From Laceyella sediminis (GTDB taxonomy: Bacteria; Bacillota; Bacilli; Thermoactinomycetales; Thermoactinomycetaceae), in contig NZ_PVTZ01000004.1 of NCBI RefSeq assembly GCF_003003125.1, positions 1-64,000 of the forward strand: DNA of 64,000 nucleotides. The letters are read 5' to 3'. A program made the position numbers and the translations under genes. Below are positions 1 through 64,000 of the stretch, piece after piece (the first letter of the stretch is position 1; the number at the start of each line of letters is the position of its first letter). Below the pieces are notes generated by a model, which had not been told where the DNA came from, searched no databases, and worked only from the letters and a program-made list of their open reading frames with translations.

Positions 1-85
1 AACACAAAATGACTTGAGTTCCCTTGTGGTTCTCAAGTCATTTTCCCATTTACTGGAGAGATGGCCCCAAAATCGGTCTTCGCTC
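1..85. repeat. Dispersed repeat, copy 1, with a 13-bp-stem hairpin
   Basis: The arms AAAATGACTTGAG (6-18) and CTCAAGTCATTTT (32-44) form a perfect 13-bp hairpin. The segment from base 1 to about 78 matches the reverse complement of about 61498-61575 with few mismatches. There it lies directly behind the stop codon of a tyrosine-recombinase fragment. A third hairpin with the same arms, but different loop and flanks, is at 47128-47169. The window may therefore begin just downstream of another recombinase copy; this is inference because that sequence is not shown. Confidence 0.75.
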
Positions 86-119
86 CCTCCACCCCTAGTT
101 GGGCAGCTATATAGTTTCT

Positions 120-371
120 TCAAGCTTCTTCAGCCAAAGCTTGTTTACGAAGTTGTTTCGATAACAAATCGGCTTGCCTCACGATTTCGGGAATGCGGCT
201 TTCCTTACCGACAAAGTGCTGAGTCAGTCTGAGCGCTGAAGGCAAATCAATGTAATTGCCCACAGACACATAGATGGGTTTGACGCCATCTTGGGTTCGG
301 AGTACTGCTCCCACCACATCTCCCTGATCCTTGATCCACTCCACACTTCCTTGAGATTTTTGAGGTGAAGA
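120..371 (-). pseudogene. Endonuclease V, 3' remnant only
   Basis: The C-terminal quarter of a deoxyinosine 3' endonuclease (EndoV/Nfi) can be read, including the segment GDVVGAVLRTQDGVKPIYVS and a following helix resembling the family C-terminus. EndoV proteins are usually about 220-240 residues, but only about 80 are present. The N-terminal part with the catalytic Asp residues is absent. Homology begins just past the hairpin at 373-414, so the upstream coding sequence was lost at that point. The reading frame continues upstream into the acetyltransferase tail, but those residues are not EndoV-like. It is very unlikely to encode an active enzyme. Confidence 0.7.
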
Positions 372-372
372 T

Positions 373-414
373 AACCAATAAAGCGAGCCGAATTTTTGGC
401 TCGCTTTATTGGTT
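373..414 (-). terminator. 17-bp perfect hairpin overlapping the GNAT stop codon
   Basis: The arms 373-389 and 398-414 are fully complementary. The stop codon of the upstream acetyltransferase lies within the stem. No good T-run follows on either side, so termination is probable rather than certain. Confidence 0.55.
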
Positions 415-963
415 GATATAGCGTTCACGGTATTCATGTTCCAGTATGCTCATGATGATAGAATCGTGATACTGATGATTGTAAAATAACGCCTCGCGCT
501 GCACTCCTTCTTTTTTGAATCCCAATTTCTCATACAAGTGAATGGCTCGTGCATTAAACGCAAAAACATTTAATTCGATCCGATGCAAATTCAAGACGCC
601 GAAAGCATAATCCAGCATAAGTTTCATTGCTTCCGTGCCATACCCTTTTCCTTGATGTGTTTGGTTTTGGATGGCGATGCGGATATAACAGCTACGGTTA
701 ATCGGACAGATCTCCAACAACTGGATGTCTCCAATCACTTCATCATTTTCAGTCAGAGCAATCAATAGAAGCACCCCGGATGAGTCTTGATTCTTGGCTT
801 CGATATATTGTCGTATCTGTTCCAAGGTGAAGCTTTTTTGTGTACCGGTGAGCCGCCTTGTTTCTGGATCAAACAAAAAGCGATGGTACAACTCGGCATC
901 TTCAACACTGACCGGACGCAGATAGACTTGCTTTCCTTCCAGAAAACGAATGGGTATGTGCAT
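406..963 (-). CDS. GNAT family N-acetyltransferase (RimJ/RimL type)
   Basis: This 185-residue protein transfers an acetyl group from acetyl-CoA to an amine; the substrate cannot be told. It starts with the typical RimJ/RimL beta strand (LRPVSVEDAELYHRFL). It carries the acetyl-CoA pyrophosphate loop QTHQGKGYGTEA at about residues 100-111 and the C-terminal FNARAIHLYEKLGFKKEG motif. The ATG at 963 is preceded by AAAGGAGGAAAATCCCC, a strong ribosome binding site. It appears monocistronic and ends in a hairpin. The family call is secure. Confidence 0.88.
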   Translation of the reverse strand: MHIPIRFLEGKQVYLRPVSVEDAELYHRFLFDPETRRLTGTQKSFTLEQIRQYIEAKNQDSSGVLLLIALTENDEVIGDIQLLEICPINRSCYIRIAIQNQTHQGKGYGTEAMKLMLDYAFGVLNLHRIELNVFAFNARAIHLYEKLGFKKEGVQREALFYNHQYHDSIIMSILEHEYRERYINQ

Positions 964-1063
964 GGGGATTTTCCTCCTTTAACGATATTTACTATACAGA
1001 ATTATTATCCTTTTGCAAATGTTTTTGTTGTAAATGGAAGAGTAGGCATTGTGATAGATGAGT

Positions 1064-1198
1064 TCAAAGCGACCACATAGGAAAATTCGTGCTAGGCTTC
1101 TTAGGAGGCGCTTCCTTTGAGCAAGCGGCAAGGATAAAAAGCAAGAGAATCAACGATAAAAATAAAGCGCTGTCTGTCAAGCATCGCCTCATTTTCAT
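1064..1198 (-). CDS. Possible small lipoprotein
   Basis: A frame of about 44 residues starts MKMRRCLTDS, continues with a leucine-rich hydrophobic core and ends in a lipobox (LAAC), followed by a short polar tail containing KEAPPKKP. This is how a very short Bacillus lipoprotein looks. Against it, no convincing Shine-Dalgarno sequence precedes either candidate ATG (1198 or 1192), and a longer in-frame start exists at 1246. It could be a real peptide or chance. Confidence 0.35.
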   Translation of the reverse strand: MKMRRCLTDSALFLSLILLLFILAACSKEAPPKKPSTNFPMWSL

Positions 1199-1345
1199 GC
1201 GGGAATTGAGGAAGTATAGAGGATAGAGAAATCCTAAACTGCGCATTGTGTTTTTTGATAAAATCTTACTTGCACTATAAGATCAGAAGCAACAAAATTT
1301 ATTGAACCCGATCTCGCTTTTAACATGATCGAAAGGATGTTAAGC

Positions 1346-3510
1346 ATGAGCGAATCTCATCAGGAGTATATCGTGATCTCGGGTGCCAGGGAAAACAATC
1401 TCAAAAACGTATCCTTGCGCATTCCAAAGCGAAAAATCACCATTTTTACCGGTGTGTCCGGTTCCGGCAAATCGTCGATCGTTTTTGATACCATCGCCGC
1501 TGAATCCCAGCGCCTACTGAACGAAAACTTCAGCATGTTCGTCCGCACCTTTCTGCCGCGGGTTCCGCAACCAGATGCAGACGCAATCGAGAATCTGAGC
1601 ATGGCTGTGATTGTGGATCAGAAGCGGCTGGGTGGCGGTTCTCATTCCACCATTGGTACGATTACGGATATTTCTCCCATTCTCCGTCTGCTTTTCTCCC
1701 GAGTGGGTCAGCCTTATATTGGACATTGAATGAAGGGGCGATTTTGCTACCGGACTATTCGGTGAGCGGCTGGGAGTGGAATATCATCGCACAGACGGGG
1801 GAATTTGATCTCGACAAGAAGCTGAGCGATTATTCGGATGAAGAATTGGAGCGCTTGCTGTACGCCAAAGCAAGAAAAGTAAAGATGGATTTCGCAGGCA
1901 AGGCAACCAATATTACAGTGGAAGGCGTCATTGAAAAGTTCACCAACAAATACATTAAGCAGGATGTGAAAACCAAGTCCGAGCGCACACAAAAAGCTGT
2001 GGCGCCTTTTATTTCTGAGGGCACCTGTCCCAGTTGCCATGGCGCGAGACTCAGTCAAGCCGCACTCAGTTGCAAGATCAATGGACTCAACATTGCGGAT
2101 TTGTCCTCCATGGAAGTCGGACAGCTCATCCATACCATCCGAGAAATCGACGATCCTGTTGCTGCGCCAATTATCAAGTCGCTGACGGAACGGTTGCAAC
2201 ATCTCGTGGATATTGGTCTTGACTACTTGACGCTGGATCGCGAGACGGATACATTGTCCGGCGGTGAGTCACAACGTGTGAAGATGGTGAAGCACTTAAG
2301 CGGCAGTCTGGTGGATGTCACTTACATTTTCGATGAGCCCAGCGTCGGCTTGCACCCCCGTGATGTGCACCGATTAAATGGGTTACTTCAGAAGTTGCGC
2401 GACAAGGGTAATACGGTGATTGTCGTTGAGCATGATCCCGATGTGATTAAGGTAGCTGATCATATTGTTGACGTCGGGCCTCATGCCGGTAGTCGCGGTG
2501 GCACCATTGTGTATGAAGGGAGTTTCCAAGGTCTGCTGGAGTCCGGTACACTGACAGGAACCTATATGAAACGGCCATTCCAGCTGAAGCACGATTGCAG
2601 GCAGCCATCCGGTAAGTTGTCCATCAAGGATGCCACACTGCACAACCTGCAGAAGGTGAGCGTAGATATTCCGACCGGAGTGCTGACAGTAGTTACAGGG
2701 GTCGCCGGATCAGGCAAGAGCACGCTGATTAACAAAGTATTTCTCAGCCAGTATCCGGATGCGATCGTCATCGACCAATCGGCGGTAGGCGTATCGACAC
2801 GCTCAAACTCCGCGACCTATACGGGCATTATGGATGATGTGCGCAAGGCGTTTGCTTCTGCGAACAAGGTCAGTCCAGGCTTGTTTAGCTTTAATTCTAA
2901 GGGAGCTTGTGAGAACTGCAAAGGGTTGGGAGTTGTGTATACCGACCTTGCATTCCTCGACAGCGTGAAGTTGCCATGCGAAAAATGCGGTGGCAAACGC
3001 TTTAAGGATGAGGTGCTCGCATACAAGTTTAACGGCAAATCTATTGCTGAAGTGCTAGAGATGACTGTGGAGCAGGCATTGGAATTCTTTCAGCTAAAAG
3101 AGGTTGTGCGTAAGCTTCAGACGCTGAGTGATGTAGGGCTGAACTATATCACACTCGGACAACCACTCAGCACGCTCTCGGGTGGGGAATGCCAGCGCAT
3201 CAAGCTAGCAAGCGAATTGCATAAAAAGGGCAACATCTACGTGATGGACGAGCCGACGACCGGCTTGCACATGTCAGATATCGGTCACCTGCTGGGGATT
3301 ATGAACCGGCTTGTGGATGCCGGTAATACGGTGATTGTTATCGAACACAACCTCGATGTAATCAGCCAAGCGGACTGGATCATCGATATGGGACCAGACG
3401 GAGGCAGCAAGGGGGGGCAGGTGGTATTTGAGGGCACCCCTTCGCAGATAATCCATGCGGAGCAGTCGATCACAGGAAAATACTTAGGCAATGCATTAAG
3501 TTCATTTTAA
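1346..3510 (+). pseudogene. UvrA-like excinuclease ATPase, broken by an internal deletion
   Basis: The gene encodes a two-ABC-domain UvrA-like protein of the short class seen in Bacillales and in DrrC-type drug-resistance proteins. Part 1 (1346-1729) holds Walker A (TGVSGSGKSS) and ends FSRVGQPYIGH followed by stop. Part 2 (open from 1726) resumes at NEGAILLPDY and runs normally to 3510. It contains CPSCHGARL, two LSGGE signatures, DEPSVGLHPRD, a second Walker A (GVAGSGKST), the zinc motif CENCKG/CEKCGG and a second DEPTTGLH. Between the parts, roughly 30-40 codons expected by family comparison (the first FSFN..G.C..C insertion) are missing and the join changes frame. The start is ATG 1346, after AAAGGA. 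A truncated C-terminal polypeptide could still be made from 1726, but a working ATPase is unlikely. Confidence 0.82.
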
Positions 3511-3528
3511 GGAAAACAGATAAAAGAG

Positions 3529-3556
3529 AAGGCAACCTGTGATGAATGGTTGCCTT
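3529..3556. terminator. Hairpin between convergent genes
   Basis: AAGGCAACC (3529-3537) pairs with GGTTGCCTT (3548-3556). It lies between the UvrA-like gene and the convergent DUF5519 gene. A pyrimidine-rich tract follows on the minus strand. Confidence 0.6.
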
Positions 3557-3568
3557 CCCTCAGATCAT

Positions 3569-3886
3569 TCAGTTTTTGTTGTTCTTCTGGGCCAATCGGT
3601 CATATTGCATTCTGAACAGTTTGATAAGTTGAGGGAGATCTTGTTCTCCTTTGATCCAAAAACTCACCCAACCCGAATTGGGAACGACATGATGCGGTTC
3701 AGCCACCCCGGAAGCAACGAGCTCGTTGCGAATCGATTTGGGAAACGGGAAATCGGCGAGTTTTTCACCGTGCAGATGACCCAACTCTTTGTTCTGATAA
3801 CGAAATTCTACGCCTCCAAACCGGTGGTCATGTTCGGTTACGCCTTCCCAGCTGAGCAATTCATGTCTCAACGCTTCGAGTATCAT
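3569..3886 (-). CDS. DUF5519 (luciferase-type fold) protein
   Basis: This protein of about 105 residues has the pattern RFGGVEFRYQNKELGHLHG, then LADFPFPKSIRNELV, AEPHHVVPNSGWVS and a C-terminal LIKLFRMQYDRL helix. These match proteins annotated as DUF5519 or 'luciferase family'. They have no proven reaction. The ATG at 3886 is preferred over the upstream GTG (3895) because GGAGGG lies at a good distance from it. It looks complete and monocistronic. Confidence 0.75.
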   Translation of the reverse strand: MILEALRHELLSWEGVTEHDHRFGGVEFRYQNKELGHLHGEKLADFPFPKSIRNELVASGVAEPHHVVPNSGWVSFWIKGEQDLPQLIKLFRMQYDRLAQKNNKN

Positions 3887-4002
3887 GAGTAACACCCTCC
3901 TTGAAGGAATGAATGATCTTGCTTAGTAAATCCATTCCCCTTCACAATATTTATAAAACTTAATATACGAAAAAATTTATTAATTATTGCATGGAGTTGC
4001 CC

Positions 4003-4034
4003 AAAAAAATAGAACCCGATGATGAACGGGTTCT
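4003..4034 (-). terminator. Intrinsic terminator of lysA
   Basis: On the minus strand, AGAACCCG and CGGGTTCT pair and are followed by ATTTTTTT. It lies about 40 bases past the lysA stop codon. Confidence 0.85.
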
Positions 4035-4071
4035 TGCTTTATGGAAGAGATGCTTGATGGTAATAAAGGTG

Positions 4072-5394
4072 TTAGACGATGTTGGACAAGACCGATCTTT
4101 TGCGATCATGGCGGACCAGGTCTTCATATGTTTCCCGTTCCACCACCAAGTCGGCGATACCATCCCGAACAAAGACGACGGCAGGGCGGCGGAGGCGATT
4201 ATAGTTGCTGGCCATGGAATAGCCATAGGCTCCGGTGGAGAGAACCGCAAGGATGTCTCCGCTTGTTACTTGCGGCAGATCGATATCCCAAATAAGCATA
4301 TCTCCGCTTTCGCAACATTTGCCCGCAATCGAGACGGTTTCAGTTGCCACCATCGACGCTTTATTGGCCAGTAGCGCTTCGTACTTCGCTTGGTAAAGGG
4401 CGGGCCGGATGTTATCGGTCATGCCTCCGTCCACCGCCACATATGTGCGAATCCCCGGAATCTGCTTGATTGAGCCTACGGAGTAAAGGGTTGTGCCAGC
4501 ATTCCCCACAATACCGCGGCCCGGTTCAATCCAAATTTCCGGGTTTGGCAAGTTGCGTTTGGCCCAAGCAGCTGCCACCTCTTGCGTAATCGTTTCTACG
4601 AAGGTTTCGATTTCCACCGGATCATCTTCATCGGTATACCGAATGCCAAAACCCCCGCCCAAATTAAGCACCTTCACTTCATAACCGGTTTCTTGCCGCA
4701 CGCTGTCCAAAAATTCCCGGATGACCTTGATCGCTTCAACAAATCCAGTGGTATCAAAAATTTGCGATCCGATGTGGACATGAATACCCAATAGATTGAA
4801 ATGCGTTTTTGCTAATGCCTGCCGGATTGCAAGCATCGCCTGCCCATCAGCCACACCAAACCCGAATTTCGAATCTTCTTGGCCGGTGGAGATGTATTCA
4901 TGGGTGTGCACTTCAATCCCTGGCGTGAGGCGAAGCATCACATTGACTTGTATGCCGGATGCGGAAGCCAAATCATGGAGTAAAGCCATCTCATAAAAGT
5001 TGTCCACAACATAACAGCCTACGCCTGCTTCAAGCGCCATCCGCAATTCTTCTTCCGATTTGTTGTTGCCGTGAAAATGTATGCGCTCGGCGGGAAATCC
5101 AGCTTGGAGAGCGGTGTACAATTCTCCGCTTGAGACCACATCCAAAGAGAGATTCTCTTCGGCTGCCAGTTGCGCCATCGCGATGCAACTGAACGCTTTG
5201 CTGGCGTAAGCGACTTGAAAAGCAAATCCGCTTTGTTCGAATGATTTGACAAAACGGCGGCTGTTTTCCCTGATCAATGCCTCGTCATAAACATATAGTG
5301 GCGTTCCAAAGGTTTTAGCCAATTCCACCGTATCGCATCCGCCAATGGTGAGATGGCCTTGACTGCCAATGTGACTCGTGCCGGTTAAGCGCAT
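4072..5394 (-). CDS. lysA: Diaminopimelate decarboxylase
   Basis: LysA decarboxylates meso-diaminopimelate to L-lysine, the last step of lysine synthesis, using PLP in the cytoplasm. The 440-residue length is normal. The PLP lysine is in VAYASKAF (K66). HGNNKSEEEL, GSQIFD, the glycine loop LNLGGGFGIRY, EPGRG and the dimer-interface active-site motif CCESGD all appear in the expected order. The ATG is fixed by ATTAGGAGG plus seven Ts. Upstream are an L-box lysine riboswitch and a terminator stem that contains this Shine-Dalgarno sequence, so lysine should repress it. It is monocistronic, with its own terminator. Confidence 0.97.
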   Translation of the reverse strand: MRLTGTSHIGSQGHLTIGGCDTVELAKTFGTPLYVYDEALIRENSRRFVKSFEQSGFAFQVAYASKAFSCIAMAQLAAEENLSLDVVSSGELYTALQAGFPAERIHFHGNNKSEEELRMALEAGVGCYVVDNFYEMALLHDLASASGIQVNVMLRLTPGIEVHTHEYISTGQEDSKFGFGVADGQAMLAIRQALAKTHFNLLGIHVHIGSQIFDTTGFVEAIKVIREFLDSVRQETGYEVKVLNLGGGFGIRYTDEDDPVEIETFVETITQEVAAAWAKRNLPNPEIWIEPGRGIVGNAGTTLYSVGSIKQIPGIRTYVAVDGGMTDNIRPALYQAKYEALLANKASMVATETVSIAGKCCESGDMLIWDIDLPQVTSGDILAVLSTGAYGYSMASNYNRLRRPAVVFVRDGIADLVVERETYEDLVRHDRKRSVLSNIV

Positions 5395-5401
5395 AAAAAA
5401 A

Positions 5402-5429
5402 CCTCCTAATCAGCAATAGATATTAGGAG
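5402..5429 (-). terminator. Riboswitch expression platform: terminator whose 3' arm is the lysA ribosome binding site
   Basis: On the minus strand, CTCCTAAT (5429-5422) pairs with ATTAGGAG (5410-5403), followed by G, seven Ts and the ATG of lysA. The 3' arm is also the Shine-Dalgarno sequence. The hairpin could therefore stop transcription and hide the ribosome site at once. A separate 7-bp helix, TATAGTC (5432-5438) with GACTATA (5460-5466), lies just upstream and may be part of the switch. Confidence 0.75.
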
Positions 5430-5504
5430 AGTATAGTCGGGCAATTAAAAATACCATCTGACTATAGACGGCATCCCTTATCAAAACCGCACCATAACCA
5501 TATC

Positions 5505-5706
5505 TCCTGAAGATAGCACACCACGCATATTAAATGAATATGCGTGACAGTTCTGCCCCTGTTCGGGTACAGACCCAGCATCCCTGCCCAGAGAATGCAG
5601 GGAAACTTCGGCGACTTTTCCTTTCCATGGCCGTCACTGATCTTCTCTGGATCTCAGGTCATGTACTAATAAAAGTCGCAACCTCTACCTCATCAAAGCC
5701 ATGATG
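5505..5706 (-). promoter_or_regulatory. Lysine riboswitch (L box)
   Basis: Read on the minus strand, the region has the conserved L-box blocks in order: GATGAGGTAGAGGTTGCGA, a TTTATTAGTA segment, GGCCATGGAAAGG, AAAAGTCGCCGAAG, CTGGGTCTGT, ACTGTCACG and GTGGTGTGCTATC. It sits between a sigma-A promoter and lysA. Lysine binding in this family favours the terminator, which matches the hairpin at 5402-5429. Confidence 0.95.
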
Positions 5707-5743
5707 AGGTTTTGTTTTATGCAGTTGTCATTTAATGTGTCTT

Positions 5744-5772
5744 AGTATAGCATGCTATGGCGACGGTGTGAA
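5744..5772 (-). promoter_or_regulatory. Sigma-A type promoter of lysA
   Basis: On the minus strand, TTCACA (5772-5767), a 17-base spacer and TATACT (5749-5744) lie just upstream of the riboswitch. Confidence 0.7.
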
Positions 5773-5909
5773 GGGGAAAACTGATTCTTTACAATCCTTT
5801 TAATGCATATTCACTGTAACAGCAGAGTGTGGCTTGGTGGAATAGAAAAATCAACATAGCGATAGTCTGTTACAATATGGTTGGAATGAGCAAAGAAAGG
5901 GGCATAATC

Positions 5910-6983
5910 ATGCATCAATGCACAACGCTGTTGTCTGCCATCTCCATTCAGCATCCGATTATCCAAGCACCAATGGCTGGAGGAGTGACGACTCCCAAAT
6001 TGGTGGCAGCCGTGTCAAATGCCGGTGGGCTCGGGTCATTGGGCGCTGGATATTTGTCCCCATCGAAACTGCGCGCGGAGATCAAGCAGATCCGCAGGCT
6101 GACATCCAAACCCTTCGCCGTCAACCTCTTTATCCCCGAACAGCCAACGCATGTAGATGAAAAAAGCTTAACGGAACTCGTCGGCCAGCTCAAGCCGATT
6201 TGTGATGAATTGGGGATAGATGCGGAACAACTGACGATCGCTTATCAGGATCTGTTTGACGAGCAATTTGCCGTCGTCGTGGAAGAGCGGGTTCCTGTCT
6301 TCAGTTTCACTTTTGGTCTGTTGCCTTCCGAAAAGATTGAACAATGCAAAAAAGCAGGCATCTTTGTCATGGGCACTGCCACTACGGTGCATGAAGCCAT
6401 ACAATTGGAACAGCTCGGCGTCGACGCCGTTGTGGCGCAGGGGAGTGAAGCCGGCGGGCACCGAGGCACGTTTGCCCACGCTTATCACGAGGCCATGATT
6501 GGCACCATGGCGTTGGTTCCACAGGTGGCTGATCACGTCAAGGTGCCAGTTGTCGCCGCTGGTGGGATTATGGACGCTAGAGGAATTGCTGCCAGCTTCG
6601 CTTTGGGGGCTTCTGCGGTGCAGATGGGAACGGCGTTTATTCCATGCGAAGAGTGTGGAGCCCATCCATTATATAAACAAGCGCTTATCGCATCGACCGA
6701 AGATCGCATTGCCGTGACTTCGTCAATTACTGGGAAAGCAGTGCGCGGCTTGCGCAACAAGCTAATGGATTTAACTGAACAGTTGCCTGAGACGTTGCCG
6801 TATCCATTACAGCATGTTTTGACACAACACATCCGCAAAGCAGCAGCAGAGCAATTGCGGCCAGAGTGGATGTCGATGTGGGCGGGGCAAGGCATCCGGT
6901 TGGCAAGACAACAGAGCGCCCAGGAACTGGTAAATCGATTAGCCCAGGAAACAGACAGTATCATCAGAATGTTGAAACTATAG
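5910..6983 (+). CDS. Nitronate monooxygenase family protein
   Basis: This FMN-dependent TIM-barrel protein belongs to the class that oxidises alkyl nitronates (formerly 2-nitropropane dioxygenase). The N-terminus has HPIIQAPMAGGVTTPKLVAAV and NAGGLGSLGAGYLS. The FMN phosphate-binding segments are QGSEAGGHRGTF and VVAAGGIMDARGIAASFALG, followed by VQMGTAF. The frame is open from 5829, but ATG 5910 is the best start, with GAAAGGGGC ahead of it. That gives about 357 residues, normal for the family. Some relatives act as enoyl-ACP reductases (FabK), so the substrate is uncertain. Confidence 0.9.
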   Translation: MHQCTTLLSAISIQHPIIQAPMAGGVTTPKLVAAVSNAGGLGSLGAGYLSPSKLRAEIKQIRRLTSKPFAVNLFIPEQPTHVDEKSLTELVGQLKPICDELGIDAEQLTIAYQDLFDEQFAVVVEERVPVFSFTFGLLPSEKIEQCKKAGIFVMGTATTVHEAIQLEQLGVDAVVAQGSEAGGHRGTFAHAYHEAMIGTMALVPQVADHVKVPVVAAGGIMDARGIAASFALGASAVQMGTAFIPCEECGAHPLYKQALIASTEDRIAVTSSITGKAVRGLRNKLMDLTEQLPETLPYPLQHVLTQHIRKAAAEQLRPEWMSMWAGQGIRLARQQSAQELVNRLAQETDSIIRMLKL

Positions 6984-7069
6984 ATAATAAACAAATTAAA
7001 TGGACAAAAATAACAAACTGCAATCTATCTCAGATCAGTTTGCAATATAAACAGGAAGAAATTGAAAGG

Positions 7070-7093
7070 GGATGTCTCTGTACAGAGACATCC
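7070..7093. terminator. 24-base perfect palindrome behind the recombinase
   Basis: GGATGTCTCTG-TA-CAGAGACATCC is directly downstream of the recombinase stop on the minus strand and is followed there by CCCTTTC. It is probably a terminator, but a perfect palindrome beside a recombinase could also be a protein-binding site. Confidence 0.55.
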
Positions 7094-7097
7094 TGAT

Positions 7098-8141
7098 TTA
7101 CATCAATTCATCCAGACGGTCCAACTCTTCATCCTTTTGATCATTGACAACGTGTGTATAAATCTGGGTTGTGTTGATGGAGGAATGGCCCAAAATCTCT
7201 TGCACTACGCGAATATTGGCGCCGTTGGAGAGCAAAAGGGTAGCCAGTGTGTGACGCAATTTATGTGGCGAAATGTTTTTCGCTTTGGGAGGCAAATCCG
7301 CTTCTTTCACATATTTGTTGATGATTTTATTGATGGAGACGCGGCTGATCCGACCGCCATTCCGATTTAAAAACAATGCTGATTCATGTCCTGTTGCCGG
7401 GGTAGGCCGTACTGCTATGTAATCCTTGAGGGCAGTGGTGGCGGTGTTGTTCAGTTTTAGCATCCGCTCTTTGTTCCCCTTACCCAAAACAACGATGCGA
7501 ACGGTCTCTTTCTGTTCTTGAATGCTGGTTGTATCGAGGCGCACTAATTCGGATACGCGCAACCCGGTATTAAGAAAAATGAGGAGGATAGCCAGATCCC
7601 GATACCGCAGCCAGCTCAAGCGCTTGTAGTTTCTCATATCGAAGAAGTCATGGACGCTGTGGACCAAACGCAAGGCTTCATCATGCGTTAAAAAAACGGG
7701 AACGCGCTGTTTATTGCGGGCACGTAATGTCACATCCTCAAACTCAGTCATGGGGTTGCGATCTAGTGCTCCGCATTTAACCAAATACCGAAACAGGGAT
7801 TGGAGCGAAGCCCGTTTGCGATTTTTGCCCGCATGCGAATTCTCCCGCACCTGTACCGTTTCTACAAGTCTTCCATTGATCTTCCTGGTTACTTTGCGCT
7901 CATACCCATGTTCGATATAACGAAAAAAGCGCTTGATCGTTCGACCGGTCACATCTTCAAGCTCGTGCCCATGTTCTTCCAAATAATCAAAAAACAGTTT
8001 AAAGTCATATACATACGCCGCGACTGTTTCGATGGAGCGGTCGGCGCTGATCATCTCCAATATGTACTCTTGGACGTCTTCAGGAAGTTCCATGGCTAAG
8101 CGATTGATATTTTCTGGTAATTTGCGTGATAAGTATTTCAT
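7098..8141 (-). CDS. Tyrosine recombinase (XerC/D-like), complete
   Basis: This 347-residue site-specific recombinase has an N-terminal SAM-like DNA-binding half (to about residue 150) and a C-terminal catalytic half. The catalytic residues are visible: Arg in NTGLRVSEL, Lys in GKGNKER, HxxR in SPHKLRHTLAT, His in LGHSS and the nucleophile Tyr in TTQIYTHV. It is longer than XerC (about 300), mostly from an insert around residues 80-105. There are no phage or transposon genes beside it. The upstream 550 bases are non-coding and structured. The role may be dimer resolution or mobility of a lost element. Confidence 0.9.
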   Translation of the reverse strand: MKYLSRKLPENINRLAMELPEDVQEYILEMISADRSIETVAAYVYDFKLFFDYLEEHGHELEDVTGRTIKRFFRYIEHGYERKVTRKINGRLVETVQVRENSHAGKNRKRASLQSLFRYLVKCGALDRNPMTEFEDVTLRARNKQRVPVFLTHDEALRLVHSVHDFFDMRNYKRLSWLRYRDLAILLIFLNTGLRVSELVRLDTTSIQEQKETVRIVVLGKGNKERMLKLNNTATTALKDYIAVRPTPATGHESALFLNRNGGRISRVSINKIINKYVKEADLPPKAKNISPHKLRHTLATLLLSNGANIRVVQEILGHSSINTTQIYTHVVNDQKDEELDRLDELM

Positions 8142-8334
8142 CGTTGCTTCACTCCGGTGTGAATTATGATAAAAAATAGGTTGGTATGTTTGGAAAAGAA
8201 GTCAAAAATGAAAAATCAGGGAGACCCATGGGATTCAGACGAAAAATAAAAGGCCTTTTTGATCGCTATTGGTTTACAAAATTGAACTAACCACTGAAAA
8301 CCTTGGCATTCTTGGGTTTTCTGCTTCCCTCCGA

Positions 8335-8388
8335 TTAATTTTTCGTATGGTTTTGTAACGAAACGGGGGGAAGCGAGAAAAACCTCAT
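8335..8388 (-). CDS. Candidate 17-codon leader ORF upstream of the recombinase
   Basis: AAGGAGGG stands nine bases ahead of an ATG opening a 17-codon frame (MRFFSLPPVSLQNHTKN). It is on the same strand as, and about 190 bases upstream of, the recombinase. The ORF lies inside the hairpin 8323-8374. It may be a leader peptide or chance; there is no homology to rely on. Confidence 0.3.
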   Translation of the reverse strand: MRFFSLPPVSLQNHTKN

Positions 8389-8565
8389 GAATAACATCCC
8401 TCCTTCATTCTTCTTGTCAAGTGGTCGACCTTGCGATAGCGACAAAGGCAAGGTGGTTGTAATCCGATTTTTCACTCCGCAAGGGAAAACGACTTGCAAT
8501 GACGATGCCACAACAGGATTTGTAACCCTGGCAGATGGTTAAAGGAGCTATTTTTTTGTCATATA

Positions 8566-8593
8566 GGTTAACGAAACGATTCTTTCGTTAACC
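8566..8593. repeat. 11-bp perfect inverted repeat, operator-like
   Basis: GGTTAACGAAA and TTTCGTTAACC are separated by six bases. It lies between the recombinase and the GNAT gene, about 90 bases past the GNAT stop. There is no T-run after it, so a protein-binding site is as likely as a terminator. Confidence 0.6.
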
Positions 8594-8691
8594 AACTATT
8601 ATTATAGTAAAATCGAAGCAGAAGATCATTGCTTTTCTTGTTGAATTCACAATAAATATATAAAATGAATCGTTTGTAAATATTTTGTAGA

Positions 8692-9477
8692 TCAGAGGGA
8701 GAATTCCATCCGTTGCAATTTGAAAATCAATCGGTACCCCAAAGACTCATACAGGCGAATGGCGGGGACATTGTCATCAAACACATACAAGTACACATCT
8801 GAAGAGTATTCTCTCGCTCGGCGGGTCAGTTCCGTTGTGATGATCCGCCCCCAACCTTGCCTTCTTCGGCTCACTGTTGTCCCGATGTTGCCAAGTTCGA
8901 CATAGACCGAATCAAAAAGATGATACCCGCCAACCGCAACGAGTTCACCTTCATCAAACACGCCATAAAAAGGAAGGTTGTTTAACTCTTCTTCAGTAAA
9001 AGCCATGGCATCAATTTCTTTCATCCTAGATTTAACCAAATCAAAATAGCGTGGTTCTATGCGGACAACCCTGTGATCCGCAGGAGTGAGACTCGCAAGG
9101 TCGATATGTTTCATCAAATTCAACACTTTTTGGGGCGAGTCGGAACCAAGCTGCGATGAGAAGATGGGCGCATCTTTTTCTGGAACGAAGGTACTCCCGA
9201 CGTCTCCATCGGGAAGATTTAGTTCTTCCTTGAGATAAGTCAGCAGGGAGCGGATACAAACCTCTTCCGAAAATAACACATACGAAAAAGCATGAAACGG
9301 CAATCCATACAGATAGGCCAGCACGCCCAGTAAGCGGCCATCTGATGAGAATTGGCCGTAATGGACTGTTTGTTGCCGTCTGACCGTGAGATAAGTGAAG
9401 TATAGCAGATTACTTTCTTTATCGATCTTCGTCAATAATTCATCCAGCTCTTTCGGTTGTAAACGTCTATGATACAT
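8692..9477 (-). CDS. GNAT family N-acetyltransferase with long N-terminal region
   Basis: The 261-residue protein has its acetyltransferase core in the C-terminal half: GVFDEGELVAVGGYHLFDSV, then IGTTVSRRRQGWGRIITTEL (the acetyl-CoA loop) and DNVPAIRLYESLGYRL. The first 120 residues resemble a degenerate second GNAT half, as in several Bacillales tandem-GNAT proteins. The ATG at 9477 follows AAAGGAGAATGAG. The substrate is unknown. Confidence 0.82.
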   Translation of the reverse strand: MYHRRLQPKELDELLTKIDKESNLLYFTYLTVRRQQTVHYGQFSSDGRLLGVLAYLYGLPFHAFSYVLFSEEVCIRSLLTYLKEELNLPDGDVGSTFVPEKDAPIFSSQLGSDSPQKVLNLMKHIDLASLTPADHRVVRIEPRYFDLVKSRMKEIDAMAFTEEELNNLPFYGVFDEGELVAVGGYHLFDSVYVELGNIGTTVSRRRQGWGRIITTELTRRAREYSSDVYLYVFDDNVPAIRLYESLGYRLIFKLQRMEFSL

Positions 9478-9577
9478 ACACTCATTCTCCTTTCAGCATG
9501 ATTATGACACAGATTGTCGAAATCGCAATCATCGCTTACGATAGAGAGGCAGTTCTCTTGATCAGGAGGTTGGACAG

Positions 9578-10192
9578 TTGATATTAAAATTCAGGGTTTG
9601 GCACATTCCGCTGCACATACTTCTCTTTGCAGGATTGTTTTTTGGGATGCACCAATGGCAGGAAATAAGGCAATACGAAAAGGGGGCTTTGTATTTCTCT
9701 GGAGACGTAATCGGCTATATCTTTTTATTTGCGCTAGCCAGCGTGGCACTGTTCTTTTCCCTCTATTGGAACCGGCGTACACGGATGTTTTGGCTGATCG
9801 TCGGCATCCTCATATTGTTGTTTGCGGGCTTCAAGTATTATCAAAATTTCGATTATGGCACACGGGTGGACCACCAAAAAATCACTGTGAACGACCAAGA
9901 TTACGCATGGTCCGACATCAAGTTGGTGACTGTGGATTGGACCGGCAAAGCCTCCGCGAGAAACCTGTATTTTGAATACACCCTCACCTTCAAAGATGGA
10001 TCGTCTATCGATCTGTTGAGCGAGGAGTTCGATGCCGCGAAAATCAACATGATTCACGAAAAAGTCCTCCAATCTGAGATCCCAGTCGTTGTACGAACTC
10101 CGCTCAATGAGAAGGTGATCAAGCGGATTGAACGGTCTTACAGTAAGGAAGAGGCCGATTTGCTTAAACGCCTTTTCACCGTTGACAAATGA
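9578..10192 (+). CDS. Membrane protein with three helices and a soluble C-terminal domain
   Basis: The start is TTG, set by AGGAGGT seven bases upstream. The 204-residue product has hydrophobic segments at about residues 9-25, 45-63 and 69-86. These are followed by a soluble region starting near residue 95 (RVDHQKITVNDQDYAWSDIK) that looks like a small beta-rich, PH-like domain with a helical end. No family was recognised with confidence. A terminator follows. Confidence 0.75.
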   Translation: MILKFRVWHIPLHILLFAGLFFGMHQWQEIRQYEKGALYFSGDVIGYIFLFALASVALFFSLYWNRRTRMFWLIVGILILLFAGFKYYQNFDYGTRVDHQKITVNDQDYAWSDIKLVTVDWTGKASARNLYFEYTLTFKDGSSIDLLSEEFDAAKINMIHEKVLQSEIPVVVRTPLNEKVIKRIERSYSKEEADLLKRLFTVDK

Positions 10193-10218
10193 AGCTATGC
10201 AGGATAAAATGCAAACAC

Positions 10219-10248
10219 AAAAGATCAAGGCACGCCTTGATCTTTTTT
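10219..10248 (+). terminator. Intrinsic terminator
   Basis: AAAAGATCAAGGC pairs with GCCTTGATCTTTT and runs into six Ts, just behind the membrane-protein gene. Confidence 0.8.
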
Positions 10249-10417
10249 AAAACAATCGAATGGTAGAAAAGTCTCGGAGCTGCCAATTTCCGAAACATCA
10301 CTCTTTTATTCATATTCAAACAGAAAATGTCATATGTAATATTTTCTATTAGACTGATACAGATTAAACAACATGATATAATCGATTAAATAACTACTAT
10401 CGGAGTGAACAATATTC

Positions 10418-10963
10418 ATGAGTATTGATCAGAACATCTTGAATCATCTGTATAAGTCTCAAAAAAAAGAACTCCCGTATCAACCCGGGGACAGAGTGCA
10501 GGTTCGCATCACTAAGTTGGTTGATTACGGCGCGTTCGCAGTGACAAAAGACGAGCACATGGCCTCAGGCTTGATTCACATCTCACAAATTCCTGAACAC
10601 TTTGAACTACATACCCAGCAAATCATTGAAGCGGAAATTCGCCAAGTCAAAGAAGATAATAAGCTGGAGCTCAGTCTGGCGCATCATGACAAAAAGGAAA
10701 ACCCCTTTCAAGTATTGGCCAGTATCAAAGCTCCCTTACCTGAACAGCAACCGCCTGCGGATGAAATTCAGGAAATCATCCAATATCTTTCCAAAGAATT
10801 CGGTTTAGTGTCGGAAGAGTCCAAACAAAAAGTGGAAGCGATGGTGCGGAAGATGGGCGTGTTTCATTTTACCATGGCCATGATGAAGGCTTTGCCCACA
10901 TTTAAGCGGGACCTGGTGCATCATTTTCTTAAGGAGATGGAACAAAGGGGGAATCATCTTTGA
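10418..10963 (+). CDS. S1 RNA-binding domain protein (YugI/GSP13-like), copy A
   Basis: This 181-residue protein begins with an S1 (OB-fold) domain at about residues 22-95: PGDRVQVRITKLVDYGAFAV, SGLIHISQIP and KEDNKLELSL. The C-terminal 65 residues (from ADEIQEIIQYLSKEFGLV) are not found in YugI or YabR. They are highly alike in the paralogue at 34934-35485, with about 60 percent identity by eye over the whole protein. Proteins with this S1 type bind RNA or ribosomes in related bacteria. Its stop overlaps the start of the next frame, which encodes a partner also found behind copy B. Confidence 0.85.
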   Translation: MSIDQNILNHLYKSQKKELPYQPGDRVQVRITKLVDYGAFAVTKDEHMASGLIHISQIPEHFELHTQQIIEAEIRQVKEDNKLELSLAHHDKKENPFQVLASIKAPLPEQQPPADEIQEIIQYLSKEFGLVSEESKQKVEAMVRKMGVFHFTMAMMKALPTFKRDLVHHFLKEMEQRGNHL

Positions 10964-11204
10964 CCCGGTTCGTTTTCACTTCACCCGCCATCTGCGGGAA
11001 CGGGTAGAGGAAAGATTGAGGAAAAAGCTTTCTGGCCATGACATCCACCAATTGATTCGAGAGAGCCAGGTCATATTGCAGACAGCAGACCATCTGTACC
11101 TTTATCATCCGGGCGAGAACATCCGTTTTCCGTGCATCAAAGACGGCGACCAGTGGGTAATCAAATCCGTCATGATCCATGGAATGTGGATGGAAGCAAA
11201 ATAA
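10953..11204 (+). CDS. Small partner of the S1 protein, copy A, with no normal start codon
   Basis: The frame encodes RFHFTRHLRERVEERL, then SGHDIHQLIRESQVILQTAD, LYLYHPGENIRFPC and WVIKSVMIHGMWMEAK. It is clearly homologous over its full length to the 85-residue protein at 34690-34947. Copy B starts with GTG; here the aligned codon is GGA, followed by ATC ATC TTT. The first ATG (11016) would remove the conserved N-terminus. An ATC start at 10953 or 10956 behind AAAGGGGG is the best guess. The fold may resemble small DUF4258-type proteins (H..R...R, then an LYLYHP strand), but this is weak. It is translationally coupled to the S1 gene. Confidence 0.65.
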   Translation: MIFDPVRFHFTRHLRERVEERLRKKLSGHDIHQLIRESQVILQTADHLYLYHPGENIRFPCIKDGDQWVIKSVMIHGMWMEAK

Positions 11205-11219
11205 ATGATCAAAGCAATC

Positions 11220-11258
11220 AAAAGCCGTGCATTCTCGTGCAATGAATGCACGGCTTTT
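11220..11258 (+). terminator. Terminator of S1 module copy A
   Basis: A 15-bp perfect stem, AAAAGCCGTGCATTC with GAATGCACGGCTTTT, lies 15 bases past the stop. Confidence 0.85.
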
Positions 11259-11300
11259 GATTTGTTGTACGCTTATACTTGCTTTCAAAGGGGGATAAAA

Positions 11301-12161
11301 ATGGATTGGGTTAATAAGATGAACGATGCGATTACTTATATTGAAGATCACATCACAGAAGATATTTCTTACTCAGAAGTAGCCAGAGTTGCCTGTTGTT
11401 CCACTTATCACTTCCAACGCATGTTTTCATACATCACGGATGTGCCCCTGTCAGAGTACATACGTCGCCGACGCTTGACCTTGGCAGCATTTGAATTGCA
11501 GAACAGCAGCATAAAAGTGATCGATTTGGCGCTTAAATACAACTATGATTCGCCGGAAGCGTTTACCCGCGCATTTCATGCCCTACATGGCCTAACTCCA
11601 ACTGAGGCGAGAAAAGCCGGAACGAAATTGAAAGCATACCCCCGTATTTCCTTCCAACTGACCATCAAAGGAGTGACTGAATTGAATTACAGGATCGAAA
11701 CGCTAAGCGGATTTTCAATCGTAGGAATTCGCGAACGCATCCGTACCCAAGACGCTTTTCACACTGTGCCTCAGATATGGGCTGGTGCAACAGAGCAAGG
11801 TCTTTTGACAAAACTGTGGGAAATGCGTATGAACGATCATGCATTGCAAGGGATATTGGGCGTTTGCGCTGATGGTGACTTTGGCGAGAATGAAGAGTTT
11901 GACTATATTATGGCTGTCGTCTCCGATCAAACTCCGCCGAAAGGGATGACCTCCTTGAATTATCCGCCAACCATGTGGGCTGTCTTTGACATGGACGGGC
12001 CACCGGAAAGATTGCAAGAAATCTGGAAGCGTTTGTACACCGAATGGGTTCCGACTTCAGCATATGAACTGGCTCATTTGCCGGCAATCGAATGCTATCT
12101 TCCAAGAGAGGAACATCGCAATGAGCTTTGGGTTCCCATCGCAAAGAAAGGGAATAGATGA
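11301..12161 (+). CDS. AraC-family regulator with GyrI-like effector domain
   Basis: The 286-residue protein has two AraC helix-turn-helix units at about residues 8-105: ISYSEVARVACCSTYHFQRM and KVIDLALKYNYDSPEAFTRA, followed by HGLTPTEARK. From about 125 there is a GyrI-like (SOUL-fold) ligand-binding domain, ending in PAIECYLP. Such regulators often sense drugs or small hydrophobic molecules. ATG 11301 is chosen because AAAGGGGG lies just before it. The open frame reaches back to 11205, but that part is the terminator of the previous gene. Confidence 0.88.
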   Translation: MDWVNKMNDAITYIEDHITEDISYSEVARVACCSTYHFQRMFSYITDVPLSEYIRRRRLTLAAFELQNSSIKVIDLALKYNYDSPEAFTRAFHALHGLTPTEARKAGTKLKAYPRISFQLTIKGVTELNYRIETLSGFSIVGIRERIRTQDAFHTVPQIWAGATEQGLLTKLWEMRMNDHALQGILGVCADGDFGENEEFDYIMAVVSDQTPPKGMTSLNYPPTMWAVFDMDGPPERLQEIWKRLYTEWVPTSAYELAHLPAIECYLPREEHRNELWVPIAKKGNR

Positions 12162-12187
12162 CTGTATTCATACTCATTGAAGAACGC

Positions 12188-12226
12188 AAAAAAGGCTTCT
12201 GTCCAATTGGAGGACAGAAGCCTTTT
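12188..12226. terminator. Bidirectional terminator
   Basis: AAAAAGGCTTCTGTCC and GGACAGAAGCCTTTT pair between the convergent AraC and M28 genes. Confidence 0.85.
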
Positions 12227-12228
12227 CA

Positions 12229-13596
12229 TCACTTCGCTGCGGGAAATTCATGTTTCAATCCACGAATTTCCTTCATACCATGGGCCGGCTTGCCTACCGG
12301 TTGTTTTGGTTTGCCAGCGATCTCTTTGATGAGATTGACCACGAGCGTGCCAGATTTCTTCAGCATATCTTTTTGGATTTTGTCCAATGTATCCTCATCG
12401 CTGTGATAATAGGGATCTTCAGATACATGAACGAAAGCGACGGGAATGCCGGCATCTTCAAAAGGAGCATGGTCACTTCTGGTTGAATATCCGCGTTCAT
12501 ACGGCAAGTTGAGTTCATCCGCCAGTTTTGCAGCGTGATCAGCTACAAAGGACTTGGCATCAGGGGAAGCCGTGAGAATGTTAAAGGTGTCTCCAACGCC
12601 AACCATATCCATGTTGACCATGCCGACAATGTTTGCTTTGTCTTTGTCTTGCAGAGATTGAACATAATACTCCGAACCAACCAACCCGGCTTCTTCCGCA
12701 CCAAACGCAATGAATTTCACATTCATGTTAAGCTTTTTATGAGAAAGAGCACGGGCCACTTCCAACATGGTGCTGGTGCCGGAGGCGTTATCGTTTGCGG
12801 CTGGAGTGTCTACCCCGTCATAATGGGCGCCCAGTATCAATGTTTTTTTGGTGGAAGCCTTTTTGGAGGCTTTAAGCGTGCCGATCACATTTTGTGAGTA
12901 GGTATCCAAGATTTCTGTTTTCACTTTCATGGTGACAGACACGCGCTTCCCGGCAGCGATCAACTCTTGCAATTGTTTCCCGTCCACATCCGACAACCCG
13001 ATGGCAGGAATATCTGTTTCTTGGCCAAGTGTACCGCTTAAAGCGCCAGACACATTGTTATACAAGATTGCGCCAATCGCTCCAGCTTTAGCAGCATTTT
13101 GTACTTTCTCGTAGAATGTCAATTCTCCGCGTTGAATCAAAGCGATTTTCCCTTTGACATCAATTCCGGCAAAATCTTCCGGCTTGCCCAAACCAGCGAA
13201 AGCTACTTCAGCTCTAAGGCCCTGTTCGGGCGTGCTCGGGGAGTAAGTGAAAGTTTTGGCTTCGATGGTTTTATTTTCAGGGGAATGCAAGGTCAATTCT
13301 TGCCCATGGCTAATGAACGTTTTGAACGGGAATTTTTGTATTTTTACATCCAATCCCAATTTACGAAAACGCTTGGCAATTTCCGCCGCAGTTCGATGTT
13401 CCCCTTCCGTTCCGGCGACGCGGGCATTGTCACGGTTGGACATCCATGCGATGTCGCGATATATGCGATCTCCAGATATGTTTTGTTGTTTAGCCTTGGC
13501 AGGAACAGAAGCTTGTGGAAGGGTGAAAGCAGTCCCAAATACAACCACAGAGGAAAGCAAGAGGGACATCCCTACTTTGAATGTTTTTATTTTCAT
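12229..13596 (-). CDS. Secreted M28 zinc aminopeptidase with PA domain
   Basis: The 455-residue protein starts with a signal peptide (KIKTFKVGMSLLLSSVVVFG, then probable cleavage near AKA-KQ). A PA domain follows at about residues 110-220 (GKIALIQRGELTFYEKVQNA). The M28 metal site is complete: GAHYDG, NDNASG, AEEAGLVGS, NMDMVG and PYYHSDEDT. It would release N-terminal amino acids from peptides outside the cell. It resembles Bacillus YwaD-type enzymes. It is monocistronic. Confidence 0.92.
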   Translation of the reverse strand: MKIKTFKVGMSLLLSSVVVFGTAFTLPQASVPAKAKQQNISGDRIYRDIAWMSNRDNARVAGTEGEHRTAAEIAKRFRKLGLDVKIQKFPFKTFISHGQELTLHSPENKTIEAKTFTYSPSTPEQGLRAEVAFAGLGKPEDFAGIDVKGKIALIQRGELTFYEKVQNAAKAGAIGAILYNNVSGALSGTLGQETDIPAIGLSDVDGKQLQELIAAGKRVSVTMKVKTEILDTYSQNVIGTLKASKKASTKKTLILGAHYDGVDTPAANDNASGTSTMLEVARALSHKKLNMNVKFIAFGAEEAGLVGSEYYVQSLQDKDKANIVGMVNMDMVGVGDTFNILTASPDAKSFVADHAAKLADELNLPYERGYSTRSDHAPFEDAGIPVAFVHVSEDPYYHSDEDTLDKIQKDMLKKSGTLVVNLIKEIAGKPKQPVGKPAHGMKEIRGLKHEFPAAK

Positions 13597-13693
13597 TCAA
13601 TATCACCTTTTATTTTTTATTAACTGTATTCTATCAATATTTATAAAACCCTCTTTTCGTTATATATTTTCAAATATTAAGAATAAAAAATAA

Positions 13694-13728
13694 AAAGCGA
13701 GCGCACAACAAATGTTTGCGCTCGCTTT
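13694..13728. terminator. Hairpin terminator
   Basis: AAAGCGAGCGCA pairs with TGCGCTCGCTTT, between the M28 gene and the small acidic protein gene. It most likely serves the latter on the minus strand, where A/T-rich sequence follows. Confidence 0.75.
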
Positions 13729-13743
13729 CCAGTTAGTGAACCA

Positions 13744-14043
13744 TCAACCCACAATCGTCACATCGCGCGCAGAGACGACCATGCGCTGAGGTGCATTGCC
13801 GCGACAGGAAATCAACGTAGCATCCCCATAAGGATTCACATCGGCAACATAGACGCGGAGGGGAGTGACCGACACTCCACGAATAACAACATTCACAATT
13901 TGACCAACATACATGCGCAATGTTTCCGGGGCGACTCGAAAGGGGGAGCGGGGTGGGAATTGTTCCACATACCCATCATCGTCTGCATAGACGAATTCAT
14001 CATCGACTTCCGAGTAATACGGATCATAATCATCATAGTACAT
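13744..14043 (-). CDS. Small protein with acidic tyrosine-rich N-terminus
   Basis: The 99-residue product starts with a run of Asp and Tyr (MYYDDYDPYYSEVDDEF). It continues with a compact beta-rich part from about residue 40 (LRMYVGQIVNVVIRGVSVTP, DATLISCRGNAPQRMVVSAR). GAGTGAGT precedes the ATG. No family was recognised. The layout (disordered acidic head, small beta domain) is reminiscent of spore or surface-associated proteins, but that is a guess. Confidence 0.65.
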   Translation of the reverse strand: MYYDDYDPYYSEVDDEFVYADDDGYVEQFPPRSPFRVAPETLRMYVGQIVNVVIRGVSVTPLRVYVADVNPYGDATLISCRGNAPQRMVVSARDVTIVG

Positions 14044-14199
14044 CGTTGGGACTCACTCCTTTTATCCGTGAACCTAGTTCATGATATTCAACACCCCAAC
14101 CAGTTGCGCAATATTGATTGCCCATAATGACAAGGATGGGTGTTTGTCTATGCAGAACTATTTATGATGAAATAAATTTATTTGTAAAGGGAGAGTGTT

Positions 14200-16062
14200 A
14201 TGTCATTAAAAACAGGTCGAATCATTGCGCTTGCCAGTTGCATCGTGGTCTGCACTGTCTTTTCCAGCTCTGTTCCCACTCAGGCGTCAGGACAATCTGA
14301 CATGCTAGTTCGCGATGGAGCGACCCAGCCCATTTATTCCTATAAGAACGCCATCCGCGAAAAAGGGTATGTGGAGGCTCCGAAGGACAGCGATCACGAC
14401 GGCGAGCCTGACCGCATAGCAATCCAAATCATGCGGCCTAACACGGACAAAAAAGTACCCGTCATTTATGAAATCAGTCCCTATCGGTCGAGACTTAATG
14501 ATGTTCCCAACCACAATGTCGATGTTGAATTGCGCCCTGTAAAAGGCAAGCCCATGGGTGAGCCGGATCAAACGCAGCCGTTTTCTGGTTATTATGATAA
14601 CTATTTCGTGCCGCGCGGTTATGCCGTCATTTTAGCGGAAAGTGCCGGAACGGGCCTGTCGGGAGGCTGCCCGACATCCGGGGCTCGCAACGAGACTATC
14701 GGCGCCAAAGCAGTGATTGATTGGCTAAATGGGCGAGCCAAAGCGTTTGACGAAAGTGGAAAACCGATGGTCGCTGACTGGACCACCGGCAATGTCGGGA
14801 TGATTGGCGTTTCATATAATGGAACCTTGCCTAATGCTGTTGCCACCACCGGTGTGAAAGGACTTAAAACGATCGTTCCCATCGCCGCCATTAGCAGCTG
14901 GTATGATTATTACCGGGCCAACGGCGCTGTGGTGGCACCAGGCGGTTATCAAGGCGAAGACGCCGATGTGTTGGCAAAAGCCGTCTTGACCAGGAAAAAC
15001 CCCGCAGTCTGCCAAGAGATCATTTCATCTTTGGAGCGATTGCAAGATCGGGTGACCGGTGATATGAATGCTTTTTGGCATGAACGGGATTATGTTAAAC
15101 ATGCCAGTAGGGTGAAGGCCAGTGTATTCGTGGTGCATGGTTTGAATGACTGGAACGTTAAAACCAAGCAATTCGCCAGATGGTGGGACGCTTTGGCCAA
15201 GCACAAGGTTCCGCGAAAAATTTGGTTGCATCAAGGCGGGCACCTCAATCCGTTCAGTTTTCAACAACAAGCGTGGCTCTCTACCTTGCACCGTTGGTTT
15301 GATTATTGGTTGTATGAGATTCCCAATGGGATTATGAAGGAGCCGATGGCCAGGATCGAACGCGCTCCGGGCAGTTGGGAACAACATGCCACTTGGCCTG
15401 ACAAAAAAGCCGAAAAGGTGCGGATGCCGCTTGGGGCGGGCGGAAAATTAGGGAAACCAAGCCACGGCCAACCCAAGCGCTTGGAAACCCTGATCGACGA
15501 TCCCAAACGTACAGCCGAACAACTGGTCTCCAATCCGGAATCGCCATCCCCCAACCGCTTAGCTTATTTGGGAGCTCCATTACAAAAAGACATCCGTATC
15601 AGCGGAACACCCAAAATCCGAATTCGCGCCAGCATCGATCGGCCTGTCGCCAATCTTACCGCATTGTTGGTGGATTATGGGACGGACACCCGGGTAGACT
15701 ACCAAAAAGGATTAGTGCGGACAGATCAGCGCATCTGCTACGGCCAAGGAGTTCCGGGAGATGATGGATGCGCCTACCTATACCAGCATCAGACCCATGT
15801 CTCTTCATTTGAAATTGTGACCCGCGGCTGGTTAGATCCGCAGAATCGCATCTCTGACAGCAAAGCAAAACCGGTAATCCCCGGAAAAGAATACACCTTT
15901 GAGTGGGATTTGCAAGCTGACGACTATGTGTTCAAAAAAGGCCACCGCATCGGCATCGTGTTAGTGTCAAGCGATCATGACTTTACCATTCGACCCACGG
16001 GCGGGACAAAGATCACGATTAACCCCGCAAAAAGCCAACTCATTCTGCCTGTGGTGAAGTGA
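14200..16062 (+). CDS. Secreted S15/CocE-family Xaa-Pro dipeptidyl-peptidase-like hydrolase
   Basis: The 620-residue protein has an N-terminal signal peptide (LASCIVVCTVFSSSVPTQAS). The alpha/beta-hydrolase core contains the nucleophile in GVSYNGT, the acid in HGLNDWNV and the His in HQGGHLNP. The C-terminal part from about residue 450 is the jelly-roll domain of the family (RIRASIDRP, ending GHRIGIVLVSSDHDF). Members cleave Xaa-Pro dipeptides or esters. With the M28 peptidase nearby it suggests extracellular peptide scavenging. The start follows AAGGGAGAGTGTT. Confidence 0.9.
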   Translation: MSLKTGRIIALASCIVVCTVFSSSVPTQASGQSDMLVRDGATQPIYSYKNAIREKGYVEAPKDSDHDGEPDRIAIQIMRPNTDKKVPVIYEISPYRSRLNDVPNHNVDVELRPVKGKPMGEPDQTQPFSGYYDNYFVPRGYAVILAESAGTGLSGGCPTSGARNETIGAKAVIDWLNGRAKAFDESGKPMVADWTTGNVGMIGVSYNGTLPNAVATTGVKGLKTIVPIAAISSWYDYYRANGAVVAPGGYQGEDADVLAKAVLTRKNPAVCQEIISSLERLQDRVTGDMNAFWHERDYVKHASRVKASVFVVHGLNDWNVKTKQFARWWDALAKHKVPRKIWLHQGGHLNPFSFQQQAWLSTLHRWFDYWLYEIPNGIMKEPMARIERAPGSWEQHATWPDKKAEKVRMPLGAGGKLGKPSHGQPKRLETLIDDPKRTAEQLVSNPESPSPNRLAYLGAPLQKDIRISGTPKIRIRASIDRPVANLTALLVDYGTDTRVDYQKGLVRTDQRICYGQGVPGDDGCAYLYQHQTHVSSFEIVTRGWLDPQNRISDSKAKPVIPGKEYTFEWDLQADDYVFKKGHRIGIVLVSSDHDFTIRPTGGTKITINPAKSQLILPVVK

Positions 16063-16132
16063 AGAAGTGACACCCGCGGATATAGCGAAAACACACCGGG
16101 CATCCTACCTCCAAAAAGGAGGGAAGGCAACC

Positions 16133-16288
16133 ATGTCCAAAAAGCAAGCGAAAGACAACAATGGGCAACGGAAAGTAAAAGTGAGCGGTGGCGAAGGGCG
16201 CAATGGTCGGTTGAGCCAGTTTAAAAATCATACACAACCGGGTGACCCTTACGCTCGCGATTATATGTCCCGTTCGGATGAGACCTGA
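16133..16288 (+). CDS. Small basic hydrophilic protein
   Basis: A 51-residue frame starts MSKKQAKDNNGQRKVKVSGG and is rich in Lys, Arg, Gly and Asn with no hydrophobic core. The size and composition fit minor small acid-soluble spore proteins or other spore-associated peptides, but no family was recognised. The Shine-Dalgarno GGAGG (16118-16122) can pair with CCTCC only five bases upstream (16108-16112), which might limit translation. A terminator follows at once, supporting a real gene. Confidence 0.65.
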   Translation: MSKKQAKDNNGQRKVKVSGGEGRNGRLSQFKNHTQPGDPYARDYMSRSDET

Positions 16289-16295
16289 ACCCAAT

Positions 16296-16329
16296 AAAAA
16301 CAGGCCAGTGGAATTGCTGGCCTGTTTTT
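16296..16329 (+). terminator. Intrinsic terminator
   Basis: AAAAACAGGCCAG pairs with CTGGCCTGTTTTT, with the T-run on the plus strand. Confidence 0.85.
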
Positions 16330-16354
16330 ATTTGCAAACGGCAACTTGCAAGAA

Positions 16355-16402
16355 CCATCTAATTCGATTACCATCTAATTAGATGTTCATCAAATTAGAT
16401 GG
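16355..16402 (+). promoter_or_regulatory. Triple operator ahead of the ArsR-DUF2087 gene
   Basis: CCATCTAATT (16355-16364), CCATCTAATTAGATG (16371-16385) and AATTAGATGG (16393-16402) repeat the half-site ATCTAATT in both orientations. The middle copy is a palindrome, and the outer two form a second one around it. The last copy reaches the ribosome binding site, so autoregulation is likely. Confidence 0.75.
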
Positions 16403-16414
16403 AGATGAAATCAT

Positions 16415-16990
16415 TTGCAACTTGACCGTTTGGTTCAATTTCACAAGACTTTAGCTGATCCCACCCGAATTCGCATTTTATCTTTATTGGCCCAAGGCCC
16501 TCTTCATGGGCAAGCGTTGGCTGGGAAATTGGGTTTGACCCCGTCGACGATTACCCATCATGTACGAAAATTGCGCGAAGTCGGATTAGTCTTTGAAAGA
16601 AGGAACAAAAACTCACTGTATTTACATTTGGATGCCAAAGCATTGCAGCAAAAGGCGCAGGCGATTACCAAGTGGGTGAATACACCCGACAAAAAGGAGA
16701 GAGGGGAATTGGAGCAAATCCGATGGGAAGTCATCCGGAATTTCTTCACTGCCGATGGAAAGCTGACACATCTCCCAGCAAAACATAAGAAAAAGCTGAT
16801 CGTGTTGGAATATCTCATCAAAGACTGGAAAGTCGGTGTGAAATATCCAGAAAACGAACTGAATGAATACATTAAAAAGTTTCACGATGATTATGCGACA
16901 ATTCGGCGGGAATTAATCATCAACCATTTCATGTATCGGGAAAACAGTATCTACGAATTAAATCCGCCTGACATGTGGAAAACATTTTAG
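16415..16990 (+). CDS. ArsR-type winged-helix regulator with DUF2087 domain
   Basis: The start is TTG, behind GGAG. Residues 5-80 form a winged helix (LADPTRIRILSLLAQGP, LTPSTITHHVRKLREVGLV). Residues 110-190 form a DUF2087 domain (KKKLIVLEYLIKDW, YPENELNEYIKKFHDDYATI, RRELIINHFMYRENSIYEL). There are no metal-binding Cys pairs, so it is not a classical metal sensor; the signal is unknown. The repeated operator directly upstream suggests it controls itself. Confidence 0.87.
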   Translation: MQLDRLVQFHKTLADPTRIRILSLLAQGPLHGQALAGKLGLTPSTITHHVRKLREVGLVFERRNKNSLYLHLDAKALQQKAQAITKWVNTPDKKERGELEQIRWEVIRNFFTADGKLTHLPAKHKKKLIVLEYLIKDWKVGVKYPENELNEYIKKFHDDYATIRRELIINHFMYRENSIYELNPPDMWKTF

Positions 16991-17000
16991 ACTCAGCAAA

Positions 17001-17025
17001 GAATCCGGATTATTCATCCGGATTC
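17001..17025. terminator. Hairpin shared by convergent genes
   Basis: GAATCCGGAT pairs with ATCCGGATTC. The stem overlaps the stop codon of the small minus-strand gene and follows the ArsR-DUF2087 stop. Confidence 0.65.
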
Positions 17026-17186
17026 TCCAGTTCTTCAATCAGCTCTTCAAAATCGGCAATGAGGTTGCTCAAGGTATATGATTTATCATGATTCATGGCA
17101 TCCAACCGATCGGCTGCGCGGTGGAGGATCTGATTCGCTTGCTTCAAGTCCTGAATGGACAGATCCAATTGATAACGTTTGTCCAC
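17010..17186 (-). CDS. Small helical protein
   Basis: A 58-residue protein is predicted from the GTG at 17186, with AGGAGG nine bases upstream. The longer frame with an earlier ATG would place that ribosome site inside the gene. The sequence (LDLSIQDLKQANQILHRAAD, LIADFEELIEELENPDE) is almost entirely helical and acidic at its end. No family was recognised. Confidence 0.6.
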   Translation of the reverse strand: MDKRYQLDLSIQDLKQANQILHRAADRLDAMNHDKSYTLSNLIADFEELIEELENPDE

Positions 17187-17252
17187 GGGAAAACACCTCC
17201 TATGCATAGTATTTGAAAAGAGCCTATGTATCAATATACCATAACTTTCCTA

Positions 17253-17292
17253 AACACAACCCCCATGACTTTAGGGCCATGGGGGTTGTGTT
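17253..17292. terminator. Terminator of the glycosyltransferase gene
   Basis: A 15-bp perfect stem, AACACAACCCCCATG with CATGGGGGTTGTGTT, touches the stop codon. Confidence 0.85.
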
Positions 17293-18437
17293 TATTTATA
17301 GGATTTGACGTACTCTTGCAGGAGAGTGGCCGCCCGGGCTGTCCCTCCCGCCGCCAATAACTCTTTTTTCATTTGGGCCAGGTTTTGTTTGATAGAAGGC
17401 TCTGTGTGCGCGACAGCGACAGCTTCCCGCAATGTTTCCACTGACACGTCAGAGGGTGAGAGCGTCATACCGAGTCCCAGTTTTTTGACGCGTTCGGCTA
17501 CCAAAGGTTGATCGGAGCTTTGTGGAATTACAATAGGAGGTACCTCATACCACAATGACTCCATGGTGGAGTTCATGCCACCGTGCGTGATAAACACTTG
17601 GGACTGTTTTAGCACTTCCAATTGCGGGACAAAGTTGCGGATGACGAAGTTATTAGGTGTTGGTTCCAATGAATCAATGTTCGTTCCCGGACCGACGTTC
17701 ATAATCACTTGCCATTCGGTATCAGCAAATGCTTCCATGCATGTGAGATAAAATGAGGTATTGGAAAGAATGGAACCTAAAGAGATGTACATGATGGGGC
17801 GATCAGGATCCAAAGTGGTGTCTAAGCCGGGTTGGTTTGGCCGCTCGGTGATCTGTGGACCGACAAATGCGAAGTTATTGCCAAGTGTTTCGGAATCCGG
17901 TTGGAACACTTTAGGAATCATGACAAGGTTAAGACCATCATTGGCACAAAAAAACTCGCGTAATTTTGCCATGACCACCTCATCGTTTATAATGCGGGCT
18001 CTCTGTTTCATGAACACCGACTCTTCTGTCATCGCAAAGCTACTGAAATAGGCGACCGAGGGAATTTGGAGGGTTTTCAGCAGTTCTTTGGCCCAAACGC
18101 ACATATGATCATACACGATCAGGTCTGCTTCTTCGCTGACGAGAGGCTCAAGTAGTTCGTGTGCCTGCTCTTTTTGTGATTGAAGAATCTGCAAGGCCAA
18201 CTTCATAAATTTGTCTGGGTCATTAAGCATGAAGATGCTGTGTTCTTTGACAACATGCGCTAGGCTGAATTTTTCAGGAATCGGTTGATATCCCGCGCCG
18301 ATAGCTTCCACGGTATTCCGGAATTCGGGTATTGTAAAAAAAATCGCGCGCTCACCGCGACGCACCAATTCTTTGGCTATGGCCAGACTAGGATTCATAT
18401 GCCCATGAGCAGATTGGATTAAAAAAAGTACTTTCAT
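17292..18437 (-). CDS. MGT-type UDP-glycosyltransferase (YjiC/YojK-like)
   Basis: The 381-residue GT1-family enzyme transfers a sugar from a nucleotide-sugar to a small acceptor. The N-terminus MKVLFLIQSAHGHMNPSLAI is the acceptor-side motif. The C-terminal donor-binding signature is FITHGGMNSTMESLWYEVPP followed by PQSSDQPLVAERV. ATG 18437 is used because AAGGTG stands eight bases upstream. Macrolide and flavonoid glycosyltransferases of Bacillus look like this. The acceptor cannot be told. Confidence 0.88.
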   Translation of the reverse strand: MKVLFLIQSAHGHMNPSLAIAKELVRRGERAIFFTIPEFRNTVEAIGAGYQPIPEKFSLAHVVKEHSIFMLNDPDKFMKLALQILQSQKEQAHELLEPLVSEEADLIVYDHMCVWAKELLKTLQIPSVAYFSSFAMTEESVFMKQRARIINDEVVMAKLREFFCANDGLNLVMIPKVFQPDSETLGNNFAFVGPQITERPNQPGLDTTLDPDRPIMYISLGSILSNTSFYLTCMEAFADTEWQVIMNVGPGTNIDSLEPTPNNFVIRNFVPQLEVLKQSQVFITHGGMNSTMESLWYEVPPIVIPQSSDQPLVAERVKKLGLGMTLSPSDVSVETLREAVAVAHTEPSIKQNLAQMKKELLAAGGTARAATLLQEYVKSYK

Positions 18438-18621
18438 CCGACACACCTTCTTATCAGTGGGATTTAACACCAAAAAGTTAATATTTACCTTTGCCCTACA
18501 CGATTAGATTATATGACCCGGTTGGTGGGTTCAATGAATATCTACTGAACATTCCGTATACAAAAAGTAAACATCCGCATTCTCCGCTTGCCGAAAAGCT
18601 AAGCGAAGAATGCGGGTCCAT

Positions 18622-19527
18622 CTAAAGACTAAACTGGTTTAACATGCTGAAGAACTCACCGATAAAGTCATAAAACAATTGTTCAGAAGGGGGCAATTTG
18701 CGCTTTTTGGGAATGATTACGCCCACAGTCCGGGCTAATTCCGGTTCGCTGATAGGGATTTTGACAGTGTCGCGCGGAGTGCTGTCGATCAAAGTTACTT
18801 CCGGCAACAGCGTCACCCCGAGTCCGGTTGCGACCAATCCTTTGATGGCATCAATGTCTTCCCCCTCGAAGGCCACTTTGGGCTGAAACCCCATTTGATG
18901 GCAAGCGTTGGCCACCAATTGGTACAACACAAAACCTTTGGGAAACAAGACAAACGACTCATCTTTGAGCTGGCTCAGTCGCAGAGCAGGATGGTCGGCA
19001 AGCGGATGGTGAGATGGCAACAACGCAACAATCTTGTCAGAAAAAAATATATGGCCTTCCACTTCTTTTACATCCGTGGGCACAGGGGCGATAAAGGCGA
19101 TATCTACTTCACCGTTGATAACAGAGTCGATAAGATGATGATACGCGCCTTGCTTAAGTTGAAACCCGATGTTGGGATATTTAGCCCGAAACGCGGAGAT
19201 AACCGTAGGCAGAATATAGGCGGCCAAACTACTCGGAAACCCCAGGCGGATAGAACCTTTGGCCGGATCAAGATATTCTTCGATTTCTTGTTTGGCTTTT
19301 TCTATCTCTCGCAAAGCCTTTTGCGCGTGGGTGAGGAATATCTTGCCCAAAGGCGTCAATTTCACGTTTCGCCCTTCCCGAGTGAAGAGGGCAACCCCCA
19401 ATTCCGACTCCAGATTGGCGATTTGCCGGCTGACCGCTGACTGCGCTACATGAAGGGCGTGTGCGGCCTCAGTCACATGCTCGCGCTTAGCGACTTCAAT
19501 GAAATATTGAATTTGTCTTAATTCCAT
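18622..19527 (-). CDS. gltC: LysR-type activator of glutamate synthase genes
   Basis: The 301-residue protein resembles B. subtilis GltC along its whole length as I recall it: MELRQIQYFIEVAKREHVTE, AQSAVSRQIANLESELGVAL, EYLDPAKGSIRLGFPSSLAA and IKGLVATGLGVTLLPE. It has a winged helix-turn-helix at about residues 1-60 and a periplasmic-binding-type effector domain after it. It is divergent from gltA, with a GltC-box-like site in between. In B. subtilis GltC activates gltAB when 2-oxoglutarate is high and is checked by glutamate dehydrogenase; the same is inferred here. Confidence 0.92.
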   Translation of the reverse strand: MELRQIQYFIEVAKREHVTEAAHALHVAQSAVSRQIANLESELGVALFTREGRNVKLTPLGKIFLTHAQKALREIEKAKQEIEEYLDPAKGSIRLGFPSSLAAYILPTVISAFRAKYPNIGFQLKQGAYHHLIDSVINGEVDIAFIAPVPTDVKEVEGHIFFSDKIVALLPSHHPLADHPALRLSQLKDESFVLFPKGFVLYQLVANACHQMGFQPKVAFEGEDIDAIKGLVATGLGVTLLPEVTLIDSTPRDTVKIPISEPELARTVGVIIPKKRKLPPSEQLFYDFIGEFFSMLNQFSL

Positions 19528-19551
19528 CCCAGCCCCTCCCCTTTTTTATCC

Positions 19552-19566
19552 ATCTCAATATGCGAT
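19552..19566 (+). promoter_or_regulatory. GltC-box-like site
   Basis: ATCTC-N5-GCGAT matches the known ATCTC-N5-GAGAT GltC consensus with one mismatch. It lies between gltC and gltA, about 25 bases past the gltC start. Confidence 0.6.
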
Positions 19567-19587
19567 CAATTTAATCGGAAATATATA

Positions 19588-19616
19588 TTGTTAATATAAT
19601 TATACAAATATAAAAT
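19588..19616 (+). promoter_or_regulatory. Probable gltA promoter
   Basis: TTGTTA, a 17-base spacer and TAAAAT lie 70-98 bases upstream of the gltA ATG, downstream of the GltC box. Confidence 0.55.
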
Positions 19617-19685
19617 GACAATACATCTTAACGTGATATTTCCTAACAAACGCGCCAAAAACAAATCTTCACAAGGGAGTGAAGA

Positions 19686-22600
19686 ATGATGAGTCATAAT
19701 CATACAGAGTTGCCAAGAAAACAAGGGCTTTATGACCCCGCATTTGAACATGACGCTTGCGGCATCGGATTTGTGGCCAATCTGAAGGCGAAAGCCTCCC
19801 ATGACATCGTTGAAAAAGGATTGCATATCTTGTGCCAGCTGACCCACCGCGGCGGGGAAAATCACGCAACGGGAGACGGATCGGGTATCATGGTGCAAAT
19901 CCCGCACCAATTCTTAAAGAACCAGTGCGCTAAGATCGGCATCTCGTTACCGGAGGCAGGGCAATATGGAGTCGGCATGTTGTTTTTGCCGCATGAGCCA
20001 TCACTTCGCACCACGTATGAAAAGAAATTAGAGCGAATCGCGATGGCGGAAGGGCAAACCTTGCTGGGATGGAGAACGGTACCGGTAAATCATCAGAACA
20101 TTGGAGAAACGGCTCGAAAAACACAACCGGTGATACGCCAAGTCTTCATCGCAAACAGCCAAGGATTGGACCCATTGGCTTTTGAACGGAAACTTTATGT
20201 GATTCGCAAGCGAATGGAGCGGGAAGCAGGAGAAGATTTTTATGCAGCTACGCTGTCCAGCCGCACCCTCGTATATAAAGGGTTATTAACTCCCTCGCAG
20301 TTGGGTGAATTTTACCCCGATTTGCAGGACCCTCTATTTGCATCCGCCTTCTCGATGGTGCACAACCGCTTTAGCACCAACACCTTTCCGAGTTGGAAGC
20401 GGGCACACCCCAACCGCTACTTGTTGCACAATGGTGAAATCAATACCTTGCGCGGGAATGTGAATTGGATGCTCGCCAGGGAAAAGATGTTTCAATCGGA
20501 TGTCTTCGGGCAGGATTTGGACAAGATTTTCCCCGTATTGGACATGGAGGGTACTGATTCGTCGATTTTGGACAATTGCTTTGAATTCATGACCTTATCC
20601 GGGCGGTCTTTGGCCCACACCGCAATGATGATGATCCCCGAACCTTGGGAACATGATGGGCAAATGAGCGAAGCGCGGCGTTCATTTTACGCTTACCACA
20701 GTTGCCTGATGGAGCCGTGGGACGGACCCACCGCCATCGCTTTCACGGATGGTACCCACATCGGCGCCCTATTGGATCGCAACGGACTCCGTCCGGCGAG
20801 ATATTACGTCACTTCTGATGATCTGGTGATCTTCTCTTCTGAAGTCGGTGTAGTGGACGTGCCTGAAGAGAAAGTGGTGCGCAAAGCCCGTTTGCAACCG
20901 GGGCGCATGTTGTTGGTGAGTTTGGATGAGGGGCGCATCATTGATGATGAAGAATTGAAAGAGCAAATCGCTGCGGAAGCACCATATGGTGAGTGGTTGC
21001 GTCAGCATATGGTCGAGTTGAACGACCTGCCGGGGCAATCGGAAGTCAAAGAGCTTGCTACAGAAGAACTTGTGCGTTTGCAAAAAGCTTTTGGTTATAC
21101 CTATGAGGAGATAACTAAAAATTTGGCGCCCATGGTGACGGAAGGAAAAGACCCCGTTGGCGCGATGGGGAGCGATACTCCGCTTGCGGTCCTGTCTGAC
21201 CGGCCACAACTATTGTATAACTATTTTAAACAATCTTTCGCCCAGGTCACCAATCCGCCCATTGACGCCATTCGTGAACAATGCGTTACATCCACGACAA
21301 CGCTACTTGGGGCGGAAGGCAATCTGCTAAAACCTGCACCGACTCATTGTCGTCGCATCCGACTATCTACCCCCATCCTTGCCGATGAAGAATTGGGCAG
21401 GGTGGCCGGCAACACTCATCCGGCATTTAAAATAGCCTCCCTGTCGATGTTGTTTCCCGTGTCAAGACAGCATGAGTTGGCGGATGTATTGGATGAATTA
21501 TTTAACCATGCGGATGCAGCGATCGATGAAGGGGCTACCTTGCTAATCCTGACAGATCGTGGAGTGAATGAAAAATATGCGGCCATTCCGGCATTGCTGG
21601 CCGTCAGCGGTTTGCATCATCATTTGGTGCGCAGAGGAACGAGAACCAAAGTAAGCTTGCTTGTTGAATCGGCAGAACCGCGCGATGTGCATCAGTTGGC
21701 TATGCTGCTCGGATATGGAGCGGACGCGATCAACCCGTACCTCGCCATTGCCACTTACAATCAGATGATCCAGGATGGCGCGTTGCCTGGAATCACCCAT
21801 GCGGAAGCAGTGCGTCGCTATATTACGACAGCGACGGAAGGCATCGTGAAAGTGATGTCCAAAATGGGTATTTCCACCATCCAAAGTTATCGCGGGGCAC
21901 AGATTTTTGAGGCGATCGGCATTGGCAAAGAGGTGATTGACACTTACTTCACCCGTACTTCTTCACAAATCGGTGGGATTCAACTGGATGTGATCGCGCA
22001 AGAAACCGTCATGCGCCACGCTCAAGCATTCGATCCGCATGGTGAAACATCGTTGGAAGCGGGAAGCGAATTACAATGGCGCCGCAATGGGGAACCCCAT
22101 GCCTACAATCCGCTGACGATCCACACCCTGCAGCAAGCGTGCCGCCGCAATGACTATGCGTTGTTTAAGAAATTCACGAAAATGGCCAACGATGAACATT
22201 TACTCTTCCTACGGAGTTTATTTGCATTCAAACCAAACCGGCCATCTATTCCGATTGAAGAAGTGGAACCAGTCGAATCAATTGTGCGTCGCTTCAAGAC
22301 CGGAGCCATGTCATACGGTGCCTTGAGCCAAGAGGCGCATGAGGCGTTGGCTATCGCGATGAATCGTCTCGGAGGCAAAAGCAACAGCGGAGAGGGAGGC
22401 GAAGACCCTCGCCGGTATCAAGTGGATGCCAATGGCGATTCACGGCGCAGCGCGATCAAACAAGTGGCCTCAGGGCGTTTTGGAGTGAATAGCCATTATT
22501 TGGTCAACGCAGATGAGATACAAATCAAGATGGCGCAAGGGGCCAAACCAGGCGAAGGCGGACAATTGCCAGGCAACAAGGTGTACCCATGGATCGCGGA

Positions 22601-24281
22601 AGTGCGCGGTTCCACTGTAGGAGTAGGGCTGATTTCACCCCCACCACATCATGACATTTACTCTATTGAAGACCTGGCGCAATTGATCCATGATCTCAAA
22701 AACGCCAACCCCCAAGCGCGGATCAGCGTCAAATTGGTTTCCAAAGCAGGGGTAGGTACCATCGCCGCAGGGGTGGCCAAAGGACTGGCAGACGTGATTG
22801 TGATCAGTGGACATGACGGAGGAACGGGCGCTTCTCCCCGCACCAGCATCAAACACGCGGGGATGCCATGGGAGTTGGGCTTGGCGGAAGCACACCAAAC
22901 GTTGCAATTGAACCAACTGCGTGATCGTGTTGTGCTGGAAACGGACGGAAAGATGCTGACAGGCCGAGATGTGGTGATGGCTGCCCTTTTGGGAGCCGAA
23001 GAATACGGTTTTGCTACAGCTCCTCTCGTGGTACTCGGTTGCGTGATGATGAGGGTATGCCACTTAGATACCTGTCCGGTGGGGGTTGCGACACAGAATC
23101 CGGAGCTGCGCCGGAAATTCATGGGTGATCCTGAGCATGTGGTGAACTACCTACGCTTTGTCGCGCAAGAAGTGAGAGAGATCATGGCGGAGTTGGGTTT
23201 CCGCACAGTGGAAGAAATGGTTGGGCGCACAGATGTGTTGACGGTGAGTGACCGGGCCAAATCACATTGGAAAGCCAAACACTTGGATTTGTCGCCGATC
23301 TTCTATCAACCACAACCCGCAACGGAGAGCAACGCGGAAGGATCGACCCCAGCCGTACAAGATCATCATTTGGAAAAAACACTTGATTGCCAACAACTGC
23401 TTCCCTTGTGTCAACCGGCTTTGGAACATAGGACGCCAGTGAAGGGAGAATTTACGGTCAACAACAATCACCGGGTAATAGGAACCATTTTGGGCAGTGA
23501 AGTGACTAAGCGATATGGTGAACAAGGGTTGCCGGAAGACACCATCCACCTGTCATTCAAGGGGTCGGCAGGACAGAGCTTTGGCGCGTTTATCCCCAAA
23601 GGGATCACCCTGAATATTCAAGGCGATGCCAACGATTATGTCGGCAAAGGGTTGTCTGGTGGCAAAATCATCGTGAAAACACCATCCTCATCTCCATTCA
23701 ACGCGCATGAGAACATCATCATTGGTAACGTCGCTTTCTACGGCGCCTCCTCTGGTGAAGCATATATTAACGGGATGGCGGGCGAACGTTTCTGCGTACG
23801 CAACAGCGGGGTGCATGCTGTTGTCGAAGGCATCGGAGATCATGGTTGCGAATACATGACCGGGGGCCGGGTCGTTGTTTTGGGATCAGTCGGGAAAAAC
23901 TTCGCCGCGGGCATGTCTGGCGGAATCGCTTATGTCCTCGCCGAAGAGATGGAACGGTTCTACGCCCATTGCAACCAAGAAATGGTCTTGTTGGAACGTT
24001 TGGTTGACAAGGAAGAAATCGAGCAAGTGCGGGAAATGATCGCCAAGCATGTGCGTTACACTCATAGCCGCCGCGGTCAATCTGTACTGGCGGAGTGGGA
24101 AAAGCATGTGCCGAAGTTTATCAAAGTGATCCCCCGCGATTACAAGGCGATGAAGGAAGCCATTGAAACATTGAAACAAACCGGTTTATCTTTGTCCGAG
24201 GCGAAGGTGACAGCGTTTAACCAGCTGAAGAAACAGCGCGATCAACAAGTGAAAAACCATGTGCTGGTCACGACAGGATAG
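19686..24281 (+). CDS. gltA: Glutamate synthase (NADPH) large subunit
   Basis: The 1531-residue large subunit makes two glutamates from glutamine and 2-oxoglutarate with electrons from the small subunit. A short propeptide precedes the glutaminase nucleophile Cys ([13 protein letters not shown]25). The class II amidotransferase domain runs to about residue 430, followed by the central domain, then the FMN/synthase domain ([36 protein letters not shown]). The 3Fe-4S ligands are near 1118-1131 ([13 protein letters not shown]). The GXGXG beta-helix is at the end ([33 protein letters not shown]). AAGGGAGTGAAG precedes the ATG. It is followed after ten bases by gltB. Confidence 0.97.
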
Positions 24282-24291
24282 GAGGGAGATT

Positions 24292-25782
24292 ATGGGCAAA
24301 CCTACGGGATTCATTGAATACAAAAGGGAAGAGCCACAAGAGCGGAATCCGCTTGCGCGTTTGAACGACTGGGAGGAATATCAACTTCCTTTTCCTGAAG
24401 AAAAATTGCAAATCCAAGGCGCTCGTTGCATGGACTGTGGCACGCCGTTCTGCCACGCCGGTTTTGAGTTAAATGGTTCAGCATCGGGTTGTCCTGTGCA
24501 CAACCTCATTCCAGAATGGAACGATCTTGTCTACCGCGGGCGTTGGAAAGAGGCGCTAGACCGCCTGTTAAAAACCAATAACTTTCCCGAATTCACTGGA
24601 CGCGTGTGCCCGGCTCCCTGCGAAGGGGCTTGTACGGTGGCTATTCATGATCCTGCCGTGACCATCAAAAACATCGAACTGGCCATTATTGAAAAAGGGT
24701 TTGCCGAGGGGTGGATCGTTCCTCGGCCGCCCCGATTGCGAACGGGGAAAAAAGTGGCCGTGGTCGGGTCTGGCCCCGCGGGATTGGCCAGCGCCGATCA
24801 ATTGAATAAAGCGGGTCATACGGTCACCGTGTTTGAACGGGCCGACCGCATCGGCGGCTTGTTAATGTACGGCATTCCCAACATGAAATTGGAGAAGCGG
24901 GTAGTTGAACGCCGGGTGCGGCTCATGGAGCAGGAAGGGATCACCTTTGTCACCAACACCGAAGTCGGCAAAGATATCACGATGGATCAATTGCGATCAG
25001 AGTATGATGCAGTGATCCTGTGCGCTGGAGCGCAACAACAGCGTGACCTGGTGATAGAGGGGAGAGAGTCCGCAGGCGTAGAGTATGCGATGGATTATTT
25101 GACTGCGGCCACCAAGCAATTGCTGAATCCACAAACCGGCGAATCAGACTTATCAGCAGAAGGTAAAGATGTGATCGTCATCGGCGGCGGGGACACAGGT
25201 GCCGACTGCGTGGCGACCGCCTTGCGCCAACGATGCCGGAGCGTTGTACAATTTGGTAAGCACCCCCGGCTGCCTGATAAACGCCGTCCGAATAATCCCT
25301 GGCCAGAGTATCCTCATGTTTTCACACTGGATTATGCTTATAAGGAAGCAGAAGCAAAATTTGGCCGCGACCCGCGCCGATACTCGATTGCAACACGTAA
25401 AATCGTCAGTGATGCACAAGGCCGCGTGAAAGCATTGCACACCGTAGATATGGAGAAAATTTATGCGGCGGATGGTAGCTATACATTTAGAGAGATACCT
25501 GGCAGTGAGCGAATCTGGCCGGCCCAGCTCGTATTGATCGCCATCGGTTTCGCTGGAACGGAAGAAAAACTTCTCTCTCACGCAGGACTTGCGCACACCA
25601 ATTTCAAAGTCAACTCCGCTTATGGCGATTACCGCACCAATCTTGAAGGGGTCTTTGTCGCCGGTGATATGCGGCGGGGGCAAAGCCTGATCGTATGGGC
25701 CATCCACGAAGGGCGGGAAGCGGCCCGCGCATGCGATCAATATTTGATGGCAACCGCAAATGGTGCTGAGAAAGCTATATAG
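24292..25782 (+). CDS. gltB: Glutamate synthase (NADPH) small subunit
   Basis: The 496-residue flavoprotein passes electrons from NADPH to the large subunit. The N-terminal Cys motifs for two 4Fe-4S clusters are [22 protein letters not shown] and [10 protein letters not shown]. The FAD site is [13 protein letters not shown] and the NADPH site is [14 protein letters not shown]. The C-terminal FAD motif [14 protein letters not shown] is present. ATG 24292 is fixed by AGGAGGGAG. It forms an operon with gltA and a terminator follows. Confidence 0.96.
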
Positions 25783-25792
25783 AGATGCATAC

Positions 25793-25836
25793 AAATGACA
25801 AAGTGGGAAGTCATTTTCTCGCTTTGTCATTTTTTA
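25793..25836 (+). terminator. Terminator of gltAB
   Basis: AAATGACAAAG pairs with CTTTGTCATTT and runs into six Ts. Confidence 0.8.
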
Positions 25837-26248
25837 TGGCATCGTTGATTTGGATTACGAAGGGTGTACGACTCAGCATACAGAAAACCGCTGGTAAATA
25901 GAGTGAATTCACCAAATAAAAGGGGGTTAGGCACCTGAAATATGGCCTCTTTCCATCAAAAACACCTCTATATAACGTTACAAAACAAATATTTTGTAAC
26001 GTTGTGTAAGTATTTATTCAAATTCGATGGTTTTATCCTGCATATTTCTCAATTAACCCTTTCGATCTCACTAGAAAAAGTTAACTATAGTATTGAGAAA
26101 TGAAATAAAAAAGCCTTTCAGAGCATATTTCGCACTCTCACTACATCTTCCGTGGCGGCTCCAGTCGTCCGTATGTTGTATATTTGTCGTCTAGCCGCCT
26201 GCTGTGTATCCAGATCATTGTTGTATCAACCACTCTCTCCCCGTTCAT
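25837..26248. other. Intergenic region without a gene
   Basis: About 410 bases with no supportable ORF. The region holds a perfect 12-bp inverted repeat (25974-26003) and a 10-bp inverted repeat ATTTCTCAAT/ATTGAGAAAT with arms about 40 bases apart (about 26044-26101). It is AT-rich in its middle. Confidence 0.6.
25974..26003. repeat. 12-bp perfect inverted repeat, operator-like
   Basis: AACGTTACAAAA and TTTTGTAACGTT are separated by six bases. No T-run follows. The shape (two arms, six-base gap) is like the repeat at 8566-8593, and both contain a GTTA/TAAC core next to an A-run. Confidence 0.6.
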
Positions 26249-26272
26249 AAAAAAAGGAGCCTTGCGGCTCCT
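26249..26272 (-). terminator. Terminator of the dedA-like gene
   Basis: On the minus strand AGGAGCC-GCAA-GGCTCCT is followed by seven Ts, just past the DedA stop. Confidence 0.85.
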
Positions 26273-26280
26273 GACTAACA

Positions 26281-26760
26281 TTAGCTGATACCATATCCAG
26301 TTAACAAGTACACGCCGACCCATGCGACAGAGCCACACAAGGCCCCGATCAAATATTGAGAACGGTTCAATTTCAACACACCCGCACCGTACGAGACCCC
26401 TATCCGGACACCGGGAATGAAGTATGACACAGGAATCCCCCAAAATCCATATTTGCGCACAAATTCAAGCGAACGTTCTGATTTCCCGATCAAAAAGCGC
26501 CATTTGGGAAAGGCCGCAAACAATTTCTGCTTGCCGAAAGCTGCCAGGAAATAGTTGATCAGTGAACCGAACAACACGGCAACAACTGATAAAAGAAAGG
26601 TAGGCAACAAAGAGAAAACACCTTTAGCGATCAGTGTCCCGGCATAAAATAGCACGACTTCGTCCGGAATTGGAAACCCGATGATCCCGAGCAGCAAGAT
26701 AATGAACAATATCGGATAGCCGTAGCAAGCCACCCAACCCAGAATTAACGCTTCCGTCAA
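26281..26760 (-). CDS. DedA family (VTT domain) membrane protein
   Basis: The 159-residue integral membrane protein includes GFPIPDEVVLFYAGTLIAKG at about residues 28-47, the re-entrant loop typical of DedA/VTT proteins. FWGIPVSYFIPGVRIGVSYG carries the conserved FIPGVR motif, and a final membrane helix follows. DedA proteins include flippases for undecaprenyl phosphate and phosphatidylethanolamine. TTG 26760 is chosen because AAAGGGG is nine bases upstream; an open frame reaches 26829. It lies 20 bases behind a decayed acyltransferase, so the two formed an operon. Confidence 0.83.
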   Translation of the reverse strand: MTEALILGWVACYGYPILFIILLLGIIGFPIPDEVVLFYAGTLIAKGVFSLLPTFLLSVVAVLFGSLINYFLAAFGKQKLFAAFPKWRFLIGKSERSLEFVRKYGFWGIPVSYFIPGVRIGVSYGAGVLKLNRSQYLIGALCGSVAWVGVYLLTGYGIS

Positions 26761-26779
26761 ACCGTATCGCCCCTTTATG

Positions 26780-27463
26780 TCAACTCGCTTCAGATGCGGC
26801 TTCTTCTTTTTCCCATCGTTCCTCTGCATTAAACCAATAAAACCACTGCCCTGGAGCGTCTTTCACCATCTCCTCCATCTCTCGGTTCAAAAAATTGATC
26901 GCTCCCCCCCGCTCTTTGCGATCAAACATTTCGTACGATGAATGGGCTCTCGAAACGTAAGCTGGTGGCAAAACCCTTGTTCTCGAAACCCCATAAAGGG
27001 AATGACCGGTATGTTTTGTTCCAGCGACAAGACCGCCGCCCCTCCGGGAGTCCGTGTTTATCTCCCGAAAAAGATAGATTCAAGAAATTGCGGACGGTAA
27101 AAATCGCCAAGCAAGAATACTACGCCGTTTTTCTTCAGATGCGCCTTAAGCGTTTTCGTAATCTAGCCCATCGCACCCCAACCGTTGAAATAACAGATAG
27201 AAAGGACGAATATCTTCGCTTTGGGCAGTTACGACTGTCAAGCATGGATACTTCATCGACAAGTACCAGTAATAATAGAAAAAATTACCCAAGTGTGGAG
27301 TGAGCAGAATCGCTCCTCTGCCTCTTTCCAATGCTTGCTCCAGAATCTCTTCGCCTTCTACCCGAAATCGCCAGTCGATTGACACTTCTTGCCCTTGTGC
27401 CTTTTCACACCATGCTATTGTCCCACCCAGTCCTTTCAGATGAAGGTTAGGCGCTGTTACTCA
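26780..27463 (-). pseudogene. LpxL/HtrB-like lysophospholipid acyltransferase, decayed
   Basis: Homologous pieces are spread over three frames. Reading on the minus strand: LKGLGGTIAWCEKAQGQEVS, then the HX4D/E-type region LTPHLGNFFYYYWYL up to LGCDGLDYENA and a stop. After a frame change come KTLKAHLKKNGVVFLLGDFY and FFGR with an in-frame stop. TPGGAAVLSLEQNIPVIPF follows, and after another frame change the end MEEMVKDAPGQWFYWFNAEE. At least three lesions are visible. The family transfers acyl chains to membrane lipids or saccharides. Its stop is 20 bases ahead of the DedA start. Confidence 0.8.
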
Positions 27464-27630
27464 CGTCACTTCAGTGAGGTTCCATTTATGGAGCGGAGAT
27501 GATAAGGCATCTTTAGGCGCAACGAGATACGCACAAAAGCGACATGATAGATGGAGAGAATGGGAAGAGGGCGTAGATTGATAGAAGAGTACCAGAAGCA
27601 CAAAACACTATATAAACAGCACGCTAAGAA

Positions 27631-27658
27631 ACCGGTCCTATGTAGAACCGGTTTTTAT
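27631..27658. terminator. Hairpin terminator
   Basis: AAACCGGT pairs with ACCGGTTT, with five Ts on the plus strand and TTTCTT on the minus strand. It probably serves the DUF3238-like gene on the minus strand. Confidence 0.65.
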
Positions 27659-27730
27659 CTTGTTATAAACTCCAAGGAGCTTGTAACATAGAGCAATCAG
27701 TGACTGTTTTTTCTACAACGGGTTTACTCC

Positions 27731-28315
27731 TTATAATATTTTTTCAAAACTGTATTCCATCTCTCCAGCTAGCGCTTCTGGAGTGTCACCAGTTTTCCTG
27801 AAATCATGAATATAAATTTGTTCAAACGGACCAAAATTTACTTGCTTATAAAATTCAAAACATGGGAATCCATCATGTGCACCTTGAATCTTGACAATAC
27901 CGTCTTTTTTGGCATGTACATTTAATAGATAGTCGACGGGAGGTGCATATAAATTTAATGGATTGCTAGCACTAGCACTCATTTGAAACTTGACGTCATC
28001 AGAACTCCATACAATATTCGTACACAAAATACCTTTTGTACTAGCTTTTCCTGTTCTTTTATAAACGGAGCCATCTGGTGCTGTGACTCTTTCTGTTGTT
28101 ATGCCAGTATTCGCATATGTGAAAATTTCTTTTTTATAGAAATCTATAACTACTTCTTGTTCAATTCTGGAACGCATAGTGTTTACAGCATAAGGTGTAA
28201 ATTCACGTGCGTCACCTCCGAATTGGATTACATTTCCTGTTTTAATATCTTTCTTAGGTTCAGTCCAAGCCATTGGAATAAATACACTCGCTCTAATTTT
28301 AATGATATTAGTCAT
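27731..28315 (-). CDS. DUF3238-like protein, tandem copy 1
   Basis: The 194-residue cytosolic-looking protein has no signal peptide or membrane segment. It shares most of its sequence with the gene at 28576-29160: REFTPYAVNTMRSRIEQEVV, DFYKKEIFTYAN, SASASNPLN, GAHDGFPCFEFYKQVNFGPF and TGDTPEALAGEMEYSFE. From memory this matches the Bacillus family DUF3238, of unknown function. ATG 28315 has AGAGG eight bases upstream. The unit including its leader appears to be a duplication of the neighbouring one. The segment is more AT-rich than the surroundings. Confidence 0.75.
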   Translation of the reverse strand: MTNIIKIRASVFIPMAWTEPKKDIKTGNVIQFGGDAREFTPYAVNTMRSRIEQEVVIDFYKKEIFTYANTGITTERVTAPDGSVYKRTGKASTKGILCTNIVWSSDDVKFQMSASASNPLNLYAPPVDYLLNVHAKKDGIVKIQGAHDGFPCFEFYKQVNFGPFEQIYIHDFRKTGDTPEALAGEMEYSFEKIL

Positions 28316-28406
28316 GAAAAACACCTCTGTAATTCAAATTTTATTTTGGGTAATACATAATATTAACCCATTGAGCAAAACAGGCAATTTCTTTCTCATA
28401 ATCAAG
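28316..28406 (-). repeat. Duplicated 3' end of the azoreductase gene plus intergenic DNA
   Basis: Upstream of tandem copy 1 the minus strand reads DYEKEIACFAQ followed by a spacer. It matches the azoreductase C-terminus [12 protein letters not shown] and the spacer before tandem copy 2, also at base level. In the real gene the codon after the final Q is TAG; here it is TGG, so the frame runs on. This fixes one edge of the duplication inside the azoreductase gene. Confidence 0.75.
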
Positions 28407-28575
28407 GTACTCTTCTAATTTATATCTATTTTCAAAAGTGCTAGGGGGTTCCCGCTCTTTCTGAGTCTGGTTCCTTCGCTTGATTAAAAGCGCCCAGTCA
28501 CTCTGCTTCACATCATGCAAGCTTTCGATCAGGGTCATCTATTTCAATGAGCCTCTCTTGGGCGTAATTTAACTT

Positions 28576-29160
28576 CTAGATTGTCATTTTAAAACTATAT
28601 TCCATTTCTCCAGCTAGAGCTTCAGGTGTATCACCAGTTTCTCTGAAATCATGAGTATAAATTTGTTCAAATGGACCAAAATCAATTTGTTTATAAAATT
28701 CAAAGCAGGGGAATCCATCATGGGAACCTTCAATATGTGCAACACCACTTTCGTTAACACGTATAGTTAATAAATAGTCAGCTGCAGGTGCTACTGTATT
28801 TAAAGGATTACTGGCACTTGCCCTCATTTCAAAAGAAACTTCATCAGAGCCCCACACAACATTAGTACATACAATGTTTTCTGTACCTGCTTTTCCTTTT
28901 TTATAATCAATAGAGCCATCTGGATTTGTAATTTTTACAGTTACGATGCAAGCATTTGCATATGTGAAAATTTCTTTTTTATAAAAATCAATAATCACTT
29001 CTTGCTCTAATCTTGACCGCATAGTGTTTACAGCGTTTGGTGTAAATTCACGTGCATCACCAGTATATTCGAATATCCTTCCTGTTGCAGGATCTTTAAT
29101 AGGTTCCAACCAAGCATACGGCGCAAATACACTCCCTCTAATTTTAACGATGTTAGCCAC
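28576..29160 (-). CDS. DUF3238-like protein, tandem copy 2
   Basis: The 194-residue paralogue of the gene at 27731-28315 has REFTPNAVNTMRSRLEQEVI, DFYKKEIFTYAN, GSHDGFPCFEFYKQIDFGPF and the same C-terminal TGDTPEALAGEMEYSF. It starts with GTG at 29160 behind GGAGG. It lies directly downstream of the azoreductase gene on the same strand, so the two may be co-transcribed. The function is unknown. The strong conservation of both copies suggests each is still under selection or that the duplication is recent. Confidence 0.75.
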   Translation of the reverse strand: MANIVKIRGSVFAPYAWLEPIKDPATGRIFEYTGDAREFTPNAVNTMRSRLEQEVIIDFYKKEIFTYANACIVTVKITNPDGSIDYKKGKAGTENIVCTNVVWGSDEVSFEMRASASNPLNTVAPAADYLLTIRVNESGVAHIEGSHDGFPCFEFYKQIDFGPFEQIYTHDFRETGDTPEALAGEMEYSFKMTI

Positions 29161-29208
29161 GAGAAACCTCCGTTTCTAATTCTATATTAGGTAATTCACA
29201 ACAATGAA

Positions 29209-29847
29209 CTATTGAGCAAATCGGATAGCAACTTCTTTTGCATAATCAATTGCCTTGGTTTTAATATTTCCTGCTTCTTGTGGCATTTGTGCCATTCCTT
29301 CGGCAATAATTGATTCAATATCGGTAATCCCCATAAAGTTGCAAATAGCTTTCACAAAACGATCTCCAAATTCAAGTTCTTTCATAGGACTTTCTGAGTA
29401 AATCCCACCTCGTGCTTGAATATGAACAGCTTTTTTATTTGTTAACAATCCAACAGACCCTTGTTCTGTATATTTAAAGGTTTTTCCTGCAATACAAATG
29501 ACATCAATATATGCTTTCATTTTGGGAGGAACACTAAGGTTCCACATAGGAGTCACAAACACATACTTGTCCGTGTTAGCAAACTGATCGGTTAACTCAT
29601 TAATGCGACTTACTTTTGTTTGCTCATTATTAGATAACTCCTCAAATGGTATTCCTTGGCGAAGTTTACTCCAGCTATTTAACACATCTGCATCAATATA
29701 AGGGATATCCATTTTATACAGATCAAGATGCATGATTTCATCATTTGGTTTTACTTGTTGATACGCGCCTAAAAATTCTTTAGCGATAGACAAACTAAAA
29801 GACTCCATTTCTGTTTTAGGATTTGCTGTGATATATAACACTCTTGC
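29209..29847 (-). CDS. azoR: FMN-dependent NADH-azoreductase
   Basis: The 212-residue flavodoxin-fold enzyme of the AzoR/AcpD family reduces azo bonds and quinones with NADH. The FMN phosphate loop region is [19 protein letters not shown]. The central motif is [20 protein letters not shown], followed by the GGIYS loop ([11 protein letters not shown]). ATG 29847 begins [11 protein letters not shown]. In Bacillus such genes are controlled by MarR-type quinone or thiol sensors, and a MarR gene is divergent here. Confidence 0.9.
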
Positions 29848-30045
29848 CATTTGCTCATCATTCCTCACTTGTTTTCATGTCTGTATTTCCTAAACGGTGT
29901 AAAATTATTTGGGTATCCATCCCTTTCACCTATAATAGTTTATCATTCAACAGTTCACTAGTAAACCACTATCTTTTTCTATTTAATGGTAAATAATCTT
30001 GTTTTAGAGGGATTCATTTATAAAAATAGTCGCTTGGCATCATGA

Positions 30046-30058
30046 ACTAAACTTTAGT
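30046..30058. promoter_or_regulatory. Palindrome between azoR and marR
   Basis: ACTAAA-C-TTTAGT lies about 35 bases ahead of the marR start. It is a candidate binding site for the MarR protein. Confidence 0.45.
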
Positions 30059-30092
30059 ATCATTATTGGAAAGTGAAGGAGAGTAAAATCAT

Positions 30093-30551
30093 ATGGATAA
30101 TCTATTTGAAAATAATGTAGGAAAATATACATCGATCATTTGGCGCCATGTTCAGTTATACTTGGCTCAGCGTTTGGAATCATTTGGAATCGGTTCAGGA
30201 CAATATAACTACTTGTTTGCTCTATATGAAAATGATGGTCAAAGCCAGCAAAAGCTCAGCGAATTGCTATTGGTTAATAAATCAGCAACAGTCAAAGCAA
30301 TAAATAAACTAGAGGAGTTAGGTTTTGTTGAACGTCGAGTCAATCAGGAGGATAAACGTTACTATCATGTTTATCTAACATCCAAAGGCTGGTCTGTTAT
30401 GCCTCAATTAAAAAAAATTGTAGCAGAAGTTCAAGAGGAATTATTTCGTGGCATGTCAGATGAGGAAAGAACTCTGTTATTACGCCTTATGCGTAAAATG
30501 GCTCATAATATTACTACTACCGTACGCCAAGACTGCAATGTAGATAGTTAA
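30093..30551 (+). CDS. MarR family transcriptional regulator
   Basis: The 152-residue winged-helix repressor has the MarR core at about residues 50-105: QQKLSELLLVNKSATVKAIN, KLEELGFVERRVNQEDKRYY and HVYLTSKG. One Cys is near the C-terminus (RQDCNV) and could act in redox sensing, but that is speculation. It is divergent from azoR, 245 bases apart, with a palindrome between, so control of the azoreductase/DUF3238 unit is likely. The segment is AT-rich. Confidence 0.88.
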   Translation: MDNLFENNVGKYTSIIWRHVQLYLAQRLESFGIGSGQYNYLFALYENDGQSQQKLSELLLVNKSATVKAINKLEELGFVERRVNQEDKRYYHVYLTSKGWSVMPQLKKIVAEVQEELFRGMSDEERTLLLRLMRKMAHNITTTVRQDCNVDS

Positions 30552-30552
30552 T

Positions 30553-30615
30553 ATACCAGTAAGTTACTGGTATTCAGCTTGTCGACAAAGTCTGTTATTG
30601 CAGGTCGACAAGCTG
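30553..30615 (+). terminator. Two consecutive hairpins behind marR
   Basis: ATACCAGTA/TACTGGTAT (30553-30573) is followed by CAGCTTGTCGAC/GTCGACAAGCTG (30575-30615, 12-bp perfect arms). Neither has a strong T-run. Confidence 0.55.
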
Positions 30616-30718
30616 AGCAACCCTTGTAATGCTTTTTTCATGGCTTCTTTCGTTTGTTTCCAGTACCAGAATATCTGGGGCGATCAAAACCGGATAATTT
30701 TTGCCGCAGAACATAAAC

Positions 30719-30756
30719 AACCCCCATTCAGCGTAAGGATAAGCTAAATGGGGGTT
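30719..30756 (+). terminator. Terminator-like hairpin ahead of a small ORF
   Basis: AACCCCCATT pairs with AATGGGGGTT, followed by TAATTTTA on the plus strand. It lies 27 bases before a small ORF, so it is either the end of an upstream transcript or an attenuator. Confidence 0.55.
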
Positions 30757-30782
30757 TAATTTTAGATTGAGGAGGCGGCACG

Positions 30783-31037
30783 ATGAACCATTCATTCAGA
30801 TTGCTACCTGGTGAACAAGCGACGCTCTCTTGTGGCACTTCACCCTTTTTGTTTCGAATCGATATCCTCATCCGCCCGCACGAAACGATCCGCATTCTCC
30901 GGCATGTGAATGGCGCACGACTAGAGCGGATTTCGGAACAGTCGGAAAGTAACACCATCTCCGTCCCCGACCGTTCTTTAGTGCATATACGGTGTTCTGC
31001 TGAGGAATGGGATTTTTGCCTTGACTGCATCAATTGA
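30783..31037 (+). CDS. Small protein of unknown function
   Basis: An 84-residue frame has an excellent ribosome site (GAGGAGGCGGCACG before ATG). The sequence (FRLLPGEQATLSCGTSPFLF, RIDILIRPHETIRILRHVNG) suggests a small beta-rich protein. No signal peptide is seen. No family was recognised; the start signal and the composition argue for a real gene. Confidence 0.55.
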   Translation: MNHSFRLLPGEQATLSCGTSPFLFRIDILIRPHETIRILRHVNGARLERISEQSESNTISVPDRSLVHIRCSAEEWDFCLDCIN

Positions 31038-31063
31038 TCTGCCTACTGGAAATATCTCGCATC

Positions 31064-31540
31064 TCAAATAAAAAGATTGATGTTCCCATCATTGGCCTCT
31101 GATATATAGGTGGCCACCCCGGCAAATTCCATGCCGTCTATCAACTCTTCCTTTTGTATACCTAGCACTTCCATCGACATGGTGCAGGCAATCAGCTTAA
31201 TATCCAATTCCAATGCCATCTGGATTAACTCGTTCAACGTAGCAACATTTTTCTTTTGCATAACCCTTCGCATCATGATCGGCCCCAAGCCGGCGAAGTG
31301 AAGCTTGGACAACCCCAGCTTCTCGGGGCCGCGGGGCAAAAGCCAGCCAAATGTCTTGTCCATCCAGGATTTTTTCACATTGACCACTTGGTCTTTTCGC
31401 ATGATATTAAGACCCCAAAACGTAAAAAACATTGACACTTGATTTCCCATAGCTGCTGATCCGGTAGCTATGATAAAGGCAGCCAATGCCTTGTCCAAAT
31501 CACCGCTAAACACAACCATCGTTGTTTTTTTGCCGTTCAT
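31064..31540 (-). CDS. DsrE/DsrF/DrsH-like family protein
   Basis: The 158-residue protein has the DsrE-like pattern TTMVVFSGDLDKALAAFIIA, then MGNQVSMFFTFWGLNIMRK and the conserved Cys in IKLIACTMSMEVLGI. It ends in FAGVATYISEA. Such proteins work with TusA-like carriers in sulfur transfer. The TusA-like gene is three bases upstream, so the two form an operon. The Cys in the ACTMS segment is the likely persulfide site. Confidence 0.88.
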   Translation of the reverse strand: MNGKKTTMVVFSGDLDKALAAFIIATGSAAMGNQVSMFFTFWGLNIMRKDQVVNVKKSWMDKTFGWLLPRGPEKLGLSKLHFAGLGPIMMRRVMQKKNVATLNELIQMALELDIKLIACTMSMEVLGIQKEELIDGMEFAGVATYISEANDGNINLFI

Positions 31541-31543
31541 GGG

Positions 31544-31783
31544 TCAATCCTCTCTTCGTCCTTTTTTGATCCAAAAGCGATACGTCGAGCCATCGGTTTG
31601 TTGTTTAACGATCGTATGCCCATTTGCTCGGGCCCACACCGGAATGTCTTGTAACGCGCCGGGATCAGTCGTGTGCAACTCCAAAATTTCATTCACGGAC
31701 AGTCGCTCGACCGCTCGCTTGGCTTGGATCAAGGGGACGGGACATTGCAAGCCTTTGCAATCAAGCACATGATTTGCTTCCAT
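31544..31783 (-). CDS. TusA-like sulfur carrier protein
   Basis: The 79-residue protein has the TusA signature DCKGLQCPVPLIQAKRAV with the CPxP active-site Cys, followed by LELHTTDPGALQDIPVWARA. ATG 31783 is preferred over the ATG at 31792 because AAAGGA would abut the earlier one. It is first in an operon with the DsrE-like gene. The role is to pass persulfide sulfur; the final acceptor is unknown. Confidence 0.9.
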   Translation of the reverse strand: MEANHVLDCKGLQCPVPLIQAKRAVERLSVNEILELHTTDPGALQDIPVWARANGHTIVKQQTDGSTYRFWIKKGRRED

Positions 31784-32071
31784 ATCGCGCATCCTTTCTT
31801 TTTAAAATATCTCCACCAAAATATAGACAGATGCTCCTTGTTTGGTAAGATGAGAAACGGATTGACCCATCCGCGTTCGGTTTAAACGGGATCGAATCAA
31901 TTTTTAATTTTTTTGAATAATATACGTATTACCATCATAAATAAAATTCAGATTGTGTGTCAATCAAATTTTGACCACTCAGTTAGATTTGCTAAAAGGG
32001 ACACAGATTGTTAAGATTTTCACATTCAAGGCAGGCACCTTTTATGGTTAACTTAATGCTGGGGTGATAGT

Positions 32072-32374
32072 ATGCTCAAACAACCTTTGGGTCGATTGCG
32101 TGTCATTGGCTTTCTTGAAGGAATGTCATATCTCATTTTATTATTTATCGCCATGCCCATGAAATATTTGGCTGACTATGCCATGGCCGTCACAATCACC
32201 GGCGGATTGCACGGATTGCTGTTCGTCCTCTTCATAGCTGCTGTAGGCCATGTTTCCATTGTAAACCGCTGGTCTGTGAAACAAATCATCGGCGCGCTGA
32301 TCGCTTCGGTCATTCCATTTGGCACCTTTGTGTTGGACAAGCGCTTAAAGGAAAGCCACTCTCGTGAAGGATAA
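32072..32374 (+). CDS. DUF3817 membrane protein
   Basis: The 100-residue protein has three membrane segments (about residues 10-28, 38-58, 68-86). The family pattern is LRVIGFLEGMSYLILLFIAM, PMKYLADY, GGLHGLLFVLFIAAV and PFGTFVLDKRL. It resembles YdzA-type proteins; the function is unknown. A terminator follows. The 280 bases upstream hold no gene. Confidence 0.85.
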   Translation: MLKQPLGRLRVIGFLEGMSYLILLFIAMPMKYLADYAMAVTITGGLHGLLFVLFIAAVGHVSIVNRWSVKQIIGALIASVIPFGTFVLDKRLKESHSREG

Positions 32375-32405
32375 AAAGATGGGTAGCTAATCACCCATCT
32401 TTTTA
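32373..32405. terminator. Bidirectional terminator
   Basis: AAAAAGATGGGT pairs with ACCCATCTTTTT between convergent genes. Confidence 0.85.
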
Positions 32406-32415
32406 TCTGCCATGA

Positions 32416-32601
32416 TTAATTCCATTCATCCCGATGCAGCTTGATGAACTCCAGATATTTTCGCTTCATCTCGAGCCGTTCATGATCAAACAATCCATTT
32501 TTCATCAATTGCATAAATTGTTTTCTTGTGATGGAACCTTTTCGATAAAGGCGGTTTAACCGTCTGCGCTCTTCAACCGGAAGCTTCTGAATCTGGTTCA
32601 T
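32416..32601 (-). CDS. Small basic protein coupled to a GAF protein
   Basis: A 61-residue highly charged protein (LPVEERRRLNRLYRKGSITR, KQFMQLMKNGLFDHERLEMK) overlaps the end of the GAF gene by 29 bases. GGAG stands at a good distance from ATG 32601. The gene order and overlap suggest translational coupling and a joint role. No family was recognised; the sequence is predicted helical. Confidence 0.6.
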   Translation of the reverse strand: MNQIQKLPVEERRRLNRLYRKGSITRKQFMQLMKNGLFDHERLEMKRKYLEFIKLHRDEWN

Positions 32602-33553
32602 CACCTGTCTCCTTCCGTTTGTTCAAATCAATGTGGATCAGCGGATAAATCAGGCTCGCAAAAAGAATCGCTCTTTCGATTTCTATTTTCTCATACGCGT
32701 CAACGGGCGTTCCCGTGACTGATAATACCCCAATTGTTTTTCCATCCAGCGAACCAGCCTTGATGGGGACGCACAAAATGGTGCGATACACCTTGCGAGA
32801 TAACTCTTTGCGGTCGTATTCATACTCCAAATTCTCAACATCTGGGACATAATACAGTTCATTCGTGCGATACGCCTTCCCTGCCGAACTTCCGATAATC
32901 GGCGGGCGGTAAAATTTGACCCGGTGCGAATGTCCACTGGAATGGGCATAATGGATCAAGCAGTCTTCTTCGGGATGTTTGACATGGATGATACAACGCG
33001 GATTTTTCTCGCGAAAGCCCTTAAACGTATTGACAAGATAATCCAGAAGATTCATGAAAATGTCGTCACGGTTTTGGCGGAAATGCTCTTCTTCCACGAT
33101 TGCGGTGGCGATTTCATCCGCAGTGTACATGATTTGTGACATCGTGTAAGTCTCATCGTCGTACCGGTTATCCAATTCTTCATACAGTTGTCGTAGTGTA
33201 TTGATTTCTTGGGTCAGTTTGTTCACCTGTTTTTTCCCTTTGGTTATCTCCAGTTCTTTTTCTTTGATCAGTTCAAGCAATTCTTTCCGTTCTTGCTCCA
33301 GCAAAATAACTTTCTTTTCAAGCTCATCATTTTCCTCCTGGCACCGTTCCAATTGGATTAACGTCACTTGCCTCCCTTGATCTGTTTCTTCCAAGTTACG
33401 TCCCATCCAATCATTTTTTCCGGTGCCATAGCGATAAAGATGGATGATAATCATGACGACCAATCCAGCAGCAACAATATATGCGAGGAAATTGAGAAAC
33501 CATCCCGAACTGTCATTCAATATCTCCAATAATTTGATTAAATCTTCCGCCAT
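32573..33553 (-). CDS. Membrane-anchored coiled-coil protein with GAF-like domain
   Basis: The 326-residue protein has one N-terminal membrane helix (about residues 18-42, FLNFLAYIVAAGLVVMIIIH). A long coiled coil follows (about 60-135, QLERCQEENDELEKKVILLE onwards). The C-terminal GAF-like sensor domain (about 150-310) contains IHVKHPEEDCLIHYAHSSGH, GSSAGKAYRTNELYYVPDVE and CVPIKAGSLDGKTIGVLSVT. There is no output domain such as a kinase or cyclase, so it may signal through its 61-residue overlapping partner. ATG 33553 follows AAGGGGAG. Confidence 0.75.
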   Translation of the reverse strand: MAEDLIKLLEILNDSSGWFLNFLAYIVAAGLVVMIIIHLYRYGTGKNDWMGRNLEETDQGRQVTLIQLERCQEENDELEKKVILLEQERKELLELIKEKELEITKGKKQVNKLTQEINTLRQLYEELDNRYDDETYTMSQIMYTADEIATAIVEEEHFRQNRDDIFMNLLDYLVNTFKGFREKNPRCIIHVKHPEEDCLIHYAHSSGHSHRVKFYRPPIIGSSAGKAYRTNELYYVPDVENLEYEYDRKELSRKVYRTILCVPIKAGSLDGKTIGVLSVTGTPVDAYEKIEIERAILFASLIYPLIHIDLNKRKETGDEPDSEASG

Positions 33554-33690
33554 ATTATCTCCCCTTAACATATGGCATCAAACTACAATCCAAATGATGA
33601 CCTATAACAATTATATCGAATATTTTATTTTTTCAACAATAAAAATTTTCCTTTATTTATGGGATAATAGGTGGCAGAGGTGAAAATGGA

Positions 33691-34506
33691 ATGACTGTAA
33701 ATCGTTTAATCCAGAATTTGGAACATTGGAAAGGCAGAGCCGTTGGAAATTGGGGAGTTTGGATCGAAGATTTAACCAGCGCTACCACTTGGGCATGGAA
33801 TGAAACCAAATCATTTTACGCGGCAAGCATCATAAAAGTTCCAATCATGGTTGCCGTTTATAAGCAGGCGTTTCTAGGCCGTTTGGCATTGGCCGATGAG
33901 ATCATCTTGACGGCCGAAGACCAAGTGGGAGGAACAGGCGTTCTGCAACATCTATCACCAGGGCTGCGCCTCTCGGTACAAGACTTGACCACACTGATGA
34001 TAATCCAAAGCGACAACACCGCCACCAATATCCTTATTGATCTGTTGGGGACGGAAACGATCCGTGAAACCATGGATGAACTTGGTATGCGACAAAGTAC
34101 CTTTTACAACAAGTTGATGATCGTACCAGCGGAGCCAGCAGGCCTGAACATGATTACCGCAGCAGATGTTGCCCGATGCTTCCGCCACATCGCTCAGGGT
34201 AAGGCTGTATCGCAACATGCAAGCAGACAAATGGTCGAAATCTTAAAAAAACAGCAACTCCGAGACTGTTTCCCGACGGGACTACCAAGCCAGCACGGGG
34301 ATATCATCGGCTGGTTACCGGAATGGGAATTGGCCCACAAGACAGGGATGGTCACCCGAACGCTGCATGATGCTGGTATTTTATTTACCAAGTCACGGGC
34401 GGTGGTGATGGTTGCGCTGAGTGAGGAGTGTGAATACGAGCAAGCACAACAACAAATGAAACAATTGGCCCGTTTGGTATATGAGGCATGTTTTGAATCC
34501 GATTAA
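33691..34506 (+). CDS. Class A beta-lactamase-like serine hydrolase
   Basis: The 271-residue protein has the penicillin-binding motifs SxxK (ASIIK, about residue 45), SDN (QSDN) and KTG (HKTGM). There is a class-A-like EPAGLN segment that is one residue longer than the omega-loop motif ExxLN. No signal peptide is visible, unlike secreted beta-lactamases. A role in peptide or ester hydrolysis is as likely as beta-lactam resistance. Confidence 0.82.
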   Translation: MTVNRLIQNLEHWKGRAVGNWGVWIEDLTSATTWAWNETKSFYAASIIKVPIMVAVYKQAFLGRLALADEIILTAEDQVGGTGVLQHLSPGLRLSVQDLTTLMIIQSDNTATNILIDLLGTETIRETMDELGMRQSTFYNKLMIVPAEPAGLNMITAADVARCFRHIAQGKAVSQHASRQMVEILKKQQLRDCFPTGLPSQHGDIIGWLPEWELAHKTGMVTRTLHDAGILFTKSRAVVMVALSEECEYEQAQQQMKQLARLVYEACFESD

Positions 34507-34689
34507 CCCCCCAACACAAAACGATGCGCCGCTCATGCAATAAACGGCGCATCGAGTCCAGCATCAGCACCAATGGTAAGTAAGGTATCATCACCTCTTG
34601 ACTACAGTTTGATTTAAAGTATTCACATCAATTTATAGCTCATTATGGATGATCTAGTGATTCAGACCATCTATTACATGCCTCCCGGC

Positions 34690-34947
34690 CTAATCTTTTG
34701 CTTCCATCCACATGCCTTTCACCAAGACCGATTTGATAACCCAACGCTCTCCATCTTTGACGCATGGAAAACGAATGTCCTCATCAGGGTGATAAAGGTA
34801 CAAGTGCCGATCCGTCTGCAATAACACAATGCTTTCGTGTATCAATCGTTCGATCTCCTGGCCTGTTAAATTTTTCCCCAACCTCTCTTCCAAGCGTTCA
34901 CGCAGATGGCGCGAAAAATGAAAGAAACGTCGGTTAAAGGCAATCAC
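34690..34947 (-). CDS. Small partner of the S1 protein, copy B
   Basis: The 85-residue protein starts with GTG inside the end of the S1 gene (14-base overlap). It aligns over its whole length with the frame at 10953-11204: HLRERLEERLGKNLTGQEIE, LYLYHPDEDIRFPCVKDGER and WVIKSVLVKGMWMEAKD. Short helix plus beta strands are likely. No family is certain; a distant likeness to DUF4258-type proteins is possible. Its presence behind both S1 genes makes a functional pair likely. Confidence 0.75.
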   Translation of the reverse strand: MIAFNRRFFHFSRHLRERLEERLGKNLTGQEIERLIHESIVLLQTDRHLYLYHPDEDIRFPCVKDGERWVIKSVLVKGMWMEAKD

Positions 34948-35485
34948 CTGCCTGCTCTACTTCTTTCAAAAAATGATACACCAAGTCTCGTTTAAATCCT
35001 GGAAGCGCTTTCATCATGGTTATGGTAAAGTGGAAAACGCCCATTCGCTTAACCAATTCCTGAATTTTCTTCTTAGAATTATCTGACACTAATCCGAATT
35101 CTTTGGAGAAAAATTCGATGATGTCATCGATCTCCTCTTTAGGCAGCTCTTTTTCGGGCAATTTGTCTTTCATCTCTTTAAGCACGGCGAAGGGAGTCTC
35201 TTCTCTTTCCGCCAAATGGATCAATGACAATTCCAGTTTGTTGTCTTCCTTGATCTGTTTCACTTGGGCCTCTAACAAGTCGTTCACTTCCAGATTAAAA
35301 CCGGGGGGGATTTGCGATATATGGATCAGGCCAGGTACAAGATGTTGATCCTTGGTCACCACAAATGCCCCATAATCCACCAACTTCGTGACGCGGACGG
35401 GTACCATTTCACCTTCTTCATAAGGGACAGCATGTTTACGGCTAGTTTTGTTCAAATATTGTGAAATCCTCTCGTCGATGCCCAT
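34934..35485 (-). CDS. S1 RNA-binding domain protein, copy B
   Basis: The 183-residue paralogue of 10418-10963 has its S1 domain at about residues 25-98 (VPVRVTKLVDYGAFVVTKDQ, GLIHISQIPPGF, KEDNKLELSLIH). The same C-terminal extension is present (IIEFFSKEFGLVSDNSKKKI, FHFTITMMKALPGFKRDLVY). GGAGGAGAGAA precedes the ATG. The two copies have diverged enough that the duplication is old. RNA or ribosome binding is expected from the domain. Confidence 0.85.
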   Translation of the reverse strand: MGIDERISQYLNKTSRKHAVPYEEGEMVPVRVTKLVDYGAFVVTKDQHLVPGLIHISQIPPGFNLEVNDLLEAQVKQIKEDNKLELSLIHLAEREETPFAVLKEMKDKLPEKELPKEEIDDIIEFFSKEFGLVSDNSKKKIQELVKRMGVFHFTITMMKALPGFKRDLVYHFLKEVEQAGDCL

Positions 35486-35642
35486 TCTTCTCTCCTCCGT
35501 TTTTTTTGGTACTTATCATTATATAAGAAAGGACGACTTTCGTAACAGTGGGCAATTCTGTTTTTTTCAAACAAATCTAGACCATCCGAGGCGATTACAT
35601 CCAAAACCTTCCGCGGTAAAGGGTTAATCAACAAATAATACA

Positions 35643-35690
35643 ACGGCCAGGGCTCCTGCAAGGGATAGCGATTGCAGGAGCCCTGGCCGT
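35643..35690. terminator. 19-bp perfect hairpin
   Basis: The arms 35643-35661 and 35672-35690 are fully complementary (core GGCCAGGGCTCCTGCAA). It lies just past the deoxynucleoside kinase stop on the minus strand, ahead of the S1 gene. It is a strong terminator-type stem, though the T-run is poor. Confidence 0.65.
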
Positions 35691-35707
35691 TTGCATGACT
35701 AACTAAA

Positions 35708-36382
35708 TTAAACGATGATACCCATTTTGTTCAATCTCTTCTTCACTTCAGTAACGACAAATTCAGCATCCTGTTCGTTGTTCACCACATCGATTTCGTC
35801 CATGTTCACCACCAACACCTCTGAAGCTTTGTAATGGTGATGAACCCAGTCATCATAACCGGACCACAGTGTGCGGTAATAATCCACCAAGCTGGGATCC
35901 TGTTCAAATTCACGTCCGCGCATGCCAATCCGAGTCAGTACCGTTTCAAAAGATGCGCTCAGGTAGACCATCAGGTCGGGGGCCTTTTTGGGCATCCCTT
36001 CGATCTCCTCCAACATATTGTCCAGCAAACGCTCATACGCATGGAATTCCAAATCATTGATGCGGCCCAACTCGTTCAGGGTTTTCGCAAAGTACCAATC
36101 CTCATAAATGCTACGATCCAAAACGTTTTTCTTGTCGGTCAAGGCCCGCTTGATGGCCTTAAAACGCGTATCCAAAAAATGCAATTGCAACAAAAACGGA
36201 TAGCGCATGCGCTCGCTTTCTTCCTCTGATGCGGTATACAACAAAGGAAGCAACGGATTGTCATCAACCGATTCATAAAACACTTTACTGTTCAAGGCCT
36301 CGCCCAACAATGTCGCGACACTGGTTTTCCCCAGCCCAATCATCCCGCCGACTACGATCACTAGTTCGTCACTCCCCACCAT
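35708..36382 (-). CDS. Deoxynucleoside kinase (dGK/dAK type)
   Basis: The 224-residue protein phosphorylates deoxynucleosides for salvage. The P-loop is GGMIGLGKTS (about residues 11-20), followed by FYESVDDNPLLPLLY, the LDRSIYEDWYFAKTL catalytic motif with DRS, and MRGREFEQDP with the lid Arg. These match Bacillus Dgk/Dck. ATG 36382 follows GAGG by eight bases; an open frame extends to 36460. Confidence 0.88.
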   Translation of the reverse strand: MVGSDELVIVVGGMIGLGKTSVATLLGEALNSKVFYESVDDNPLLPLLYTASEEESERMRYPFLLQLHFLDTRFKAIKRALTDKKNVLDRSIYEDWYFAKTLNELGRINDLEFHAYERLLDNMLEEIEGMPKKAPDLMVYLSASFETVLTRIGMRGREFEQDPSLVDYYRTLWSGYDDWVHHHYKASEVLVVNMDEIDVVNNEQDAEFVVTEVKKRLNKMGIIV

Positions 36383-36689
36383 CTTGTTCACCTCTAAGCT
36401 AACTTGCTCATATCGGGTTGTCTTGCTTATATCAGTTATTATCATAACGAATGAATCCAAGCAACTTATAGATCATACCATCAATGGAAGCAATGGCGCC
36501 AGGGGGAAATTTTTACGTCGCCGTCGGACTACCATAGCATTGAAATATCAAGAAGATCCAAAATGAGAGTTCCCATTGCATCTTATCTCTGATCGTAAAA
36601 TATATATATGATTTTTATTTTTATCAATTATTGTAGCGGCAATGCGCGCAATTGTGTGTAGAATTAGGTACATTATGTTAATTTAATAT

Positions 36690-36718
36690 TTTACAAATAA
36701 TGACCGTAAGTTTATAAT
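36690..36718 (+). promoter_or_regulatory. Promoter of the XRE regulator gene
   Basis: TTTACA (36690-36695), a 17-base spacer and TATAAT (36713-36718). The rest of the stretch 36383-36689 is AT-rich and holds no gene. Confidence 0.65.
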
Positions 36719-36755
36719 ATGAAACGAAGACACAATATAATAGAGGTGAAAAAGC

Positions 36756-37112
36756 GTGTTAAAATGTAATCTAGATTTAATCTTAGCTAAAAAGAAATAC
36801 GAAGGATTTATGCTTGATTTAAACGGAAACAAAGTGAAGCCCACCAAAACGAATTTAGCCATCGCCTTGGGCGTAGTGAAACAACAAGTAACCATGTGGA
36901 CAAGCAATACTGCTTATCCCAGAATGGATACACTGTACAGAATGGCAAAAATTTTGGGTGTTTCCACCGATGAGTTGTATACTTTTGAAGAGAGTGAAGA
37001 AGAAATTCAAAAACATAGAGAAGAAATAGCAAAACGACTTAAAGAAGAAGAGGAAAAATCTAAAAAACGAAAAAAAGAATATCAATTAGCGAAACAACAG
37101 AAAAAAGAGTAA
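36756..37112 (+). CDS. XRE-type helix-turn-helix protein with charged tail
   Basis: The 118-residue protein starts with GTG behind GAGGTG. The Cro/C1-type helix-turn-helix is at about residues 30-75 (TKTNLAIALGVVKQQVTMWT, MAKILGVSTDELY). It is followed by a 40-residue Lys/Glu coiled coil (EEIQKHREEIAKRLKEEEEK) to the end. The gene and its upstream DNA are more AT-rich than the neighbours, which may mark transfer. The target is unknown. Confidence 0.8.
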   Translation: MLKCNLDLILAKKKYEGFMLDLNGNKVKPTKTNLAIALGVVKQQVTMWTSNTAYPRMDTLYRMAKILGVSTDELYTFEESEEEIQKHREEIAKRLKEEEEKSKKRKKEYQLAKQQKKE

Positions 37113-37192
37113 GCATGAAGAAAGTTGCTTTATTTATTTAAAGAAGTACTGTTTATTGACTGCTCAGTCTAACAACGGTTGAGATAAAGAAA

Positions 37193-37222
37193 ACCTAGCA
37201 ACTCGATTTTTGCTAGGTTTTC
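37193..37222 (-). terminator. Terminator of the TetR gene
   Basis: ACCTAGCAA pairs with TTGCTAGGT, with AAAA/TTTTC flanks on both strands. Confidence 0.8.
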
Positions 37223-37242
37223 TTTGCACAGCTAAAATGCCG

Positions 37243-37854
37243 TTATTCAGCGGATGGCTTGCTGACAAACAACCAGTCGTGAATCTTGAGAACCTCGGTC
37301 ATATCAACCTGGGGTTTAAGCATGTAAAGGATTTCGTACCCCAACACGATTCCCATCAACAGGTTGGTGATGGTTTGGGTATCCATGTCAGAACAGATTT
37401 GCCCCAGCTCCTGGCCTCTTTCAACGATTATATGGAGGAATTCCGACCATTGGTTGAAGTTCAGTTCTAGCCATTCCCGAACCGTTTCGTCTTTGCGGGA
37501 ATATATGACCAACTGATAAAAGGTGGCCGTCCATGTCAATGGATCGTCACCAAGGCTGGCGTATATTTTGGCGGTCACTTTTTCCAAGATGGCCCGCACA
37601 TCACAATTGTCGAGGGACAATTCCTCTTTAATCTCAGCCGCCATATGCCCATACCCGCGGTCCAAACGGGTTCGCATCAATTCATACAACATTTCTTCCT
37701 TGCTTTTGAAATGTACATAGAAAGAACCTTTGGTTCTGCCGATATGTTTCATGATCTCATCAATGCTTAGCGCATCAAATCCTTTGTCGGCCATCAGCTG
37801 GAATGCGGTTTCAATGATTTTTCTTTTCGTTTCTTTCCCTGTGGAATATTTCAT
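37243..37854 (-). CDS. TetR family transcriptional regulator
   Basis: The 203-residue protein has the TetR helix-turn-helix at its N-terminus (KRKIIETAFQLMADKGFDAL, IDEIMKHIGRTKGSFYVHFK). A long helical ligand domain follows (DPLTWTATFYQLVIYSRKDE). ATG 37854 has GGAGG five bases upstream. A palindrome TATTCA-N7-TGAATA starts 15 bases past the start codon, so it probably represses itself. The neighbouring FMN reductase gene may be the target. Confidence 0.88.
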   Translation of the reverse strand: MKYSTGKETKRKIIETAFQLMADKGFDALSIDEIMKHIGRTKGSFYVHFKSKEEMLYELMRTRLDRGYGHMAAEIKEELSLDNCDVRAILEKVTAKIYASLGDDPLTWTATFYQLVIYSRKDETVREWLELNFNQWSEFLHIIVERGQELGQICSDMDTQTITNLLMGIVLGYEILYMLKPQVDMTEVLKIHDWLFVSKPSAE

Positions 37855-37869
37855 GCGAGCCTCCAATTG

Positions 37870-37888
37870 TATTCAAATTGAGTGAATA
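37870..37888 (-). promoter_or_regulatory. Candidate TetR operator
   Basis: TATTCA-AATTGAG-TGAATA lies directly upstream of the TetR start. Confidence 0.5.
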
Positions 37889-38124
37889 AATACTATTATA
37901 TATTGATTTTGATAAATAGGTATCCTGTAAAGAAAGCGTACCAAACACACAGTTTCATTTCAACCTTAAAGGGGTGTGGAACATCGAAATCGGATACAAA
38001 TAACGGGAGTCATAAGTGAAGCAATCAGATATGGGGTTTGATGCCACTGGCCAGTTCTGCTCCAACTTCATATATGATATACTAACCGGGAACATTCGTC
38101 GAATCTGAGAAAAGGGGGATTGTG

Positions 38125-38673
38125 ATGAAAATATCCGTTATTTTAGGCAGCTCCCGTGACAATGGGAATGCAGAGACGCTTGCGCGGCGGTTGTGCGATG
38201 GGCTTGATGTGGAATGGATCACCTTGCGAGACAAAGACATTCGCCCGATCCGTGACCAACGCCATACAGAACATGGATTTGAGCCGGTCGATGATGAATA
38301 TGAAGATGTGATCCGACAAGTCATGAACAGCGATATCCTCGTCTTTAGCACGCCGCTATACTGGTATGGCATGTCTGGCCACATGAAAAATTTTGTGGAT
38401 CGCTGGTCGCAAAGCCTACGCAATCCGGCATACGATTTTAAAGGCGCAATGAAGGACAAGCCCGCTTATGTGATTATCTCCGGCGGGGAGTCGGCCAAAA
38501 TCAAAGGGCTGCCCTTGGTTCAGCAATTCCAGTACATATTTGAATTTATGAATATGAAATTTGCCGGCTATGTCATCGGGCGGGGTACCAAGCCTGGTGA
38601 AGTGTTAAATGACAAAGTCGCTTTGCAAGAAGTAGACCATCTCAACCAAGCTCTCAAAAACATGAGCGTCTGA
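38125..38673 (+). CDS. NADPH-dependent FMN reductase / flavodoxin-fold protein
   Basis: The 182-residue flavodoxin-like protein has the FMN phosphate loop GSSRDNGNAETLARRL at the N-terminus. STPLYWYGMSGHMKNFVDRW is the typical FMN_red core, and VIISGGESAKIKG follows. ATG 38125 follows AAAGGGGG. It probably reduces quinones or other electron acceptors with NAD(P)H. A terminator follows. Confidence 0.87.
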   Translation: MKISVILGSSRDNGNAETLARRLCDGLDVEWITLRDKDIRPIRDQRHTEHGFEPVDDEYEDVIRQVMNSDILVFSTPLYWYGMSGHMKNFVDRWSQSLRNPAYDFKGAMKDKPAYVIISGGESAKIKGLPLVQQFQYIFEFMNMKFAGYVIGRGTKPGEVLNDKVALQEVDHLNQALKNMSV

Positions 38674-38690
38674 TAAAATTGCGCGGCATA

Positions 38691-38717
38691 AGCCCACCCA
38701 TTCTCCGGGTGGGCTTA
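38691..38717 (+). terminator. Terminator
   Basis: AAGCCCACCC pairs with GGGTGGGCTT just behind the FMN reductase gene. Confidence 0.75.
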
Positions 38718-38744
38718 TGTTGTGTGGTCAGCTTTTTCAGCTTT

Positions 38745-38855
38745 TTACGCTTTGATCACTCTCTGCCCCACTCCTGACGCTGTTGTTGTGTACATGTAAC
38801 CGCATTTTTCGCAATATCCTTCCAAGTCAGTCGTCAAATAAAGGCGTTCATGAGG
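38745..38855 (-). pseudogene. C-terminal scrap of a small zinc-ribbon-like gene
   Basis: On the minus strand an open frame without start reads HERLYLTTDLEGYCEKCGYM and ends ASGVGQRVIKA. The Cys-x2-Cys pair and the sensible composition look like a real protein end. It begins right behind the ABC exporter gene, as if its front had been replaced by the acquired segment. The family is unknown. Confidence 0.4.
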
Positions 38856-38897
38856 TTAATAAAGCGCAAAATCCCTTTTCTTAAGTGGTTTCCAACT

Positions 38898-40631
38898 CTA
38901 ATCAAACTGCTTGAAATACAGGTGTGTATACACTCCATCGCGTGCAAGTAACTCATCGTGCGTACCTTGTTCCACAATACCATCCTTTGTTAGTACAATA
39001 ATTCGTTGGGCATTGCGGATAGTGGAAAGGCGATGGGCAATAACGAGGGTCGTACGTCCTTTAGCTAACGATTCTAGTGATTTCTTGACGATGCTTTCAC
39101 TCTCGTTATCTAGCGCGCTCGTTGCCTCATCTAAAATAAGAACGGGTGGATTTTTTAAGAATACGCGAGCGATACTTAGTCGCTGCTTTTGACCACCAGA
39201 CAATTTGACACCTCTTTGTCCGATCTCGGAGTGGTAGCCGTTTGGCAAACTCATAATAAAATCATGGGCATTGGCGTGCTTGGCTGCCGTGATAATTTCT
39301 TCATCGCTCGCCGCTGGATTTCCGTAGCGGATATTTTCCATCACCGTTCCCGCAAAAAGGTAAACATCTTGCTGTACAATACCGATGTTATTTCTTAATG
39401 ACTGCAGATCGATATCGCGAACGTTGATCCCGTCTAGTAACACCTCCCCATCTGTCACATCATAAAAGCGAGGGATGAGCGAGCATAATGTTGTTTTTCC
39501 CGCACCAGACGGACCAACTAACGCAACGTACTCTCCCGGTTGTATACGAAGCGACAGGTTTACTAAGACATTGTCCAAATGGTCTTCGTAACGGAAGGAA
39601 ACTTGCTTGAACTCAATCTCGCCATGTACCTCTGGCAAGGTTATGGCATCCGGTTTGTTTTCGATTGCTGGCTTCAGATTCATGATTTCCATAAAGCGCT
39701 GGAAGCCAGTGATTCCTTCTTGAAACTGCGTGCTCATATGAGTCAGTCGTTGAATTGGTTCAATCATAAAGTTGATATACAGTAAGAAAGTAATCAAATC
39801 AGCTAACTCTAAAGTGTTATTCACAATGCTAGCACTACCTAAGATAATCACCGTGATCGTAATCAGTTGGATAAACGCTTCAACACCATTGAAAAAATAC
39901 GCTTCCGCCTTGTACGTTTTCTTTCGGCTATTGAGAAAACGATTGTTTTCTCGGTTAAACTTCTCAATCTCTACGTGCTCGTTGGCAAACGATTTTACCA
40001 CGCGGATTCCTGATAGACTATCCTCTACCTGTGCGTTTACGTCCCCGATTCGCTCTTTGTTTCTTCTTAATGCCTTGTTCAACTTCTTATTAAAATATAA
40101 TGTAAAGGCACCTAAGAATGGTAAAAAACAGAACACAGCGATTGTTAAGGGGGCGTTAATAAAGAACAGAATGACAAATGCTCCAATAAAACGGGCGAGA
40201 TATTTGACGTAGTCTTCTGGACTGTGATGGTAGAGCTCGGAAAGCAGTAGCAGGTCGTTCGTTATTCGAGACATGAGCTGACCTGTCTTTTCCTTATCGT
40301 AAAAGCTTAAGGAAAGCTTCTGCATATACGCGAACAACTCGCTACGCATATCCCTTTCCATACGAGCACCGACCTCATGACCTTTGTAGTCTACAAAGTA
40401 GTTCCCAATATTCTGGATCACGACTAAAACAAGCATCAGCCCACCAATCCAGTACACTTCACCTAGCGCAGTGGATAAGTCTCCTTCCAGAACATCTTTC
40501 GTAATATACCGAACGAGTAATGGAAACACCAAAGTCACAGCAGATACGATAAAGGCGCAGGCCAATACCGACAGAAACAACGTTAAATACGGTTTGTAAT
40601 ATGAGAAAAATTTTTTTACTGGAAAACGCAT
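38898..40631 (-). CDS. ABC exporter half-transporter (permease fused to ATPase)
   Basis: The 577-residue protein has six membrane helices in residues 1-310 and an ATPase domain from about 340. The ATPase domain has Walker A GPSGAGKTT, a Q-loop (GIVQQDVYLF), signature LSGGQKQRLS, Walker B LILDEATSALD and H-loop IAHRLST. It resembles BmrA/YknU-type multidrug or lipid exporters and should work as a dimer. The start codon follows AAAGGGGTAAATC. That Shine-Dalgarno sequence can be masked by pairing with an upstream segment that can also pair within a 20-codon leader ORF, so drug-induced translational control is likely. The gene lies beside a Tn3 remnant and looks acquired. Confidence 0.93.
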   Translation of the reverse strand: MRFPVKKFFSYYKPYLTLFLSVLACAFIVSAVTLVFPLLVRYITKDVLEGDLSTALGEVYWIGGLMLVLVVIQNIGNYFVDYKGHEVGARMERDMRSELFAYMQKLSLSFYDKEKTGQLMSRITNDLLLLSELYHHSPEDYVKYLARFIGAFVILFFINAPLTIAVFCFLPFLGAFTLYFNKKLNKALRRNKERIGDVNAQVEDSLSGIRVVKSFANEHVEIEKFNRENNRFLNSRKKTYKAEAYFFNGVEAFIQLITITVIILGSASIVNNTLELADLITFLLYINFMIEPIQRLTHMSTQFQEGITGFQRFMEIMNLKPAIENKPDAITLPEVHGEIEFKQVSFRYEDHLDNVLVNLSLRIQPGEYVALVGPSGAGKTTLCSLIPRFYDVTDGEVLLDGINVRDIDLQSLRNNIGIVQQDVYLFAGTVMENIRYGNPAASDEEIITAAKHANAHDFIMSLPNGYHSEIGQRGVKLSGGQKQRLSIARVFLKNPPVLILDEATSALDNESESIVKKSLESLAKGRTTLVIAHRLSTIRNAQRIIVLTKDGIVEQGTHDELLARDGVYTHLYFKQFD

Positions 40632-40635
40632 GATT

Positions 40636-40718
40636 TACCCCTTTTTTTGTGTTATTTAAATAAACACATATAAGGGGTACACCATTTACAAATAAGAAGA
40701 TGTTCCACCCTTATATGT
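40636..40718 (-). promoter_or_regulatory. Leader-peptide attenuator with two competing helices
   Basis: On the minus strand, segment 2 (ACATATAAGGG, 40718-40708, codons 11-14 of the leader) pairs perfectly over 11 bp with segment 3 (CCCTTATATGT, 40676-40666). Segment 3 with its flank (TACCCCTT, 40679-40672) also pairs over 8 bp with segment 4 (AAGGGGTA, 40643-40636), the exporter's Shine-Dalgarno site. The two helices exclude each other. The 2:3 hairpin is followed by a T-rich stretch, so it might also act as a weak terminator. Confidence 0.7.
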
Positions 40719-40748
40719 TTGTACGGTTTGATTTGTCATGGTTTTCAT
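40686..40748 (-). CDS. 20-codon leader peptide of the ABC exporter
   Basis: AAGGAGG stands eight bases before the ATG. The frame reads MKTMTNQTVQTYKGGTSSYL and stops with TAA 55 bases ahead of the exporter's ATG. Codons 11-14 form one arm of the regulatory helix. Its size, ideal ribosome site and position are those of leader peptides in erm-, cat- and bmrB-type attenuation. A role as an exported peptide cannot be excluded. Confidence 0.65.
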   Translation of the reverse strand: MKTMTNQTVQTYKGGTSSYL

Positions 40749-40779
40749 GTGAATTGCCTCCTTGTTCGTTAATACTTTC

Positions 40780-40808
40780 ATTTTAAATTGAGTTTATGCA
40801 GGAGTAAA
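40780..40808 (-). promoter_or_regulatory. Promoter of the leader-exporter transcript
   Basis: On the minus strand TTTACT (40808-40803), 17 bases, and TAAAAT (40785-40780), about 30 bases ahead of the leader ATG. Confidence 0.5.
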
Positions 40809-40862
40809 CATCATTATTTGGTCAATTTACACTATAAATAATAATAAGAAATATCCATCTTA

Positions 40863-41153
40863 TTCTAACTTCACATCTAAAGGTTGGGGTGGTTCCTTTA
40901 AATCAATGATGTAATCGCCAAATCGCTTAATATTTTTTGTAAGAACCTTCTCGTCTTAACTGCCGACAGCGGTCAAATCTACGACGTTTTGGAAAATAAC
41001 CGCGTTTGCAACCAAAGCATTATACTTGTAGCATTCAGAAATGAGAAGATCGCAGTTTTCCCAAGGAAGCAATTGTTCCCGATAATGTCGACGAAGCGGC
41101 CGGTTATTGGATGAAATCGCCAGCTTCACGTCTTCTTTTTCCGGAAGGTTCAT
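40863..41153 (-). mobile_element. Degenerate remnant of a Tn3-family transposase gene
   Basis: Pieces match the complete transposase at 55410-58382. HYREQLLPWENC matches DYREQLLSWEEC; YNALVANAVIFQNVVDLTAV matches its near C-terminus. After a stop, in another frame, IKRFGDYIIDLKEPPQPLDV matches the last residues. Most of the gene is deleted and the frame is broken. It borders the ABC exporter segment. Confidence 0.8.
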
Positions 41154-41197
41154 AATACATATAAAGTATTCATCTTCAATGCCGAGGGGGGACTGCC

Positions 41198-42013
41198 ATG
41201 TTAAAACGGCGTCGGTTGGTCTATAAACGACCCTGGACGTTGTCTTTGGCCCAATGGATCAAGCGTTTCACACCACCGATCCGCTTGCGCCGGGCATCGG
41301 GGTTCGCCCCTCGCCGGGCTCCTTCCCCAACGCCGAATGCGGGCCTTCCCTACCGCATGATTCAGCGTGGTCCGAAGATGAAGCTGATTTTCCTTCTTCT
41401 GATTTGTGCGTCCATCATCATCTTTCCTTTATGGTTCATTGAAGTTCAATATGATACGACGTTATCGACGATTGCCAAGACGGAAGCGAAGAAGATAGTT
41501 GAGGAAGCATTCTTAAAAGGCGTCGCAGATGTTCAGGATGCACTGAGCAAAGAAAAAAAACAAGTCGCTTTCATGCATAAAGACCAACAAGGTCGGATTG
41601 CCGGCATCAGTTTTGACAGCCACACAGAAGGCAAGATATACCACATTCTGACCGGCCGCATCTTGCATGAATTGAAAGAATCCCAAGACCGCGAGCTTCA
41701 CATCTCGTTGGGGAAAATCGCCGAAAGTAGCATTTTATCCGATTTCGGGCCGAATATCCCTTTGGATATCTGGATTGAAGGATCACCCCATGTCACGCTG
41801 ACGACCAAAGTGGAGCAATCGGGGATTAACACGACATTGGTAAATATCTTGATTCATGCAGAAATCGAAATCTCCACCCTATTGCCATTTGCCAAAGAAC
41901 ACTTCACTGTCAAGTTCGATTATCCCATTATTCGGGAGTTGGTGGTGGGCGAAGTGCCAAGCATCATGCCGGACGGAACCAAGACCAAACCAATCCCGCT
42001 CGTCCCGAATTAA
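41198..42013 (+). CDS. yunB: Sporulation protein YunB
   Basis: The 271-residue protein has a basic N-terminus, one membrane helix (about residues 62-82, KLIFLLLICASIIIFPLWFI) and an extracytoplasmic domain: AKTEAKKIVEEAFLKGVADV, the RIAGISFDSH segment, then the C-terminal NTTLVNILIHAEIEISTLLP and DYPIIRELVVGEVPSIMP. This is the YunB pattern; in B. subtilis it is a mother-cell sporulation gene. GAGGGGGG precedes the ATG. The first 55 residues are unusually Arg/Pro-rich. Confidence 0.88.
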   Translation: MLKRRRLVYKRPWTLSLAQWIKRFTPPIRLRRASGFAPRRAPSPTPNAGLPYRMIQRGPKMKLIFLLLICASIIIFPLWFIEVQYDTTLSTIAKTEAKKIVEEAFLKGVADVQDALSKEKKQVAFMHKDQQGRIAGISFDSHTEGKIYHILTGRILHELKESQDRELHISLGKIAESSILSDFGPNIPLDIWIEGSPHVTLTTKVEQSGINTTLVNILIHAEIEISTLLPFAKEHFTVKFDYPIIRELVVGEVPSIMPDGTKTKPIPLVPN

Positions 42014-42015
42014 AA

Positions 42016-42046
42016 AAGCAGATGGGCATAACCCATCTGCTTGTTT
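42016..42046. terminator. Bidirectional terminator
   Basis: AAGCAGATGGG pairs with CCCATCTGCTT between convergent yunB and the M42 gene. Confidence 0.8.
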
Positions 42047-42052
42047 TGTTTG

Positions 42053-43818
<1,766 letters not shown>

Positions 43819-43887
43819 CTACCATCCTCTCACAATCTTGCAAATCCACATCGATTTAGGTAAAGTGGGTTAGAAGGAGTGATATGA

Positions 43888-44067
43888 ATGATCGATCAAC
43901 AATTAATTAATAGAATCAATGAATTGGCTCGTAAAAAGAAAACGGTTGGGCTTACGGAATTAGAGCGAAAAGAACAACAGAAGTTATATAAAGTCTACTT
44001 GGGAGCCATCCGCGGACAAGTAAAACAACAATTATCCAACATTCGTTTTGTCGAAGATCAACAATAA
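43888..44067 (+). CDS. ynzC: DUF896 family small protein (YnzC-like)
   Basis: A 59-residue protein begins MIDQQLINRINELARKKKTV and ends in QVKQQLSNIRFVEDQQ. It has the DUF896 helical hairpin with LTELERKEQQKLYKVYLG. AAGGAG is eight bases before the ATG at 43888; an ATG at 43884 is out of frame. B. subtilis YnzC is longer at the C-terminus. Its position next to the YneB-like resolvase supports the assignment. Confidence 0.88.
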   Translation: MIDQQLINRINELARKKKTVGLTELERKEQQKLYKVYLGAIRGQVKQQLSNIRFVEDQQ

Positions 44068-44137
44068 TTTGGTAAACGATTCAATTATATCGCATGTCAC
44101 GTTGACGAACAAATGGTTAAGTCAGCGCGTCAGAGGA

Positions 44138-44167
44138 AAGCAGAGTGACCATACTCTGCTTTTTTTG
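44138..44167 (+). terminator. Terminator of the DUF896 gene
   Basis: AAGCAGAGT pairs with ACTCTGCTT, followed by six or more Ts. Confidence 0.85.
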
Positions 44168-44201
44168 CCTTCAACGCAAAAAGAGCCTGGGTTTCCAGAC
44201 T

Positions 44202-45107
44202 CTATGCATCCGTGTCATACCAGGGATTTAGGTGAATGAGAACTTCTTGTATTTCCCCATCATGCGCCATCAACGCCTGTTTGATTTTCCGTGCGGTATC
44301 ATGCCCTTCCTGAATCGACAACTCACCAGGTAGGCCCACCCGCACATCGACAATCGTATAGTGCCCGTGTTCTCTAGCCCGGATGCGGTCAATCCGTTTG
44401 ACATGGGGGACGTTTAAAATAATCTGAGAGTATTCTTTGATCTTTTCTTCCGGAAGATTTCTCTCCATCAAAATACCCATGGATTCCCGCCCCATATCAA
44501 TTGCGATCTTGATGATCAATAAAGAGACAACAATGCTGGCCAGCGGATCCCCGTATTGCGCAAAAGGGAGGCCATATTGTTGACCAGCGATGGCCGCGCC
44601 AATCCCAATCACCGCGGCGAGGGAAGCGTACACATCGGACAAATGGTCATAGGCCGTGGCGATCAAAGCTTTGCTGTTCTCCCTGCGTCCGATGCGAATA
44701 GTGTAAATGTAAAGTACCTGTTTCCAAACCAATGACAGCACCGCAGCCGCAAAGGATAACCAATGCGCTTCCACAGCGGGCTCAAACAACGATACGATGG
44801 AGTGATAAATCATATAAAGCCCGATAATAAACAAAATAACCGCTACAACACCAGATGCAATAACCTCCGCTTTCCCATGCCCATAGGGGTGTTCTTCATC
44901 TGCCGGTTGCTTGGACACCCGCATCGAACCTAATGTCGCTGCCGACGCAATCACATCGGCCGCATTATGAGCACCGTCGGCGATCAACGATGGACTTCGA
45001 AACACAAATCCGACCCCAAACTTCAAAACCGTCAGCACAACATTGCTTACCAAACCGATCGCGGCCGCTACCATTGGCGAGTTTAGCCATGTTTTCACTT
45101 TCTTCAC
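44202..45107 (-). CDS. Cation diffusion facilitator (CDF) metal exporter
   Basis: The 301-residue transporter has six membrane helices and a C-terminal cytoplasmic domain. The metal sites are visible as ADGAHNAADV (helix 2) and YDHLSDVYAS (helix 5), with HPYGHGKAE in the loop. Bacillus MneP/MneS manganese exporters and zinc exporters share this pattern. The DxxxD-type residues here (AHNAAD, DHLSD) do not settle the metal. No manganese riboswitch was seen upstream. Confidence 0.9.
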   Translation of the reverse strand: MKKVKTWLNSPMVAAAIGLVSNVVLTVLKFGVGFVFRSPSLIADGAHNAADVIASAATLGSMRVSKQPADEEHPYGHGKAEVIASGVVAVILFIIGLYMIYHSIVSLFEPAVEAHWLSFAAAVLSLVWKQVLYIYTIRIGRRENSKALIATAYDHLSDVYASLAAVIGIGAAIAGQQYGLPFAQYGDPLASIVVSLLIIKIAIDMGRESMGILMERNLPEEKIKEYSQIILNVPHVKRIDRIRAREHGHYTIVDVRVGLPGELSIQEGHDTARKIKQALMAHDGEIQEVLIHLNPWYDTDA

Positions 45108-45205
45108 CCATCTTTTACTGTTCGCTTTTGGGTCGAATTTTAAACGGACAGATCATGTTTTGGCGGTTGTTTGTACCTCATGCGTTGGCTCCCCATGGTA
45201 AAATA

Positions 45206-45245
45206 AAAAAGGACTCAATGGCCACATAGACAGCGAGTCCTTTTT
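45206..45245. terminator. Hairpin in the 45108-45442 intergenic region
   Basis: AAAAAGGACTC pairs with GAGTCCTTTTT. No gene is visible in this 335-base stretch, so the hairpin may end an unseen short transcript. Confidence 0.6.
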
Positions 45246-45442
45246 GTGTTTCCGTTGTTCAAAAGGAAATGAATCCACACTCTTGCCAAGCAGATAGAGT
45301 ACATAAAAAAAGCAAGGGGATTTTCCAAAAAAATGTGTTCTGCCGTACTTTTGCGGGCGGGGCTTTGCATTGGACGCATTTGTGTTTATAATACAAACTA
45401 GTTACATATATAAATCAATTTGTGAAATTGGAGTTGGTTCCG

Positions 45443-45769
45443 ATGATGCCGTTTAAAGAAATGACCCGATTGGATAAATTGATTCACGAACCCGCCCGGT
45501 TGGCGATCATGAGTGCGCTGGAGGCTTGCACCATGGCGGAATTTCTGTTTTTGCAAGAGCTGACCGGACTGACCAAAGGCAATCTTTCATCCCATTTGTC
45601 CAAATTGGAACGGGCCGGTTACGTGGATATCAGCAAACAATTCGTCCGAAAAAAGATCCCCCACACGACCATCCGTATCACCCATGATGGCAAAACGGCT
45701 ATCGCTAGATATTGGGAGCAATTAGACCGCATTCGCGAAACGGTGCGCGAATGGCATCAGAAAGAATAA
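45443..45769 (+). CDS. Winged-helix transcriptional regulator
   Basis: The protein is about 108 residues from ATG 45443 (GGAG nine bases upstream; a GTG at 45422 is in frame). The winged helix spans LDKLIHEPARLAIMSALEAC, LTGLTKGNLSSHLSKLERAG and YVDISKQFVRKKIPHTTIRI. It matches the single-domain 'transcriptional regulator' group related to MarR/ArsR (HTH_34 type). There are no metal ligands. The target is unknown. It is convergent with, and overlaps by 13 bases, the next gene. Confidence 0.83.
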   Translation: MMPFKEMTRLDKLIHEPARLAIMSALEACTMAEFLFLQELTGLTKGNLSSHLSKLERAGYVDISKQFVRKKIPHTTIRITHDGKTAIARYWEQLDRIRETVREWHQKE

Positions 45770-46122
45770 GGAAATTCATCCGCTAGATAATAGCGTTTGA
45801 GACGGGGCAATGACTGATTGTTAATAGATAAATCCTGCCCGATCGGCATATCTTGCCAAGCGATTCCCAACTCGCGACGAAATTTCTCTTTAATTTCCGG
45901 ACGATGCCCTTCATTCATAATCAATCTACGTGCATCCGCAGTAAGAATGCAATTGACGATCCAGTTGAACAAGAAGTCCACTTCCCGCTGGCTCAATCCC
46001 TCCGCCATGATGGCCGCATGGGCTCGGCGCAAGCCATCTTTGGGCGTCATCCCTTGCCTGAGTGCCGCCAGGGCGTTTTCTTCGACCCGCTTAAACGTTT
46101 GGAGACTAATATCTATACTCAT
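45757..46122 (-). CDS. Unknown 121-residue protein
   Basis: The ATG is preceded by AAGGGAAGGGTT. The protein is mostly helical (LQTFKRVEENALAALRQGMT, GLSQREVDFLFNWIVNCILT) with a polar C-terminus. No signal peptide or membrane segment is visible, and no family was recognised. Confidence 0.65.
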   Translation of the reverse strand: MSIDISLQTFKRVEENALAALRQGMTPKDGLRRAHAAIMAEGLSQREVDFLFNWIVNCILTADARRLIMNEGHRPEIKEKFRRELGIAWQDMPIGQDLSINNQSLPRLKRYYLADEFPYSF

Positions 46123-46310
46123 AACCCTTCCCTTTCTACTCGCCTGTTTTTGTTATTTTTTAACATTTACGTGACAGAATCCTGCCGGCAAAATCTGACA
46201 AAAAGATGTCAAAACAAAGTTTTTCGTGGCGGGTGGCTCGATCGCCTGTGCTGATCTCCGATGTTAGACCAGCATCCGCCATTAGGTTTAGAAAGGAAGT
46301 TGAAACAAAG

Positions 46311-47116
46311 ATGACTGCTCAAAAAATCATTGATAATGTGACGAGAAAATTAGAAGGGGTTCCTGGGATCGTCGGAGTGGTGTTGGGAGGATCAAGAGCG
46401 CGCGGCACTCATCGGCCGGATTCTGATATAGACATCGGCATTTATTATGATGAATCAGCAGGATTTGACGTGGCTCGGTTGAACGAAATTGCGTTACGCC
46501 TTTAGGAGGCTGGGGGCCATGGGTCAATGCAGGAGGGTGGCTCATCATCCAAGGGTATCATGTTGACTTTATTTTGCGTGATACAAACAGAGTCTCTCAA
46601 GTCATTGATGATTGTCTGAAGGGTTCCGTTACAGCTCATTATCAAACAGGCCATCCTCACGCGTATCTTAATGTCATGTATATGGGGGAAGTGTCCATTT
46701 GTAAAATTCTTGCCGACCCGACAAATCAACTTGCTGCATTAAAGGCGAAAACCCAGCCTTACCCAGAAACTCTGCAAGAAGCCATCATGAAATGGTTTCT
46801 TTTTGAAGCATCTTTTTCCCTGATGTTTGTGGATAAAGCTGTACATCAGGATAACCTTTCTTATGTTGCCGGACATTTCTTTCGCGCGATTTCTAGTTTG
46901 AATCAAGTTTTATTTGCCAAGAACAAACAATATTGCATCAATGAGAAGAAAGCGGTCATGATGGTTGATCAGTTTGCAATCAAGCCTGTTGACTATAAAA
47001 AAAGAGTGGATCAGATTTTTACACTGCTCTCCAAAGATGAAAATCAGACGAGACAAACTGCCGACATGCTCCGGGATCTAGTCGCCGAAACAGAAAAGAT
47101 TCTTCAAAGTAAATAA
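46311..47116 (+). pseudogene. Nucleotidyltransferase-domain protein, broken by a small deletion
   Basis: The N-terminal part (46311-46505) has the polymerase-beta-type site GGSRARGTHRPDSDIDIGIY and stops after LNEIALRL. The remainder continues in another frame: GGWGPWVNAGGWLIIQGYHV, then an intact C-terminal domain to 47116 (DFILRDTNRVSQVIDDCLKG). By family comparison about 15 residues around the join are missing, so a small deletion caused the frameshift. Intact relatives resemble aminoglycoside or lincosamide nucleotidyltransferases, but the native substrate is unknown. Confidence 0.82.
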
Positions 47117-47127
47117 AGACAATATGA

Positions 47128-47169
47128 AATGACTTGAGTCACCCAAAAAGGTTTCTCAAGTCATTTTTC
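47128..47169 (+). repeat. Hairpin with the same arms as the repeats at both window ends
   Basis: AAATGACTTGAG pairs with CTCAAGTCATTT and runs into Ts. It shares its arms with 6-44 and 61534-61570, but not its loop or flanks. It probably terminates the nucleotidyltransferase transcript. Confidence 0.75.
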
Positions 47170-47207
47170 AAAGAAATGGGCGGGTGGTGCCAACATTGCC
47201 AGTGCTC

Positions 47208-47591
47208 TCACTTTTCGGATTCGTCTACGCCGGTTTCGTCAGGTATCTCCTCTGACAAGCCCAATTGACGAAATCGGTAGCGGCACCAGTAAGCTGAACG
47301 GGCATAGTCATAATGATACTTGCTAAATGAGCCATCGGGATGGAGATATGCCCACGCTTCGGGATATTCCTCCTTGATCAACTCAAGTACCGTTTCTCTC
47401 TCATCTTTCATCCTGTGTTGATCAAACCCGTGTTTGGCGGCGATCCATTCCAAAGAATCGGACACAAAATGCGGCACCTGGCGCCAATTTTTCCGCCACT
47501 CCTCATACGATTCAATCAGATAGTCGACGGACAGGTCAGAGTCGAAAATATCGTAAAGCAAATGTCCTGGGAGCATCTCTCTTGTTTTCAT
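47208..47591 (-). CDS. Unknown 127-residue protein
   Basis: A soluble protein rich in aromatic residues: DLSVDYLIESYEEWRKNWRQ, SDSLEWIAAKHGFDQHRMKD and SAYWCRYRFRQLGLSEEI. No family was recognised. AGAGAG-type sequence before ATG is weak. It appears monocistronic. Confidence 0.6.
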   Translation of the reverse strand: MKTREMLPGHLLYDIFDSDLSVDYLIESYEEWRKNWRQVPHFVSDSLEWIAAKHGFDQHRMKDERETVLELIKEEYPEAWAYLHPDGSFSKYHYDYARSAYWCRYRFRQLGLSEEIPDETGVDESEK

Positions 47592-47779
47592 ATGACATCA
47601 TCACACCGATCATTGTTTTATTGAGAGTAATATACAATCACCCTCTTATCCATTCCTGCTATTTTTGTGAAAAAAACCCAACCTTCTTCATAGCAACTTC
47701 CCAGAAGGAAAGCGGCATGAAAACAAGAAGAGATTCAGGGCGAAAGTGACTGATTGATGAGATGCCAAAGGAGGCCATA

Positions 47780-48568
47780 ATGAACATCATCAACGATCTC
47801 GAACCTGGAACATTTGATCTGCATATTCACACTAGTGCTTCAGATGGTGTGTTTACACCCGCTGAAATGGTGGAAAAAGCATCCGCGATCGGCTTGCAAA
47901 CCATCGCCATCACCGATCACGATACAGTGGCCGGTGTTGCTGAAGCGATGGCAGCCAGCCAATCCACCTCGCTGACAGTGATTCCTGGTGTGGAGATCCG
48001 TACACGTTGGCAAAAATATAATGTGGATGTATTGGGTTATAACTTGCGGGATTTACTCCAAATGCAACAGCGGTTGCGCATTCTCCATAAAGACCGGAAC
48101 GAGCGGGCCAGACGCATTATCGATAAATTCCGCCAGTTCAACATGCCTATCACCATGGAAGATGTTCGCCAATACAGCGGCGACGGTGTTATTACCCGCC
48201 CCCATATTGCAAAAGCGATCGTTGCCAAAGGCTATCTCTACAGTGTGCGTGATGTTTTTCGGCATTACTTAGGTGACGGCCGACCCGCTTGCGTTGATTT
48301 GATAGGGCTTTCGTTAGAAGAGGGCATCCAGATGATTCATGACGCCGGTGGAGTCGCCGTTCTCGCCCACCCTTATTGTTTTAAAAACCCGACCCATATT
48401 GAGGAGATGATCGCATTGGGGTTGGACGGCCTCGAAGTCTGGCACCGTGAACACCGTCCACGGGATGTCAACAAGCTGATTCGCCTCGCTGAGAAACATC
48501 ATCTCTTCGTTACGGGCGGTTCCGATTTTCACCATAATGACCACCCTTTGGGGCGCTTTTTGATTTAA
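47780..48568 (+). CDS. PHP domain phosphoesterase (YciV/RNase AM-like)
   Basis: The 262-residue protein has the PHP metal site: DLHIHTSASDG, ITDHDTVAG, PGVEIRT, LAHPYCF and GGSDFHHNDHP. Proteobacterial relatives remove nucleotides from 5' ends of RNA or dephosphorylate 3',5'-bisphosphate nucleotides. ATG 47780 follows AAAGGAGG. It is slightly shorter than most YciV proteins (about 280-290). Confidence 0.88.
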   Translation: MNIINDLEPGTFDLHIHTSASDGVFTPAEMVEKASAIGLQTIAITDHDTVAGVAEAMAASQSTSLTVIPGVEIRTRWQKYNVDVLGYNLRDLLQMQQRLRILHKDRNERARRIIDKFRQFNMPITMEDVRQYSGDGVITRPHIAKAIVAKGYLYSVRDVFRHYLGDGRPACVDLIGLSLEEGIQMIHDAGGVAVLAHPYCFKNPTHIEEMIALGLDGLEVWHREHRPRDVNKLIRLAEKHHLFVTGGSDFHHNDHPLGRFLI

Positions 48569-48578
48569 ATCCTGACCG

Positions 48579-48601
48579 ACCGGGCTTGGTCCCGGTTTTT
48601 T
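48579..48601 (+). terminator. Terminator
   Basis: ACCGGG pairs with CCCGGT and is followed by seven Ts, just past the PHP gene. Confidence 0.8.
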
Positions 48602-48684
48602 TATTTCCCCCCCCTGTAAAGAGGCGACGGTTTTGATTAAACTATAAAAGAAAGACATTTCGTGTACAGAAAGGTTAGACTGAG

Positions 48685-49578
48685 ATGAGCTTAAAAAACT
48701 TAGGGATCCTATTGGCGCTAGCCGCATTGTGGGGGGCTTCTTTTCTTTACATCCGTGTGGCGGTCTCGGAGGTGGGACCTGTCTTTTTGGTTTGGTTGCG
48801 TGTGGGGATCGCCTTATTGACCCTACTTGCTTATGCTTTTTTGTTGAAGATTCCCTTTTCCATAAAAAAAGATCATGCGAAGTATTATTTGCTTGGTCTC
48901 ATGAACACAGTCCTTCCCTTTGTCTTGATTTCTTACGCTGAAGTCCATATCACATCCTCTTTCGCCGCGATTTTAAACGCAACGACTCCCTTGTTCACTG
49001 CGGTGGTCGCACGGGTGTGGTTAAAGGAAATGTTCACGGTTCAGAAAGTTTCGGGACTTCTGATTGGCTTCATCGGTGTCTGTGTTCTTGTCGGTTGGTC
49101 ACCCATGGAATTAAACTTGGCCACTGTCTTGGCTATTTCCGCTTCACTTCTCGCAGCGCTTTTTTACGGCTTGGGCTCTACTTACGCCAAAAAAACGTTT
49201 GACGTATCGCCCTTATCCCTGTCAATCGGGCAATTATTGGGAGCCACAGCGTGCATCCTGCCTTTTGCAGCCATGGATGTCCCTGCTAAACTCCCATCCC
49301 TTCCAGTCACTTTCTCCATCTTGGCATTGGCGATCTTGTCCACTGCGTTCGCCTACTTGCTGTATTTCCGGTTGCTCCGGGATGTCGGGCCGACACAAAC
49401 CAATTATGTGACCATGCTGGTGCCAGCCTTTGGCGTGATCTGGGGCATGATGTTTCTGGATGAGCCGATGACAACAGGTACCGTCATTGGGATGTTTCTC
49501 ATCTTGGTCAGTGTCCTCTTCTTCTCCAACTTACCCCTGTCTAAGCGAAAAAAAGCTACAGATGATCATGCAGCTTAA
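48685..49578 (+). CDS. EamA-family (DMT) transporter
   Basis: The 297-residue membrane protein has ten predicted helices in two EamA repeats: the first starts LAALWGASFLYIRVAVSEVG, the second SASLLAALFYGLGSTYAKK. RMLRDVGPTQTNYV-like and VPAFGVIWGMMFLDEP segments are typical. Exporters of amino acids or other metabolites belong here. The substrate cannot be told. A terminator follows. Confidence 0.88.
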   Translation: MSLKNLGILLALAALWGASFLYIRVAVSEVGPVFLVWLRVGIALLTLLAYAFLLKIPFSIKKDHAKYYLLGLMNTVLPFVLISYAEVHITSSFAAILNATTPLFTAVVARVWLKEMFTVQKVSGLLIGFIGVCVLVGWSPMELNLATVLAISASLLAALFYGLGSTYAKKTFDVSPLSLSIGQLLGATACILPFAAMDVPAKLPSLPVTFSILALAILSTAFAYLLYFRLLRDVGPTQTNYVTMLVPAFGVIWGMMFLDEPMTTGTVIGMFLILVSVLFFSNLPLSKRKKATDDHAA

Positions 49579-49582
49579 GTCG

Positions 49583-49616
49583 AAAAGCCTTAGTCCCCTT
49601 GCGGCTAAGGCTTTTT
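49583..49616 (+). terminator. Terminator
   Basis: AAAAGCCTTAG pairs with CTAAGGCTTTTT. Confidence 0.8.
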
Positions 49617-49736
49617 ACGACGCTGATATTCAACTCCTATTAATTACAAAAATTGAAAATGATGAAAAGGAATTTCGGGATGAGGGTATAAATATTTGAG
49701 GTTGAATCTTTTCACACAGCGAAAGGAGAACGTGGC

Positions 49737-50294
49737 ATGAAAGATATTGAATCTTTTTTGCGCGGTTTCAAACCAGCCTTGCTCACCAATCCGCACTACC
49801 AATCGTATCATGCAGTTGAATCATTGAAGTTGGCTTCTTATCCAAGTGTCGGCGTCCGCCTTCATCAGATGGACCAGCTCTTATATTTTCAAACGGAGGC
49901 CAACAAACGCCGTTTTTTGGAACAAACACACCTCCTCCTTCCCGACTCCCCTGCTTACCATCGGGAAGTGGGATTGGCGCTGGGGTTTCCGCCCCGAGCG
50001 GTAGAATATTACGTGTCGGTCATGCATCATGAGGGAGTGGATGAGTGCAGAGTGTATTTGGAATACTGCGGAATTGGTTTTGTCACTTCGCTTGACTACA
50101 TGCAGGAAGACATCCTATGGCTCTGGCAACATGTCCCGACAGAGGCGCATAAGTTCAACACCAATGTCTGCTATAAAATACGTGGGCAACAAAAACCATG
50201 CCATCTGATCATCCGTTACGGCGATCTCTCCGCTTTATCCTCTGCATATCACACCATAAAAAAAATGCTGGAAGAATCCAGCGTCCGCATTTGA
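49737..50294 (+). CDS. Unknown 185-residue protein
   Basis: AAAGGAGAACGTGGC precedes the ATG. The protein has a central HREVGLALGFPPRAVEYYV segment that faintly recalls the HEIGLFLGYP motif of DUF3793 proteins, followed by several Cys and aromatic residues (GVDECRVYLEYCGIGFV). No membrane segment. I cannot assign a family with confidence. Confidence 0.65.
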   Translation: MKDIESFLRGFKPALLTNPHYQSYHAVESLKLASYPSVGVRLHQMDQLLYFQTEANKRRFLEQTHLLLPDSPAYHREVGLALGFPPRAVEYYVSVMHHEGVDECRVYLEYCGIGFVTSLDYMQEDILWLWQHVPTEAHKFNTNVCYKIRGQQKPCHLIIRYGDLSALSSAYHTIKKMLEESSVRI

Positions 50295-50351
50295 AATGGG
50301 ATCGTTTCTTTGCCGCGCACTTCTACTTTCATCCGACGGATGTTTCTCTCT

Positions 50352-51110
50352 TCACCTTCTCGCGTCAGCCGCTTCAAACACATCACTTCCCCACTTGTGT
50401 ATGAAGTACCGTCGGTTTTGCGATTCCCTCTTTTTTCTTTCACGCAAGTCCACTTTGTTTCTTTCTGTATCGCGGAACTGATGAACATACGTATCCCCGG
50501 CTACCACCAACCGATACCCAGCTAGTTTGAGCCGAATGCCATAATCGTCCACTTCATGGCTTCCCATGCCAAACCACTCATCCAATTCACCCACTTCTTC
50601 CACGACAGCCCGCGGCAGGACACAACAAAAAGATTGGAGACGGGACACTTCTTTCCAGTGACGCGGGTCACTGTGGTTGTACTGGTTGCTAAAGCGATGG
50701 ATTTTGCTTAGCGCTTGAAATGGAACAGGCAAACGTTGCTCTTCCAATCCCCTATTGGTCATCGGCCCGACCATGCCGGCCGCGGGTGTCTCTTTAAGCA
50801 CTCTGATCATCTGGGTCAACCAACGATGTGAAGGCACTGCCCTTTGCTTCAACCAGACGATGTATTCACCCGATGCTTTTTTCATCCCTTGGTTGATGGC
50901 TGCCACTTCTCCCCTGTCCCATCCATTGCGAATAAAATAAAGGTCATCTCGCTTTAAGATATAATCCGGGATGAAATCAGAGGCATTATCAACCAAAATA
51001 ATCTCATAACGCTCTTCGGTATAGCGGCTCAGGTTATGAATGCACCGCCATGCACTTTCCCAACGGTTCTTGGTGGGCATAATCACGCTAACTACACAAG
51101 GCTCACTCAT
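50352..51110 (-). CDS. GT2-family glycosyltransferase, metal motif altered
   Basis: The 252-residue protein has a GT-A fold: VVSVIMPTKNRWESAWRCIH, RYEIILVDNASDF, NGWDRGEVAAINQGMKKASG and the C-terminal ELDEWFGMGSHEVDDYGIRL with Glu-Asp. Where GT2 enzymes normally have an acidic DxD, this one reads VWLKQRAVPSHRWL. It may have lost metal binding or use another residue. Its start overlaps the previous glycosyltransferase gene by eight bases. Both probably decorate a surface or spore polysaccharide. Confidence 0.82.
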   Translation of the reverse strand: MSEPCVVSVIMPTKNRWESAWRCIHNLSRYTEERYEIILVDNASDFIPDYILKRDDLYFIRNGWDRGEVAAINQGMKKASGEYIVWLKQRAVPSHRWLTQMIRVLKETPAAGMVGPMTNRGLEEQRLPVPFQALSKIHRFSNQYNHSDPRHWKEVSRLQSFCCVLPRAVVEEVGELDEWFGMGSHEVDDYGIRLKLAGYRLVVAGDTYVHQFRDTERNKVDLRERKKRESQNRRYFIHKWGSDVFEAADARR

Positions 51111-51954
51111 TGTCGGTCGCCTCGCTTGTTTTCAAGGCCTTATGCACCAAAGATTGCCCGTTTTTTTTAAGACCGAACAGCCAATCGGGATGGTTCACCA
51201 ACATCGGCAAATAATGACGCAGTTCTTTGTTGAGGAATTTGGAATTGAGCACCAAACCGGTATATTGGTGGCGAATCCACTCCCCATGGTCTCCCTGGTC
51301 ATCCGTTAACACGACAATACCTGCATGGAGACATTGCACATGAAAGGCTGCAAATGAACACTCGGCTGAACCCATTGTCAATGTGAGATCTGCTCCCTGC
51401 CACAACGCAAGATGATCCGCTTTGCTAGGAGGAACAAACCGGATGTGCTGGTGTTTGGTTTCTTTCCGATCAGTGACCCACATGACCTTCAACTGGGGGG
51501 ACAAACGACATATCAGCCGCAATGTATCCAAAAGAGCTGTTTTCTCTGCATGCGGTATTAAGCGATCATCTATCCATAACAACTTTTGTCCTAATGCACC
51601 TAAATGCTGTTTCATCTTTTTTTTACGTTGAATCAAAAAAGGAACGGCGCGGGGAACAGGATACCTCACATCGGCCGAGATTTGTCGTAATTGGAAATAG
51701 TGCCGAAAAGCATGGGAAGGAACCCACACGGTGCGTTCACGCAAGAACGGATATGCGTCTGGGGATGGCAATAGGTCATAAGCAATGATCGGTTTATGGT
51801 GTTCAGGCAAGGAACGCAACTCTTCAACAGACGGATTGAGCAGAAACGTGCGTCCCCCTCTTTGTTCGGGCAGTTCCGGAAATCGCGCACAACACGGTTC
51901 AGGCAACAATGAAGACAAACTGTGTTGGCAGACAAGTTGTTGTTTATGTGTCAT
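51103..51954 (-). CDS. GT4-like glycosyltransferase, degenerate
   Basis: In the 283-residue protein the C-terminal half resembles the donor-binding domain of GT4 enzymes: GQKLLWIDDRLIPHAEK, RFVPPSKADHLALWQGADLT and SAECSFAAFHVQCLHAGIVV, then TDDQGDHGEWIRHQYTGLVL. The ExFxxxxxE motif keeps the first Glu only. The N-terminal half is short. It may be a partner of the overlapping GT2 gene rather than a full enzyme. Confidence 0.65.
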   Translation of the reverse strand: MTHKQQLVCQHSLSSLLPEPCCARFPELPEQRGGRTFLLNPSVEELRSLPEHHKPIIAYDLLPSPDAYPFLRERTVWVPSHAFRHYFQLRQISADVRYPVPRAVPFLIQRKKKMKQHLGALGQKLLWIDDRLIPHAEKTALLDTLRLICRLSPQLKVMWVTDRKETKHQHIRFVPPSKADHLALWQGADLTLTMGSAECSFAAFHVQCLHAGIVVLTDDQGDHGEWIRHQYTGLVLNSKFLNKELRHYLPMLVNHPDWLFGLKKNGQSLVHKALKTSEATDNE

Positions 51955-52020
51955 AAGCGAACTCCATATTCATTTTTAACTTTACTATATTCTCTATGGC
52001 ATGAATCGGTCACGAAGCAA

Positions 52021-52057
52021 AAAAGCAAGGCATCCATTTTGCGGATGCCTTGCTTTT
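52021..52057 (-). terminator. Terminator of the cytochrome c gene
   Basis: On the minus strand AAAAGCAAGGCATCC pairs with GGATGCCTTGCTTTT, followed by Ts. It touches the stop codon. Confidence 0.85.
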
Positions 52058-52385
52058 ACTTCTGTTCGGATAGCCATTGGGCCAGGGTCGCTTGATCTTG
52101 TTTGCTCACATAGTCTTGTGACGGCATATTGCCTTTTCCCTTTTGAATGATCTGGAGAATCTCATCTTTGTCGTATTTAGCCCCCACTTTTTTCAATGCT
52201 GGGCCAAATCCGCCTTGCAAGTTCCCGCCATGGCAGTTGGCGCAGTGCCGCTGATAAATGTCTTGTGGACCTGCCGTTTCAGTCGTCGACGACGTCCCTT
52301 GGCCTGGGGCCTCTGCGTTTTGGCAAGCCGTAGTGGCGAGAAGCAAAACCAAGCACGCCAGAGAGGCGCTTCCAACCTTGTGCAT
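52056..52385 (-). CDS. Small lipoprotein cytochrome c (c551/CccB-like)
   Basis: The 109-residue protein has a lipoprotein signal (CLVLLLATTAC, lipid on Cys21), a Ser/Thr-rich linker, and one heme site CANCH at about residues 48-52. An axial Met lies in GNMPSQ. It would sit on the outside of the membrane and carry electrons to a terminal oxidase. It follows ctaG by 17 bases, so the two form an operon for cytochrome oxidase function. Confidence 0.9.
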   Translation of the reverse strand: MHKVGSASLACLVLLLATTACQNAEAPGQGTSSTTETAGPQDIYQRHCANCHGGNLQGGFGPALKKVGAKYDKDEILQIIQKGKGNMPSQDYVSKQDQATLAQWLSEQK

Positions 52386-52402
52386 GCGTTACACCACCAC
52401 TA

Positions 52403-53260
52403 TCAAGATTCTCTAAGCTTCATCTGATTCTGTTGTTGCCACTCACGCAATTCAGCTTCATCTTTGGCTCTTTCTTGTCTTAGCCATTTCAGGAACACCA
52501 AGCCGATCGCTGTGATATAAACGATCTCCTGCATGATCTTCATGATGACGCCACCCAACTGTTGATCGTGAATAGGACTCATCACCGGAAAAACTTGTGA
52601 CATCTCCATGTAAGATTGGAACAAGACAACGTCAGTGAAAGTAATCATCGCACAAGCCGGGGTGAGCAAAATGCCGTTAGCGAAGATTAACCCCAACTTG
52701 GGAATCGGTTTGATGCGATCCCACTCCGGAATTGGCCCGATGATCGGCCACCACATGCATAATGCTGCAAACAACAAGATACCGTGCGATAGGTTGTGCA
52801 ATAGGTGTTCTTTCATGATCTTGTCAAAAACCACCGGCACGTGATAAAAAGATATCAACCCGTTAAAGAAAAACACAGAGAATAACGGTTTGGTGAAGAA
52901 ACGGATGATGCCGCGCACGACTTTCAGATTGACGACAGGCCGCAATAAGTAAGCAGGCATGCCCAACAGCAGCAAAGGCGGCACAGCAAAATATAAAAAC
53001 GACATTTGCATCATGTGCATGCTGAACAGTTCATGCGCCATCAGATTAAGCGGACTTCCCAACGCAAAGAAATAAATGATCAATCCGCTGAGAAAACAGA
53101 ACTTCTTCCATCCGGGCACCGGCTCCGCATCTTTAAAACGCTTTCTAAACGGGCCCGTCAACCAAACGTACAGCATTCCGATCGCCAGGAATACAAGGTT
53201 TAATTTGTAATCCCAGTTACTCCAATACCCATACACCTGAAAGAACTCTTGACTTGACAT
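52403..53260 (-). CDS. ctaG: Cytochrome c oxidase assembly factor CtaG
   Basis: The 285-residue protein of the caa3-type CtaG family has seven or more membrane helices. Conserved features are LGSPLNLMAHELFSMHMMQM with paired His and Met, SHGILLFAALCMWWPIIGPI and SPIHDQQLGGVIMKI. It is needed for copper insertion or assembly of cytochrome c oxidase in Bacillus. ATG 53260 has GGAGG nine bases upstream; the open frame reaches 53281. Confidence 0.92.
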   Translation of the reverse strand: MSSQEFFQVYGYWSNWDYKLNLVFLAIGMLYVWLTGPFRKRFKDAEPVPGWKKFCFLSGLIIYFFALGSPLNLMAHELFSMHMMQMSFLYFAVPPLLLLGMPAYLLRPVVNLKVVRGIIRFFTKPLFSVFFFNGLISFYHVPVVFDKIMKEHLLHNLSHGILLFAALCMWWPIIGPIPEWDRIKPIPKLGLIFANGILLTPACAMITFTDVVLFQSYMEMSQVFPVMSPIHDQQLGGVIMKIMQEIVYITAIGLVFLKWLRQERAKDEAELREWQQQNQMKLRES

Positions 53261-53448
53261 GGAACAAAACCTCCGTCCCAATCATATTCAATGCCATCAT
53301 ACCATATATTGACCGGTTTCGCCTTTTTGCAAAATGTGAAGGTGGTGTGACCAAAACCAAAAGATTCAAGAATATATTTGAATTAAGATACCAACTATCC
53401 CATCTGCGTATTCATGTGCCACCATATCAGTAGCTAGGAAGTTGTTAT

Positions 53449-54351
53449 TCACATGTTCCATAACTCCAAGAGCAATTGAGGGGGCGCGTTGATGATCCCA
53501 TGGATCATGATCAGAACCCACATATTTCGATACCGGCTCCAGAGATAGCCAAGGAATAGACCAGTCACCCCTTGATTGGCGATAGCCATTACGACATCTG
53601 CCGGCAAGTATCCGGTATGTTGAATTTTGATGTGCCAAATTGACCACGGTATCGAAGTGAGCATGATGGCAGGCCAAGAACCAAGCAATTCTTCCAATCG
53701 TGTTTGTAGCCAAACGCGATAAAAAAGCTCTTCCAACAAACTGTTGATCAGAAAACCAACCACCAACGTCATAAGCAGCTCTGCGGCATTTATCAGGACG
53801 CTTGGAGTTCGCGGAACGGAGAACACAGAAAAATAAGAGAGGTACACCCAAACACTCATGATGAATAATGGACTCACCCACATCAGCCACGACAAAGAAC
53901 TAGGCTGTTCGGGTGTTAATCGTTTCATTGGATGCGTTAGGATTAGACGCAATGCCATCCAAGGAAGAATAAATAACATGGCCAGCTTCAGTCCCATATA
54001 CCAAAGTTGAAAAGTGGACGTGTTGCTATCGACTAAAAGAAGAGATACCGGAAACAAAATCGCCCCGAACAAAAACACGGCGGATTGGATCGCAAGTTGC
54101 TGTTTGGTTAACTCATGAAATGGGTGATAGTTTGGACGATGGAATGGTATGATCCGGATCAGCAAGATGCAAACAATGGCTGGAACCCATTTATTCTGTA
54201 TCGGTATTGTGCCATGATGATCGGCCGTGTATCGGATCTCCGTGTGTCCACTCCACATGAGCCCGCCTACCGCTAAAACAAAAACCAACAAACTGAGCAA
54301 ACCAATTACCTTCCCCCACCTTTGAAAAGGGATTGCTTGCCTTTCGTTCAC
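53449..54351 (-). CDS. CPBP intramembrane metalloprotease (CAAX protease-like)
   Basis: The 300-residue protein begins with GTG and has about eight membrane helices. The protease motifs are LLEELFYRVWLQTRL (EExxxR), SIPWSIWHIK and IMIHGIIN with the third His. Such proteins process membrane peptides or give bacteriocin immunity. It starts eight bases behind a MerR-like fragment gene that carries a MerR-type promoter, which suggests the protease was once under MerR-type control. Confidence 0.87.
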   Translation of the reverse strand: MNERQAIPFQRWGKVIGLLSLLVFVLAVGGLMWSGHTEIRYTADHHGTIPIQNKWVPAIVCILLIRIIPFHRPNYHPFHELTKQQLAIQSAVFLFGAILFPVSLLLVDSNTSTFQLWYMGLKLAMLFILPWMALRLILTHPMKRLTPEQPSSLSWLMWVSPLFIMSVWVYLSYFSVFSVPRTPSVLINAAELLMTLVVGFLINSLLEELFYRVWLQTRLEELLGSWPAIMLTSIPWSIWHIKIQHTGYLPADVVMAIANQGVTGLFLGYLWSRYRNMWVLIMIHGIINAPPQLLLELWNM

Positions 54352-54358
54352 GTCCTAC

Positions 54359-54739
54359 TCACTCCCTCTGTCGGTAATAATAATCAAACATCCGATCAAT
54401 ATATCCTGCCAATTCTTGATCTAAGCCATAAACGAGCGGAGCTTCGTTTTCCTTCGGTTTAATCAGATTCCAATATTTGTCCATCAGTTCTGCATTCCCT
54501 TGGAACAATTCAACCATTTGCAAATGCAATAACTCAGCGAGTTGTTGCATTTTGGCATCTGAAGGAGACTTGTCCATGTTCAAGCGGATGTCTTGTAGCC
54601 ATTCTATCAACTTGAGCAATCGTGGTTCGTCACTTCCGAATACCGGGAGCTGTTCTAAGATTTCTCGCTCTTCTTCGGTAAATAACTGCTCCGGAAAGGT
54701 AGCTGGAATCACTCCGTTCTCCATCTTTCGGTCTTCCAA
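54359..54739 (-). pseudogene. MerR/TipA-type effector domain without its DNA-binding domain
   Basis: The 126-residue frame resembles the drug-binding C-terminal part of TipA-like MerR regulators (MQQLAELLHLQMVELFQGNA, YGLDQELAGYIDRMFDYYYR). There is no MerR helix-turn-helix in any frame upstream, although a MerR-type promoter lies only 70-100 bases ahead. The likely explanation is a deletion that removed the N-terminal half. The start is unclear: TTG 54739 has a poor ribosome site; CTG further upstream has GGGGAG at the right distance. It could also be a free-standing effector-domain protein. Confidence 0.5.
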
Positions 54740-54807
54740 TGAATGGATCAGGTCGAAAATCTCCCCGCACGAAGTTGACCTGTCACCTGAATCGCATGTA
54801 GCTCAAG

Positions 54808-54839
54808 ATTATGGGGTATCACGCATGCGTGAGGGTCAA
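54808..54839 (-). promoter_or_regulatory. MerR-type promoter with long spacer
   Basis: On the minus strand TTGACC (54839-54834), a 20-base spacer and CATAAT (54813-54808). The spacer holds the perfect palindrome TCACGCATGCGTGA (54832-54819) with CCC flanks, as in drug-sensing MerR promoters, where the spacer is 19-20 bases. Confidence 0.6.
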
Positions 54840-54930
54840 GAAAAAAATAAAAAGTTGACTTCTTTATAGAGAAAGGGTTATTTGATGCTGATTGAGTTTT
54901 ATTTTTAAGGTCGTTTTGTTTGTGTAGCAA

Positions 54931-55409
54931 ACTTGTTTACATTAATGTAAAAATGAACGCTTTTTATTCCGTTTAAGCTTTCTATAGCGGATCCCGCATC
55001 GAAGGCCTAAACGTCTAAACACCCCTCGGCTGTCTAATACCCCAATTCAACTCAAACACGCGTTGCCTAGCAGATGGATGCTACGCCCCCTCCCCCACGA
55101 TGAAAGCCTCTGCCTGCCTGCATACCCCCTTAAGAATTGGGTTGTGTATACAGATCGTTATCGCAAACCTTGACAAGATTTCCCCTCAGACAAAGCTGTC
55201 ATCTTTTTTAAAAACACCCATTTGCTAAACATGAAGCATCATGGGTGTTGAATACTTTAGGACTTAATAAAACATTGTCCTATTTGGGGTAAGTCCGAGA
55301 TACGTGTAAAATATACAGTTATAAATAGAAATTTGTTCCAAATCGAAATAACACCGGCTCCCTTGTGTGTTTCACGTTAAGGGAGCCGGTTAGTTTATGG
55401 CTCGCTATG
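54931..55409. other. Gene-free region at the border of the metal-resistance island
   Basis: About 480 bases without a gene. A terminator-like hairpin, AACACCCAT/ATGGGTGTT (about 55213-55249), is followed by Ts on the minus strand. GGGGTAAGTCCGAGATACG at 55279 is a candidate Tn3-type terminal repeat (such repeats begin with GGGG), but no convincing partner was found. The tnpA terminator is at its end. Confidence 0.45.
55353..55390 (-). terminator. Terminator of tnpA
   Basis: ACCGGCTCCCTT pairs with AAGGGAGCCGGT, 20 bases past the transposase stop. Confidence 0.75.
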
Positions 55410-58382
55410 TCACAATCCCAGTAGCAGAATTAATTGTGGTTCTGGGGGCTCAGGTGCATTGTCCATGTCAATTACATAGTCACCAAAACGCTTAATGTGA
55501 CTGGTCATGTAAGGACTCAAAGCAGCCACGGCTTCACTTTCAATCCCGTATCCTTCTCTGGTCAACTCCCGTAACACAGCTGTTAAGTCTACTACATTCT
55601 GAAGAATAACGGCGTTTGCAACAAGGTCATTGTACTTAATCACCTTTTCTTGCTCTTCCGGATCGTTATCAGCAATAATGCTTTCGCCGCCGAAAAAGAG
55701 CCATTTAGAAAAGCCATTATAGGCTTCAGCCTTGTTTGTTGTAGCTGTGATTTGCTGGCGAAACTCCAAGTTTGAAATGTATTCCAGTAAAAATACTGTT
55801 CGCACTACCCGTCCCAACTCTCGAAACGCTTTGTATAGCCGGTTCTTACGGCTGTCATTCCCCAATTTGCGAAGCAATGTAGCCGAGGAGATTTTTCCGG
55901 CCTTGATCGAAAGAACGACCTGGAGCAAATCTTTCCAATGAGTTTCAATGAGTTTCCAATTGATCGTTTCAGTAAATAGGATGTCAATGTGCTTATATCG
56001 AACGCTTTCAAAGGGACGGAAAAACATCAGGTCTTTCAGGTTCCGAATCCGGGGCATCAGCTTAATTCCCAATAGGTGGGCCAAAGCAAACACGGGTGTG
56101 GATTGCCCTTGGGTATCCGCATGCACGGTATCAGGCTGAATGTCGGATTTGTTTTTCAGTAACCCATCAAGAATGTAAACAGCTTCCCACACTCCGCAGG
56201 GAATGAAATGACTGAATAACGCTATGTAGTTATCCGATACATGGTGGTAAGCGATACCACCGTATCCTCCGTACCGGATATGGTATTCGGCTAACAGATT
56301 CTCCTCATAGATATCGTATTTGGTTCCGTCCGCAGCGGCCGTTTTACCACTGCCCCAAAGTTGTGGAAGATCGAACCGGTAATACTCGTTGATAGTATCT
56401 TTAATTGCCTGATCCAGTTTTTGTGCCGTCACGTGGCGTTGGTTCACGAATGAGAGCATCTTCGGAGTAACCTGTCCCCGCATATGGCGAGCAGCTTGGG
56501 CGGGTCCAAGATTGCAGCCGTACGTAAAGGTATTGAGGATATATCGTTCCGTTGGCATTTCCAGTTTCGGGTCGGAGCCGGATAGCGGCCCAAAATGACG
56601 TGTCCATCCAATCCAATGTTCTACGTTACATAAGATATCAAGGATGCTCCGTTCCGGCATCCTTTCGAGGACTAATTTCTCCAAATGCTTTTGATCCACT
56701 GTCCGTTCTTTTGTCCGGATTTTCTTTAATTCCGGCTCCCCTTTTTCGTTGATGACAACAGCATCAGAGTCAGGATATTTGTGATCGACAATTCGGCAAG
56801 TGTGGTTCATCCATTCCTGTAACTGTTGGACAAACTCTTTCCCTTGTTTAGGAAAATCCATTTCATCAAGGTATTCAGATAAAAGAGGCTGGCATTCTTC
56901 CCAAGATAGCAGTTGCTCGCGATAATCGGCAAAGTCGTCAGAATCTTGAATACAGATATCTCCTGTTTTCAGTTCCGTTGCCATATAGGAAAAGACACAC
57001 ACCTCTAAATGGCGGCGAGCAATTTGATAGCCCCCAACACGCTGTTTGACCCGGATGGTCCGCCGCCAGGCGTCGGAAGCAAACGACAAATCGACCTCAT
57101 CGGGGAGCCACTCCCGCCGGCTATTTTGGTGTTCTTTCACAAATTCGAGGGCCCGAATCAGACGGCCGTCCTCTGAAGTGGAATCAAGTCGAAGGGCATT
57201 AATCAGCCGGAACAGGACAGGGCGATGATTGTGCCGAAAAAACTTCAGAATCAAGGGGAGGTAGTTGTTTCCCTGGCAGGAAGCGACGGCTTCACAATCA
57301 ACCAGAAGATCCGGAATGCTCCCTCGGGAAGCTAAAACCTCTTTGACCAATCGTCCCGCTTCCGCATCTTCAGGATGATCCTGTAAGGCTTGTAACACTT
57401 CTGTGAAAGCCAAAACCAAGGACCCTGTTTTCTCCCGGTGTTGCTCCCTGATTCGCTCCAATTCTTCTTTGGCTGCTTTATGGAGACTGGCCATCCGCTT
57501 AATAAACAAGGTTCCAAGATGATCACGGGTTTTCGTTTGGGCGCGATAGATCAGACAGAGAAGAAGTGTGGCTCGTTTGTCCTGTGAAAAATCTTTCATC
57601 TCCCGTGCGTCCAGTGCTTTGGCTTGAGCCGCAAAATGGCTTACTTTGGCTGGCGGGATTCCCTCCAAGTACGGTTTTGCATCTCCGAAAGTGGTTAACC
57701 AGGCCAAATGATCCAACCGCTCCCGGATCTCCGACAACCTGGACTTTTTAGGTAGGTTTTTCAAACGATTATATTCGCTATAGTGCGATTCTCCCCGTTC
57801 CAGTAATTCATCCAACCGTTTAATTTCCTGAATGCCCAGACGTTGAAACACCATTTCAAAAAATCCGTCATTGACGGATTTCCGGATATGGCGCGCCAAA
57901 CGATCCAGCGTACTGAAAGCGGGAAGTTCATAGTTTTGCCGAACCAGTTCGGCAATGGCCACATTGATCAAGTCTGCCGGATGATCCATGACTTGGGCGG
58001 CCTTTTGCACTGTCTCTAGGGCAATCCGTTGGGCTTCTTTCCCATAGGATTGGATGCCTCGGAATTTCCGGATAGCTGTCTGGTGTTGATACCTAGTTCG
58101 CGGTTTATCGTATCCTGGAACCGTTTCTACAGGTAGTTTCATTCGATCGCGAATATAATTGACAATCTGAGCAGGCACTTCTTCGAGTTTAGGAAAATAG
58201 CCCAACCGCTGCGAAGTCTTCAACAAAATCATGGCACTTAGCAAAGATTTTGGGCCCCGTGCTAATTCGTATACAAACCGAACTTCTTCGTTCGAAGGTT
58301 TGTAAACCCGTTCCAACTCTTTTTCAGTGTATGAACGCTTGAGCCGGGGATATGCAGTACGCTCAATGGATGCCAAAGTCAA
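55410..58382 (-). mobile_element. tnpA: Tn3-family transposase, complete
   Basis: The 990-residue protein is the normal Tn3 size. The catalytic residues are visible: Asp in AAADGTKYDIYEEN (about residue 688), Asp in VHADTQGQSTPVFALAHLLG (about 756) and Glu in NKAEAYNGFSKWLFFGGE (about 884). The N-terminal DUF4158-type region (LERVYKPSNEEVRFVYELAR) is present. It performs replicative transposition of elements with 38-bp ends. No serine resolvase is near; a truncated tyrosine recombinase at 61576 may be the remains of a TnpI-type resolution system, as in Tn4430. Arsenic and cadmium genes lie beside it as probable cargo. Confidence 0.95.
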
Positions 58383-58474
58383 TTTCCCCTCATGCTGTGG
58401 TCAAGTTTATTTTCACATAAATCATGGTGTGTCGAGACTGATGGACCTGACCAGTAGTATATTTATTTTCATCT

Positions 58475-58503
58475 TTGACAAAAATATAAGTACATGCTTA
58501 TAT
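58475..58503 (+). promoter_or_regulatory. ars operon promoter with ArsR operator
   Basis: TTGACA (58475-58480), 17 bases, TTATAT (58498-58503). The palindrome ATATAAG-TACATG-CTTATAT (58484-58503) covers the spacer and -10, so bound ArsR would block RNA polymerase. Confidence 0.7.
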
Positions 58504-58521
58504 AATAATGAGGTGATGAAT

Positions 58522-58848
58522 ATGATGGATTGGGAGCAGATCGCGGAGTGTCATAAAGCCTTGGCAGATAAAACTCGCTTGCGTATTCTCGCTTTACTAA
58601 AAGTGGAGGAATTATGCGTATGTGAGCTGGTAGAAATTTTGAATATGACGCAGCCGGCCGTTTCTCAACATATGCGGAAACTGAAGAACGCGAAGTTGGT
58701 GAAAGAACGTCGGAATGGTCAATGGGTTTTCTATTCATTGGATGGTTCCATCTATCCTTTCTTTCAATCTGTATTAGAGACACTTCCAAAGATGAGAAGT
58801 GAAATCGAGGAGTTAAAGAAAAGTGGGCGAAAAGTCGTCTGCGACTAA
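58522..58848 (+). CDS. arsR: Arsenic-responsive repressor ArsR
   Basis: The 108-residue ArsR/SmtB protein has the As(III) site [11 protein letters not shown], preceded by [17 protein letters not shown] and followed by [20 protein letters not shown]. It releases the operator when arsenite binds. ATG 58522 follows GAGG by eight bases; the longer frame to 58327 is not coding. It is first gene of arsR-acr3-arsC, with its operator just upstream. Confidence 0.93.
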
Positions 58849-58894
58849 AGCTCCGGCCTCATCCAAAAAACTTAATATGAAAGGGCGTGATGCA

Positions 58895-59956
58895 ATGAGT
58901 GGAGTCATGAGAAGACTCTCCTTTCTGGATCGGTATCTGACGTTATGGATTTTTCTTGCCATGGTCATAGGTATCGGATCTGGTTATCTTTTTCCAAGCA
59001 TGGTGAACGTCTTAACAGAATTGCAGGTAGGGACTACATCCATTCCGATTGCCATTGGATTGATTTTGATGATGCATCCTCCACTGGCCAAAGTTCGTTA
59101 TGAGGAACTGGGGCAAGTATTTCGGAACCTCCGGATTCTTAGTTTATCCCTGATACAAAACTGGGTGATTGGCCCTATATTGATGTTCGTATTAGCCATC
59201 CTTTTCTTAAGAGATCAACCGCAATACATGGTTGGTCTTATTCTGATCGGTCTTGCTCGATGTATTGCGATGGTAATCGTGTGGAACGACCTGGCGAATG
59301 GGAATAGAGAATATGCCGCTGGGTTAGTTGCCTTCAACTCGATTTTTCAAATTCTCTTCTATTCCGTTTACGCGTACATTTTCATCACGGTTGCACCGAA
59401 ATGGTTGGGGTTAGAAGGAACTGTCGTCAATATTACCATGGGTCAGATCGCCGAAAGTGTTTTGATCTACTTGGGAATTCCTTTCTTTGCCGGCATGATC
59501 ACTCGCTTTGCATTGGTGAAAGCTAAAGGGCGTGAATGGTACGAGACAAAATTCATACCAGTAATCAGCCCAATTACATTAATTTCATTGCTGTTTACGA
59601 TTATTGTCATGTTTTCATTAAAAGGTGACTTGGTTCTTCAACTCCCGCTGGATGTAGTTCGAATCGCCATTCCTCTTTTAATTTACTTTGTTGTGATGTT
59701 TCTCATTTCATTTTATATGGGCAAAAAGGTTGGAGCAGATTATTCAAAAGCAGTTTCCCTCTCCTTTACTGCCGCCAGCAATAACTTTGAGTTGGCCATC
59801 GCAGTTGCAATTGGTGTCTTCGGCATCAACTCAGGGGCAGCCTTTGCCGCTGTAATTGGTCCGCTTGTAGAAGTACCGGTATTGATTGGACTCGTAAACG
59901 TCGCATATTGGTTCCGGCGTAAATACTTTGCACAAAAACTGTCCGAATCAAACTAA
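58895..59956 (+). CDS. acr3: Arsenite efflux pump, ACR3 family
   Basis: The 353-residue membrane protein has ten helices. The conserved Cys of ACR3 pumps is in [20 protein letters not shown] (about residue 123), and [20 protein letters not shown] carries the conserved C-terminal motif with Glu. It exports As(III). ATG 58895 has AAAGGGCG upstream. An open frame overlapping arsR reaches 58823 (GTG), but those residues are not ACR3-like. Confidence 0.95.
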
Positions 59957-59986
59957 AATCTTTATTTTAAAAAGGAGGGAACAACG

Positions 59987-60409
59987 ATGTCTAATAAAAA
60001 AATCATTTACTTCTTATGCACAGGCAACTCTTGTCGAAGCCAAATGGCAGAAGGGTTTGGAAAGAAATACTTAGGCGATCGCTTCGATGTGTACAGTGCA
60101 GGGATTGAAGCACATGGATTGAATCCGAAAGCAGTGAAAGTAATGGCTGAAAAAGGAATTGATATCTCCAATCAGACTTCTGATGTGATTGATCCTGAAC
60201 TATTAAACCGTGCGGATTATGTCATCACTCTTTGCGGAGATGCCAATGATAAGTGCCCGCTCACTCCCTCCCATGTACATCGTGACCATTGGGGATTTGA
60301 TGATCCAGCTAAAGCAAAAGGGACGGAAGAAGAAGTATGGGAAGTCTTCCGCCGCGTTCGAGATCAAATCGAAGCAAGGATTCAACAATTTGCTAAAGAA
60401 GGAAAATAA
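59987..60409 (+). CDS. arsC: Arsenate reductase, thioredoxin-coupled
   Basis: The 140-residue low-molecular-weight phosphatase-fold enzyme reduces As(V) to As(III), which ACR3 then exports. The P-loop is CTGNSCR (C11 to R17). The redox cascade Cys are C83 and C90 ([11 protein letters not shown]). [13 protein letters not shown] is the acid loop. AAGGAGG precedes the ATG. A terminator follows the operon. Confidence 0.96.
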
Positions 60410-60449
60410 ATAATAGCCACGTCTCTTTGTGGGATGTGGCTATTATTAT
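60409..60449 (+). terminator. Terminator of arsR-acr3-arsC
   Basis: AATAATAGCCAC pairs with GTGGCTATTATT between convergent operons. Confidence 0.7.
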
Positions 60450-60521
60450 ATTAATCAAAATTGATTAAGATTATAATATTTTTCCATCGGCATAACATCA
60501 ACAAATGTTCTTTTTCGTTCA

Positions 60522-60902
60522 CTAGTGAGATCCTGCTCGGACGCTTTTCGAATGATCCAGTTTGGTTCCAATAGTTTCTGCCTCCCGATATCGATATTGA
60601 AATTCTTCTCGAAACAACTCCAATATTTTATGGTTGATTGCATAGAAATTCCATTTACCTACTTTCGTTTCATGAAGGAGGCCTGCGTCTTTTAATTCTC
60701 GCAGATGATAAGAGACTTTGGATTGTCCCATATTCATTTGCTTCTGAATATCACAAACACAGACACCACCGGAACAACATGCAACAGGAGGTGAAGTGCC
60801 AAGTTGATCATATCCTGCTTGAATGAGATCAAGGATTTTGATGCGAATCGGATCGCCAAGAGCCTTGGCGATTTGAGCAAATTTTTCTGTCGATAGGGAC
60901 AT
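60522..60902 (-). CDS. Second ArsR/SmtB-type repressor
   Basis: The 126-residue protein has a winged helix (ALGDPIRIKILDLIQAG, MGQSKVSYHLRELKDAGLLH) and a Cys-rich insert (VACCSGGVCVCDIQK) in place of the plain ELCVC motif. That insert suggests thiol coordination of trivalent arsenicals or another soft metal. It lies 27 bases behind arsI on the same strand and probably represses that pair through the ATCAA-N6-TTGAT sites at 61384-61455. Confidence 0.9.
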   Translation of the reverse strand: MSLSTEKFAQIAKALGDPIRIKILDLIQAGYDQLGTSPPVACCSGGVCVCDIQKQMNMGQSKVSYHLRELKDAGLLHETKVGKWNFYAINHKILELFREEFQYRYREAETIGTKLDHSKSVRAGSH

Positions 60903-60929
60903 CGCGCTCCCCTCCTTACTTCTTATTGA

Positions 60930-61358
60930 TTAAGAGCAACAATCGGTTTCTGATTGTTTCGGTTCAGCGGCCGATTTATTGGATTTTTCTTCGGCATCGG
61001 CTAATACGGTAAACACTTCCCAACGGTGCCCATCCGGGCTGGTGACCCAAATTTTATCCTGGCGCGCATAGCAGCAAGTCGTATTCATCTCGTCAAAAGT
61101 AGCAAGGCCTTCTTTTTGAAGACGTTCTTTGGTAGCCAACACATCTTCCGTGGATTTCACTTGAATCCCCAAATGATTCAGACCGCCACTTACTTCTCCG
61201 CCTTCATTCAAAGTGAAGTTCAAAGCTGGTTGTTCCAGATCAAACTTAGCATACCCAGGACGAACTTTCACCGGCTCAACTCCAAACAATTGCGTATAGA
61301 AAACAACAGATTTGTTCAAGTCCTTCACGTTAATCGCTACATGGGGTTTTAATATCAT
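60930..61358 (-). CDS. arsI: ArsI-type C-As lyase (VOC fold)
   Basis: The 142-residue enzyme breaks the carbon-arsenic bond of trivalent organoarsenicals such as methylarsenite. Iron ligands expected for the family are His6 (KPHVAIN), His62 (LNHLGIQ) and Glu114 (HRWEVFT). The substrate thiol pair is Cys95-Cys96 (NTTCCYA). It ends in a Cys-Cys tail (ETDCCS). ATG 61358 has GGAG eight bases upstream. CadI-type annotations of this family exist, but the vicinal Cys pair favours ArsI. Confidence 0.9.
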   Translation of the reverse strand: MILKPHVAINVKDLNKSVVFYTQLFGVEPVKVRPGYAKFDLEQPALNFTLNEGGEVSGGLNHLGIQVKSTEDVLATKERLQKEGLATFDEMNTTCCYARQDKIWVTSPDGHRWEVFTVLADAEEKSNKSAAEPKQSETDCCS

Positions 61359-61383
61359 CGTTTTCACTCTCCTGTAACTTCAT

Positions 61384-61455
61384 ATCAACTTTTCTTGATT
61401 TGAATATACATCAATTTATTTTGATTCGTCAATGCATAAATCAAAAAAAGTTGAT
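61384..61455 (-). promoter_or_regulatory. arsI promoter with three perfect ATCAA-N6-TTGAT operators
   Basis: Copies lie at 61384-61399, 61410-61425 and 61440-61455. On the minus strand the promoter is TTGACG (61432-61427), 18 bases, TATATT (61408-61403). The middle operator fills the spacer and the outer two flank the promoter. Confidence 0.8.
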
Positions 61456-61481
61456 GTTTTATTTATCGCAACGTCCTTAAA

Positions 61482-61575
61482 AGGGGTAGAGGTAGCATCC
61501 GTCGATTTCGGGGTCATTTACCCAACAAATGGAAAATGACTTGAGAACCACATGGGAACTCAAGTCATTTCGTGT
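61482..61575. repeat. Dispersed repeat, copy 3 (inverted relative to copy 1)
   Basis: About 78 bases (61498-61575) match bases 1-78 in the opposite orientation, including the hairpin AAATGACTTGAG/CTCAAGTCATTT (61534-61570). It follows the recombinase fragment directly. The inner part (GGGTAAATGACCCCGAAATC on the minus strand) may be part of an element end. Confidence 0.75.
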
Positions 61576-62100
61576 TTATATAGGAAACTCAGGGATGACA
61601 CGTTCATATTCATCCTGAGCATCAGTAATGGCCAACTTAGAATACACTTCAAGCGACTTGCGGCTTGCATGTCCAGAATAAGGCTGAATGAGTGCATCGT
61701 CAATGCCTTGTTTCTTGAGCCACGTTAACAGGAAGTGACGCAATTTATGCGGCGAAATGGATTGGACCATGCCGGCCTGATCGGAATACTTCTTGAGGAT
61801 TTTCCGAATGCCGCGGTCCGTGTATTTTTTCTTCCAAGACGATTCAAACAGGTAGACGGCACCCTTTTTCTCCGCGCTATCGGCATGCATGGCCAACAGC
61901 TCTTTGAAGGTAGTTGGGAACGGCACGATCCGGTCTTTCTTGCCTTTGCCTTCGTTCACTCTGATTTGGCAGCGCTGAAAATCCACTGATCGGCGTTCTC
62001 TGACGGAACCTCCCTCGATTATATCGCAGAATGGAGTTTCTACGATGAAACAGATATGTATATTTTCACGGTGATTCTCCCATAATAATGTCATAATCAA
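61576..62100 (-). pseudogene. Tyrosine recombinase, 3' part only
   Basis: The catalytic C-terminal half is readable: [20 protein letters not shown] with the Lys strand, [13 protein letters not shown] with Hxx[17 protein letters not shown] with the nucleophile Tyr. The N-terminal domain and the box with the first catalytic Arg are missing; the first 40 residues of the frame are not recombinase-like. Tn4430-type Tn3 elements carry a tyrosine recombinase for resolution, so this may be such a gene, now broken. It cannot be active as it stands. Confidence 0.8.
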
Positions 62101-62159
62101 ATGACCATTTGACTGTGTAGTGATTCCGTTTTATACTTCAATCAAATAATAATTTGATT
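62095..62159 (+). promoter_or_regulatory. cadCA promoter with two CadC-type operators
   Basis: TTGACT (62109-62114), 17 bases, TATACT (62132-62137). Site 1 is TCAAAT-GACC-ATTTGA (62097-62112), overlapping the -35. Site 2 is AATCAAAT-AATA-ATTTGATT (62140-62159), at the transcription start. The cores match. Confidence 0.75.
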
Positions 62160-62180
62160 ATTAAAGTGAGGTGCAAATCA

Positions 62181-62558
62181 TTGAGTGAAGATCGCTGTGA
62201 AATATATTGTTACGACGAAGAAAAGGTCAAGCGAGTTCAAACTTCATTAGAAAAAGTGAAACCGATGGATACAGCCCAACTGTTTAAAGCACTTGCAGAT
62301 CCAACTCGTTTAAAAATTGCTTATGCCTTAGTGCAAGAGGATGAACTTTGTGTCTGTGACGTAGCTAATATTATTGATTCTACCTTGGCTACGGCTTCTC
62401 ATCATTTGCGTTTACTTCGTAACATGGGCTTGGCAAAGTACCGGAAAGAAGGGAAGCTCGTTTTTTATTCTCTAGACGATGATCATGTGAAACAACTTGT
62501 GCAATTGGCGTTTGATCATAGTAAGGAGTTGACCACAAATGGAACAAGTGCAAGATAA
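62181..62558 (+). CDS. cadC: Cadmium/lead-responsive repressor CadC
   Basis: The start is TTG, set by GAGGTG seven bases upstream; this gives 125 residues. Metal site Cys residues are C6 and C10 (DRCEIYC) and C57 and C59 (ELCVCD). These are almost the positions known for S. aureus CadC (7, 11, 58, 60). The helix-turn-helix is [20 protein letters not shown]. It overlaps cadA by 20 bases and should release the cadCA promoter on Cd, Pb or Zn. Confidence 0.93.
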
Positions 62559-64000
62559 AAAAGTGTATCGCGTCCAAGGTTTTACCTGTGCCAGTTGTGC
62601 AGCGCAGTTTGAAGAGAATGTAAAAAAACTCCCAGGTGTAAAGGATGCCAAGGTGAACTTTGGAGCCTCTAAAATCACCGTTTATGGGAATCCTTCCATA
62701 CAAGATCTAGAGAAGGCTGGTGCATTTGAAAACCTAAAGATCTATCCCGAAAACCAGGAAGTACGCATGGAGAGAGAACCGTTTTGGAAGCGGAGAGAAA
62801 CCATTCAAGTTGGTGTTTCTCTGGTATTTCTCATAGTTGGTTGGTTGATGGGTGAGTCTTATGGAGAGAAAAGTATCCCTTCTGTCGTTTCTTACCTGCT
62901 CTCCATGCTGATTGGCGGATACGCATTATTCCGGAAAGGATTACTTAATCTAACACGACTACAATTTGATATGTACACCCTGATGACGATTGCGATCTTG
63001 GGTGCAGCGGCCATAGGTGAATGGGGAGAAGGTGCAACCGTAGTCATTCTCTTTGCCATAAGTGAGGCATTGGAGACTTACTCTATGGATAAAGCCCGTC
63101 AATCGATTCGTACTCTCATGGATATTGCACCCAAACAGGCCCTGATTCGCCGTGGAGATAAAGAGATCATGGTTCCAGTCGATGAGATCCAGATCGGGGA
63201 CATTATGATCGTTAAGCCAGGGCAAAAACTGGCCATGGATGGAGTGGTAGTCAAAGGAAGTTCCTCGATTAACCAAGCTCCGATTACCGGGGAATCCATC
63301 CCTGCGGCAAAAAACGTCGGCGATGAAGTGTATGCAGGTACTTTAAACGAAGAAGGATTGCTTGAAGTTAAAGTAACCAAACGGGTGGAAGATACGACCA
63401 TTGCAAAGATCATCCATTTGGTCGAAGAAGCTCAAGCGGAACGAGCACCTTCTCAAGCCTTTGTCGATCGTTTTGCTAAGATTTATACCCCCGCAATTTT
63501 GATTGCTGGGTTCCTGGTTGCTTTGGTTCCGCCTCTCTTGTTCCAAGCGGATTGGAGCGATTGGATCTATCGCGGATTGGCTCTCTTGGTCGTTGGTTGT
63601 CCGTGCGCATTGGTTGTTTCAACACCAGTATCCATTGTGACGGCCATCGGAAATGCCGCACGAAACGGGGTTCTCATCAAAGGCGGAATTCATTTGGAAG
63701 AAGCCGGAGCCCTTTCGATCATTGCCTTTGACAAAACAGGGACTTTAACACGCGGAGTTCCTGTAGTGACAGACTTTATCTCGCTCATACCAAACAAAGA
63801 AAGAGAACTCTTGGGTATTGCGGTATCTATTGAGAAAAACTCCCAACATCCATTAGCTTCGGCGATCCTGCGGAAAGCAGAGGAAGAATCCATTCCGATC
63901 CAAGAGGTAGAAGATTTCTCCTCTCTGACAGGTAAAGGCGTACAAGCGAAGGTAAACGGAGTCCTTTACTACATTGGTAGTCCGGGATTGTTTGAAGAAC
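62539..64000 (+). CDS. cadA: Cadmium-exporting P1B-type ATPase, 5' part (runs off the window)
   Basis: The frame is open to the window end (487 codons). It starts with a heavy-metal-associated domain ([20 protein letters not shown], Cys17 and Cys20), then membrane helices and the actuator domain ([11 protein letters not shown]). The transport motif [13 protein letters not shown] is near residue 354 and the phosphorylation motif [10 protein letters not shown] near 398. The CPC motif and the CadC partner identify a Cd/Zn/Pb exporter. AAGGAG precedes the ATG inside the end of cadC, so the pair is translationally coupled. Confidence 0.95.

Follow-up and report, generated by a model that had tools for sequence, protein, structure and literature searches.

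The window, the first 64,000 nucleotides of contig NZ_PVTZ01000004.1 of Laceyella sediminis, comprises on its minus strand a gene for an ABC exporter that is preceded by a short leader open reading frame (ORF), with a promoter-like pair and decayed pieces of a transposase lying further upstream (Table 1). The initial annotation had named the promoter-like pair, the 20-codon ORF, the Shine-Dalgarno (SD) sequence and two helices of 11 and 8 bp, and rereading of the sequence confirmed these elements, their coordinates included, base for base. Pairing involves three segments, namely S1 within the leader, S2 downstream of it and S3, which harbors the SD of the exporter. One part of S2, CCCTTATATGT (40676-40666), pairs with S1 over 11 bp, and an overlapping part, TACCCCTT (40679-40672), forms 8 bp with AAGGGGTA (40643-40636), the exporter SD, this S2:S3 helix being extended by a 6-bp apical TGTGTT/AACACA helix (40668-40663 with 40653-40648).

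Table 1. Features of the leader and exporter locus in the window.
Feature	Position	Strand	Remarks
Decayed Tn3-family transposase pieces	41198-40863	-	5' of the promoter; by similarity to the intact copy
Promoter-like pair TTTACT, 17 nt, TAAAAT	40808-40803, 40785-40780	-	directly 5' of the leader
Leader Shine-Dalgarno AAGGAGG	40763-40757	-	coordinates re-read from the sequence
Leader ORF, 20 codons, MKTMTNQTVQTYKGGTSSYL	40748-40686	-	
S1, ACATATAAGGG	40718-40708	-	leader codons 11-14; copy of the exporter SD, putative decoy
S2, TACCCCTTATATGTGTT	40679-40663	-	anti-SD segment, partner of S1 or S3
S3, AACACAAAAAAAGGGGTA	40653-40636	-	exporter Shine-Dalgarno and hairpin arm
ABC exporter, 577 aa	40631-38898	-	ATG at 40631-40629

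A promoter scan returned one such site vs. a shuffle mean of 2.3, which is by itself not significant; by eye, TTTACT was also seen in L083, L085 and L086, and a TATAAT-like box in L083-L087 and L089. GGAGG likewise lies upstream of the leaders in relatives. Between 40500 and 41000 no terminator-like site was found, on which ground transcription attenuation of the kind described for bmrB and vmlR was rejected. Nor does the leader belong to a known RNA family, as the Rfam covariance models, run against 36400-42100 with E values up to 1, left it unmatched and gave only two matches outside of it, both below their gathering scores.

The exporter is related to MsbA and Sav1866 (ABCB kind), and we do not call it MsbA: its best NCBIfam match was TIGR02203 with 507.7 bits, which does not reach the curated cut-off of 602, and it matched 2hyd (Sav1866) with an E value of 5.1e-127. 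The match to TIGR01193 begins at profile position 156, and a C39 peptidase part is absent from the exporter as judged by NCBIfam profiles. To the best 80 of at least 591 confirmed relatives kept from the relatives scan, whole-genome searches added further loci. At an E value of 1e-185 or better, the exporter was present in 13 of 398, 54 of 296 and 29 of 299 genomes, these sets sharing some genomes. In G024, G092, G394 and G557, the exporter is 83-87% identical whereas the adjoining M42 peptidase is 53-64% identical, and the protein tree (built by a quick method with many open forks, and without L089, which has no full frame) groups exporters from different families together. The transposase pieces, which stem from the C-terminus of such a protein, gave a weak direct Pfam match (E 0.24); in their best segment, 19 of 21 residues are identical to an intact Tn3-family transposase of 990 aa encoded in the same window (55410-58382, minus strand). 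Taken together, the patchy presence, the identity gap, the tree and the transposase remnant suggest that the exporter was likely acquired, in line with the initial annotation, although slow evolution of the exporter could account for part of the identity gap. Among 72,556 plasmid records, 24 harbor an exporter relative at an E value of 1e-150 or better, with a best identity of 62.5% and hence no close copy. Among 79 loci with flanks of up to 1.5 kb, there was no conserved neighbour that would tell the substrate, the largest groups with a shared neighbour being 5-6 closely related loci. A second exporter of the same family, leaderless and 46% identical, lies on contig 23 of the same genome (L099) and served as one of the controls in the scan for the three segments described below.

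Exporters with 65-100% identity to that of the window are preceded by 62 distinct leaders (the window's included), designated type A, in Fictibacillus, Bacillus, Cytobacillus, Rossellomorea, Brevibacillus, Paenibacillus, Saccharibacillus and further Bacilli. Duplicates in the 130 nt before the start were removed (L105, L112, L123 and L163, equal to L010, L003, L015 and L021, respectively), as was L088, a 63rd locus (G024) in which a repeat-rich insert of ~225 nt separates the intact leader with S1 from S2 and S3, and which is a natural experiment on the switch. Type A leaders comprise 18 codons in 45 of 62 cases, compared to 20 in the window. At 18 further loci, in Paenibacillus, genomes of G044's order, Lederbergia and one Trueperaceae bin, the leaders, mostly of 18-20 codons, are of another make (type B), with TGGAGGG or a close variant as S1, CCCTCCA or CCCTCCG as S2 and TGGAGGA or similar as S3; here S2 lies at the leader stop (a few nt past it in L018). 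In a third clade with 50-57% identity (labelled C in the tree, where the label also covers members without a detected leader), 15 of 20 loci have a leader ORF that extends, in another frame, across SD and start of the exporter. With leader starts chosen by eye before measurement, the stops of these leaders lie 13 nt (3 loci), 38-44 nt (10 loci) or 134-149 nt (2 loci) inside the exporter gene, the 38-44 nt position looking as if dictated by the exporter's own coding sequence.

Leaderless homologues, which the initial annotation had regarded as evidence against its reading, do exist: L122 (G413, Bacilli), with an exporter of 71% identity, has no leader ORF by the scan rule, this leader design was not seen at L014, L016, L017, L019 and L070 (other phyla, 60-66%), nor was it found at the exporter paralogues with 45-49% identity.

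Several features support the view that the leader is translated, as had been proposed. The start is ATG in 62 of 62 type A leaders, and the distance from ATG to S1, which is 30 nt in 52, 33 nt in 7 and 27 nt in 3 of them, is always a multiple of three, so that insertions and deletions before S1 occur only in threes. Among leaders with a distance of 30 nt, compared in pairs with 1-8 differences, the pN/pS of codons 2-10 was 0.71 in frame vs. 0.91 and 1.23 in the other frames. Constraint on the peptide itself appears to be weak. No conserved arrest motif was found in type A leader peptides, and the sole near-constant peptide trait before S1 (codons 2-10) is a lysine or arginine at position 2, present in 58 of 62 type A, 15 of 18 type B and 12 of 15 third-clade leaders vs. 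10 of 58 genes of the window. Given this weak constraint, sensing of a general early hold-up of ribosomes seems favoured over a sequence-specific arrest peptide. A point against is L136, where by eye an ATG homologous to those of other leaders opens a frame ending before S1.

The helices are not a chance outcome. For the stretch from leader to SD, the observed minimum helix score was 20; out of 5000 dinucleotide shuffles, a single one came up to this value and 55 came up to 16. When the 58 genes of the window were scanned by the same rule, only this exporter scored at least 16, the next scores being 15, 14 and 14. In folding of type A RNAs, S1:S2 (at least 6 bp) formed in 62 of 62 when S3 was masked, and in all 62 the exporter SD was paired upon masking of the leader; a smaller set likewise gave both states in 19 of 19 leaders upon masking of the competitor. 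Hence, the two mutually exclusive helices that had been described for the window hold across type A. In type B, S1:S2 of at least 6 bp formed in 15 of 18 RNAs, and covering of the leader left the SD masked in all 18. Across the type A alignment, 95.8% of S1:S2 cells are paired, a level reached by 0 of 500 shuffles (at most 76.2% with a slid partner), as are 91.4% of S2:S3 cells, a level reached by 1 of 500 shuffles (at most 62.5% with a slid partner). As for compensatory changes in relatives, covariation within type A is modest, with 4 pairs per helix changed on both sides, and L074, where CCGTG/CACGG replaces the GTGTT/AACAC of others, is a good single case. The stronger comparative argument, at the level of sequence, is type B, in which all three segments differ together. 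A scan for the triple of segments over 142 distinct rows (36 of L002-L183 were left out, 29 with no recognised exporter N-terminus and 7 with no usable start) found triples that no more than 15 of 300 shuffles could equal in 50 of the 62 type A loci and in 16 of the 18 of type B; those of the remaining 12 and 2 exceeded that number, among them in type A L157 (103 of 300), L004 (87) and L013 (71). A further 44 rows had a leader ORF of some kind, and no score there reached 16.

The leader is tied to the exporter, as the initial annotation had it. A covariance model (R1) of type A only, run with strict filters, matched in 13 of 398 genomes of the class, which are the same 13 that hold the exporter (G024 weakly, via its split leader), and in 16 of 296 genomes of another order, 15 at exporters and one, in G483, at a truncated exporter. 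Since all matched sites except those of G024 and G483, or identical copies of them, had been in the training alignment, the informative part of this result is that no other gene in these 398 and 296 genomes has a leader matching the type A model. At the G483 locus (L203), the leader is retained 5' of the truncated gene.

Folding at equilibrium was less kind to the expectation that ribosomes on the early codons would by themselves open the exporter SD. In the window RNA from 40775 to 40620, masking of codons 1-10 left the exporter SD paired (-32.0 vs. -35.4 kcal/mol unmasked), and when the first 28 nt were covered, it opened in no more than 5 of the 62 type A and 5 of the 18 type B RNAs. Thus, the earlier interpretation stands with regard to the leader, the helices and the linkage, but not with regard to opening by early-codon masking at equilibrium. 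Naked RNAs have the exporter SD paired in 60 of the 62 type A leaders and in all 18 of type B; the window's own RNA folds to -28.1 kcal/mol when naked vs. -19.3 kcal/mol for the S1:S2 state, and S1 is capable of a local fold-back. Because masking of the early codons leaves the SD paired at equilibrium, the ON state would need either to be established as the RNA is transcribed or to be captured by a 30S subunit.

With moderate confidence, we favour a translation-level attenuator in which S1, as a copy of the exporter SD, would act as a decoy that competes with S3 for the shared anti-SD, S2 holding only one of the two at a time. Upon free translation of the leader, ribosomes would sweep S1 and cover it part of the time, allowing S2 to pair with S3 and to mask the exporter start. 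If ribosomes are instead delayed at the first codons, S1 would be free and could capture S2 once this is transcribed, leaving the exporter SD open. If the toeprint distance reported for a start codon in the consulted sections of PMC9226507 is taken as a guide, the ribosome would reach ~16 nt downstream from the first base of the codon in its P site; a P site at codon 5 or earlier would then leave S1, which begins at codon 11, fully or almost fully free. We surmise that the switch works in this direction, that the ON state is captured kinetically, and that a ribosome-slowing antibiotic or similar translation stress would be the trigger.

The position of the leader stop bears on this scheme. Between the end of S1 and the stop, type A leaders have 13 nt in 51 of 62 cases, 10 nt in 4 and 19 nt in 7; in type B, the spacing is 11 nt in 17 of 18. 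With 13 or 11 nt, as in the common forms, S1 would also be covered, at its end at least, by a ribosome that terminates. In the window leader, with 19 nt and with the C run of S2 starting 8 nt past the stop, such a ribosome would be roughly clear of S1 and extend to S2, and the argument from cover by terminating ribosomes cannot carry the window case, which lowers our confidence slightly. In type B, S2 touches the stop, and a ribosome there would reach S2. The third-clade leaders, lying across the exporter SD and start, fit with the notion that leader translation represses the exporter, in this case by occlusion and switch-free. It is possible, and we put it forward only tentatively, that this exporter clade carries a self-contained translation sensor (leader translated equals off), with a peptide-independent decoy, whose logic was kept as the RNA architecture was replaced; the three architectures would then be an overlapping leader, a minimal switch in which GGAGGG is the SD decoy, and an extended one with AAGGGG. 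On this reading, an RNA decoy of the SD would take the place of an arrest peptide as the sensor, which could thus answer inhibitors of every sort that delay ribosomes at the first codons, irrespective of the peptide encoded.

Among other readings of these data, the one deserving most attention, albeit in our judgment unlikely, is a default-OFF attenuation of the bmrB, vmlR or toiL kind, in which the exporter would be silent without leader translation and arrest of a ribosome at a specific site would rearrange the RNA. The masked SD in naked RNA speaks for it, as does the reach into S2 of a ribosome held at the window's leader stop, and the known cases are in keeping with it: in the sections of PMC4191407 at hand, the bmrB start mutant is expressed less and uninducible (our favoured model predicts the opposite here), the vmlR uORF mutants are nearly silent in the corresponding part of PMC9226507, and the toiL model is set out in the part of PMC12121999 consulted. 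Against it, these peptides lack a conserved arrest motif; moreover, S1 is upstream of S2, and a ribosome sitting on S1 would free S2 for masking of the SD. We consider it still less probable that termination or re-initiation couples the two genes, with ribosomes that finish the leader opening S2 or re-initiating, such that leader translation would activate the exporter. The geometry of type B, where no more than 5 nt separate the leader stop from the anti-SD and the exporter start follows 25-27 nt past that stop, and the 8 nt between stop and C run in the window would suit such coupling. Against it are the gaps of 51-114 nt between leader stop and exporter start in type A, where extra sequence before S2 is tolerated (L103, L143, L148, L120 and, with ~225 nt, L088), and the third-clade leaders that end inside the exporter gene.

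In trp-type attenuators, leader codons compete for a shared RNA segment. The leader codons here, in vying for S2, resemble them, and an amino-acid attenuator with stalling at codons for a scarce amino acid might thus be invoked, but this we find very improbable considering that there is no run of a single residue, that the lysine or arginine at position 2 is the only near-constant trait, and that the gene downstream is an exporter. A secreted peptide of the double-glycine kind, cut after KGG and exported by the adjoining transporter, can hardly be entertained as the product of the ORF: a GG occurs in 39 of 62 type A peptides and the neighbour is indeed an exporter, but GG is found in 0 of 18 type B peptides, the residues past it vary, and the exporter has no C39 peptidase part, upon which we rejected this candidate.

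In erm and cat leaders, an arrested ribosome displaces one arm of a hairpin and thereby unmasks the SD. The locus shares with them a leader ORF and masking of the SD; unlike them, its peptide is weakly constrained and the arm within the ORF appears to be the anti-mask. The analogy to erm, cat and bmrB drawn in the initial annotation thus applies to the leader ORF and the alternative helices but would not extend to the mode of action, as a ribosome held early would act here by leaving the decoy free. The bmrB leader of bmrCD in Bacillus subtilis is likewise a short ORF directly 5' of an ABC drug exporter, with ribosome slowing read by alternative RNA helices and induction by lincomycin (PMC4191407, in part). 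It differs in comprising 53 codons and in controlling a transcription terminator (same portion of PMC4191407), in contrast to the SD-covering helix and lack of a terminator-like site here, and in serving two proteins, BmrCD, vs. one exporter. For topAI of Escherichia coli, the consulted part of PMC12121999 describes toiL, also a uORF with a masked ribosome-binding site (RBS) that is opened by translation stress; in the model given there, a hairpin between uORF and RBS masks directly and is broken by the stalled ribosome. Here, by contrast, the ORF holds an SD-like decoy, and a ribosome on the decoy would favour masking. According to the sections of PMC9226507 at hand, the vmlR leader of B. subtilis is likewise a uORF at an antibiotic-resistance gene and has an SD-masking stem, but works mainly by anti-termination with a uORF of three codons, at which lincomycin and retapamulin stall initiating ribosomes. 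The present leader, the letters of its peptide included, was not found in the open-licence papers searched, nor is it described in the consulted portions of PMC4191407, PMC12121999, PMC9226507, PMC11109978 and PMC10219788.

If the favoured decoy reading is true, an uncharacterised exporter family, patchy in Bacilli and probably moved between them, would be induced by translation inhibitors via a peptide-independent RNA decoy, its likely substrates would be ribosome-targeting compounds, and the leader could serve as a simple reporter for early translation hold-up. The three architectures and the leaderless exporter would, in addition, constitute a natural series for attenuator evolution. Among distant exporters, that of L030 (Treponema bin) is preceded by another short ORF, MKTNNTQNKVLNLMRTTR, with no triple, and that of L064 (Oceanobacillus sojae) by a short ORF, MRLNKTNTVIDRIYGTFLECLRC, with an 8-bp match between anti-SD and SD, the triple being equalled by 130 of 300 shuffles. 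Upstream of the leaderless L122 exporter, a hairpin followed by a T run was seen by eye.
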